Program-made: the position numbers and the translations under genes | Virus record (IMG/VR): IMGVR_UViG_3300028844_004332 | Coordinates: 1 to 40,124 of that record | Reading direction: 5' to 3' (one strand) | Origin: a virus | Length of the DNA stretch: 40,124 nucleotides | Shown here: positions 1 to 40,124 of the stretch, piece by piece | How positions within the stretch are numbered: the stretch's first letter is position 1 | Layout of the letters: the number at the start of each line of letters is the position of its first letter | Notes under the pieces: generated by a model | Told to the model about the DNA's origin: nothing | The model's input: the letters and a program-made list of their open reading frames with translations, nothing else | Database searches by the model: none

Positions 1-168
1 TTTAAGTTTTCAATATTACAAGCAGGACTATTTTCCGATGATTCTTGGACATGGAAAGCTTTTAGACAAAATGTAGCTGTTTGTCCTTTACCTGGTACTG
101 CTACGCACTTACAAGATAACTGTGTAACCCCCTTAGTAGATTGGAGTGACGTATGGAATCAGTGGTAA
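1..168 (+). CDS. C-terminal end of an unrecognised protein (cut by window start)
   Basis: An open frame runs from base 1 to a TAA at 166-168 and gives 55 residues, ending in DWSDVWNQW. The start lies outside the window. The piece is rich in Trp, Asp and Cys and I do not recognise its family. Its last 16 bases overlap the next gene, the same tight packing seen through the sugar-gene cluster, so it is probably the preceding member of that operon. A sugar-related role is only inference from position. Confidence 0.6.
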   Translation, partial: FKFSILQAGLFSDDSWTWKAFRQNVAVCPLPGTATHLQDNCVTPLVDWSDVWNQW

Positions 169-1184
169 TTACAGGATCTGCAGGTTTAATAGGCAGCCAT
201 CTATGTTATAAGTATTTAGAGTTAGGCTACAGAGTAATAGGTATAGACTCTTTAATAGGTGGTTATATAACTAACATGCCTGATAATAAAAACTTTTTTT
301 ATTATGAACAAGATATACTAGATACTAAAGAGTTATCTAATGTAATGGGTATTTATTCTCCAGTACTTGTAATACACTGTGCTGCTTTAGCACACGAAGG
401 ATTAAGTGTTTTTTCTCCTAAAAAGATAGTCGAGAATATATATGCAGGAACAGCTTCTGTGTGTAGTGCTTCTGTAAGTAATAATGTACCTATGTTTATA
501 AATACTACTTCTATGGCAAGATATGGAGAGGGAAATCCTCCTTTTCAAGAAGATCATATACCTAATCCTGTAGATCCTTATGGATTAGCTAAGTTACACG
601 CAGAGCAACATTTAAATTTAATGAGTGATATTCATGGGATAAAAGTATTCCATATGGTTCCTCATAATGTGTGCGGCCCTCATCAGTGTTATAGTGATCC
701 TTTTAGAAATGTTATGAGTATTTTTGCAAATCTAATATCTAAAGACAAACCTGTGTATATTTACGGTGATGGAACACAAAAAAGATCTTTTTCTCACGTA
801 AAAGATTGTGTAGAAGCTTTTGTTACAGTTTATAATAAAAGAGATAATATAGAAAGCAAAGAAGTATTTAATATAGGCCCTAGTCACGGAACTGAAACTT
901 CTATAGCTGCACTAGCAAATAAAGTAGCTAAATATTTTAATAAAACTGCAGAAATAAACTTTGTGCCTGAAAGACCTAGAGAAGTAAAAAATGCTTGGGT
1001 ATCTACTGATAAGGCAGAAAACATACTAAACTATAAAGCAGACACAGATATTGAAGAAACTATAAGAGATACTGTAGTGTGGATGAGAGACCAAACTACT
1101 AGAGATTTTGACTATCATATAGATTTAGAAATAATAAACGATAAAACTCCTAAAACATGGACAGACAGGCTTTTTAATAAATGA
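153..1184 (+). CDS. NAD-dependent nucleotide-sugar epimerase/dehydratase (extended SDR)
   Basis: This 343-residue protein has the full layout of an extended short-chain dehydrogenase acting on nucleotide sugars. The N-terminal Rossmann motif is GSAGLIGSH (residues 8-16, GxxGxxG). The catalytic Tyr-Lys pair is in YGLAK (Tyr143, Lys147), with NTTS just upstream around residue 117-120. A later YGDGTQKRSF-type segment matches the substrate loop of UDP-glucose 4-epimerase relatives. Family members epimerise or dehydrate UDP-, GDP- or dTDP-sugars in the cytoplasm; the exact substrate cannot be read from sequence. It overlaps the next gene by 4 bases (ATGA) and heads a run of glycosyltransferases, so it probably supplies a modified sugar donor for them. 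Confidence 0.88.
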   Translation: MESVVITGSAGLIGSHLCYKYLELGYRVIGIDSLIGGYITNMPDNKNFFYYEQDILDTKELSNVMGIYSPVLVIHCAALAHEGLSVFSPKKIVENIYAGTASVCSASVSNNVPMFINTTSMARYGEGNPPFQEDHIPNPVDPYGLAKLHAEQHLNLMSDIHGIKVFHMVPHNVCGPHQCYSDPFRNVMSIFANLISKDKPVYIYGDGTQKRSFSHVKDCVEAFVTVYNKRDNIESKEVFNIGPSHGTETSIAALANKVAKYFNKTAEINFVPERPREVKNAWVSTDKAENILNYKADTDIEETIRDTVVWMRDQTTRDFDYHIDLEIINDKTPKTWTDRLFNK

Positions 1185-2170
1185 CTCATGTACTATTTGC
1201 AAACACACAGGCGTTCGGAGACGTAATTCTAGGCATAAATGCTGCTAGAAGGTATAAAGAAAATAATCCTGATCATTTAGTTAGTTATTGTTTAAGAAGT
1301 AATTTTATGCTTACTACTCATGAACAACCTAGCGGAATATCAGAAGTTTTAGAAGTTATTAGTAAACAGCCTTGGTTAGACTCCATAGGACTAATAGAAT
1401 TTGATAATAAAGGCCAAGTAAAAAACGTAAACTTAAATAAAAGTGAAGATCAGTTTAAAAAAGTAGATAAAATGTTTTTACACTGGCGTTGGTTCTCAGA
1501 TTTAGGAATTTCTAAAAGTGCTAATTTACCTATAAAAGAATATATTACTGAAGATCAGTTTTTAGACGGTAATACTATACTAAACATAGACTCTGTTAAG
1601 CCTGATGATAAAATATTAAGAATAGGAATGTCAGGCCCTCTAGATTGGAACAGAAAATTACAGTCAGAAACAATGAGATTAGATATAATACAGGGTATAA
1701 GAGAGATACTAAATAATAAAAATATAGAACATGAATTATCTTTTTTAGGTATAGAGTGTGGAAATTTTAATTTATATCAGTCTTTACAGATATTAAAGCG
1801 ACAAGACTTATTTATATCTCCTTTAGGATCTTTAGTTCATGCTTCGGCAGCTATGAACGTAAATACTATTAGTATTCCTAGTGTTTTTCCTATAGAATAT
1901 GATAGTCCTGAGTTTTACTCTGATGGATATCACAAAACTATAAAACCCTCTACTGATAATCATTGTGGAGATTTTAAGTGCATAGTTCCTAAATTAAGTA
2001 AAGATGCAGATACTAATATAGAACCCGGTAATCCTACAGCTAATTTTACTTTTTGGCCAAGACACTGTCCTCATACTAGTACTAGTTTTGCATGTACTAA
2101 AACTCATAATGCTGAAAGCGTATTAGAAGAATTTAAAAATTGGTTAGATATTTACAATGACAACTCTTAA
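1181..2170 (+). CDS. Glycosyltransferase family 9-like (heptosyltransferase-type) protein
   Basis: The 329-residue protein resembles ADP-heptose:LPS heptosyltransferases (GT9, GT-B fold). The N-terminus has a GDVILGINAARRYKENNPD segment (about residues 13-31), as in the family's N-terminal Rossmann domain. The C-terminal half has LFISPLGSLVHASAAMN (about 210-226), the conserved donor-site loop followed by a strand. Cys residues cluster near the C-terminus. It starts in an ATGA overlap with the epimerase and overlaps the following gene by 14 bases, so translation is probably coupled. The likely role is transfer of a sugar onto a virion or cell-surface glycan; the acceptor is unknown. Confidence 0.7.
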   Translation: MTHVLFANTQAFGDVILGINAARRYKENNPDHLVSYCLRSNFMLTTHEQPSGISEVLEVISKQPWLDSIGLIEFDNKGQVKNVNLNKSEDQFKKVDKMFLHWRWFSDLGISKSANLPIKEYITEDQFLDGNTILNIDSVKPDDKILRIGMSGPLDWNRKLQSETMRLDIIQGIREILNNKNIEHELSFLGIECGNFNLYQSLQILKRQDLFISPLGSLVHASAAMNVNTISIPSVFPIEYDSPEFYSDGYHKTIKPSTDNHCGDFKCIVPKLSKDADTNIEPGNPTANFTFWPRHCPHTSTSFACTKTHNAESVLEEFKNWLDIYNDNS

Positions 2171-2927
2171 TCCTATTATTATAATTCCTTACTTATTCGA
2201 ACAGGAAATTCAACAACTAAAAGCCGCTCTTGGATGGAAGCTTGAATATGAGTTTTGGCAAGATACAGGTCAGATAGGCAGTGATATGGCTTATCAATAT
2301 TTATGGAATAAGCATAAAGATAGAGATGTAATTATATTACATGCAGATATGTTGCCTCTACAAGAGGACACAGAAAATAAATGGTATACAGAATTAATAA
2401 ATACTGTAGTTAAATATCCAGAAGCTGATATATTTGGAATGAAACTTTTATATCCTCAAAAAACAGAGGAAGATAAGTATATAATTCAGCACGCTGGCGG
2501 GAGATTTAGTAAAAATGGTGAAGCAGTACATTTCGGAGGAGGACTTAACCTCTATGATGGAAAAGCAAATCAAGAATTGGAAGTCGATGAGGGGCAATAC
2601 GACAAAGTCAGAGAAGTTGCCTGGGTTACAATGGGCGGAGTTTACCTCAAAGCTTCTGTTAGGGCTTCCGTTGGTAATTTTGATCCTGAGTTCTATTGGA
2701 CTTACTATCGTGATGTGGATTGGTGTCTTTCTGCCCGCCGCGCTGGTCATAAAATTTATCAAACGGGTATACCGTTACTTCATTTTGAAGGAAAAGATAA
2801 CAAAAGATTATTAGCTCAAAATCCAAATCTACAAGAAAAATGGTCTATAAATAGATCTATATTTATGGATAAGTGGATAGGTAAAAAAGAATTTGAAACA
2901 GTAGATAGAGTAGTTGAAAATGCGTAA
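2157..2927 (+). CDS. Glycosyltransferase family 2-like protein with a compositionally mosaic centre
   Basis: The 256-residue protein looks like a GT-A fold family 2 transferase. DVIILHADMLPL (about residues 57-68) supplies the metal-binding acidic motif. Near the C-terminus, YRDVDWCLSARRAGH followed by LLHFEG matches the family's catalytic D-x-D and terminal His-containing segment. Base use changes inside the gene: roughly 2530-2790 uses GTC, GCC, CGC and CTC codons, while both flanks use AGA, TTA and ATA almost exclusively. This suggests gene conversion or recombination with a less AT-rich relative. The gene overlaps its neighbours on both sides. Substrate and acceptor are unknown. Confidence 0.72.
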   Translation: MTTLNPIIIIPYLFEQEIQQLKAALGWKLEYEFWQDTGQIGSDMAYQYLWNKHKDRDVIILHADMLPLQEDTENKWYTELINTVVKYPEADIFGMKLLYPQKTEEDKYIIQHAGGRFSKNGEAVHFGGGLNLYDGKANQELEVDEGQYDKVREVAWVTMGGVYLKASVRASVGNFDPEFYWTYYRDVDWCLSARRAGHKIYQTGIPLLHFEGKDNKRLLAQNPNLQEKWSINRSIFMDKWIGKKEFETVDRVVENA

Positions 2928-3741
2928 AAAAAGTGTAATTAGTCTAATATCTTATGATGCTAGTTATTTAGTAAATTCTATAAAAAGTTATTACAATTAT
3001 GTAGATGAAATAGTATTAGGCTTAGACAGAGATAGAATATCTTGGAGCCGTAATAAGTTTTCTTTTGACGAAGATAAATTGTGGAAAGAGCTAAGTAATA
3101 TTGATGGTGACAATAAGATAGAAGTAGTAGAAGGAAATTTTCATAGGAGTGCTGTGCCTATTGAAAATGATAACTATGAAAGAAACTTTTTAAAAGAGCA
3201 ATGCTCTAATGACTGGATTTTTTCTTTTGATGCTGATGAAATACTAATAAATGCAGATGACTTTTTTAATAAGTTTTGTCCTATAGTAGAGAATTATGAT
3301 GTAGATTTAATGTTTTATTGGGTTTTACCTTATAAAAGAGTTGGAGACGGTGAAATACTAGTGATATCTAAAGAAGATAGAAAAAGTATTCCTAATAATG
3401 AAGTTCAAGGTTTTACTACTTTAAAACATAATACCTTTAATTATTGTAGATGGACTAATAATCAAAAAAGAATTCAATCTCCTTTGGCAATATTGCATTG
3501 GAGCTTCTGCAGACCAGAAGATGAACTAGATTTAAAAATTAATAACTTTGGACACAGTATTGAAAGTAAGCAAGATCCGTTTTATGATATACAAGCTAAA
3601 GTAGATATTAACAACTACACACAATTAAAAAACTTTAAAACTAGTAATATGGGCCCTCAATGGGAATCTTTATTAAAAATTAAAGAAAAAGATTTATTAG
3701 AATATTGTAAAGAGCAAGCGGTGATTATGTATGCAAAATAA
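2920..3741 (+). CDS. Glycosyltransferase-like protein (GT-A, DxD)
   Basis: This 273-residue protein has the short N-terminal strand-helix pattern of family 2 transferases and an acidic motif DWIFSFDADEIL (about residues 98-109) that would bind the sugar-nucleotide metal. The C-terminal part has the HWSFCRPEDEL stretch seen in glycosyltransferases of the SPS/WaaE-like type. I chose ATG at 2920, which overlaps the previous stop; a TTG two codons earlier (2914) is open but less likely. It overlaps the next gene by 11 bases, which supports one operon. A role in surface or virion glycan assembly is inferred from context. Confidence 0.68.
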   Translation: MRKKSVISLISYDASYLVNSIKSYYNYVDEIVLGLDRDRISWSRNKFSFDEDKLWKELSNIDGDNKIEVVEGNFHRSAVPIENDNYERNFLKEQCSNDWIFSFDADEILINADDFFNKFCPIVENYDVDLMFYWVLPYKRVGDGEILVISKEDRKSIPNNEVQGFTTLKHNTFNYCRWTNNQKRIQSPLAILHWSFCRPEDELDLKINNFGHSIESKQDPFYDIQAKVDINNYTQLKNFKTSNMGPQWESLLKIKEKDLLEYCKEQAVIMYAK

Positions 3742-4864
3742 TATTAATTTAGAAATTATAGGTAAATTTTATGATAACCACTCTTTGTCTATTGTAAATA
3801 GGTACTTAGCTATTGAATTATCTAAGTATAACAATGTGGTTATTTCTCCTATAGACAGTTTTACTTCAGAGGCTAAACTCAGTCAAGAAACCTTACAAAG
3901 CTTACAAAATTTACTTCCTAAAGAAGAAACTGCTGTAATTCCAGATATACAAATAAGACATAGTTATCCTCCTATTTGGAGATGGCCTCATTCTAATGAT
4001 ACAAAAGTAGTATATATACAGCCTTGGGAGTTTACAAAAGTACCTTTTGAGTGGCAATATAAATTCGAAACTTTTGCTGACGCTCTTATTACCTTTACTC
4101 GTTGGACAGGTGCAGTATATCAAGAAGGTGGTATTAATCCAGAAAGGCTTTTTTGTATTCCTATAGGATATGATCCAAACATATTTTATGTAGACAGAGA
4201 TACTCCTAAAAGAGATAAATATACTTTTCTGTTTGTAGGGTGTGATCAATATAGAAAAGGTTTTGATATACTACTACAAGCATGGGCTAATACATTTAAA
4301 AAAGAAGATAATGTAGAACTTATAGTAAAAGATACTCCTCAAGTTTATGGAAAAACATCATTACAAGAACAATTAATTAAATTACAGTATACTAATAACT
4401 TAGCTAAAATAACTTATATAGACGATCCCTATTCCGAAAAAGATATGGCAGATCTATATAGAAGTGTTGATGTGTTAGTTCATCCTTATAGGGGTGAGGG
4501 TTTTGGAATGCCTGTTCAAGAAGCAATAGCTTGTGGGACTATTCCTTTAGTTACTGGAGGAGGCTGTACTGATGAATTTGTTACAGACTATAAAATAAAG
4601 TCTTCTCAAAAAATCGTAGACATTAATAACATTTTTGCAGGTAAACCAGGAGATAGCTTTAACTTAATGGGTTCTCATACTTGGTTATTAGAACCAGAAG
4701 TTCAAGACTTGATATCCAAAATGAAAATGTTATACGATAGCAAGAAACGTGCTATTCCTAAAAGTAGTAAGATAAAAAACTGGGAAGAAGCAGGGATTAT
4801 GTATAATCATGCTCTTAAAAAGATACATGATTATCCAAGGATAAAAAGAGTTCATGGAAATTGA
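3731..4864 (+). CDS. Glycosyltransferase family 4 (GT-B) protein
   Basis: The 377-residue protein is a clear GT4 (Glycos_transf_1) member. FLFVGCDQYRKGFDILLQAW (residues 167-186) starts the C-terminal nucleotide-sugar domain. HPYRGEGFGMPVQEAIACG (251-269) is the signature E-x7-E loop that holds the donor. Length fits a complete retaining transferase. It is the last and best recognised transferase of the left cluster and overlaps both neighbours. The presence of at least four different transferases plus an epimerase suggests stepwise building of an oligosaccharide rather than a single sugar addition. Confidence 0.88.
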   Translation: MQNNINLEIIGKFYDNHSLSIVNRYLAIELSKYNNVVISPIDSFTSEAKLSQETLQSLQNLLPKEETAVIPDIQIRHSYPPIWRWPHSNDTKVVYIQPWEFTKVPFEWQYKFETFADALITFTRWTGAVYQEGGINPERLFCIPIGYDPNIFYVDRDTPKRDKYTFLFVGCDQYRKGFDILLQAWANTFKKEDNVELIVKDTPQVYGKTSLQEQLIKLQYTNNLAKITYIDDPYSEKDMADLYRSVDVLVHPYRGEGFGMPVQEAIACGTIPLVTGGGCTDEFVTDYKIKSSQKIVDINNIFAGKPGDSFNLMGSHTWLLEPEVQDLISKMKMLYDSKKRAIPKSSKIKNWEEAGIMYNHALKKIHDYPRIKRVHGN

Positions 4865-5138
4865 TTTAGGTTTTGTAGGATATATAACAGAAGATAAAGC
4901 TATAAAAATAACTATAAACGAGTTTAGAGGGCAAGAGTACATTCATATAAGAGAGTATATGAAAGATGGAGATACAGGTAACTGGTTTCCTACTAAAAAA
5001 GGACTAGCGCTAAGACCAGAGTTTGTAGATATGGCTGCTCACCTTTTAGATAAGGCGGGAGATATACTTACCAAGACTTATTTAAGTAAAATTAAAAGTA
5101 AACAATTAGAATTATTTGAAGATGAAGGAGAATCTTAA
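4854..5138 (+). CDS. PC4-like single-stranded DNA-binding protein
   Basis: The 94-residue protein matches the transcriptional coactivator PC4/Sub1 fold. The segment IHIREYMKDGDTGNWFPTKK (about 30-49), followed by GLALRPE, follows the family pattern of an Ile-Arg-Glu-Tyr strand, a charged turn, then Thr/Lys-Lys-Gly-Leu and a helix. PC4 proteins form dimers that bind ssDNA and, in phages, can influence transcription or replication. An acidic C-terminal tail (LELFEDEGES) may recruit partners, as in SSB proteins; this is inference. It overlaps the glycosyltransferase before it and shares one base with the next gene (TAATG), so it is translated as part of the same run. Confidence 0.65.
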   Translation: MEIDLGFVGYITEDKAIKITINEFRGQEYIHIREYMKDGDTGNWFPTKKGLALRPEFVDMAAHLLDKAGDILTKTYLSKIKSKQLELFEDEGES

Positions 5139-5452
5139 TGGCAACTAAATCTAATAAAGCCTGGAGTGATGAAGAAGAAGAGATTCTAACAAGATTATAT
5201 GTAGATGAAGGGCTAGACGTATATGACGTAGCAGATCACTTTAAAAAAGGACACAGAAGTGTAATAAGTAAACTGGTCCAAATGAAGATATATAGAAAAC
5301 CAGAAGAAGAAAAAGAAGATAAGCGTAGTGTCAAAACTATGATTAGAGATATAGAAGAAATGTTAGAAATTGAAATAGAAGGTCTAAACCTGACAAAAAA
5401 AGCAAATTTAGAGTTGCTTGTTGATGCTTTAAAAGGTAAGATAGTAATATAA
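5138..5452 (+). CDS. SANT/Myb-like helix-turn-helix protein
   Basis: The 104-residue protein begins with a SANT/HTH-like unit (about residues 8-51): WSDEEEEI, then VADHFKKGHRSVISKLVQM. That second part is the same kind of unit that occurs four times in the larger protein encoded from 5627, so the two are likely related by duplication. A charged linker (PEEEKEDKR) leads to a C-terminal helical segment, LNLTKKANLELLVDAL. DNA binding is inferred from the fold. It is the last gene before a promoter-bearing gap and ends this operon. Confidence 0.6.
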   Translation: MATKSNKAWSDEEEEILTRLYVDEGLDVYDVADHFKKGHRSVISKLVQMKIYRKPEEEKEDKRSVKTMIRDIEEMLEIEIEGLNLTKKANLELLVDALKGKIVI

Positions 5453-5527
5453 GATAAAATTACAAATATATGAATTTAGCAATTTATAAAATAACAACCA
5501 AAAAACAAAAACACTTTCATATTTTTC

Positions 5528-5580
5528 TTGCTAAGTATACTGATATTTGATAATATCATCTTATCGAAACAAAAAGTTTC
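5528..5580 (+). promoter_or_regulatory. Candidate sigma70-type promoter with two inverted repeats
   Basis: In the 174-base gap before the HTH-array gene, TTGCTA (5528-5533) and TAATAT (5551-5556) are spaced 17 bases. The -10 region lies in a perfect 7-base inverted repeat, TGATATT/AATATCA (5541-5558). A second one, GAAAC-AAAAA-GTTTC (5566-5580), lies just downstream. These could be operator sites. The boxes are only partial matches, but position, a strong Shine-Dalgarno (AGAGGGG) further on, and a terminator after the gene all point to an independent transcription unit. Confidence 0.45.
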
Positions 5581-5626
5581 ACATTTATTAATAACACAAA
5601 ACATTTGAAACCAGAGGGGAATAAAA

Positions 5627-6322
5627 ATGGCAAAATTTGAATATACTGACGACATGGTTGCTCGTATGGAGCAAGTATGTGCAGGCGGCATTACGGAAGA
5701 TACTATTATCGCTCTTTGCGATGAGTTTGACTTTCCACGTCGCTCTGTAACTGCGAAACTTCGTAAACTTGGTTACGACGTTCCAACAAAACCTAAAGCA
5801 GCTCCTGCATTTGATGCAGACGAAACAGCCGCTTTAACATCATTTCTAGAAAGCAATAGCGGTGTACACACTGCGGAAGAAATTGCAACTCACTTTAGTG
5901 CTGAGTGGGGTCGTGACGTAACTTCTCGTCAAGTTAACGGTAAGGCTCTTTCATTAGAAATGACAGCTCATATTAAACCGGCTGAGAAAAAAGTAGCTCC
6001 ACGCACCTATTCAGAGGCGGAAGAAGCTCAGATTTCTGATATGGCGGGTTCGGGCGCTTTCTTAGAAGATATTGCAGAAGCCCTTGGCAAATCTGTAAAC
6101 TCCGTTCGCGGAAAACTTCTTTCTATGCAGCTTAAAGCACCTCAGCGTGATAAAAAAGCAGCTAAGAGCGATTCCTATGAAGGAATTGAAGATATGGCAA
6201 CCAGTATGAGTGTTGCAGAGTTAGCAGATCAATTTGGCAAAAGTGAGCGCGGTGTTAAAACTGTGTTAACTCGTCGCGGAATTTCTGCAACAGATTATAC
6301 TCCAAAAGCTTTAGAAGCCTAA
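5627..6322 (+). CDS. Four-repeat helix-turn-helix array protein, host-like codons
   Basis: The 231-residue protein carries four copies of a SANT/HTH-like unit, centred near residues 22-49, 84-109, 147-169 and 197-219. Each ends in a recognition-helix-like stretch: FPRRSVTAKLRKLG, VTSRQVNGKALSL, SVNSVRGKLLSMQL, SERGVKTVLTRRG. Linkers are Lys/Ala/Pro-rich. Nearly every Arg is CGT or CGC and I find no AGA, whereas neighbours use AGA almost throughout; GC is visibly higher. The gene has its own promoter candidate, a strong ribosome site (AGAGGGG) and a strong terminator, so it is probably monocistronic and highly expressed. A genome-coating or global regulatory DNA-binding role is inference; the exact function is unknown. 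Confidence 0.75.
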   Translation: MAKFEYTDDMVARMEQVCAGGITEDTIIALCDEFDFPRRSVTAKLRKLGYDVPTKPKAAPAFDADETAALTSFLESNSGVHTAEEIATHFSAEWGRDVTSRQVNGKALSLEMTAHIKPAEKKVAPRTYSEAEEAQISDMAGSGAFLEDIAEALGKSVNSVRGKLLSMQLKAPQRDKKAAKSDSYEGIEDMATSMSVAELADQFGKSERGVKTVLTRRGISATDYTPKALEA

Positions 6323-6348
6323 GAATTATAATATTAACTGCAATAACT

Positions 6349-6379
6349 GGCACGGCAAGCAATTGTCGTGCCCTTTTTT
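6349..6379 (+). terminator. Rho-independent terminator after the HTH-array gene
   Basis: A 10-base-pair stem, GGCACGGCAA/TTGTCGTGCC with one G-T pair, closes a GCAA tetraloop (6359-6362) and is followed by C and six T. It isolates the HTH-array gene from the genes downstream. Confidence 0.9.
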
Positions 6380-6392
6380 ATGGGGTAATCAA

Positions 6393-6713
6393 ATGAGTAA
6401 TAGTGACAGTTCTTTATTTTTACATAATTTACCTGATAAGGTACTTCAAGATATTTTAAATATGTCTGGAGAAGATAAAATAATGTACTTTACCAATTTA
6501 ATAAAGAGATTTTATCCAGACGTAGAGTCTGCAGAAGAGTTTGAAGGATTAATAAAAGCATATAATGCTAGTTTTGCTTTAGAGTATGTATTTAGACAAG
6601 ACGAAGAAATAGCCGACTCTTTTACCTGTGTATACACAAAAACAGGACTAGTTAGAGAGTTAAGTAATGACTTATATTTTATGATGGCAGAGTATAAGTA
6701 TCAGATTAATTAA
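6393..6713 (+). CDS. Unrecognised small acidic protein
   Basis: I do not recognise this 106-residue protein. It is mostly helical by appearance, acidic and rich in Phe, Tyr and Leu (for example LIKRFYPDVESAEEFEGL), with no membrane segment or obvious catalytic motif. I chose ATG at 6393, preceded by ATGGGGTAATCAA. A TTG at 6363 is in frame but lies inside the terminator stem. It is squeezed between that terminator and the next promoter, among DNA-binding proteins, so a regulatory or anti-host role is possible but unsupported. Confidence 0.6.
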   Translation: MSNSDSSLFLHNLPDKVLQDILNMSGEDKIMYFTNLIKRFYPDVESAEEFEGLIKAYNASFALEYVFRQDEEIADSFTCVYTKTGLVRELSNDLYFMMAEYKYQIN

Positions 6714-6721
6714 ATTATATA

Positions 6722-6751
6722 TTGACACTTAGACCTTCTATACTATATACT
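6722..6751 (+). promoter_or_regulatory. Strong sigma70-type promoter candidate
   Basis: A consensus -35 box TTGACA (6722-6727) is followed after 18 bases by TATACT (6746-6751); TATATA at 6744 is an alternative at 16 bases. GGAGG at 6768-6772 lies before the ATG at 6778. It probably drives the HTH gene and the replication genes downstream. Confidence 0.65.
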
Positions 6752-6777
6752 GGTATTAAGTTAATATGGAGGCTTAA

Positions 6778-7533
6778 ATGGTTATTAAAAATGTAGAAAT
6801 TCCAGAAGCAAAAATACGTCAAGCTCTTTGGATGATTAAAAGTAAAAAAACTAAGAAGGCTATTTGTGAACATTTAGGTATCGCATATAATACTAAAAGA
6901 TTAGATAATATTATTAATGACTTTTTAGAAAAAGAAGAGAGAACTCTTAGACTTAAAAAAGCTGCTAAAACTAAAGAGTTTACTAACGCAGAAAAAACGG
7001 CTATGGCTAAAGACTATCAAGATGGAGATAGTGTAAGTGGTATAGCAAAGAGAAACTATATATCTTCTCAAAAAGTAAAATCTTTTTTACTAGAACTAGG
7101 AGTGCCTATTCGTTCTAGAAAAAAGAGTGCTCCCGCTCAAACAGATCACGTTGTTCAAGACTTAGATATTAGATTTTCTAAGGGTGATAAAGTATTTCAT
7201 GGTCCTACTAATTGTTTCGCTGTTATAGAAAAAACTATGGATGAAGATTATATAGAGTACTTACAGCAAGGAATACAAAAATATGTAGAGCTTAGCCCTT
7301 TTGACTATAAAAAACATAAAGAGCCTATAGAAGATGTACACTTTAATATTTATTGGATTTTAGAAGATGGAGTAACGTGGAAACTTCCTTCTTTAAAAAA
7401 TCATATTAAGGCTGTATTAAAACATATTGAAGACTATGGAAGAGAAAGCTATCTTTTATGGATAGAAGGTGATTATTCTCACCAAAGAATGTTTGTTCCT
7501 CGTCATGAATTATTTCCGGTAATTAAAAAATAG
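6778..7533 (+). CDS. Helix-turn-helix protein with an unrecognised C-terminal domain
   Basis: The 251-residue protein has two HTH-like stretches in its N-terminal half: residues about 11-40 (IRQALWMIKSKKTKKAICEH) and about 70-110 (ISSQKVKSFLLELG). Basic linkers follow each (RLKKAAKTK, RSRKK). The C-terminal half (about 125-251) is rich in aromatic residues and begins with a small beta-like stretch, FSKGDKVFHGPTNC; I do not recognise it. A strong promoter and a GGAGG ribosome site precede the gene, and it abuts the replication block. It is plausibly a regulator or origin-binding protein, by inference only. Confidence 0.6.
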   Translation: MVIKNVEIPEAKIRQALWMIKSKKTKKAICEHLGIAYNTKRLDNIINDFLEKEERTLRLKKAAKTKEFTNAEKTAMAKDYQDGDSVSGIAKRNYISSQKVKSFLLELGVPIRSRKKSAPAQTDHVVQDLDIRFSKGDKVFHGPTNCFAVIEKTMDEDYIEYLQQGIQKYVELSPFDYKKHKEPIEDVHFNIYWILEDGVTWKLPSLKNHIKAVLKHIEDYGRESYLLWIEGDYSHQRMFVPRHELFPVIKK

Positions 7534-7595
7534 ATGTCAGTAGATTTACAAAAGTAATTAACAATTTCTATACTAAAAACTTAAGAATTCCTTCT

Positions 7596-8813
7596 ATGCA
7601 GGAGTTCTATGAAATACAAAAACAAGAAAGCTCTAAAGCTTACTTGCGCTCAGAATTAATAGATATTACTTTAGAAGGTGAAACTTCTATAGACTCTAAT
7701 TTTATTTCTTCTCAATTACAAGATTATTATATAAGAGAAGAAACTATTAGTTTTATTGATAAATTTATAGACGACTTAGAGAATTTAGAACAGACTGAGA
7801 TTATAGATAAAATTCAAGAACATGTATTATCTGTACAAAAGTTTATTCCAGAAGGAGAAGAACTGTTTGATGTAGCAACTATTGAAACAGTACCTAAAGA
7901 AGATAACTTTGTTATGTTTCCTAGTGGTCTAAGCACTGACTTTGATTCTGCAAATGGAGGTTTTGGCTTAGAAGAGCTAGTGCTTTTTGGAGGCAGAAGA
8001 GGATCAGGCAAGTCTATTATCACTTTGAATATGGCTTTAAATAACTTCTTGCTTAATAACTCTGTAATGTTCATGAGTATTGAAATGCGCTATGTAGAAG
8101 TGTACTATCGTTTGATGAGTATGATTAGTGGAGTACCTTTTAGTGATTTTATGCTTAATAATTTAACTAAAGATCAGAAGTTTTCTATAGCTAAAAGTAA
8201 ATTGAATACTTTTTATAAACCGGGTGAAGCATCTGATTCTGTATACAGTAATCTGTTGACTTCTGGTAGTTTTAATAATTTTGATCAAGAACTTAAAAGA
8301 GGCGTAGTTCCTTTTAAAGATAATCGTTTTCATATTATTGATGATGTACAATTAAGTCTCGCTAGAATAGATCACTATCTAAATATGATGACTACTAAAC
8401 ATGATATTAAAATGTGTGTTATTGATTATTTAAACATTGTAAAAGTAGAAGACCGTATGGATTGGAAGAGTCAAATTAATATATCTGATTCTCTAAAAAC
8501 TCTTGCAAGAAAGTATAAAGTTATTATGATCTCTCCCTATCAAATTGATGCGTCAGGAGAAGCTAGATTTGCTAAAGGTGTTCTTGATAGTGCTGATAAA
8601 AGTTTTAGGTTTATGCCTAGTGATTTATCAGAAGATCCTACTGCCTTACCTTTTGAAGTAGCTAAGATTAGAAATGGTAAAGCTATAAAGTTTAACGTAC
8701 ATATGGATTGGGATTGTCTAAGAATAGACTCTAATAAGTCTAAAGCTATTGGCGGTAGGATACTAAATAAGTATGGCGATGATAGTAAAGAGCAGGGCAG
8801 GGATTTAGGTTAA
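7596..8813 (+). CDS. DnaB/gp41-type replicative DNA helicase, possibly 5'-truncated by a 1-base change
   Basis: The 405-residue protein has the RecA-type core of hexameric replicative helicases: Walker A GGRRGSGKS (residues 132-140), a catalytic-Glu strand MFMSIEM (about 158-164) and Walker B MCVIDYLNIV (about 270-279). It would unwind DNA at the phage fork. The ATG at 7596 lacks a clear ribosome site. A better start may be ATG at 7534, immediately after the preceding stop: it reads MSVDLQK and then hits TAA. Adding one T at 7555 restores frame through LINNFYTKNLRIPS into this ORF, giving about 426 residues. The primase follows in an overlapping TAATG junction, so the T7-style helicase and primase are separate proteins here. 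Confidence 0.88.
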   Translation: MQEFYEIQKQESSKAYLRSELIDITLEGETSIDSNFISSQLQDYYIREETISFIDKFIDDLENLEQTEIIDKIQEHVLSVQKFIPEGEELFDVATIETVPKEDNFVMFPSGLSTDFDSANGGFGLEELVLFGGRRGSGKSIITLNMALNNFLLNNSVMFMSIEMRYVEVYYRLMSMISGVPFSDFMLNNLTKDQKFSIAKSKLNTFYKPGEASDSVYSNLLTSGSFNNFDQELKRGVVPFKDNRFHIIDDVQLSLARIDHYLNMMTTKHDIKMCVIDYLNIVKVEDRMDWKSQINISDSLKTLARKYKVIMISPYQIDASGEARFAKGVLDSADKSFRFMPSDLSEDPTALPFEVAKIRNGKAIKFNVHMDWDCLRIDSNKSKAIGGRILNKYGDDSKEQGRDLG

Positions 8814-9694
8814 TGCATGATATATACTCTATATTAGATAAAAAACAAATTGAGTACACAAATAATCCTAATCATAGTGAAGAAATTCTTATTAAGTGTG
8901 TTAGCGGTCTGCATGAAGATTCCAATCCTAGTATGCGATTTAACTTAGATAAAAACGTATTTAATTGTTTTTCTTGTGGGTTTGGAGGAAGCTATAAAAA
9001 GTTGCTAAAAGCTATAGGAGAAGATTCTTCTGTAGAAATAGAAACTAAACAGACTTATAAGATTAAAAAGCTAAAAAATAAACTTCATTCTAAGTTTTTT
9101 GGAATGAATATAATATTGCCTTCAGATAAGATAAATTTTACTCTAGATTTTAAAGGAGTAAATGGTTCTATAATGAAAGAGTTTGAAAGTTTCACTACGG
9201 GACAATTAGGATTAGTAGACTACTTATGTTTTCCTGTTTATCAACAAGGAAAGCTTAGATTTATAGAAGGAAGATACAAAATATTAAACGTCAAAACACA
9301 AAGTCCAAGATATATGAGAAAGCCTTCAAACGCTGCTACCAGTGATTTATTATTCCCTATAGACAAAATAGTAGATAAAAGTCATTTAATACTTGTTGAA
9401 GGCTTATTTGATATGTTAAACTTATGGCAACACGGATATAAAAATACAGTTTGTATTTTCGGAACAAACAATTTTCGTAAGGAAAAAGCGTCTATGATAG
9501 ATAACTTAGGATGTACCAGAGTTACTATATTCATGGATAATGATATAAGTGGTAACAAAGCTGCAGAAAATATTACTGCACTACTAGAGGCTAGAGATAT
9601 AGAAACTATTATTGTTCAGCCCCCTGAAGGCAGAGATGCCGGAGACTTAAATAAGTCAGAATTAATGAAATTATTTGGAGAAGAATATGAGTAA
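8813..9694 (+). CDS. DnaG-type DNA primase (CHC2 zinc finger plus TOPRIM)
   Basis: The 293-residue protein has a zinc-binding N-terminus with Cys29, His34, Cys52 and Cys55 (FNCFSCGFGG), the CHC2 arrangement. A TOPRIM domain follows, with LILVEGLFD (Glu196) and VTIFMDNDISGNKA (Asp242, Asp244), which bind the catalytic metals. It would make RNA primers for lagging-strand synthesis. Its length is short compared with bacterial DnaG, and it lacks a helicase-binding C-terminal domain of the usual size. It overlaps the helicase stop by one base and the polymerase start by eight bases, so the three are translated together. Confidence 0.88.
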   Translation: MHDIYSILDKKQIEYTNNPNHSEEILIKCVSGLHEDSNPSMRFNLDKNVFNCFSCGFGGSYKKLLKAIGEDSSVEIETKQTYKIKKLKNKLHSKFFGMNIILPSDKINFTLDFKGVNGSIMKEFESFTTGQLGLVDYLCFPVYQQGKLRFIEGRYKILNVKTQSPRYMRKPSNAATSDLLFPIDKIVDKSHLILVEGLFDMLNLWQHGYKNTVCIFGTNNFRKEKASMIDNLGCTRVTIFMDNDISGNKAAENITALLEARDIETIIVQPPEGRDAGDLNKSELMKLFGEEYE

Positions 9695-11855
9695 AGATTT
9701 AAAAGTAGCTTTAGTACTTAGTAATCCTTTAAAAGCAGATACTGTATCAAAATTAAAATCTTTCTCTAAGGGAATTGATTTTGAAGTGAAGTATCTATCT
9801 TCTGAACCTTTAGAAAAAATTCTAAAGAAAAATGTCGATCTAGACTTAACCACTCTAGATGAGTATGATATTATTTGTCCTGTGGGTGCAGAATCTTTAA
9901 AATACACTTCAGGGCTTACGGGGATACTTAAGTATGCGGGTCAGATAGTAGAAGAAAAGTATATACCTATTATTGATCCTAATATGTTATCTATTAAGCC
10001 TCAGTACAGATTAGAACTGCAAAAATGTTCAGAAGAATTTTTACCGTATTTAGAGCAGTTTAAAAAAGCGGATACTTTAGTTGTAGACATTGAGACTACT
10101 GCCCTGTCCGCTAGAAAAGGCTCTATCATTGGAATAGCTATGTCTGCTCGATCTCATCAAGGTATTTTTGTAGCTTGTGATGTAGTAGAAGAGTTCTACG
10201 ATGAAGTAAAACAAATGTTTATAGATAAAACTATTGTATTGCATAATGCTAAGTTTGATGTTCAATTTATGTATCAAGCACTGAAGTTTGAGTTTCCAAA
10301 GTTTGAAGACACTATTCTCATGCATTATTGTCTAGATGAAACAGTAGGCTCTCACGGCCTAAAACAGCTAGCTATGAAGTTCACTGATCTAGGTGACTAC
10401 GATAAAGACTTACATGATTATAAAAAAGAGTTTTGTAGGAAAAATAAAATCTTACTGGCAGATTTTAACTATGGTATGCTGCCTTTAGATATTTTATCTC
10501 CTTATGCTTGTAAGGATGCTGACGCTACTTTTCAGCTTTATGATAAATTTAAGCCTTTAATAGATAAGAACTCTAAATTTTCTTATGTATACAAAGAACT
10601 ATTAAAGCCGGCTACTGAGGCTCTTATGTATTTAGAAGATACTGGAGGACCTATTGAACTTCAAGTATTAACGGATATTGAAGAAGATTTTAAAATTGAT
10701 ATTGAAGAATGTATGGCTGAAATATCTATGCACCCTGCTATTAAGATTTTTGAAGAACAAGAGAAAAAGACTTTTAACCCTAATAGTACTTTTCACTTAC
10801 GAGAGGTGCTATTTAACATATTAAAACTTCCTTCTACTAAGAAGACTGCAACAGGTGCTAAATCTACAGACGCAGAAGTACTTTCTGAAATGAATAACCC
10901 TCTTGCAGATGCTATCCTTGACCTCCGTAAGAAAGTAAAACTTTCTACAACTTATATTAAAAACATTAAGAATGGAGTAGATAATGATAACAGGCTTCGT
11001 TCTAGTTTTAATATTATTGGAACTGCTGCTGGGCGTCTATCCTCTTCTGGTGTTCTTAATTACCAAAATCTTCCTAGAGACAAAGACTCAGGTATTAAAA
11101 AGTTTTTTAAAGCCTCTCCAGGATTTAAAATAGTACAAGCAGATTTAGGAACTGCAGAGGTATATGTAGCTGCTGCATTAGCTGAAGATTCTTTTTTGCA
11201 GCGAGCTTTTGTAGAGGAGTTAGACTTTCACTCTTACGTAGCTCATAGTATGTTTAAACTTCCTTGTGAAATTGATGAAGTAAAAAATTTATACGCTGCT
11301 GAGAGACAAAATGCAAAAGCTATTACCTTTGGTATTTTGTATGGGGCTGGACCTTCTAAAATTGCAGAAACTGCTAATGTATCTATTGAAGAGGCTAAAC
11401 GCTTTATCAAATTGTACTTTACTCAAGCAAAAGACTTAAAAAGATGGATTGATGGTAATATTTCTTTTATTAAAGAAAATCACTTTACTTACAGCGCGTT
11501 TGGACGTAAAAGACGTCTCCCAGAGGCAGGTGCTGACTCTAGAGGGGTAGCTGCTCATGCAGAACGATCAGGTCTTAACTTTTTAATTCAAAGTGTCGCA
11601 TCAGACATTAACTTATTAGGTATTGTAGATACCGTTAAATGGGTACAAGATAATCAGCATGAAGATAATATTAGAATTTTTGCTACAGTACACGATTCTA
11701 CTATTGCAGAGGTTAGAGAAGACTATATAGACATTTATGCAGATAACTTATCTTTAAACTTACAAAAAGACAGAGGCGTGTTTATTGAGGGCAAACCTAT
11801 TAAAGTAGATATTGAAGTAGGCCCTAGTTGGGGGGAGCTTAAAGACTATCGATGA
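9687..11855 (+). CDS. Family A DNA polymerase with 3'-5' exonuclease
   Basis: The 722-residue protein is a Pol I-type replicative polymerase. Exonuclease motifs: DIET (Asp134, Glu136), HNAKFD (Asp191) and YACKD (Tyr273, Asp277). Polymerase motif A is QADLGTAEV (Asp486, Glu491). Motif B is RQNAKAITFGILYG (Arg540, Lys544, Phe548, Tyr552). Motif C is TVHDS (Asp670). Phe548 is the equivalent of E. coli Phe762. Motif C has Ser where Pol I usually has Glu. The ATG at 9687 has GGAGAAGA just upstream; a TTG at 9675 is less likely. There is no 5'-nuclease domain: that activity is encoded separately at 24456. It ends in an ATGA overlap with the next gene. Confidence 0.95.
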   Translation: MSKDLKVALVLSNPLKADTVSKLKSFSKGIDFEVKYLSSEPLEKILKKNVDLDLTTLDEYDIICPVGAESLKYTSGLTGILKYAGQIVEEKYIPIIDPNMLSIKPQYRLELQKCSEEFLPYLEQFKKADTLVVDIETTALSARKGSIIGIAMSARSHQGIFVACDVVEEFYDEVKQMFIDKTIVLHNAKFDVQFMYQALKFEFPKFEDTILMHYCLDETVGSHGLKQLAMKFTDLGDYDKDLHDYKKEFCRKNKILLADFNYGMLPLDILSPYACKDADATFQLYDKFKPLIDKNSKFSYVYKELLKPATEALMYLEDTGGPIELQVLTDIEEDFKIDIEECMAEISMHPAIKIFEEQEKKTFNPNSTFHLREVLFNILKLPSTKKTATGAKSTDAEVLSEMNNPLADAILDLRKKVKLSTTYIKNIKNGVDNDNRLRSSFNIIGTAAGRLSSSGVLNYQNLPRDKDSGIKKFFKASPGFKIVQADLGTAEVYVAAALAEDSFLQRAFVEELDFHSYVAHSMFKLPCEIDEVKNLYAAERQNAKAITFGILYGAGPSKIAETANVSIEEAKRFIKLYFTQAKDLKRWIDGNISFIKENHFTYSAFGRKRRLPEAGADSRGVAAHAERSGLNFLIQSVASDINLLGIVDTVKWVQDNQHEDNIRIFATVHDSTIAEVREDYIDIYADNLSLNLQKDRGVFIEGKPIKVDIEVGPSWGELKDYR

Positions 11856-12493
11856 TATATGTAAACGGTCTTTATAGAAGCGGTACTACTGTTTCTTTCA
11901 ATATTTGTAAACAATTAATCAATAAAAGATTTATAGTTACAAACGTAAAAAAATGTCATGAAAAGTGGATAACATATCCTGTAGACTCTGCAGACTTTAA
12001 TATATATTCTTATAGAGATTTAAGATCTATAACTGCTTCTATTATGAGAAAAAGAAGACTAACAGAACAAGAATTTTGTGAATGGTCATATAAGCAATTT
12101 AATGTAAATACTTTTAAAGATTGGTTTGACTTTTTACTAGACTATGATCATTTAGTATTTGATAAAGCTTTAAAAGAAGATTTAAAAATACTTAGTCTTA
12201 GATATGAAGATGATATATTAAATATAGATAGAGCCGTTTACAAAATAGTTAGATACTTAAATTTATTATTGCCTAAATATATATTAGATGAGTTATCTGA
12301 TAGTAATAACATACAAAAGAATATACTTATAGCAAATAAATTAAGTACAGATGAGCAAGATCCTATTACTATGTATCATCATAATCATATCAATCTAAAA
12401 CATACAGATTTTAAAAACTATATATCTGAAAAAAACTATAAATATAACAGCAGACTAAATAATTGGTTAAGACTAAGAGGCTATGAGAAGTAA
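11852..12493 (+). CDS. P-loop sulfotransferase-like protein
   Basis: The 213-residue protein resembles PAPS-dependent sulfotransferases. NGLYRSGTT (residues 5-13) fits the 5'-phosphosulfate loop. YSYRDLRSITASI (about 53-65) fits the 3'-phosphate-binding Arg-Ser segment. ILSLRYEDDI (about 120-130) matches the family's L-R-Y-E-D helix. A run HHNHINLKH lies near the C-terminus. It would move a sulfate to a hydroxyl or amine, perhaps on a glycan made by the sugar genes, but the acceptor is unknown. It interrupts the polymerase-helicase block, overlapping the polymerase by 4 bases and the next gene by 11, which suggests a moron-like insertion. Confidence 0.62.
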   Translation: MIYVNGLYRSGTTVSFNICKQLINKRFIVTNVKKCHEKWITYPVDSADFNIYSYRDLRSITASIMRKRRLTEQEFCEWSYKQFNVNTFKDWFDFLLDYDHLVFDKALKEDLKILSLRYEDDILNIDRAVYKIVRYLNLLLPKYILDELSDSNNIQKNILIANKLSTDEQDPITMYHHNHINLKHTDFKNYISEKNYKYNSRLNNWLRLRGYEK

Positions 12494-13007
12494 ATTTTAT
12501 AATATAAAATATCCTATATTTACTTTAAAAAATTCTCCCGTAGATGAGATATTTAGAGATAAAAAGTTATTTATTAAAAAGGATTTTATTTCCTCTGATA
12601 GTTTGCTATTAGTAGATAGCTGGGACAATATGTCTGATGATAACTATTTAAAGAGATTAGAATATTTAAATAGTGTTAATAATTATACTATAAAATATGA
12701 TTATACTTGTACAAATTTAAGCGCATTACTACTTAGTAAAAGTAATTGGGGGTATGACAGTAATTTAAATACTCACTACTTTGATAATTACTATAAGCAC
12801 TATAAAATGAGTTATAGAAAAATAATAAAAGTAAAAGAGACTGCTTTTTGGGTAGAAAATATAAGTCATCCTTTTGAGCTACCTAAATTTTTACTTAATA
12901 TTGAAAATTTAAAAAACTTATGGGCAGGATTAGTATACATAGATTTTTGTTGGCATATTTATGAATTTAGTGCTTTCTATAATAAAAAGGATAGAATAAG
13001 ATTATGA
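12483..13007 (+). CDS. Unrecognised protein paired with the sulfotransferase-like gene
   Basis: I do not recognise this 174-residue protein. It is very rich in Tyr, Asn, Lys and Trp, has no clear membrane segment, and carries no catalytic motif I can name. Codon use is strongly AT-biased, as in the sulfotransferase-like gene upstream, which it overlaps by 11 bases; it overlaps the UvsW-like helicase by 4 bases. The two unknowns may have arrived together. Function remains open. Confidence 0.6.
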   Translation: MRSKFYNIKYPIFTLKNSPVDEIFRDKKLFIKKDFISSDSLLLVDSWDNMSDDNYLKRLEYLNSVNNYTIKYDYTCTNLSALLLSKSNWGYDSNLNTHYFDNYYKHYKMSYRKIIKVKETAFWVENISHPFELPKFLLNIENLKNLWAGLVYIDFCWHIYEFSAFYNKKDRIRL

Positions 13008-14311
13008 GCTATACTAAATTTGTCTTAAAAAATGCTACAATCTCAGATAAAATCTATTTCAAAAAAGAAGATTTAGAACAAGATGTGGATGATATATTTT
13101 ATGATCATTTTCATTATAAAATAGGTGATGAATTTGCTACTACTTTTCAGTTTCCTGAAGAGGGAGAAGATATTCATTCTATACCTTCAGGGTCTTTCTA
13201 TAAAATAGATTTTAAAAATGTCGTAGACAATAGACCTCTTTTTGATAGAAGAAATTGGAAGTTTAAAGGTATTTTAAAAACAGAACAACAACAAGTAGCT
13301 AATAAAATATATAAAAATGAAAGACTGTATAACGGTCTTATAAAAGCTCCTTGTGGTTGGGGTAAAACTTTTCTTGGTTGCTATTTGATAGCTAATAACT
13401 CTAAGCCTACTGTTATTATAGTACATACTAAGCTACTAGCATATCAATGGTATGACTCTTTAAAAGAGCTAATACCTGGAGAAGATATAGGCTTTATTGG
13501 AGATGGCAAGTTACAAGTAAAAGATATTACAGTAGCTATATATAAGACTCTTATAAATCACTTAGATACGCTAAAAAATAATTTTGAAGTAGTACTAGTA
13601 GATGAAGCACATTTATGCCCCGCTGAAATGTTTAGTAGAGTAGTTAATGGTTTAAGTGCTAGAACTAAAATAGCGTTATCTGCTACCCCAACTAGAAAAG
13701 ATGGTATGCACATAGTATTATCTGACTATTTTGGTCCTAATAGAATAACTGCAGTAGACAAAGCACGGCTTACGCCGTCAGTAGAGGTTGTACGTACAGA
13801 TATTAATTTTAGAATAAGAAACCCTGCTAGAGACTGGGCACTAGCTTTAAACACTTTAGCAAGAAACGATAACTATATAAATTTAATATGTGACACGGCT
13901 AGAAGAAAAATAGCATTAGGTAGATGTATACTAATAGTAAGTGAGAGAATTGATATGTTAAACGGTATACATGAAAAACTAGAAGGCTCTAGACTTTTAG
14001 TAGGTGCGACTAAAAATTCTGATAGAGAATCTATACTAGAAAACGCTGGTAAATCTGTTAATGCTATATTGAGTACAAAGATATTTGATGAAGGAATATC
14101 TTGTCATAGGTTAGATACTATATTTTTTACTTGTCCTCAAAATAACTATGCTAAACTGGAACAGAGAATAGGCAGAATAGTAAGAGAACACGAAGAAAAG
14201 AAATTCCCTCTAATTGTAGACTTTTGGTTAAGAGGACCTATAGTAAAAAACATGCAAGAAAAAAGATTACAATGGTATGATAAGCAACAATTTCATATAA
14301 ATTCAAATTAA
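13004..14311 (+). CDS. UvsW-like superfamily 2 DNA helicase
   Basis: The 435-residue protein has SF2 helicase motifs in order: Walker A APCGWGKT (residues 115-122), DEAH in VVLVDEAHLC (about 197-206), SATPTR (226-231) and an arginine-finger motif QRIGRIVR near residue 390. T4 UvsW and relatives unwind branched DNA, drive branch migration and help switch from origin- to recombination-dependent replication. The N-terminal about 90 residues form an accessory domain, as in UvsW. It lies between the polymerase and the SSB-like gene, which fits a recombination role. Confidence 0.85.
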   Translation: MSYTKFVLKNATISDKIYFKKEDLEQDVDDIFYDHFHYKIGDEFATTFQFPEEGEDIHSIPSGSFYKIDFKNVVDNRPLFDRRNWKFKGILKTEQQQVANKIYKNERLYNGLIKAPCGWGKTFLGCYLIANNSKPTVIIVHTKLLAYQWYDSLKELIPGEDIGFIGDGKLQVKDITVAIYKTLINHLDTLKNNFEVVLVDEAHLCPAEMFSRVVNGLSARTKIALSATPTRKDGMHIVLSDYFGPNRITAVDKARLTPSVEVVRTDINFRIRNPARDWALALNTLARNDNYINLICDTARRKIALGRCILIVSERIDMLNGIHEKLEGSRLLVGATKNSDRESILENAGKSVNAILSTKIFDEGISCHRLDTIFFTCPQNNYAKLEQRIGRIVREHEEKKFPLIVDFWLRGPIVKNMQEKRLQWYDKQQFHINSN

Positions 14312-14313
14312 TA

Positions 14314-14342
14314 TTGACAGCAGGTCTCATGAAGCGTATACT
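14314..14342 (+). promoter_or_regulatory. Near-consensus sigma70 promoter overlapping a gene start
   Basis: TTGACA (14314-14319) and TATACT (14337-14342) are separated by exactly 17 bases, the best promoter match I see in the window. The -35 box lies just after the helicase stop and the -10 box is inside the following coding region, so a transcript would begin near 14349, after that gene's ATG. Its likely target is the SSB-like gene at 14768. Confidence 0.62.
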
Positions 14343-14766
14343 ATTAAATATATTAGAAATAAAAAAAGCTGCTAAAAATATCAAAGACGCAGAAATTTTA
14401 TTAACCTTTGCTTTAGCTATAGGACCTAATAAAATAATATCTAATAACTTTTATAACCTAAAAGAAAAGTTAAAAATAGATAACTTTCCGCAATTTCTTA
14501 TTACTAAAGGATATTTTGATAAATATCCTGATAAAATCGTCTCTAGATTTACAATAGAAGAGCCTCAGTGTTATATGACAAACGGTTCATGGCTACACTA
14601 TTCTCTTCCTACTAATATCAAAAGCGATTACTTACATATCCTTGGTCAGAGAAGTTTAGATAATAAAAATAGATTTTTACCTGATTACTTTGTAGATACA
14701 AAATATCATAAAAATCCTCTTATAAATCATTCTGATCGGAAAATAAAACTTATATTGGAGAAATAA
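14329..14766 (+). CDS. Unrecognised 145-residue protein
   Basis: I do not recognise this protein. It is basic and Ile/Lys-rich at the N-terminus (MKRILLNILEIKKAAKNIKD), followed by a more mixed half with TNGSWLHYSLP. There is no signal peptide or named motif. The ATG at 14329 has CAGCAGGT upstream as ribosome site; a TTG at 14314 is in frame but coincides with a promoter -35 box. Because a strong promoter sits over its first codons, it may be translated only from upstream readthrough. Confidence 0.6.
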   Translation: MKRILLNILEIKKAAKNIKDAEILLTFALAIGPNKIISNNFYNLKEKLKIDNFPQFLITKGYFDKYPDKIVSRFTIEEPQCYMTNGSWLHYSLPTNIKSDYLHILGQRSLDNKNRFLPDYFVDTKYHKNPLINHSDRKIKLILEK

Positions 14767-14767
14767 T

Positions 14768-15436
14768 ATGGCCTTACAATGGACAAACTTAAAAGTACAA
14801 CCCGCAAATAATAGTGGGGGAAATAGAAATATTGAGCGTATTAAGCTCACAGAAGGAGAAAATAAGATTAGATTAATTGGGGATGTAATGCCTCGTTTTG
14901 TTTATTGGGTAACCAATAACGAAGGAAAAAGAACCCCTATTGAATGTCTAAGTTTCGTAAGAGAAAACGAAACTTTCCAAGAACAGGAAGGTATTGATCC
15001 TGTAAAAGAAATTGATCCTGACATCTATCAAGATAAACCTGTATTTTCTTATGTGTGTAATGCCGTAGATAGAAAAGACGGGTCTATTAAATTATTTGAT
15101 CTTAAGCCTACTATATATAGACAAATCTTAGACTATGCTATGAACCCAGAGTACGGTAATCCTTCAGATACAGAAGAAGGATACGATATTACTATCAAGA
15201 AAGAAAAGACTGGACCACAAGTTATGAATGTAAAATATACTTGTATCCCTTCTAGAAGAACTGTACCTCTTACAGATGAAGAAAAAAATGCTGAACTTTT
15301 TGAGCTAGAGAAGATATTTAAACGTCCAACATATGAAGCTCAAAAAGAATTTTTACTTCGCAATACCGCCTACTTTTCAGAAGCAGTAGCTGCTGATTTA
15401 AGAGTAGATGATGATGAAAGAATGGAAGATATTTAA
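14768..15436 (+). CDS. Single-stranded DNA-binding protein (gp32-like)
   Basis: The 222-residue protein looks like a phage ssDNA-binding protein of the T4 gp32 type. It starts with a Gly/Asn-rich leader, has an OB-like region with many strands (ENKIRLIGDVMPRFVYWVTN and following), and ends in an acidic tail, VDDDERMEDI, the usual partner-binding device. Cys residues are present, but I do not see a clear zinc ribbon. It would coat ssDNA at the fork and during recombination. A strong promoter lies 420 bases upstream, and it is preceded by TTGGAGAAATA as ribosome site, consistent with high expression. The assignment rests on architecture and context rather than a unique motif. Confidence 0.72.
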   Translation: MALQWTNLKVQPANNSGGNRNIERIKLTEGENKIRLIGDVMPRFVYWVTNNEGKRTPIECLSFVRENETFQEQEGIDPVKEIDPDIYQDKPVFSYVCNAVDRKDGSIKLFDLKPTIYRQILDYAMNPEYGNPSDTEEGYDITIKKEKTGPQVMNVKYTCIPSRRTVPLTDEEKNAELFELEKIFKRPTYEAQKEFLLRNTAYFSEAVAADLRVDDDERMEDI

Positions 15437-16449
15437 TGACTAAGAAAAAATTATCTGAGTACTCAGGTAGTAAAGGGGAGCCTTCCAGCTCCCCTAAAAC
15501 TTCTTCTGAGGCTAATAACAAACCTAAAGCAGTTCAATCAGAAATATCTATTGATACTAAAGCTTTTAAAGAATTATCTACTCCTAAAGGAATAGGAAAT
15601 CCCTCTTTAGAGGGCGTAAAAATACCTGAAGATGGAAAAGCGTATTTTAATCAAGTAGGCCCTCAACAAGTAAAGTTAGACTCTGAAGAGCTTAAAAAAA
15701 TGAATATATTCTTTGCTACTCCTTGTTATGGAGGGATGGTTACAGATCAATATTTTTTAAGTATGTTTAAGCTGTCTCAAGCTATGATTCAAAATGGTAT
15801 TAATTTTAGAATTACAACCTTAAGAAATGAAAGCTTAGTAACTAGAGCTAGAAACATATTAACAGCTATGTTTATGGCAGATGAATCAGCTACCCATTTA
15901 ATGTTTATTGATGCTGATATAGAATTCGAGGCTGACTCAGTATTAAGAATGTTAGCCATGAATAAAAATATAACTGCTGCTGCATACCCAAAGAAAACAG
16001 TAGATTGGGCAGGAGTTAGTAGAGCAGTAGAAAGAAAAGAAGAAGACCCTGCAACTTTTGGTGCTGAGTATGCTATAAATTTAAAGTTTGAAAATAGAGA
16101 AACTAAAAAAGTAGCGAGTTCAGACGGGGCAGTAGAAGTATTAGATGCTTCTACAGGATTCTTTATAGTAAAAAAAGAAGTAGTTAAAGCTATGTTTGAA
16201 GCATACCCCGATTTGTTTTATAAAAATGATAGCTCTATAGACCCAAAATTTAATAAATATTGCTATTCTCTATTTGATACAATACATGATCCTAAAGATA
16301 ATAGATATTTATCTGAGGACTATACTTTTTGTAGAAGATGGCAAGCTTTAGGTGGTAAGATATGGGTAGATCCTAATACTAAACTTAATCATGTTGGTTC
16401 TTTTACTTTTCAAGGAAACTTAAACAAAATATTTAATTATGGCGGTTAA
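15436..16449 (+). CDS. GT-A glycosyltransferase-like protein inside the replication block
   Basis: The 337-residue protein has a low-complexity Ser/Lys/Pro-rich leader of about 80 residues, then a GT-A domain: MNIFFATPCYGGMVTDQYFL, then HLMFIDADIEFEADSV with the metal-binding DAD. The C-terminal part has LSEDYTFCRRWQALGGKIWV and LNHVG, the usual catalytic-base and terminal-His segments. It overlaps the SSB-like gene by one base and the SbcD-like gene by 11 bases, so it is translated with replication proteins rather than with the left sugar cluster. Transfer of a sugar to DNA bases or to a protein are both possible; neither is shown. Confidence 0.75.
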   Translation: MTKKKLSEYSGSKGEPSSSPKTSSEANNKPKAVQSEISIDTKAFKELSTPKGIGNPSLEGVKIPEDGKAYFNQVGPQQVKLDSEELKKMNIFFATPCYGGMVTDQYFLSMFKLSQAMIQNGINFRITTLRNESLVTRARNILTAMFMADESATHLMFIDADIEFEADSVLRMLAMNKNITAAAYPKKTVDWAGVSRAVERKEEDPATFGAEYAINLKFENRETKKVASSDGAVEVLDASTGFFIVKKEVVKAMFEAYPDLFYKNDSSIDPKFNKYCYSLFDTIHDPKDNRYLSEDYTFCRRWQALGGKIWVDPNTKLNHVGSFTFQGNLNKIFNYGG

Positions 16450-17404
16450 AATTCTTTCCAGCGCAGACTGGCATATACTATTAAGAAAAAAGAAAGTGCC
16501 ATATGCTTGGCAAGAAAATAGATTTAAGCTCATGTTTCAAAAGTTACGTGAGCTTGAATCTTCTTGTGATGTTCACATTATAGCAGGAGATGTTTTTGAT
16601 AAAAAACCTGAACCTGATGAGATTTGTTTATTTCTTAGTTATATTAACTCAGTAACTATAGATACTTTTATAATACCAGGCAATCATGAAGCTACTAAAA
16701 AAGGAGAGACTTTTTTAGAGTACTTTAATCAAGATAACGCTATAACTAATACGAAAGTAAAAATAGTAACAAAAAATGCTAGACATTCATCAAATAATAA
16801 ATGGTTTCAGTTTTTTCCCTATGGAGAAATGCAAATAGGTAACATACCTAAATATGTAAAAGATGATATTTTAGTAACACATATAAGAGGAGAAGTTCCT
16901 CCCCATGTAAGCGAAGAGTTTGATTTTGAACAATTAAGAGAATGGCCTTTGATACTACTAGGAGATTTACATTTTAACCATAAGTATAAAGATTATAATG
17001 CTTATTATCCTGGTAGCCCTTTAAATACACATTTCGATAGAGATTTTAAAAGACAGTACGGTGTAGATATATTTAATTGTATAGACTCTCAAAACTATTC
17101 ACGAGAATTTGTAGACTTAAAGCTTCCTAAACTAATTAGAAAAACAGTGTCTAAGCAAAAAGACATAATTCCTCATGAATACGACCACATAATATACGAA
17201 ATTACAGGTTCTATAGATGAAGTATCTAAGATAGAAAACTCAGATTTAATAGATAAAAAAATAGCTATACAACCTACAGAAGACTCTAAGCTGGATCTTA
17301 GAAATAAAAGTTTAGTAGAGGAATTAGAAGAGTACTTATCTTATATAAAAATAGAAGATAAAGACCCTATTATAAATCAATTTAAAGAGCTAGGTATAAA
17401 ATAA
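16439..17404 (+). CDS. SbcD/Mre11-like nuclease subunit (gp47 type)
   Basis: The 321-residue protein is a calcineurin-like metallophosphoesterase with the Mre11/SbcD motif order: SADWH (Asp10, His12), AGDVFD (Asp51, Asp54), PGNHE (Asn82, His83) and later THIRGE and LLGDLHFNH. These residues bind two metal ions. With the SbcC-like ATPase encoded next, it would process DNA ends and hairpins during recombination, as T4 gp46/gp47 do. The two genes are three bases apart. Confidence 0.9.
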   Translation: MAVKILSSADWHILLRKKKVPYAWQENRFKLMFQKLRELESSCDVHIIAGDVFDKKPEPDEICLFLSYINSVTIDTFIIPGNHEATKKGETFLEYFNQDNAITNTKVKIVTKNARHSSNNKWFQFFPYGEMQIGNIPKYVKDDILVTHIRGEVPPHVSEEFDFEQLREWPLILLGDLHFNHKYKDYNAYYPGSPLNTHFDRDFKRQYGVDIFNCIDSQNYSREFVDLKLPKLIRKTVSKQKDIIPHEYDHIIYEITGSIDEVSKIENSDLIDKKIAIQPTEDSKLDLRNKSLVEELEEYLSYIKIEDKDPIINQFKELGIK

Positions 17405-17407
17405 ATT

Positions 17408-19231
17408 ATGTCTATTATTCTAAAAACTTTAAAATTTAGTAATATGTATAGCTACGGAGAAAATATATCTATACAGCTAGATAAAGAAAAAATAACTCAG
17501 TTATCTGCTCCTAACGGTAGCGGTAAAAGTTCTATTGCTTTTATACTACAAGAAATACTTTTTAATAAGAATATTAAAGGAATTAAAAAAGGAGATATAC
17601 TAAACAAGTACTCTAATTCAAAAAGCTGGTCTGCTAATTTAATTTTTTCTGTAGACTCTATAGAGTACACCTTAGACGTTAAAAGATCAGGGGCACAAAC
17701 TAAAGTAGTTTTATTTAAGGGAAAAGAAGATATATCAGAACACAAAGTTCTAGATACTTATAAGAAATTGCACTCTCTGTTTGGCATGACTTTTGAGGTA
17801 TTTTCTCAACTATCTTACCAAAGTTCAACAGACTTACTAGACTTTTTAAAAGCTACAGACTCTAACAGAAAAAAGTTCTTAATAAATCTATTTAGTTTAG
17901 AAAAATATTTAACTATTGGAGAAGAGATAAAAAAGACAGGAACAGAAGAAGAACGAAAATTAGTTTCTTTTAAAGGCGAACAAAAAGCAGTAGAAACTAG
18001 TATTTCAAATATAAATATAGGAAGTAAAAAAGAGTTTGTAGAGGTAGTAAATATAGATCCTTCGTTAGAGGAAGAAATTATTAAGCTAGAAGCTTCTCTA
18101 TCTAATCTAGAAAAAGATACTAGACAGATAGACAAGAATAATATAAATATCAAAGAGTTAGAATCTATTTATTTTGATGTGTCTTTAGAAAAGCCAGAAG
18201 ACCCAAACTTAGATAAAGAAATACAAGAGGCCAGAGAAACGGCTAATAATGCTAAAAGAGTTGTTGAAGATACTAATAAAAAATTAAAAGGTCTAGACTT
18301 AGAAGATAAATGTTATGCCTGCGGGCAAGAGTTAGATATATCTCAATCTATATTACAAAAAAATAAATTTGAGCAACAAATAGAAGATAGTAAGATTATT
18401 TATAGTAACTATAAAGATAAGTTTATTTCTTTAACCGCTAAAAATGATGTGTATAAATCTTTACTTAAAAAATATGAAATAAATCAAAAAAATATAGAAA
18501 AGTTTGAGACTATTTCTAATCTAATTGATAAGACTCTTCCTACTGAGGTTCCTGATAAGAGAGAAATACAAGCAGAATTAAGTACTTTAAAAAATACCTT
18601 AAAAATTCAAAAAACAGAAAAAAATTATACAGAAAAAATAAACGAAGATATTAGGGTGCACAACACAAAAGTAGATCTATTTTCAGAGGAAAAGGAAAAA
18701 TTTTTATCTAGACAGCTAGTATTAAGAAATGATATACTAAATCTTCAATATAAGGTTAACAATATTCAAATACTTAAAAAAGCGTTTTCTTCTTCGGGTA
18801 TTGTAGCATTTAAACTAGAGAATGTAGCAAAAGATTTAGAACAAACTATTAATAAATATTTATCTATACTGTCTGACGGTCAGTTTTCAGTACTATTTAG
18901 ATTAACAGGAGAAAAACTGAATGTAATTGTTATTAATGAAGGTAAGGAAGTAACTATAGAGTCTTTATCAGGTGGAGAGTTTAGTAGGGTACAAACAAGC
19001 GTATTACTCGCAGTAAGATCTACTCTTTCTAAAATAGGCGGTAATAGTTTAAATCTACTATTTTTAGATGAGATAACAGGTGTACTAGACGAGGCAGGAA
19101 AAGAAAAGCTATTTGAAGTTTTATCTGTAGAAGAAGGATTAAATGTTTTTCTTATTAGTCACGACTATAACCACCCTCTAATACCTAAGATAGAGATAGT
19201 AAAAGAAAATAATATGAGTAGGATAGTATAA
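17408..19231 (+). CDS. SbcC/Rad50-like ATPase (gp46 type)
   Basis: The 607-residue protein has Walker A APNGSGKSS (residues 34-42), long coiled-coil arms, a zinc-hook CYACGQE (Cys302, Cys305), an ABC signature ESLSGGEFSR (about 522-531) and Walker B NLLFLDEITG (about 549-558). This is the Rad50/SbcC plan with short arms, as in T4 gp46. It would form the ATP-driven clamp of the nuclease encoded upstream. Length is typical for phage members and shorter than bacterial SbcC. Confidence 0.93.
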   Translation: MSIILKTLKFSNMYSYGENISIQLDKEKITQLSAPNGSGKSSIAFILQEILFNKNIKGIKKGDILNKYSNSKSWSANLIFSVDSIEYTLDVKRSGAQTKVVLFKGKEDISEHKVLDTYKKLHSLFGMTFEVFSQLSYQSSTDLLDFLKATDSNRKKFLINLFSLEKYLTIGEEIKKTGTEEERKLVSFKGEQKAVETSISNINIGSKKEFVEVVNIDPSLEEEIIKLEASLSNLEKDTRQIDKNNINIKELESIYFDVSLEKPEDPNLDKEIQEARETANNAKRVVEDTNKKLKGLDLEDKCYACGQELDISQSILQKNKFEQQIEDSKIIYSNYKDKFISLTAKNDVYKSLLKKYEINQKNIEKFETISNLIDKTLPTEVPDKREIQAELSTLKNTLKIQKTEKNYTEKINEDIRVHNTKVDLFSEEKEKFLSRQLVLRNDILNLQYKVNNIQILKKAFSSSGIVAFKLENVAKDLEQTINKYLSILSDGQFSVLFRLTGEKLNVIVINEGKEVTIESLSGGEFSRVQTSVLLAVRSTLSKIGGNSLNLLFLDEITGVLDEAGKEKLFEVLSVEEGLNVFLISHDYNHPLIPKIEIVKENNMSRIV

Positions 19232-19240
19232 AGGAGTGCC

Positions 19241-21556
19241 ATGATACAAGTTATAAAAAGAACAGGTAAAAAAGAAGATCTAAACATTGAAAAACTACAT
19301 AAGGTAGTTTTTTTAGCTTGTGAGGGTATAGCAGGAGTAAGCCCTAGTGAGGTAGAGATTAAAAGTAAAATACAGTTTTTTGATGGTATTAAAACATCAG
19401 ACGTACAAGAAACACTTATAAAAAGTGCCGCAGACTTAATCTCAGAGCAAACTCCTAATTATCAATGGGTTGCAGGAAGACTAATAAACTATAATCTTCG
19501 TAAAGAAGTATATGGGCAGTTTGATCCTCCTGATCTGTATTCTATAGTAGAAAAAAATATAAAATTAGGATTTTATGATTCTGAGCTTATAGAAAACTAC
19601 TCTAAAAAAGAATTTTCAACTATTAATAAATATATCAAACATGTACGAGATGATAAATTAACTTATGTTGCTATGGAGCAATTTAGAGGTAAATATTTAG
19701 TACAAAATAGAGTTGAAGAGATTATATATGAAACTCCTCAGGTAGCCTATATGTTAATATCTATGACACTATTTGCTAACTATCCTAAAGAAACTAGATT
19801 AAAATGGGTAAAAGATTACTATGATGCTATTAGTTTACATGAGCTTAGCTTGCCTACTCCTATCATGGCGGGTCTGCGTACTCCACAACGACAATTCTCT
19901 TCTTGTGTACTTATTGAAGCTGATGATAGTCTTGACAGTATTAATGCTACTAGTTCTAGTATTGTTAAGTACGTCAGTCAAAAAGCAGGTATTGGTATTG
20001 GAGCAGGAAGAATTAGGTCTATCGGTTCTCCCATACGTAAAGGAGATGCCTATCATACAGGGGTGATTCCTTTTTATAAGATGTTTCAAGCAGCTACAAG
20101 GAGCTGTTCTCAAGGCGGTGTTAGAAATGGAGCAGCAACTTTATATTACCCAATTTGGCACTTAGAGGTTGAAGACTTACTCGTACTAAAAAATAACAAA
20201 GGCACAGAAGAAAATCGTGTAAGACATATGGATTATGGCGTACAGTTTAATAAGTTGTTTTACGAACGCTTAATTACTGGAGGAGATATAACTCTATTTT
20301 CTCCTAGTGATGTTCCAGGGTTGTATGACTCATTCTTTAACGATCCTGATACTTTTAAAATAATGTATGAGGGAGCAGAAAAAAATACAAAGCTACGAAA
20401 GAAAACTGTAAGTGCTATTGACTTATTTTCTTCATTTATGGAAGAACGTAAAAATACAGGACGTATATACTTACAAAATGTGGACCATGCTAATACACAT
20501 TCTAGTTTTGATGAGAAAGTAGCTCCTATTCATCAGTCTAATTTATGTGCAGAGATAGACTTACCTACTAAGCCTTTAAAAGATATATTCGATGAAGAAG
20601 GAGAAATAAGCCTATGTACTTTAAGTGCTGTTAATTGGGGTAATGTAAAATGTAAAGAAGACTTTGAGAGAGTAGGGGCTTTAGCCGTAAGAGGTTTAGA
20701 CGCCCTACTAAGCTATCAAGATTACCCTTTACGTGCAGCACAGTTATCTACAGAAAAAAGAAGACCTTTAGGCGTTGGTATTATTAATTTTGCGTATTGG
20801 TTAGCTAAAAATAATCTTAATTATCAAGATATAGATGAGCAAGGATTATCTCTTATAGATGAGTGGGCAGAAGCATGGAGTTATTACTTAATTAAAGCAA
20901 GTGCAGATTTAGCCGTTGATAAAGGTGCATGCCCAGGAGTTATGGAAACAAAATATGGACATGGTATTACCCCTAATCAAACATACAAGAAAGACGTAGA
21001 TGAGCTAGTCCCACACATAGAACGTATGGATTGGTCAGGACTACGTGAACAACTAAAAACAACAGGTATCCGTAACTCAACGCTAATGGCTCTTATGCCC
21101 GCAGAAACTAGTGCTCAGATAAGTAATAGTACTAATGGTATTGAACCTCCTAGAAGCTTAGTAAGTATTAAGCAATCTAAACATGGAGTATTAAAACAAG
21201 TAGTTCCTGGAATACACAAGCTAAAAAATAAATATGATTTATTATGGAACCAACGTTCTCCAGAAGGATATATTAAGATCATGGCTGTACTACAAAAATA
21301 TATTGATCAAGGTATTAGTGTTAATACAAGCTATAACCCTCAGTATTTTGAAGAAGAAAAAATACCTATGAGTTTAATGTTACAACACTTATTAATGTTT
21401 TATAAGTATGGAGGTAAACAATTATATTACTTTAATACTTATGACGGACAAGGAGAGTTAGACTTAAGTAGCTTAGAAGATAAAGAAGAATTAGACAGAG
21501 ATAGTTTTGACTCAGATGAAGAGTATGATGACTATTGTGAAAGTTGTGTATTATAA
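19241..21556 (+). CDS. nrdA: Class Ia ribonucleotide reductase, large subunit
   Basis: The 771-residue protein reduces ribonucleoside diphosphates to deoxy forms. An ATP-cone regulatory domain covers about residues 1-90 (VIKRTGKKEDLNIEKLHK). Active-site cysteines are Cys222 (FSSCVLIE), Cys437 in NLCAEI with Asn435 and Glu439, and Cys459 (SLCTLSAVNWG). The radical-relay pair YY is in QLYYFNTYDG. The mobile C-terminal cysteines are in CESCVL. All key residues are present, so the enzyme should be active. It is followed directly by the small subunit, and a glutaredoxin that could re-reduce it is encoded at 26287. A GGAG ribosome site lies just before the start. Confidence 0.97.
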   Translation: MIQVIKRTGKKEDLNIEKLHKVVFLACEGIAGVSPSEVEIKSKIQFFDGIKTSDVQETLIKSAADLISEQTPNYQWVAGRLINYNLRKEVYGQFDPPDLYSIVEKNIKLGFYDSELIENYSKKEFSTINKYIKHVRDDKLTYVAMEQFRGKYLVQNRVEEIIYETPQVAYMLISMTLFANYPKETRLKWVKDYYDAISLHELSLPTPIMAGLRTPQRQFSSCVLIEADDSLDSINATSSSIVKYVSQKAGIGIGAGRIRSIGSPIRKGDAYHTGVIPFYKMFQAATRSCSQGGVRNGAATLYYPIWHLEVEDLLVLKNNKGTEENRVRHMDYGVQFNKLFYERLITGGDITLFSPSDVPGLYDSFFNDPDTFKIMYEGAEKNTKLRKKTVSAIDLFSSFMEERKNTGRIYLQNVDHANTHSSFDEKVAPIHQSNLCAEIDLPTKPLKDIFDEEGEISLCTLSAVNWGNVKCKEDFERVGALAVRGLDALLSYQDYPLRAAQLSTEKRRPLGVGIINFAYWLAKNNLNYQDIDEQGLSLIDEWAEAWSYYLIKASADLAVDKGACPGVMETKYGHGITPNQTYKKDVDELVPHIERMDWSGLREQLKTTGIRNSTLMALMPAETSAQISNSTNGIEPPRSLVSIKQSKHGVLKQVVPGIHKLKNKYDLLWNQRSPEGYIKIMAVLQKYIDQGISVNTSYNPQYFEEEKIPMSLMLQHLLMFYKYGGKQLYYFNTYDGQGELDLSSLEDKEELDRDSFDSDEEYDDYCESCVL

Positions 21557-21567
21557 AGGAAAAAATT

Positions 21568-22698
21568 ATGTCAGTATTAAATGAAAATAGTAGAAATAAG
21601 CACTTAACCTCTTTAATGTTTTTAGATCCAGAAGGAGGAGTAGACATTCAGAGGTATGATACTTTAAAGTATAAACAATTTGACAAGCTTACAGACAAAC
21701 AGTTAGGTTTCTTTTGGCGACCAGAAGAAATAGACGTAACTAAAGATAGTAAAGATTTTAGAGGTTTAACAGAACACGAGCAGCATATTTTTACTGCAAA
21801 CTTAAAACGTCAAATCTTACTAGACTCTGTTCAAGGAAGAGCCCCCGTAGAAGCTTTTGGGGGTATAGTAGGACTTCCAGAATTAGAAAATTGGATTTTA
21901 ACTTGGACTTTTAGTGAGTCTATTCACTCTCGTAGCTATACTCATATTATTAGAAATATTTATACTAATCCTAGTGTTATATTTGATGAAATGATGAACG
22001 TTACAGAAATCACAGACTGCGCCTCTGACATTACTAAGTACTATGATGAACTTTTAAAATTAAGCAAATTATATCAATTGTTTGGTGAAGGAACCCACAC
22101 AATTAACGGTGAAAAGTATGTAGTTGATATGTATGAGCTTAAAAAATTATTGTATCTTTGTATAGCTAGTGTTAATATTTTAGAGGGTGTTCGTTTTTAT
22201 GTAAGCTTTGCATGTAGTTGGGCATTTGCCGAATTAAAGAAGATGGAAGGTAATGCTAAGATTATTAAGTTAATTGCCCGCGACGAAAACTTACATCTTG
22301 CATCTACACAGCAAATGATTAAGTTATTACCTAAAGATGATCCTGATTATGCTACTATTATTCCAGAGTGTGAAAGTACTGTTAGAAGTATGTTTACAGA
22401 AGCTATGGAGCAAGAAAAACAATGGGCAGAGTACTTATTTAAAGATGGCTCTATGATCGGTTTAAATGCTCAATTACTAAGTGACTATGTAGAGTGGATA
22501 ACTCATAAAAGACTAGTAGCTGCAGGTGTAAAACCTGACTTTAGTGTTCCTAGAGCTAACCCTCTTCCTTGGACTCAAAAATGGATAAGCGGGGCAGAAG
22601 TTCAAGTAGCTCCTCAAGAAACTGAAATTTCTAGCTATGTTATTGGCGGCACAAAAAAAGATGTTAGTGATAAATCCTTCGAAGGGTTTAGTTTATAA
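21568..22698 (+). CDS. nrdB: Class Ia ribonucleotide reductase, small subunit
   Basis: The 376-residue protein is the di-iron, tyrosyl-radical subunit. Metal ligands and radical residue are visible: Asp86 (LLDSVQGR), Glu117 and His120 followed by Tyr124 in SESIHSRSYTHIIRNIY, and the later pair in ARDENLHLASTQ. Retention of Tyr124 places it in the classical class Ia group. I chose ATG at 21568 with AAAGGA upstream; a GTG at 21544 inside the nrdA end is less likely. It partners with the large subunit encoded immediately before it and ends one base before a tRNA gene. Confidence 0.97.
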   Translation: MSVLNENSRNKHLTSLMFLDPEGGVDIQRYDTLKYKQFDKLTDKQLGFFWRPEEIDVTKDSKDFRGLTEHEQHIFTANLKRQILLDSVQGRAPVEAFGGIVGLPELENWILTWTFSESIHSRSYTHIIRNIYTNPSVIFDEMMNVTEITDCASDITKYYDELLKLSKLYQLFGEGTHTINGEKYVVDMYELKKLLYLCIASVNILEGVRFYVSFACSWAFAELKKMEGNAKIIKLIARDENLHLASTQQMIKLLPKDDPDYATIIPECESTVRSMFTEAMEQEKQWAEYLFKDGSMIGLNAQLLSDYVEWITHKRLVAAGVKPDFSVPRANPLPWTQKWISGAEVQVAPQETEISSYVIGGTKKDVSDKSFEGFSL

Positions 22699-22699
22699 A

Positions 22700-22775
22700 G
22701 CTCCTATAGCTCAGCTGGTAGAGCAATTGATTTGTAATCAATAGGTCCGCGGTTCGAGTCCGTGTGGGAGCACCA
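22700..22775 (+). tRNA. tRNA-Thr (anticodon TGT), CCA encoded
   Basis: A 76-base cloverleaf: acceptor GCTCCTA pairs with TGGGAGC, the D arm carries AGCTCAGCTGGTAGAGC, the anticodon stem ATTGA/TCAAT encloses loop TTTGTAA (anticodon TGT), and the T loop is TTCGAGT. CCA is encoded. It reads ACA codons, which suit an AT-rich phage in a less AT-rich host. Confidence 0.96.
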
Positions 22776-22781
22776 TTACTT

Positions 22782-22816
22782 ATAACCAGAGAGCAATCTC
22801 TGGTTATTTTATTTTA
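22782..22816 (+). terminator. Rho-independent terminator after tRNA-Thr
   Basis: A perfect 11-base-pair stem, ATAACCAGAGA/TCTCTGGTTAT, closes a GCAA tetraloop and is followed by TTTATTTTA. It ends the replication/nucleotide transcript just after the tRNA. Confidence 0.9.
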
Positions 22817-22858
22817 GCGTTTTGTACCTATAAGCTATGCAAACTATGCATACCGGGT

Positions 22859-22907
22859 TTGACATAACTATAGTTGTTTTTTGAACCTTTTTATTGTATA
22901 CTATAAA
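22859..22907 (+). promoter_or_regulatory. Candidate promoter region for the small-gene cassette
   Basis: After the terminator there is TTGACA (22859-22864), then TTGTTT (22874-22879) spaced 17 bases from TATACT (22897-22902), and TTGAAC (22881-22886) spaced 15 bases from TATAAA (22902-22907). Which boxes are used cannot be told. Position between a terminator and a gene with a good AGAAGGAG site supports a promoter. Confidence 0.5.
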
Positions 22908-22924
22908 TATAGAAGGAGAAAAAT

Positions 22925-23086
22925 ATGAAACTTTTAAGAAAACTATTTAACAAGTTAAAACCAAAAACAGAACAAGAAAGAATTACAGAATACTTAGCTA
23001 AATCTACTGACTTAGTAGACTTAGAGAGAAGACAAAAAAAACTAATATATGGTAATATGAATCCTAATTTAAGAGGATGGGTATAA
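22925..23086 (+). CDS. DUF3563-like small protein
   Basis: This 53-residue protein starts KLLRKLFNKLKP and has the core YLAKSTDLVDLERRQKKL, which fits the DUF3563 family of small bacterial proteins (Tyr-Leu-Ala, then Asp-Leu-x-Asp-Leu-Glu-Arg-Arg). The family has no firm function and is mainly chromosomal in Proteobacteria. The ribosome site AGAAGGAG is well placed. It shares one base with the next gene (TAATG). Carriage by a phage suggests capture from a host. Confidence 0.68.
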   Translation: MKLLRKLFNKLKPKTEQERITEYLAKSTDLVDLERRQKKLIYGNMNPNLRGWV

Positions 23087-23319
23087 TGACACAACACATA
23101 TTAATAGCACATAGTTTTTCTACAAGAATAATTGAAAACTTAATTGAATCTTTACGAACTCTTGTAGAATACCGTAGAGATAAGCGTATAGCTAAACAAA
23201 CTATTAAAGAATTATCTAGATTATCAGATTATGATTTAGAAGACATAGGTCTTACACGGGGTGACATTTATGCTGTAGCTCGTTCAGGATCTAGTATTAA
23301 AAATAGGGAGGGACTATAA
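23086..23319 (+). CDS. DUF1127-family small protein
   Basis: The 77-residue protein has a basic helix (YRRDKRIAKQ) followed by ELSRLSDYDLEDIGLTRGDI, the diagnostic DUF1127 stretch. DUF1127 proteins are small, basic and abundant in Alphaproteobacteria; some have been linked to RNA binding or to phosphate and carbon metabolism. I chose ATG at 23086 with AAGAGG upstream; ATG at 23077 is also open. The gene overlaps both neighbours by one base, so the trio is translated together. Its phage role is unknown. Confidence 0.8.
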   Translation: MTQHILIAHSFSTRIIENLIESLRTLVEYRRDKRIAKQTIKELSRLSDYDLEDIGLTRGDIYAVARSGSSIKNREGL

Positions 23320-23501
23320 TGACAGCTTTAGTAACAAACTATATATTCTCACCCTTATCGGGTTTGTGGTCTTCCTTCGATCGGTTTACGCAGACGATTG
23401 GGTACTCCAGAGCGGCAGCGGAGCTCGCAAGATTGGGATATCACGAGGAAGCGAAACGTTGTATATTGCAGGTTCAAGAAATGCGTAACAAAAGGAAATA
23501 A
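23319..23501 (+). CDS. Small host-like protein, possibly related to DUF1127 partners
   Basis: The 60-residue protein carries AAAELARLGYHEEAKRCILQ, a helical stretch resembling small alphaproteobacterial proteins that accompany DUF1127 genes. I cannot name a family with certainty. The coding region around 23350-23470 is visibly richer in GC and uses CGG, GCG and CGA codons, unlike its neighbours, so it was probably taken up recently from a host. It starts in a TAATG overlap with the DUF1127 gene. Confidence 0.62.
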   Translation: MTALVTNYIFSPLSGLWSSFDRFTQTIGYSRAAAELARLGYHEEAKRCILQVQEMRNKRK

Positions 23502-23502
23502 A

Positions 23503-23691
23503 ATGACTCCTAGAGAGCAAGCACAAATAGAAGCAGAGAATACTTTTAATGAGTTTATAGTGTGGAGCAAAAGAGTAACGTTATGGTCTATAGTATTTTT
23601 ATTAATTGTAGTTGTAGGATGCAACTCTGGTGTTCAAGATAAAGATACGTATCCAGGCTATAATGGAGAACAGTATGATCCTACGATATAA
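23503..23691 (+). CDS. Small single-pass membrane protein
   Basis: The 62-residue protein has a polar N-terminal third, one hydrophobic segment (LWSIVFLLIVVVG, about residues 26-38) followed by Cys, and a polar Tyr/Asp-rich tail. The VVVGC end of the segment resembles a lipobox, but the hydrophobic part lies rather far from the start. I chose ATG at 23503 with AAAGGAAA upstream. Function unknown; a role at the envelope, for example in superinfection control, is possible. Confidence 0.6.
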   Translation: MTPREQAQIEAENTFNEFIVWSKRVTLWSIVFLLIVVVGCNSGVQDKDTYPGYNGEQYDPTI

Positions 23692-23848
23692 AAGAATTCT
23701 TGACTGGTATTATCACTTAAGATATCAAGGCTGGTGTCTTGGAGTAACACACACAGGCCCTTGGTATAGTCGTTATAGTAAGATTAATTGTTTTATATGG
23801 GCTTGGTATAACTCAAGAACTCATAGCATTGATGGTAAGTATTTATAG
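23675..23848 (+). CDS. Unrecognised small Trp/Tyr-rich protein
   Basis: The 57-residue protein is rich in Trp, Tyr and Arg (for example RILDWYYHLRYQGWCLG). I do not recognise it. I chose ATG at 23675, with TGGAGAAC before it; it overlaps the previous gene by 17 bases. An in-frame ATG at 23663 would add four residues. A hairpin terminator lies ten bases after the stop. Confidence 0.5.
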   Translation: MILRYKRILDWYYHLRYQGWCLGVTHTGPWYSRYSKINCFIWAWYNSRTHSIDGKYL

Positions 23849-23857
23849 TATAAAAGT

Positions 23858-23886
23858 AAAAAGAGTCCAATAAGGGCTCTTTTTTT
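23858..23886 (+). terminator. Rho-independent terminator
   Basis: An 11-base-pair stem, AAAAAGAGTCC/GGGCTCTTTTT with one T-G pair, encloses loop AATAA and runs into further T residues. It closes the small-gene cassette. Confidence 0.85.
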
Positions 23887-23942
23887 ATATTATATTAGAC
23901 TTATGGTTCTTTTTTATATTAGTATTATACAAAGGAGATATT

Positions 23943-24389
23943 ATGAGTAGTAAAAGTAAGACTAAAGGAAGAAGTTTTGAATATGTAGTTAGAGATCTTT
24001 TTTCTAAACACTTTAATAATAAGTTTGAAAGAGTACCCTTATCAGGGGCATTAGAGTATCTTAAGGGTGACGTATATTGTCCTTGGCTTCCAAATTTTAC
24101 ATATTGTATAGAGGCTAAACATCATAAAGAAATAAATTGGAATAATCTATTAACAGCTAAAAAATCTGCGTTATTATTAGACTTTTGGAAACAGACTATA
24201 AGAGAAGCTAATACTATGAAAAAAGAGCCTTTGCTTATATATAAGTGGGATAGGAGTAAAATATACTGTTGTTGGTCTAATGAAGTTGAAGTGCCTAATC
24301 AAATAACTATTAGGGTAGATGACCTATATTTTAAAATGGGTTTATTTGATGAGTGGGTGTTAGAAGCTGTAAAATTAGAACCTACTTAA
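23943..24389 (+). CDS. PD-(D/E)xK nuclease, probable Holliday-junction resolvase
   Basis: The 148-residue protein has the small resolvase-type nuclease core: KGRSFEYVVRDLF with Glu13, GDVYCP with Asp43, and CIEAKHHKE with Glu57 and Lys59 (E-x-K). This order and spacing fit Hjc/VRR-type PD-(D/E)xK nucleases that cut branched DNA. It would resolve recombination junctions before packaging. AAAGGAG lies seven bases before the ATG, and a terminator precedes the gene, so it likely has its own promoter in the AT-rich 55-base gap. Confidence 0.7.
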   Translation: MSSKSKTKGRSFEYVVRDLFSKHFNNKFERVPLSGALEYLKGDVYCPWLPNFTYCIEAKHHKEINWNNLLTAKKSALLLDFWKQTIREANTMKKEPLLIYKWDRSKIYCCWSNEVEVPNQITIRVDDLYFKMGLFDEWVLEAVKLEPT

Positions 24390-24430
24390 GTTAAATTTAA
24401 CTTGCTTAGTGATTAAATATATTATATTAT
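24388..24430 (+). promoter_or_regulatory. Palindrome and candidate promoter before the 5'-3' exonuclease
   Basis: A perfect 16-base palindrome, AAGTTAAATTTAACTT (24388-24403), begins inside the preceding stop codon. It overlaps a partial -35 TTGCTT (24402-24407), with TATTAT (24425-24430) 17 bases on. This arrangement could be an operator over a promoter, but the boxes are weak. Confidence 0.38.
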
Positions 24431-24455
24431 AAAGTATAAATATGGAGAAAATTTA

Positions 24456-25307
24456 ATGAGTGCAAGTTGGAATGATCTAGCAGAGCTAGAACAAGATAAA
24501 TATGAAGAAAATAATCTTCTTTTGATTGACGCTAATAATGTAGCTTTCAGATACTTACATAGGCCTAACTTTGATGATTACTCTCAAGAGTACATTAAAA
24601 CTATTAGCAGCCTAGGAAAAAGCTATTCTGCAAAACGAATAGTTTGCTGCTTTGATGTAGGAGCTTCTTCCTATAGAAAAGCTATTTATCCTGGGTATAA
24701 ACAGAATAGAAAAGTAGAGAGAACAGAAGAAGAAAAAATCAGATTCACAGGTTTTTTCAATTGTTTAAAAGATACCACAGAGTTATTACCCTTTGAGCAT
24801 TATAAGTTCAAAGGTATTGAAGCTGATGATCTAATAACTTATCTAGCAAATAATCTAAAAGACCAATATGATAATGTATGGATTGTATCTAGCGATAGAG
24901 ACTTATATCAACTACTAGATCATAACGTTAATATATTCAATTTATTCTCTAGAAAAGAGATAACTCTAGATTCTTTACACGAAGACTGGGAATTCACTCC
25001 TCAAGAGTTTTTATTTTCTAGAATCATTGAAGGAGATAAGAGTGATGGCATTATGGGTATTGAGGGTATAGGTAAAAAACGCAGTCAATCCTTAGTAAAA
25101 GAGTACAAAAATTTAGATAATCTAATTAACAATCTACCTATAGCAGGTAAGGCTAAATATATACAAAACTTAAATAGCGGTAAAGAAACATTACTACTTA
25201 ATAAACAGCTAATGGATCTAAATACTTATTTAGAAGAGGCTATTAATATGTCAGAAAATCCTGAAGTCATAAAAACAATCATGGGCGAAGCCCTAACAAG
25301 GGTATAA
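24456..25307 (+). CDS. 5'-3' exonuclease (FEN/Pol I N-terminal type)
   Basis: The 283-residue protein has the acidic residues of the flap-nuclease family: LLLIDANNVAF (Asp25), GIEADDLITYL and VSSDRDLYQLL. A helix-hairpin-helix follows in DGIMGIEGIGKKRSQSLV. Length and order match stand-alone 5'-nucleases such as T5 D15 or T4 RNase H. It would remove RNA primers and flaps, supplying the activity missing from the phage polymerase encoded 13 kb upstream. TATGGAGAAAA precedes the ATG. Confidence 0.9.
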   Translation: MSASWNDLAELEQDKYEENNLLLIDANNVAFRYLHRPNFDDYSQEYIKTISSLGKSYSAKRIVCCFDVGASSYRKAIYPGYKQNRKVERTEEEKIRFTGFFNCLKDTTELLPFEHYKFKGIEADDLITYLANNLKDQYDNVWIVSSDRDLYQLLDHNVNIFNLFSRKEITLDSLHEDWEFTPQEFLFSRIIEGDKSDGIMGIEGIGKKRSQSLVKEYKNLDNLINNLPIAGKAKYIQNLNSGKETLLLNKQLMDLNTYLEEAINMSENPEVIKTIMGEALTRV

Positions 25308-25309
25308 TA

Positions 25310-25975
25310 ATGAAAGTAAAATTAGTAAGCTATAGTAAAGCTACAGAGCTATTTGAAGAAGAAGGATTAACTGATTTACAAGAGTTAATTGCTTTTTGTG
25401 CTAAAGTATCAAATCCTTCTGCACAGATCAATACAGAGACAAGTGAAAGACTTATTAAATATTTAATTAAACATCAACACTGGTCACCCTTAGAAATGGC
25501 TAATGCGGTAATGGAGATTGAAACTACTAGAGATATTGCGCATCAAATAGTTAGACATAGATCTTTTGCTTTTCAAGAATTTTCTCAAAGGTACGCAAAC
25601 CCCTCAGAAATGGGAGAAGTTTTTGTACCTAGAAAAGCTAGGTTACAGGATACTAAAAATAGACAAAATAGCGTTATTACTGATGATGTAAATCTACATA
25701 CAGTATGGGAACAACATCAGCGTAATGTTTGGCATTCTGCTATTACAGCTTATGAATGGGCTATAAATAATGGTATAGCAAAAGAACAAGCACGAGCAGT
25801 ATTACCAGAAGGCAATACCAAAACTAAACTATATATGAATGGATCTATACGTAGTTGGGTACACTATATTGAGCTAAGAAGTGCTAATGGCACACAAAAA
25901 GAACACATGGATATAGCACATGCATGCGCTGATGTTATTGCGTCTATATTCCCTATAGTAAATAAATTAACATAA
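25310..25975 (+). CDS. thyX: Flavin-dependent thymidylate synthase
   Basis: The 221-residue protein carries the ThyX signature RHRSFAFQEFS (Arg82, His83, Arg84, Ser92), the RHR-x7-S motif, followed by QRY. ThyX makes dTMP from dUMP using FAD, NAD(P)H and methylene-tetrahydrofolate. Length is typical. It lies two bases after the exonuclease and before groES, in one operon that complements NrdAB. Whether the phage makes normal thymine or a derivative cannot be read here. Confidence 0.96.
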   Translation: MKVKLVSYSKATELFEEEGLTDLQELIAFCAKVSNPSAQINTETSERLIKYLIKHQHWSPLEMANAVMEIETTRDIAHQIVRHRSFAFQEFSQRYANPSEMGEVFVPRKARLQDTKNRQNSVITDDVNLHTVWEQHQRNVWHSAITAYEWAINNGIAKEQARAVLPEGNTKTKLYMNGSIRSWVHYIELRSANGTQKEHMDIAHACADVIASIFPIVNKLT

Positions 25976-25987
25976 GGAGAAAATATT

Positions 25988-26275
25988 ATGGCATTAACAC
26001 CTCTTCAAGATCGGGTGCTTATTAGACGAACAGAAATAGAAGAAACCACCTCAGGAGGTATTATAATACCTGAAAGCGCTAAAGAAAAGCCTGCAGAAGG
26101 CACAGTAGTAGCTTGTGGTAAAGGACTAAGAAAAGATAATGGAGACCTAGTACCTCTATCTGTATCTACAGGAGATACTATTTTGTTTGGTAAATGGTCA
26201 GGCACAGAAGTAACTGTTGATGGAGAAGATCTTTTAATAGTAAAAGAATCTGACATTCTAGGCATAGTACATTAA
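25988..26275 (+). CDS. groES: GroES-like co-chaperonin
   Basis: The 95-residue protein matches GroES over its whole length: LQDRVLIRR at the start, the mobile loop region [15 protein letters not shown] (about 21-35), and ESDILGIV at the end. The mobile loop ends in the Ile-Ile-Ile-Pro contact that docks on GroEL. As with T4 gp31, it could cap host GroEL to help fold a phage capsid or other protein. AAGGAG lies before the ATG. Confidence 0.95.
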
Positions 26276-26286
26276 AGGAGTTAATT

Positions 26287-26676
26287 ATGGCAGAAAAATC
26301 TATTACAACACCTAAACCTACTAATAAACCTAAACCTGTTACTAAACCTACACCAGTAAAAAAAGAGGAGGTTATTCCGTCTCCGCCTAAGCCAGCAAGC
26401 TGGCTAAAAGATAACTCCAAAAAAGTAGTTTGGAGTATGGTGTCTATTCCAAACTGTGACTGGTCTCAAAAAGCCTTAGATTTATTAAGAGAGCATGGAG
26501 AACAACATATTCATCATCAAACACATAGTGAGTCTTCTGCTCAAGAAGCTATAGGAAAAGGTTTAAACTATTCTCCTTGTATTTATCAAAACGGTAAACT
26601 ACTAGGAAGTTATAAAGAACTTGAAAGTTACTACTCAAGAAACTATTTTTCAACTATGAAAGAAGCAACTGGATAA
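26287..26676 (+). CDS. Glutaredoxin-like protein with CxxS site and Pro/Lys-rich leader
   Basis: The 129-residue protein has a Pro/Lys/Thr-rich leader (residues about 8-37, KPTNKPKPVTKPTPVKK) and then a thioredoxin-fold domain. The active site is CDWS (Cys57, Ser60), so it lacks the second redox Cys of classical dithiol glutaredoxins. SPCIYQNGKLLGSY (about 96-109) supplies the cis-Pro (Pro97) with an extra neighbouring Cys. It is the natural candidate to serve the phage ribonucleotide reductase, by inference. AAAGGAG precedes the ATG, and it ends the + strand block at the bidirectional terminator. Confidence 0.8.
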   Translation: MAEKSITTPKPTNKPKPVTKPTPVKKEEVIPSPPKPASWLKDNSKKVVWSMVSIPNCDWSQKALDLLREHGEQHIHHQTHSESSAQEAIGKGLNYSPCIYQNGKLLGSYKELESYYSRNYFSTMKEATG

Positions 26677-26682
26677 AAAAAA

Positions 26683-26705
26683 AGAGGGCGAAAGCCCTCT
26701 TTTTA
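26683..26705. terminator. Bidirectional terminator between converging operons
   Basis: AGAGGGC (26683-26689), a GAAA tetraloop and GCCCTCT (26694-26700) form the stem. It is flanked by an A tract before and a T tract after, so both strands end a GC stem with T residues. It lies exactly between the last + gene (ends 26676) and the last - gene (ends 26708). Confidence 0.92.
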
Positions 26706-26707
26706 GT

Positions 26708-26872
26708 TTAATATAATAAAACAGATATAAAAGGAAAGATACTTAAAACAAACTCTTGTACTCTAAGTATATGATTTGAATAGTATATATCCAACCAAGA
26801 GGTATCTAACCATACAATTAAAATTACTATAAACAGAATTAAATCTGCTATAGTAACATTTACTTTTTTTAT
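26708..26872 (-). CDS. Small membrane protein with apparent ATA start
   Basis: A 54-codon open frame lies in what would otherwise be an empty gap. It begins ATA-AAA-AAA at 26872 and is strongly hydrophobic: VTIADLILFIVILIVWLDTS forms one membrane segment, and FVLSIFPFISVLLY ends the protein. No ATG, GTG or TTG lies upstream in frame. The ATA overlaps the previous stop as ATAA, as ATGA junctions do elsewhere here, and AGGA sits about eight bases upstream. Either ATA is used as a start or an ATG was lost by one G-to-A change, which would leave the upstream stop intact. It may be a second holin-like protein. Confidence 0.5.
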   Translation of the reverse strand: MKKVNVTIADLILFIVILIVWLDTSWLDIYYSNHILRVQEFVLSIFPFISVLLY

Positions 26873-27096
26873 TTAGTTTTTCCTGATCCGGTATATAAAC
26901 CAAACCATGCAGCCCCAGCACCAACTACTATGCTTACTAGGCCTGATTGCTCCATCGTAGGATCTTCTATTCCCATATACCATACAACTACTTTATATAG
27001 TAAGTATATATAAGTAGTAATAAATAGTCTAGGAAAAATCCTCCAAGAGTCTACAGCTGTTGCCATGTCTATCCATTTTTGATATTTATTTTCCAA
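26869..27096 (-). CDS. Holin-like small membrane protein
   Basis: The 75-residue protein has a polar N-terminus, a hydrophobic segment LFITTYIYLLYKVVVWYMG (about 24-42), a short turn, and a second one, LVSIVVGAGAAWFGLYTG (about 53-70), then a basic end. Two membrane segments, small size and closeness to the spanins suggest a holin or antiholin. That is inference; it has no defining motif. AAAGGAGAT is well placed before its start. Confidence 0.55.
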   Translation of the reverse strand: MENKYQKWIDMATAVDSWRIFPRLFITTYIYLLYKVVVWYMGIEDPTMEQSGLVSIVVGAGAAWFGLYTGSGKTK

Positions 27097-27109
27097 TTTT
27101 TATCTCCTT

Positions 27110-27478
27110 TTATTTTTTATCAGCATTAGCTTTATTTTTTGAATACGCTTGTGCACCAAAGAATGCTGCAACTAATCCTGCAATAGCTACAAAATAAGTA
27201 GGAGCTATATCTCCTATTAATTGTGCGGCGTCTTTTACTCCTAAGAAAGAAGTTGCTAGTATTAATATAGGATATAACAGCATACCCCAAAGAGCAAACC
27301 ACGCCATAGCTCTGATTTGATCTTCTTTCTTATCTTCATTTTCTTGCATTTTACGCTTATGTTCAAATTCAGCTATTTCTTTTGCGCGTGCCATTTCTTC
27401 GTCTGTAATAACTCCATCGCCATCTGTATCTAGCTCTGCAAAAATAGAGTCAGGCTGTAGTGTTTTTGCTGCTGCCAT
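27110..27478 (-). CDS. Membrane protein with an EF-hand calcium loop
   Basis: The 122-residue protein has a canonical EF-hand loop at residues 17-28, DTDGDGVITDEE, with Asp at 1, 3, 5, Gly at 6, Ile at 8 and Glu at 12. A charged helix of about 25 residues follows (EIAEFEHKRKMQENEDKKED), then two membrane segments (about 56-78 and 88-110). I chose ATG at 27478, with AAAGGAG upstream; the frame is open further but lacks such a site. It sits between holin-like and spanin genes. A calcium-responsive lysis or membrane role is speculative. Confidence 0.72.
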   Translation of the reverse strand: MAAAKTLQPDSIFAELDTDGDGVITDEEMARAKEIAEFEHKRKMQENEDKKEDQIRAMAWFALWGMLLYPILILATSFLGVKDAAQLIGDIAPTYFVAIAGLVAAFFGAQAYSKNKANADKK

Positions 27479-27497
27479 ATGTAGTTCTCCTTTGAAA

Positions 27498-27674
27498 TTA
27501 ATTATCTCTAATAATTCCTGGAGGGCATTGCTGCCACTCCCATATCCAGTATTGACGTTTTTTCCATACAATTTCTGGATGTTGATATCTACATACTCGT
27601 ACTAAGGTTGAAGGTGGTTGATTATCAATAAAGATCATAGTTAGAGTAGTGTAGACTAAAGGCCATATTACCAC
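27498..27674 (-). CDS. Possible small Trp-rich protein
   Basis: An open frame of 58 codons fills the gap between two better supported genes. From GTG at 27674 it reads a hydrophobic start (VIWPLVYTTLTMIF) and then a Trp/Gln-rich tail (KKRQYWIWEWQQCPPG). The GTG overlaps the previous stop, and the stop lies 19 bases before the EF-hand gene's ATG, leaving room for that gene's ribosome site. An internal ATG at 27638 would give 46 residues. No convincing ribosome site is seen for either start, so the call is tentative. Confidence 0.42.
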   Translation of the reverse strand: MVIWPLVYTTLTMIFIDNQPPSTLVRVCRYQHPEIVWKKRQYWIWEWQQCPPGIIRDN

Positions 27675-28150
27675 CAACCAGCGCCGGTACCCACTAAAAA
27701 TGTAGTTATACCTATGACTCCTGCACCTAAAGTGATTAAAAATATAAGAAGTAATCCCTCAAAAAAAGCCGCTTTACGCTCTTCTTGTTTATACATAGTC
27801 TCTTCTCGTTCTTTTTTAATTTTGCGACGAAGTTCTACCATCTCTTTCCAAGTACCAAAACCAAATCTTATGTTTAGTAAGTCTTGAAGTTGCTTTTCTT
27901 GTTCTTCTAATTTTTTCTTTTGTACTATTATACCTAAAGCTTCTTCTTCTATTGAACCCCCATTGAATAGTTTACTGAATATAGGGGGGTTTTTTCTTTG
28001 TTGCTCTGCTCGGTTTAAGTCAGCAGCTGCGCCATACCATTTACCTAGTTGACCTACTACATCTTCTATCTCTCTACCGGCAGCAACAAGCTTTTTCACA
28101 CCATTAAACGCAGCTGTTGCTGCGCTAATAGCCGTTATTGGATCTATCAT
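27668..28150 (-). CDS. Unrecognised protein with C-terminal membrane segment
   Basis: The 160-residue protein starts MIDPITAISAATAAFNGVKK, has a long charged helical centre (about 70-130; for example LEEQEKQLQDLL and RRKIKKEREE) suggesting a coiled coil, and ends in one membrane segment (LLLIFLITLGAGVIGITTF). GGAGGCG lies before the ATG. The family is unknown to me. Its layout and position near the spanins would fit an envelope or virion-internal protein, without proof. Confidence 0.65.
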   Translation of the reverse strand: MIDPITAISAATAAFNGVKKLVAAGREIEDVVGQLGKWYGAAADLNRAEQQRKNPPIFSKLFNGGSIEEEALGIIVQKKKLEEQEKQLQDLLNIRFGFGTWKEMVELRRKIKKEREETMYKQEERKAAFFEGLLLIFLITLGAGVIGITTFLVGTGAGWW

Positions 28151-28171
28151 TTATATCGCCTCCGTATGCTA

Positions 28172-28208
28172 TAAATAATATATTATTTAAAGCCTTATAT
28201 TAATGTAA
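28172..28208 (-). promoter_or_regulatory. Candidate promoter with an 18-base palindrome
   Basis: On the - strand, TTACAT (28208-28203) and TAATAT (28185-28180) are spaced 17 bases. The -10 box lies inside a perfect palindrome, TAAATAATATATTATTTA (28172-28189). It precedes the gene starting at 28150. The region is extremely AT-rich, so chance matches are possible. Confidence 0.35.
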
Positions 28209-28212
28209 CACT

Positions 28213-28563
28213 TTAATCTCCCTCTAATAGTGTTTCATAGTAAATTATTATTTCTTTTTGTTGTTTTATATATCTAACTAGATCCTGAGTATTTAGTGCT
28301 AATTTTTCATAGTCTCTAACATCTAAAGCCACAAAAACTACCTCACCTTCTAAAGATCTAAGCTCATTTAAAAAAGCTTCTAAGTTCTCTTCATTGATAA
28401 CTTTAAAATTTATCGGATAAGTTTCAACAGGCTTAGGAGAGTCTTGAAAAATAATAGGAATTTCTATTTCAGTTTCAACAACTTCTATTTCTCTAGGTAT
28501 TATACCACAACTAGTCGCTAGTAAAAGAGGTAATATCATTAAATAATTCGTTAGTCGCATCAT
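28213..28563 (-). CDS. Outer-membrane spanin-like lipoprotein (Rz1 analogue)
   Basis: The 116-residue protein has a lipoprotein signal: a hydrophobic stretch LMILPLLLATSC with the candidate lipidated Cys19. The mature part is acidic and has a helical C-terminus. It starts inside the end of the upstream coiled-coil membrane gene in another frame, the usual overlap of i- and o-spanins. The pair would fuse inner and outer membranes at lysis. It is longer than lambda Rz1 (60 residues) and not Pro-rich, so the call rests on lipobox plus arrangement. Confidence 0.62.
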   Translation of the reverse strand: MMRLTNYLMILPLLLATSCGIIPREIEVVETEIEIPIIFQDSPKPVETYPINFKVINEENLEAFLNELRSLEGEVVFVALDVRDYEKLALNTQDLVRYIKQQKEIIIYYETLLEGD

Positions 28564-28864
28564 TTATCTTCTTTTCTAATATTTCTGGTTTAGATTTAGC
28601 AATCTTAGTTAAGTCATGTTTAGTTAGTGTACTTCGTAAGCTGTCTATAGCACTTTCTTGTGCTGTTAAAGCTTTTTGTAATCTAGAATTTTCTTCAACA
28701 GAAGTTGAAAAACTTTTTTCCATTTTTAAAATAGTCGTTTTTTGACGCTCATAAACTGCTTCTATTTTCACTAGATTCTCTTTTAAGACGTTATTTTGCC
28801 AAAATAAAAATCCAGAAGCAGTAAGACTAGCTAACAAAAATCCAAATAAAACTTTTGAAAACAT
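28511..28864 (-). CDS. Inner-membrane spanin-like protein (Rz analogue)
   Basis: The 117-residue protein has one N-terminal membrane anchor (VLFGFLLASLTASGFLFW, residues 5-22) followed by a long charged periplasmic coiled coil. This is the type II anchor plan of i-spanins. It overlaps the lipoprotein gene by 53 bases in a different frame and starts on the stop of the fibre gene (TAATG). The two together support a Gram-negative host with an outer membrane. Confidence 0.68.
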   Translation of the reverse strand: MFSKVLFGFLLASLTASGFLFWQNNVLKENLVKIEAVYERQKTTILKMEKSFSTSVEENSRLQKALTAQESAIDSLRSTLTKHDLTKIAKSKPEILEKKINDATNELFNDITSFTSD

Positions 28865-29490
28865 TATAGTACCATGCTCAACATAACTAGGGAAGAGTCT
28901 AATTTACTATCTGTAACTGACTCATCTGCAAAATCCGTTTCAATAACAGTACCTGGAGCTATGTGATCTGAAGTAATAGCGTTATCTGCTATTTCATTTC
29001 CTGTAATACTTTTCGATACTATAGTATTATTAGCTATAACCCCGTCTGTAGTAGGTATTCCTACATCAATTAAATGTTTATTATCATCTGATACTAAATA
29101 AACTCTATTATTAGCAGCAGTGCCTCCTGTATCATTAATTACTACTATTAACTCTCCAGGGTCTAATGCAGCACTATCTAGTGCAGCAGCTGCTACAGTA
29201 GTGTAGGGTCTAGTGCCTAGTCCTGCTCTTCTAAAATTACCGTAAGGACCTTGACCAAACTTAGTAGTATGTAAGTACATCCCTCCAGTAGTATTATTAT
29301 AATATAACATACCGTCAGGCTGAGTAGTGAGTGCTCCTTCAAAATTTAAATTATTAGAATTAGGAGTAGCATTGGCACTATTAAAATTTCTTAGCAGTGC
29401 TTGAAAACTAGAATTCCAATATCCTCTGGCACTTGATATAGTGTCAGAGATAGCAGCTGTATGAAAAGTATTTGAAGTAGTTATAGCCAT
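28864..29490 (-). CDS. Tail-fibre-like structural protein
   Basis: The 208-residue protein has an N-terminal region with aromatic and Asn/Thr-rich stretches, then a C-terminal run of short repeats, SITGNEIADNAITSDHIAPG and DESVTDSKLDSS, which is the triangular beta-helix style common in phage fibres. It lies directly after the large tail protein and before the spanins, as accessory fibres often do. Its receptor is unknown. Confidence 0.62.
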   Translation of the reverse strand: MAITTSNTFHTAAISDTISSARGYWNSSFQALLRNFNSANATPNSNNLNFEGALTTQPDGMLYYNNTTGGMYLHTTKFGQGPYGNFRRAGLGTRPYTTVAAAALDSAALDPGELIVVINDTGGTAANNRVYLVSDDNKHLIDVGIPTTDGVIANNTIVSKSITGNEIADNAITSDHIAPGTVIETDFADESVTDSKLDSSLVMLSMVL

Positions 29491-29491
29491 C

Positions 29492-32400
29492 TTATGCTCC
29501 TGTAGCTGAAATAGTTATTTCGATATCTGCATCGTCAACAACATTTCCATTCTGTGTATTAAATATAGTAACATTGCAACTTTCATTTGTCAAATCGCTA
29601 GTTCTAGATATGAGGCTGGTATTAGCCGATAGTATTTGAGTAAACACTGTAGGTGTTCTAAAAAATTCTGCACTGCTATAGTCTACTACTAAGTTTCCTT
29701 GAACTTTATTAGTAGAACTCACAACTGTTGTAAATTCTTTTTTTATGCCCCTAACTTCATAGTTTAGTTCATCTATAAAGGTATTTGCTGAGTCTCCATA
29801 ATCATTTATATCAAATTCAGTTTTAACTTGAAAATATCTAAAGCGTCTTAAACCAAAGTAGTTTGATTGCCAGTTTTCATCATCATCCCCTTCCTCAAAC
29901 AAAGAAATGTTAACATTTCCATGAGGTTTAGAAGAAACATTATCAGAAGCTTCAAAAACATTAGCAGATGAGAATCTCACATAAACGTTTTTAGATACTT
30001 CTACATCAGGAGAAAAGTCTCTAGCCCCAAAAGCATCTACAAATTGATTCATATCTACTAATTTATAAGTACTGCCAGATTGAGTTATGTTAGAAAGAGC
30101 AGTACTATTAGTAGAGTTGCCTGTAGGCACCGGTTTTCCATTAGCATAGTATACGGCACTGAGTTCTATAGCATTAGTATTTATAGCGCCTGCTATAAGA
30201 GCATAACTATGTATATTAGAAACATCGTCTGCAGCGTCCATAGAACCTATGACTTCCTGTCCTGGATTTACAATTACAAATACTTTATTATTAGCAGAAC
30301 CGTCAATAATAGTATTATGAGTATTGCTAAAGGAAAAAGAAGATTCTGAATTATTATAGCCTGTTACAGTACCTATTTCAAAATCAGAATCAAATAAAAC
30401 ATTAGCATGAGAACTATGTCCTTCAGATACTCCCACTATTAAATCTTGTGATACTTCTAAAAACTTTTCTAACAATGAAGAATTAACTAAACTAGATACA
30501 ACAATATTACCTCTTACTACAGATCCTAAATCTCTAACAGGGCTAATATAAACAGAGTTAGCAGAAGTAATAAGTAAGTCAGTTTTATCAAAGCCTTGAC
30601 TCTGGCCTTGCGCCCATGAAAACCCATTAGCAGAAGCATTAGCATCTTCTGCTAAGCTGGACGGAGTATCTACTCCTAGTATAGGAGAAGTTATAGGATC
30701 TATGTGATATACTAATCCTCCGTTATCTACTTCTGTAACTCCTACAAAAACGTTATCCCCATAGTTATAGTTCCCTACTGAAGAAGATATATTAGTATTA
30801 GGAGCAGCCTCATTCCAAATAGCTAGCGTATCAGTTTGTGTAGATATTTCTACTTGTAAATTTCTAGCTAAAGCATTTAAAGAATAATTACCGCTAGTAT
30901 CAACAGTCTTAGCAGTAAAGGTATAGGATCCTGATGTAAATCTGTCTAAAGATACTTCAGCCCTACTTAAAGGATGGGGTAATAGCATTACTTTATCTCC
31001 CCTTAAAAAAGCATCATTAATATTGTTTTGATTGTCTATTCCTACTACAGGTTTTAAAGATCTTACTTCTGTATGTAAGATATCTAACTCATCTAAATTA
31101 TTTTGTGAATCTACAGGATATTCTACATCAAAAACTATAGAGTCATTAGTTTGGGTTATGTTAAAACTGTTTAATTCTAAAGGCCTATCAGATTTACCTG
31201 ATAGCGTTAAAGATTTATATACTGGTATTCCAGATATAAGACCATTTATAGGTAAAATCTTTACTTGAAGGGAGTAAGTGTTTCCTGCTTGTCCTAAATC
31301 TAAGTTACTTATAACAAAGTGAATGTTACCGTCTTCTCCGGCCTCATTAGCATCTACCATAAAACTAGTAAAATTAGTCATACCACTAGGATGAGAATCT
31401 GCTCCTGATAATTGAACTATTTTATAGCTTATATCGTATGTTTTTACATTTCTATTTATAATGTGAGGAAATTGCCCAATTACTCTAGACATTACTCCTT
31501 TAGTTCTATCTCTAAATAAGTTTTCAGTTAACACTACTTCAGTCTCAGATACTTGTCCTAATGGTGGATAAGCTGTAGCTACAGATTGAGTAATAGGCAC
31601 ACTAGACCTATTAAACTCATTTACGGCAGATACCTGAAATACAAATACGCCTGCTGTAGCTGGAGTTTGTATCTTGTTGTCTACTAAAGTTACAGAGTTA
31701 AAGTCATTATAGCTAAAAGGACATAATATATAAACACCATTATTTGCAAGCTCATATCCTTTATCATATTTAAGTTCGTCATAGGTAAGGGTCACTTGTT
31801 TGTTTATAGTGTCAATAGAACTAATATCAGCAATTAAATCTTCTGATGTATTCATTATAGTAGTCTTACCCACTGAAGAAGCAATATTATCTGTAAGCGT
31901 TACTTTAAAAAAATCAGAGGCAGTTAAAGATGTGTTATACGTAGGAGAGCTAGCTATATAAGACACTGAATTTATTGTATTTAATTGCTCATTATCAACT
32001 ATAAATATATTATCTTTAGATTCAAATGCAGGAGAAGAGTAGTTTTCTACTGAAGTAATTATTTCTAAATCGCTTGATGATATATTATGGTTTATATAAT
32101 TATCTCCTGCAGACCAAGAAAACTCAGTTACTTCTTCTTCAACTAAGCTCCCATTCACAAAAGTACTTATTAGACCTTTAGCAGGAGGTGCTACTCCTAT
32201 AGGTAAAAGCATAGTTCCTGCTTGATTGGCTACGTTATGCGTATTAGATAGGATATTAAGATCACCAGATATAAAAAAAGTATTAGAACTAGATATTGTA
32301 GGCTCTATTAATTGTTGAAGCTCAACATAAAAAGGAGAAGGTAGTAAAGCATTTTTAACTACTGTCGCTACCTCTGCAGTATTATAGTCTATAGTTAAAG

Positions 32401-32791
32401 TATTAGCTGTAATATCAAAAGAAGTTATATTAGAGCTTAAAGCAACTAATGTAGAATCGTGACCTACTGTATTTTCAGCTGCTCCTGCGGTATTAGACGC
32501 TGATTTTATATTTAAATTATACCTTAATAAGTTATCTGGCGACTGACCTTTAAGAGTTACTAGCTGAGTATTATTTCTAGCCTCTAGTAAGTGAGAGTCA
32601 AAGTTATCATCATACATTAAATGCAGATTAGAAACAGAAAAAGTAATACTAGTATCTATTAATTCTGTGTTTAGAACTAAAGGTTTTACAGTACCTAAAG
32701 AGGACTTAGACCCGTTTTTACCAAATAAGGCTGCAGAAGGCTGCCCTACAAAAGGAGTGGTGTTAGCCACTAAGAAAGTTAAATTAGCCAT
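29492..32791 (-). CDS. Large distal tail/fibre protein
   Basis: The 1099-residue protein is almost wholly beta-rich, with Ser, Thr, Asn and Val repeats and several stretches that look like fibronectin-III or Ig-like modules (for example GVFVFQVSAVNEFNRSSVPI and GSYTFTAKTVDTSGNYSL). Its C-terminal part, FGLRRFRYFQVKTEFDINDY, resembles the end domains of J-like host-specificity proteins. It overlaps the J-like gene by one base. Together they look like a split or extended central tail fibre, so this is a good candidate for receptor contact. Confidence 0.65.
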   Translation of the reverse strand: MANLTFLVANTTPFVGQPSAALFGKNGSKSSLGTVKPLVLNTELIDTSITFSVSNLHLMYDDNFDSHLLEARNNTQLVTLKGQSPDNLLRYNLNIKSASNTAGAAENTVGHDSTLVALSSNITSFDITANTLTIDYNTAEVATVVKNALLPSPFYVELQQLIEPTISSSNTFFISGDLNILSNTHNVANQAGTMLLPIGVAPPAKGLISTFVNGSLVEEEVTEFSWSAGDNYINHNISSSDLEIITSVENYSSPAFESKDNIFIVDNEQLNTINSVSYIASSPTYNTSLTASDFFKVTLTDNIASSVGKTTIMNTSEDLIADISSIDTINKQVTLTYDELKYDKGYELANNGVYILCPFSYNDFNSVTLVDNKIQTPATAGVFVFQVSAVNEFNRSSVPITQSVATAYPPLGQVSETEVVLTENLFRDRTKGVMSRVIGQFPHIINRNVKTYDISYKIVQLSGADSHPSGMTNFTSFMVDANEAGEDGNIHFVISNLDLGQAGNTYSLQVKILPINGLISGIPVYKSLTLSGKSDRPLELNSFNITQTNDSIVFDVEYPVDSQNNLDELDILHTEVRSLKPVVGIDNQNNINDAFLRGDKVMLLPHPLSRAEVSLDRFTSGSYTFTAKTVDTSGNYSLNALARNLQVEISTQTDTLAIWNEAAPNTNISSSVGNYNYGDNVFVGVTEVDNGGLVYHIDPITSPILGVDTPSSLAEDANASANGFSWAQGQSQGFDKTDLLITSANSVYISPVRDLGSVVRGNIVVSSLVNSSLLEKFLEVSQDLIVGVSEGHSSHANVLFDSDFEIGTVTGYNNSESSFSFSNTHNTIIDGSANNKVFVIVNPGQEVIGSMDAADDVSNIHSYALIAGAINTNAIELSAVYYANGKPVPTGNSTNSTALSNITQSGSTYKLVDMNQFVDAFGARDFSPDVEVSKNVYVRFSSANVFEASDNVSSKPHGNVNISLFEEGDDDENWQSNYFGLRRFRYFQVKTEFDINDYGDSANTFIDELNYEVRGIKKEFTTVVSSTNKVQGNLVVDYSSAEFFRTPTVFTQILSANTSLISRTSDLTNESCNVTIFNTQNGNVVDDADIEITISATGA

Positions 32792-35280
32792 TATATAGCC
32801 CCCAATACAGGTACAAAGCTTGAACTAGGTATAAAAGCTTGAGCTATTTGAATATTCGAGCTGCTTTGTACATTAAATAAAAAGTTTAAAATTGGATTAC
32901 CAGCACCTGTATTAGTATAAACAGGGCTAATAGAAAATATAGGAGGGGCAGGTTTTATAAGAGGATTAGCTATTGTTTTAATAGGTATAGGCTCAAAGTT
33001 TATAATATTTTCACTGTCTATATATACTTTTGGTACATATTCACTAGCAGAAATACTAGTTTCTGCACCAGAGGGCATAGATATAGAGTCTACTCTAAAT
33101 AACTTTGCAGCGTTAGTAGAGTAATAGTTACTAGGGTCTATTTCTCCAAGAGCCCATAAATCTTTTTCTTTAGGAGTATTAAAAGGATCAAAAGTACTAA
33201 TTCCTACAAAAGTATTTACTAAAGGGTCCCATTTACTTAAAGCTTTAACTTCTATAAAATCATAGCCAGACAAAGATCCTTGTACATTACCAGTAGTAGC
33301 GTAAGAAACTTGAGTGTTACTTATAATATAAAGCTCAGATTTACCACTTTCTTGACTGTAGTGACGTAACGCTAGAGGTTGAGTATTACTTTCAAATACG
33401 GCATTAGAAATTGGAGGATAAGAAATGTGTTGTAGTTTTAAATTTGTTGTAGCGCTGCTAGCCGCAGAGTTATCTTGAATAATACCATTGTATCCGTATA
33501 TAGATCCTACTGTCTGAGTAGATAAAGAAACAATAGTTCCAGGAGTTAAATCTGATGTAGTTACAAAAGTAGAAAATTCTACTTTTCTTTTTACATATTT
33601 TTTAGAAGCTAATATGTATTGAGCAAATCTAATAGCCTCACTTCTTCTAGAGCAGCCTATTAAGTCTATACTAGCTACTTTTTCTTCTAGCATATCAGAA
33701 TCAGGATCATATATCTTTATTAAGTCTTTATTATAATTATTAGCACCATCATTAAAAGAAACTTCTACCGCCGTTACGTAATCCTCTGCTCTATTTCCTG
33801 AGTATTTTATTTCTGTTAAATTAACCTCATTAAACATTTGTTCTGGAAGAGAATTAGGATAGTCTAACACCAATCCTATCTTATCATTACTAATTTCTAA
33901 ATAACCTTTGGCAGATGCTACTATTTTATTTATAAGATCATAAGTTTCTATAGAGTCTGTAACACTAAGATCACATACTATTCTTCTTTCTTTTATTATT
34001 TTAGATGAAGATAAACCTATTTGATCTTCTAGTATAGAAGTAAATTGTCCTCTAGGTTTATGACGTATACTACCGTCAGCATATGTTTCAACACCTATAA
34101 ATTTTCCTGTTTCAGGCTCTACTGCGTCAAATATTTGTGAAGCTTTATAAAAGTTATATTTGTCTACATATGATTCGGGTATTCCATAGCCGTAAGAAGT
34201 ATTAGTTAATAAATCATATATAATCCATGCAGGGTTCTGAGTCCAATCATACTTAAAAGTACCGTCCCAAATACCTTTATAAACTACAGGATTAGCATCA
34301 AATTGAATAGTTCCTGGAGAGGATTGAAGTTCGTATCCGGTAGAAGTTATAGCATCAACTTCTACTTCTCTCCAATCTACTTCTCCATTACTTAATATAG
34401 GTTGATCATAATTAGAAGGAACTTTGACTATAAGACCTTTTACTAAACTAGAGTAATTTAAAACAGCATCTGATCTCAGTCCTGTAGCTTTTAAGGCATA
34501 TCCTATACTAGCTGTTCTAGGATAAGAGAAAGGTTCGTGGGATATTTCATTAAATCCTAAAAAAGAAACTTCAGAACTAATCTCAGAATCTAAAGTGTCG
34601 TCAGAGCCTTTTAATACAGATACTCTATATCCATTTTCGCTTTGATTAGCTGAAGGTATGCTTATAGGCACCTCTAATATAGTATCAAAAGTAATAGTCT
34701 CAGTGAAAGAGTGCTGTACTAAAGCAATATAATTATTTATGTTAGTTGTTTCATTCCTGTCGTGTACTACTATTCTTAAATCTAATCTTTGATTCTGAGG
34801 CCCTGTAGTAGAGTTATTATTAGTATCTTGTTTATATAGTTCTTCTACAGAAAATTTAAACACTAAAGTGTCTATAGGATTATCCCCTACAGAAGCAGAA
34901 GTAGGAAAAAATACTACATTAGCTTCAGGCACTCCTGTTACAACACCTTTTATCTGTCCAGATTTAAGAACAACAGGAGAGGAAAACCTTATATTGTTTG
35001 TTACTTCGTCACTAAAAGGAGTAAGTACTTGCTGATTAATACTACCAGTAGTACTTTTATATTGAAAAACATAAGGATCTGGCTCATTATTAACAGTTAT
35101 TAAATCATCAATAAACTTACCATCTATTCTAATATCTTGAACACCGTTAGGATTTATTCTGTATATAGGTCCTTCACCAATAGCGACATGACTAAACTGA
35201 ATATCTGTATTTAGTTTAGTTAATTGCTTTTGAAATGTTTGATTTTGACCTACAGACAGGGTTAGTGGTGAAATAGCCAT
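32791..35280 (-). CDS. Tail tip / host-specificity protein (lambda J-like)
   Basis: The 829-residue protein carries the gpJ core motif WTQNPAWIIYDLLTNTSYGY (residues 346-365), preceded by YKGIWDGTFK. The segment GLIVKVPSNYD fits the hub domain of J-like proteins. In lambda this protein forms the tip hub and central fibre that determine receptor use. It is shorter than lambda J (1132 residues); the 1099-residue protein that follows may carry the missing distal part. The position after K- and I-like genes supports the assignment. Confidence 0.85.
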   Translation of the reverse strand: MAISPLTLSVGQNQTFQKQLTKLNTDIQFSHVAIGEGPIYRINPNGVQDIRIDGKFIDDLITVNNEPDPYVFQYKSTTGSINQQVLTPFSDEVTNNIRFSSPVVLKSGQIKGVVTGVPEANVVFFPTSASVGDNPIDTLVFKFSVEELYKQDTNNNSTTGPQNQRLDLRIVVHDRNETTNINNYIALVQHSFTETITFDTILEVPISIPSANQSENGYRVSVLKGSDDTLDSEISSEVSFLGFNEISHEPFSYPRTASIGYALKATGLRSDAVLNYSSLVKGLIVKVPSNYDQPILSNGEVDWREVEVDAITSTGYELQSSPGTIQFDANPVVYKGIWDGTFKYDWTQNPAWIIYDLLTNTSYGYGIPESYVDKYNFYKASQIFDAVEPETGKFIGVETYADGSIRHKPRGQFTSILEDQIGLSSSKIIKERRIVCDLSVTDSIETYDLINKIVASAKGYLEISNDKIGLVLDYPNSLPEQMFNEVNLTEIKYSGNRAEDYVTAVEVSFNDGANNYNKDLIKIYDPDSDMLEEKVASIDLIGCSRRSEAIRFAQYILASKKYVKRKVEFSTFVTTSDLTPGTIVSLSTQTVGSIYGYNGIIQDNSAASSATTNLKLQHISYPPISNAVFESNTQPLALRHYSQESGKSELYIISNTQVSYATTGNVQGSLSGYDFIEVKALSKWDPLVNTFVGISTFDPFNTPKEKDLWALGEIDPSNYYSTNAAKLFRVDSISMPSGAETSISASEYVPKVYIDSENIINFEPIPIKTIANPLIKPAPPIFSISPVYTNTGAGNPILNFLFNVQSSSNIQIAQAFIPSSSFVPVLGAI

Positions 35281-35897
35281 TAAGGTATTACATCCTTTAC
35301 TCTAAACACATCAGGATCACATCTATATGTTTTAGTGTAGTTATTTATTAAAGTACCTGATACTCTTACAAGACCATAGTGAAGTCCTATAGGTAGTTTT
35401 GCATTAGTATTAATTTGTAATTCTCCAAATACATCATTTTCTGTTCTCATACCTGCTGCATATACTTCTTCTGCTCTTCCAAATAAGGATGAGTCTAGTA
35501 TTCTTTTATCTAATCCTTCAAAATCAGAAGACTCTGTACTAGCAGTAGATAAACCGAATAAAGGATACATAAAACTAGATTTGATATCGCTATATAGATT
35601 AGAAAAAGTATAAGAGGGAGCTGCGCCAAAAAATACGGGAGTTAACGATACTGCTAAGTTTTCTTTAATTGTTAGTTTAAATTTAGATACGTCTATAACT
35701 TTATTATCTTCGATAAATACTACGTCTTGAAATTTAGACTCTGTATTTTTTATAGAATTTAGTAACTTATTAAATTTAGGAAACATATTCTTAAGACCAG
35801 AGTATATATCAAAATAGTCTGATGCATCTAGTATTATAGAAGATCTATCATCAAAGAAAGATCTAAGAGGCTTATTAATATTTACAGTGATCTTCAT
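35280..35897 (-). CDS. Tail assembly protein (lambda I-like)
   Basis: The 205-residue protein sits between K- and J-like genes, as gene I does in lambda. The region LTIKENLAVSLTPVFFGAAP (about 76-95) resembles the beta-grasp-plus-Pro-Val stretch of lambda I-family proteins. It overlaps the K-like gene by 23 bases and J by one base. In lambda, gpI acts in tip assembly and is absent from the mature virion. The assignment rests equally on gene order and on this motif. Confidence 0.72.
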   Translation of the reverse strand: MKITVNINKPLRSFFDDRSSIILDASDYFDIYSGLKNMFPKFNKLLNSIKNTESKFQDVVFIEDNKVIDVSKFKLTIKENLAVSLTPVFFGAAPSYTFSNLYSDIKSSFMYPLFGLSTASTESSDFEGLDKRILDSSLFGRAEEVYAAGMRTENDVFGELQINTNAKLPIGLHYGLVRVSGTLINNYTKTYRCDPDVFRVKDVIP

Positions 35898-36252
35898 TAA
35901 ACTTTTCGTACCTTTTAATATTTTTATCTGTGTCGTACCAATATATGTAATAATTTTTATTATTGAATAATATAAATTTTATGTCTGGATATACTGTTAA
36001 AGACATATCTAACTCGGAGGGGGTCTCGAACTTTTCATCTGTGTGAGAGTGAAAAATACCCCATATATTTCCATCATACTTATTAACAATAATAGGATCG
36101 ATTATAAAACTATGTCTAGGATTATTACTTAAGTTATTGCTAGGTATAAACTCAAAATCTAAAGTAATTATCCCACAAGCCTCTAAAGGATATTGAGCCT
36201 GAGAATACTTTCCTATAGCGTCTAACAGTAATTTAAATTTTGTTTCTAACAC
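35875..36252 (-). CDS. Tail assembly JAMM-domain protein (lambda K-like, no NlpC part)
   Basis: The 125-residue protein has a JAB1/MPN metalloprotease core: Glu24 (PLEACG), His68 and His70 (HSHT), then PSELD with Ser79 and Asp82. Lambda K has this domain plus a C-terminal NlpC/P60 peptidase; here only the JAMM half is present. The GTG start at 36252 is supported by GGGGAGGG seven to fourteen bases upstream. It overlaps the L-like gene by 20 bases. Confidence 0.82.
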   Translation of the reverse strand: MLETKFKLLLDAIGKYSQAQYPLEACGIITLDFEFIPSNNLSNNPRHSFIIDPIIVNKYDGNIWGIFHSHTDEKFETPSELDMSLTVYPDIKFILFNNKNYYIYWYDTDKNIKRYEKFNEDHCKY

Positions 36253-38023
36253 CAGGAAACCCTCCCCAATTTAACAGATTATTTCTTAATCTACAAGCAG
36301 ATATACTTTTAGAACATTTATCTAAGTTGGGATCAGAAGTAGCTACATTGTTTATAGTAAACATACCATTAGCAGTTTTAGGTAGTATACTATTGCTAAT
36401 TACTCCTGTGCCGCCACTAGGATACTTACACTCTACTCCTTTATATTTCCAAGGACAAGTGTTTTTATAAAATTTTCTTCTTGGGACTTCTTTTAGCAAG
36501 TTAGTTGTTCTGCTTCCTAAGTTGAAACTAATAGAAGAATCATTATATGAGTTAAGTTTATTAATTGTAAACTTTCTTTCTACATAAGCATCAGGATCAT
36601 AATTACTATTATTTATTAAAAGCTTATCTCCTATCACAGCACCAGAAATAGACTGATCTAATTTTATATAGTTATTACTATATACAGCAGTGATAGTAGC
36701 AGTGCTAGTACTTACATTACTATTAACTGTGTCTCCTACTCTATAAGGAGCTGTAGATTCTAAGCCTATAGAGTTTCCAGATACACTACTTATAATAGAA
36801 AACTCAGGCCAATACTCTAGTGAAGATGCATAGTAGCTTCTTACCTCTACTACTGCTCCTAGTAAGTCTCTACTATCAGGCATCAAAGATACCCATTCTT
36901 CTCCTAGAGAAATAGTAGTAGAATGATCATAAGGCTGGTTTTCTCCTCTAGAATCTACTATATTTGCGTCATAAGAAGGATTAGAAAGTACAGTCCTTGG
37001 ATCAATATTAGTTAGTACTTCACCATTAACTGTGCTAGATATTGCAGAAGTATTATTATAGCCTACTAAAAACGGATCTTCTACTAAGGTAGGTAGAGAT
37101 AAATCAATACTACTTATTTCTAAGTCTATCTCTCCTATAGACCCATCAGAACTAATAGATATTCCAGGATAATTAATAGGAAAAGATACATAATTATTAC
37201 TTTGATGAGTTATTGTATAGTCATCAATAGAAAAGTCTTCTCCTATTATTTCTGCGTATCTAATAGGAAAACCGTAAGGCCAAGGTCTTCCTGTACCCTC
37301 TCCTGTTGGATTACCCTTATCATTAGCAGGATACCACTCTCCTGGATAATAAATAGAGTATAATCTTACAATAGGTTCTTCTTCAAAAGCATTTCTATTT
37401 AGCACAAAATTAGAAGGATGTATAGTAGTTATGGTACTAGCTCCTGTTTGTATTTGAGTAGTAGGCGTGTTAGAGCCTAAAAAAGATAAAGAATCTTTAT
37501 CTCCTGTAGATACTTTTAAGGTTAAATTATTAGTACCCGTAGTAGGAAAATTAGCACTAGATACTATAGCTCTATCATTTGCTGCGGGAAAAGTTATTAT
37601 CTCTATGTCTTTAAAATCTACCCCTACACCATCTAAAACTGTACTAGGCCATACATATTTTTCAGACTCTATAAATACATTATCAGCATATATTTCAATT
37701 TCTGCTTTATGTGAGGGGACATGAGGTAGCGCAAAAGTATTACTTGTACCATTTATAGAATAAGAATTACTGTCTATTACTATAGGAGTAGAAGTAAAAG
37801 ATTGTTGATATGTAGCAGACGTATTGACTGTCACATTAGAAATTATATTTTCTGAAGAAATAAAGTAGTGTTTAGAATTAGCTACTTTTACTTTTAGATT
37901 ACTGCTATCTTTAGATATTACTTGACCAAAAGCATTAGAAGAAACTCCTAGCACAGAATTTCCTACAGAAAAGCTACTTGTATCAGCCAGTGTAAGTATA
38001 AAATCATACGAACGAGAAGACAT
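36233..38023 (-). CDS. Minor tail protein (lambda L-like) with long N-terminal extension
   Basis: The 596-residue protein ends in the gpL zinc/iron-sulfur type region: CPWKYKGVEC, then KCSKSISACRLRNN and NWGGFPG, with four Cys near residues 523, 532, 570 and 577. A middle part (from about residue 205, VRLYSIYYPGEWY) matches the start of the L domain. The first about 200 residues are an extra beta-rich domain, and the total is more than twice lambda L (232 residues). It would form part of the tail tip complex. Confidence 0.8.
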   Translation of the reverse strand: MSSRSYDFILTLADTSSFSVGNSVLGVSSNAFGQVISKDSSNLKVKVANSKHYFISSENIISNVTVNTSATYQQSFTSTPIVIDSNSYSINGTSNTFALPHVPSHKAEIEIYADNVFIESEKYVWPSTVLDGVGVDFKDIEIITFPAANDRAIVSSANFPTTGTNNLTLKVSTGDKDSLSFLGSNTPTTQIQTGASTITTIHPSNFVLNRNAFEEEPIVRLYSIYYPGEWYPANDKGNPTGEGTGRPWPYGFPIRYAEIIGEDFSIDDYTITHQSNNYVSFPINYPGISISSDGSIGEIDLEISSIDLSLPTLVEDPFLVGYNNTSAISSTVNGEVLTNIDPRTVLSNPSYDANIVDSRGENQPYDHSTTISLGEEWVSLMPDSRDLLGAVVEVRSYYASSLEYWPEFSIISSVSGNSIGLESTAPYRVGDTVNSNVSTSTATITAVYSNNYIKLDQSISGAVIGDKLLINNSNYDPDAYVERKFTINKLNSYNDSSISFNLGSRTTNLLKEVPRRKFYKNTCPWKYKGVECKYPSGGTGVISNSILPKTANGMFTINNVATSDPNLDKCSKSISACRLRNNLLNWGGFPGVRNKI

Positions 38024-38403
38024 TAAGCCACCTCAGTTAGTATTAGAGATATGTTAAATATATCAGTATTATCACCAGAGATTACATGGTTTATATCTAA
38101 AGATTCAGAAAACTTAACATTAGCAGTTCCTGATAGTCCAAAATGAGCTAAGTCTAATTTAAAAGTCTCAAAGTTTCCACCTCTATCTAAATAAAAATTT
38201 TCAATACTAGTTTTTCTAGCCTCACTTATATTTGTATAGCTAAAAGTAAATTTTCTTAGTACCTTTCTAGATAATCTTTTTCTTTTTTCATAGCCTAAAA
38301 CAGAGCTAAAAGATGTATTATTAGGGGCTCTAGCAATGCTATAGCCCCTATCTGGTTTTCTATCGTCCATTGACGCATCATCTGGATATGTGTATGTTGC
38401 CAT
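38023..38403 (-). CDS. Minor tail protein (lambda M-like)
   Basis: The 126-residue protein lies between tape-measure and L-like genes, where lambda has gene M. Its size is similar and it has the pattern RKFTFSYTNISEARKTSIEN followed by a Phe/Leu-rich strand region, as in phage minor tail (gpM) proteins. It would link the tail tube to the tip. It overlaps the L-like gene by one base. Confidence 0.72.
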   Translation of the reverse strand: MATYTYPDDASMDDRKPDRGYSIARAPNNTSFSSVLGYEKRKRLSRKVLRKFTFSYTNISEARKTSIENFYLDRGGNFETFKLDLAHFGLSGTANVKFSESLDINHVISGDNTDIFNISLILTEVA

Positions 38404-38409
38404 GTCCCT

Positions 38410-40124
38410 CTACTTTATCTTCTTAATAGTCTTCTTAATAGGACCATTAGTTCTTAAATCTTTAAGTATAACATCTACCACTACCTTACCGTCTATTATA
38501 CTAACTTTAGGCTCAGCTTCTACGTCCACTGGAGACCCATTATTAGTAATATTTACTTCTACATTAGTGTCGCCTTGAGGTAGTTGTCCCGTATTATTTA
38601 TATAGTCTAAAGTATTTACCCCCACATTGTCAACAGATGAATTTCTAATAATATACTCACCGTCCGACAACATAGCCATTATAGAGTCACTAGTACTAGT
38701 ACCAGCACCTGAAACCCTACCTCCATCAGCAAAAGAAGGATAAGCATTTTGTAGTCTTGTTATTAAACTATTTATATTGCTTGTGCCTCTGATACTGTTG
38801 TTAAATCTAGAACCTCTATTAAATTGAATAATATTAGGTTGATCATATTCAAACCACGCATCAGAAATAGAGTTAAAGGCTTGAGAGTGGGTAAAGGCTT
38901 TTCCATCTCTATTAGCTGCTATATATCTTGTAAGCTCTACTAATACTTTTTTAGCAAAAGTATTATCAGCAAAATTTGCTGTATTCCAGCTAGCATTACT
39001 ACCTATTTCTTCTGGACTATAACCTTCTGGATTATTTGTGTTACTTATAATTGATGTAGCAGCAGATAGCGCTGCGTCTCTAAGACCTAGTAAAGGATTA
39101 AATCCGTCAAAGAAAAATTCTTTAAGACCAGAAAGAGGATTTTTAGAGCCTGCACCCCCTATTGATTTAAGCATTTGAGCTTCTACAGAGTTAATATGTG
39201 CTAATTCTGTGTCTCCTTTTCTGCCTAGTGAGGCTATAGATCCTGTTGAGTTAAGCGTATCTAACACGTCTCTACCCATATTTTTAGCAGAAGAAGCTTT
39301 TATTACGTACTCACCATTAGACAAGTTAGCAGGAACAGAATCGCTAGTAGAAGTTCCTGGTCCTATTACAGGACCCCCCGTTGCTAAATTAACTGCTGTA
39401 GCGCCTGAGTATTTGTAGCGAGTTCTATTTTTATCTGTATTAGTTATTATATCATCTAAGTTGTTAGATAGATGATCTAAATTACCAGAAATATGAGAGG
39501 TTTTATTATCTGCATTAGTTTTTAAATGGCTTGTATCTTCATCTATTGTTTTAAGATACGCACTATTAGTAGCTATGCTTTCTAGGTAAGTAACCATATT
39601 TGAAGTGTCTATTTCTATAGCATCTAATACGCTATCTATAGTAACCAAAGTTTTTCCTTGATCGGTAAGTTCTGTAGACATACCAGGTAGATATAATACA
39701 TACCCTTCAATAGCGTTTGCAGTTTTTTCTAAAGTATCCAAATTATCAGAAATATGATCTAATTTTTCTGCCAAGTCTTTTGCAATACCGTCTAAATCAT
39801 CAGAAAGATGATCTAATTTCCCTTCTATACCATCTGTATGATTTTCTATTTTAGTAAGCTTAGATACGTTTACAGAAGTATTAGTTTTAATATCGGCAGT
39901 ATTAGCTTTAATATCCGCTAAGTCTCCTAAAGAGGTAGCAATAGTTTCTAAGTAGGCAGTATCTTCTAATATAGCAGCATGAAAATCTGAATCTGCTTTT
40001 GCGATATTTGTAAGCTTCTCACTAGACACCTTAGTATAGCTTTTTATAGTTTCTAATTTACCATAGTTAGTAATTAAGTAGCTATCTTGATCATTAACTG
40101 CATCTGTTAGAGTAGATAACTCAG
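38410..40124 (-). CDS. Tape measure protein, C-terminal part (runs off window)
   Basis: The frame stays open past base 40029 to the window end, so at least 570 residues are present and the N-terminus is outside. The left part is helical with near-repeats such as KLDHLSDDLDGI, KLDHISDNLDTL and NLDHLSNNLDDI, typical of tail-length proteins. Two copies of a C-terminal module, GTSTSDSVPANLSNGEYVI (about 39270-39380) and GTSTSDSIMAMLSDGEYII (about 38600-38730), match the Gly-Thr-Ser-Thr-Ser-Asp-Ser signature found at many tape-measure ends. It heads the H-M-L-K-I-J tail order. Confidence 0.88.
   Translation of the reverse strand, partial: ELSTLTDAVNDQDSYLITNYGKLETIKSYTKVSSEKLTNIAKADSDFHAAILEDTAYLETIATSLGDLADIKANTADIKTNTSVNVSKLTKIENHTDGIEGKLDHLSDDLDGIAKDLAEKLDHISDNLDTLEKTANAIEGYVLYLPGMSTELTDQGKTLVTIDSVLDAIEIDTSNMVTYLESIATNSAYLKTIDEDTSHLKTNADNKTSHISGNLDHLSNNLDDIITNTDKNRTRYKYSGATAVNLATGGPVIGPGTSTSDSVPANLSNGEYVIKASSAKNMGRDVLDTLNSTGSIASLGRKGDTELAHINSVEAQMLKSIGGAGSKNPLSGLKEFFFDGFNPLLGLRDAALSAATSIISNTNNPEGYSPEEIGSNASWNTANFADNTFAKKVLVELTRYIAANRDGKAFTHSQAFNSISDAWFEYDQPNIIQFNRGSRFNNSIRGTSNINSLITRLQNAYPSFADGGRVSGAGTSTSDSIMAMLSDGEYIIRNSSVDNVGVNTLDYINNTGQLPQGDTNVEVNITNNGSPVDVEAEPKVSIIDGKVVVDVILKDLRTNGPIKKTIKKIK

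Follow-up and report, generated by a model that had tools for sequence, protein, structure and literature searches.

The stretch of DNA analyzed here, hereafter the window, comprises positions 1 to 40,124 (40,124 nucleotides) of the IMG/VR virus record IMGVR_UViG_3300028844_004332. The gene at 5627-6322 is an ortholog of phage T5 D5 in an uncultured T5-type phage. The gene, the signals around it and its neighbors are as follows (window coordinates):

4854-5138: small PC4-like protein (transcriptional coactivator p15; Pfam E 1.1e-12), encoded two genes upstream of D5
5138-5452, + strand: small protein with one D5-like helix-turn-helix (HTH) unit (PHROG 323 E 3.6e-07; hhalign 81% to D5 unit 3)
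5528-5554, + strand: candidate promoter, TTGCTA (5528-5533), 15 nt and GATAAT (5549-5554), or 17 nt to TAATAT (5551-5556)
5566-5580, + strand: leader inverted repeat GAAAC-AAAAA-GTTTC, which probably forms a hairpin close to the start of the D5 message
5613-5619, + strand: Shine-Dalgarno-like AGAGGGG, read from the sequence
5627-6322, + strand: gene for D5-like DNA-binding protein, 231 aa, ATG start, single open frame
6349-6379, + strand: intrinsic terminator, GGCACGGCAAGCAATTGTCGTGCC plus a T run, with a 10-pair stem at 6349-6372
7596-8813, + strand: DnaB-like helicase (PHROG/Pfam)
8813-9694, + strand: primase (PHROG/Pfam)
9675-11855, + strand: DNA polymerase A (PHROG/Pfam)

The orthology is based on a family match, on direct similarity and on gene order. 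PHROG 323 (transcriptional regulator D5-like; category, transcription regulation) gave a near full-length match to the protein, residues 1-225 aligning with profile positions 3-253 of 319 (E 1.9e-27). BLASTP against T5 D5 (T5.118; PHROG 323) yielded 39% identity over 199 aa (E 4e-38), and the gene order is of the T5 type. The two proteins are homologous over these 199 residues, with an identity of 35-39%, and differ in length (255 aa in T5 and 231 in the window). By tblastn, matches to window D5 were found in 898 of 50,697 phage records, all of them below 60% identity; 895 of the 898 spanned at least 80% of the query. The identity of the gene is in this sense ordinary: a known kind of gene from an uncultured branch. 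According to the note of the T5 record, D5 binds DNA and is needed for both DNA replication and late transcription; the part of this note available also mentions an involvement in shutoff of expression. Classical work on D5 reportedly dates from 1979. The function proposed for the window phage is carried over entirely from T5. The window protein is acidic (pI 5.2, net charge of about -7); the D5 proteins of nine T5-type phages are mildly so (pI 5.4-6.8).

Other searches returned no accepted relatives. A sequence search of the PDB gave seven distinct sequences at E ≤1, and none was accepted as a D5 relative: the best (8vd6, CAP REPEAT; E 1.5e-05) contained no single stretch that passed, and the second (a Timeless homolog; E 0.00067) was likewise rejected. 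Scanning bacterial and archaeal genomes with two peptide patterns matched 16 stretches, none of which was confirmed, and such patterns may miss distant relatives.

The neighborhood also resembles that of T5. D5 is followed by DnaB-like helicase, primase and DNA polymerase A in the same order in both phages (7596-11855 in the window, with two ORFs, at 6363 and 6778, between D5 and the helicase), and in both it uses only CGY codons for Arg and has a strong hairpin behind it. Beyond polymerase A lie a helicase, SSB, a metallo-phosphoesterase (SbcD-like by position), an SbcC-like protein, ribonucleotide reductase, a RusA-like resolvase and an exonuclease. Overall, the window has the T5 order plus insertions; other T5-type phages were compared as well. 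The upstream side differs: D5 overlaps ligB in T5 and has a ligase subunit upstream, whereas in the window the PC4-like and single-HTH proteins lie upstream and no gene runs into D5. Window D5 is a free-standing gene with a terminator behind it. This lone position and the covarying leader hairpin found in relatives (see below) are new here. Elsewhere in the window, we noted a phage-borne GroES-like co-chaperonin (25988-26275) and a tRNA-Thr gene (22700-22775).

The initial annotation had read four HTH units in the protein, and structure prediction agrees. An AlphaFold2 model, based on an alignment of 70 sequences 65-98% identical to the query, contains four three-helix groups. They are listed below with their best resemblances; it should be noted that VIA-align Z scores below 8, as for units 1-3, may reflect mere common arrangement, and that unit 4 was barely covered by the VIA-align structure rows:

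5648-5767, + strand: predicted HTH unit 1, residues 8-47, homeodomain-like (VIA-align Z 6.0-6.8)
5816-5953, + strand: predicted HTH unit 2, residues 64-109 (closest in VIA-align to a sigma54 domain, Z 6.7, and a small terminase, Z 6.5)
6014-6124, + strand: predicted HTH unit 3, residues 130-166, GcrA-like (VIA-align Z 7.1 to the GcrA DNA-binding domain, rmsd 1.5 over 44 residues)
6185-6277, + strand: predicted HTH unit 4, residues 187-217, sigma-region-4-like (Pfam Sigma70_r4_2 E 4.9e-05, under the curated cut-off)

A mean pLDDT of 89.7 with a pTM of 0.40 indicates that the individual domains are predicted with confidence and that their relative placement is uncertain. The stretches between the groups are less confident (10-residue pLDDT means of 66-73), so that the units look like beads on a string. 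In this prediction, D5 is a chain of four small HTH domains on flexible linkers. Its best viral structural match in BFVD was D5 of Vibrio phage vB_ValS_X1 (E 1e-17, TM 0.54). None of 679 Foldseek matches in the PDB reached E ≤0.001; the tandem-HTH proteins Reb1, SNAPc and Tc3 transposase were among the top rows. When profiles of the units were compared by hhalign, high probabilities were obtained for units 2 and 3 (86%), 3 and 4 (82%) and 2 and 4 (68%), an intermediate one for 1 and 3 (46%), and very low ones for 1 and 4 (8%) and 1 and 2 (0.3%). Common ancestry of unit 1 with the rest is thus unsupported by sequence. Aligned relatives are similar to the window protein in length and pattern, so a four-unit protein is not the rarity it was first taken for, and the HTH residues are highly conserved.

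Codon usage sets the gene apart from its surroundings. The absence of AGA, remarked on at the outset, was confirmed: Arg is encoded by seven CGT and five CGC codons, and D5 is the sole ORF without AGA among 43 tabulated, although AGA makes up 73% of Arg codons in the window background. Exclusive use of CGT and CGC is rare elsewhere in this phage, D5 being the only such case among 27 ORFs with at least eight Arg. Similarly, none of its nine Ile codons is ATA (background, 55%), and its deviation from the background codon usage (z 11.9) far exceeds that of the next gene (6.5). The gene was also correctly described as richer in GC than everything around it; its GC content is the highest among the 38 ORFs that reach 100 aa (0.439 versus 0.318 for other coding sequence). 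A purely codon-based explanation of this excess was rejected: the same amino acids written in background codons would give 0.395, and composition, with 33 Ala among 231 residues, supplies 7.7 of the 12.1 points, or about two thirds.

We compared codon adaptation in the window and in stretches of nine T5-type phages, which are not all independent (T5, oselot and mar003J3 are mutually close). The ranking covered ORFs of at least 100 aa within stretches of 40-49 kb rather than whole genomes, and the reference was formed by E. coli ribosomal and elongation-factor genes, which serve only as a proxy for the host of the window phage, possibly an alphaproteobacterium. An eleventh record, Aeromonas phage AhSzq-1, was left out of the codon tables: its D5 is annotated in two pieces and the whole ORF was not found. 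This split (L024, 19935-20672) could be a real break or a sequencing error. Arg was encoded only by CGT and CGC in D5 of all 10 records. By codon adaptation, D5 ranked first in 8 of the 10, including the window (of 38 ORFs) and T5 (of 41), third in 70E34-1b (z 1.4) and fourth in Ceto (z 1.6). In the T5 stretch it (CAI 0.756) stood above the major head gene (0.697) and D11 (0.658), counterparts of which are annotated as single-strand-binding proteins. The SSB gene of the window (14768-15436; D11 by position) is not codon-optimized, with 10 AGA among 14 Arg codons, although T5 D11 ranks third. The GC rank was more variable, and a GC excess is not family-wide: D5 came first in three stretches (window, T5 and Sugarland) and second in two (oselot and mar003J3), lay between fourth and eighth in four more, and was only 16th of 33 in VspSw_1.

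Among 86 metagenome relatives of window D5, many of which are near copies, the gene was richer in GC than its flanks in every case (mean +11.5 points, minimum +4.7). Arg was all CGT/CGC in 47 of them; of the 39 that were not all CGY, 16 contained some AGA or AGG, and in six loci (L018, L019, L075, L080, L104 and L106) AGA was the main Arg codon. Four of these six, when pooled, still avoided ATA and preferred GGT while using AGA and much TTA leucine, which suggests adaptation to a different tRNA pool, perhaps after a change of host. No tRNA-Arg that might explain this subgroup was found in the six loci, which are fragments of 7.7-16.7 kb. Thus, the codon optimization of D5 is strong and old. 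Together with the GC data it fits long-standing selection for high output, and high expression of window D5 is supported by its codons.

The promoter named in the initial annotation stood only in part. All 10 aligned sequences, among them the window and five loci nearly identical to it (L002-L005 and L013), have TTCTTGCT and TTTGATA without any change. On the other hand, a consensus promoter scan gave nothing suitably placed on the + strand ahead of D5, and TTGCT-N17-GATAAT with up to two mismatches occurred 29 times across the window against 29.0 expected, that is, without enrichment. The candidate is therefore retained because of conservation and not on account of the consensus scan. The distant relatives listed carry TTGC or TTGG and a TATAAT-like hexamer 15-18 nt apart upstream of D5, and T5 has TTGCTA-17-TATAAT (read from sequence) upstream of the ligB-D5 pair; the promoter type looks common to T5 and the relatives of the window. 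G-rich stretches similar to the Shine-Dalgarno-like one precede the ATG in relatives, as judged by eye.

The strong terminator behind the gene was confirmed. Its hairpin is kept in aligned close relatives, and a stem followed by T residues was found after D5 in 40 of the 53 relatives whose sequence extends far enough downstream; the other 13, judged by eye, mostly carry a G+C-rich hairpin without a T run. A strong hairpin also follows D5 in eight T5-type phages (T5, oselot, VspSw_1, Ceto, phi 3, PM135, Sugarland and 70E34-1b), and for mar003J3 only a cut stretch is visible. With what appear to be its own promoter and terminator, this free-standing gene seems geared to very high output.

The -10 box is closely followed by an inverted repeat, the arms of which vary from phage to phage. 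In the window it is weak when taken alone (5 bp stem, p 0.096; ordinary leader folding energy, p 0.315). We examined 56 of 87 sequences (86 loci and the window), picked by eye mainly to remove near copies and short upstream regions. The leader stem was better than in dinucleotide shuffles at p ≤0.05 in 51 of 56 and at p ≤0.01 in 21, the window being among the five that failed. Control stretches upstream of other ORFs reached these levels in 42 and 10 of 519, respectively, although the framing differs, controls being set by distance from the start codon and leaders by the -35 box. Covariation was analyzed in 44 leaders, aligned by sequence only, that remained after dropping those more than 85% alike. 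Seven pairs were formed in 88.9% of cells (48-49% when the partner was shifted by one column), and 45 cells were compensatory versus a shuffled mean of 12.8; none of 500 shuffles reached 45, a count that is not a probability because the leader sequences are related. RNAalifold independently predicted six of the seven pairs. Of the 56 loci, 47 (50 of 58 sites; the window is not among them) have at D5 a promoter-like site followed by a perfect stem of at least 6 bp, as against 104 of the 1,975 promoter-like sites found elsewhere in these loci; the combination is thus strongly enriched at D5. Compensatory changes preserve base pairing close to the beginning of the message, as placed by an inferred start site, in the relatives and not in the window alone; the hairpin is accordingly supported more in the relatives than in the window itself.

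In nine T5-type phages, no leader hairpin was seen in the gaps upstream of D5 by eye and best-stem listing. Rfam gave three matches on window 5400-6700, all under the gathering scores, and no description of a D5 leader hairpin was found there or among the matches listed for T5 D5 literature (where PMC13405049 and PMC8624392 were the two papers that dealt with T5 D5) and general stem-loop terms. One Rfam match, snoZ223 at 6533-6623 (32 bits; gathering score 45), falls inside a phage ORF and is probably due to chance.

Taken together, we propose, with a probability of roughly 0.8, that this is the D5 gene of an uncultured T5-type phage and that its product would be a high-output coat of double-stranded DNA serving replication and the late switch, in line with the record of the T5 protein. 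At an early stage of infection, transcription from a strong promoter of host type would give rise to a short D5 message; the hairpin would cap its 5' end and slow its decay; and host-preferred codons would allow very high output. The protein may then grip double-stranded DNA at several points through several linker-joined HTH units and coat phage DNA, both for its replication and for the onset of late transcription. Linked HTH units together with very high output would favor coating of phage DNA, which is consistent with the recorded requirements of T5 for D5 in both processes. This also fits the high expression that had been suggested at first, as for a genome-coating or host-takeover protein. 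Considering the acidity of D5, simple charge neutralization of DNA is unlikely. D5 is listed among the major particle-associated proteins of phiR2-01, whereas it is not among the proteins found in T5 particles (PMC8624392).

The composition of the gene had also raised the possibility of recent transfer from a GC-richer genome. The difference in GC is real, yet the ortholog sits in T5-type gene order, all 86 metagenome relatives share the excess and nine T5-type phages the Arg codons, and we rejected this explanation as very improbable. The real rival to a coat, unlikely as we judge it, is a site-specific transcription factor which, in the manner of GcrA or a sigma adaptor, turns on late genes via a few promoters and RNA polymerase. 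It would account for the fit of unit 3 to the GcrA DNA-binding domain, the weak resemblance of unit 4 to sigma region 4, the PHROG category, the acidic protein and the need of T5 for D5 in late transcription. However, a codon adaptation above that of the major head gene, as in T5, exceeds what a regulator should need, and the Z score of unit 3 lies in the range that common arrangement may explain. The likeness to GcrA lies in the fold of predicted unit 3; the matched solved domain is a single unit of a Caulobacter protein, and GcrA was not among the 10 Pfam families listed for window D5 at E ≤1. D5 might instead act mainly on the host, covering or blocking its DNA and shutting off host or early genes, as the mention of shutoff in the T5 record and the toxicity of T5 D5 expressed alone (PMC13405049) would suggest. 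Toxicity on over-expression would be expected of any abundant DNA binder, though, and the recorded need in replication points to phage DNA, which makes a main action on the host improbable.

Two further readings concern the leader. It is improbable that the inverted repeat serves at the DNA level, as the operator of a dimeric repressor (which might be D5), rather than as an RNA hairpin. A palindromic operator could likewise change both arms together, but the loop varies from 4 to 11 nt among relatives, which would alter dimer spacing and favors an RNA hairpin; moreover, the HTH residues of D5 are highly conserved while the arms change. A doubtful and quite speculative extension of the coat is that D5 regulates how much of it is made: after saturating the phage DNA, it would turn to the hairpin of its own leader, in the form of RNA or of extruded DNA, in a T4 gp32-like loop set up by a double-strand binder. 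The idea comes from the preserved shape of the hairpin despite its changing sequence and from the modeling of D5 on a retron DNA stem-loop, as described below.

Parallels to this leader exist in other systems. T4 gene 32 is autoregulated, and its product gp32 binds single strands. The message of this gene, which encodes a DNA-binding protein, has a structured leader and is unusually stable (PMC3014915). D5 is likewise a phage DNA-binding protein with, in its relatives, a predicted structured message leader; the gene 32 leader differs in being a pseudoknot, and autoregulation of D5 is only proposed. The ompA message is the textbook case of mRNA stabilization by a 5' stem-loop. Stem-loops and 5' UTRs are listed as mRNA-protecting features in PMC7509114. 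The D5 leader shares the stem-loop with bacterial leaders of this kind, an effect on decay being only proposed.

Several relatives carry a hint of the host. In 8 of 65 scanned loci (L002, at 2806-3156, L004, L005, L006, L007, L010, L013 and L034), all close relatives of the window, D5 is preceded at a distance of about 7-8 kb by a permuted alphaproteobacterial-type tmRNA; Rfam alpha_tmRNA matched in all five loci searched (90-140 bits). Many of the other scanned loci are too short upstream to hold it, and the window starts too late to cover its position, whereas L003, L008 and L009, each with 10 kb upstream of D5, have no tmRNA. A small basic ORF beside the tmRNA of L002 (2127-2444) is presumably ribosomal protein bS21. 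The presence of this tmRNA in close relatives hints at an alphaproteobacterial host.

D5, an old genetic factor of T5, has recently attracted attention as a trigger of anti-phage defense. A 2026 preprint reports that T5 D5 triggers the anti-phage retron-Kva2 and is toxic alone and more so with the retron; mass photometry indicates that D5 remodels the retron complex, and the evidence that it binds the DNA stem-loop of the retron comes from AlphaFold3 modeling (PMC13405049). Our data add that D5 is a marker of many and varied uncultured phages of the T5 type and that codon optimization is a lasting and quantifiable trait of this gene. Since one subgroup favors other codons, the trait seems to follow the translation machinery of the host. 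The leader element is testable and deserves experiment. If D5 does coat phage DNA, it could serve as a nucleoid protein for T5-type replication and as a target for host defenses.
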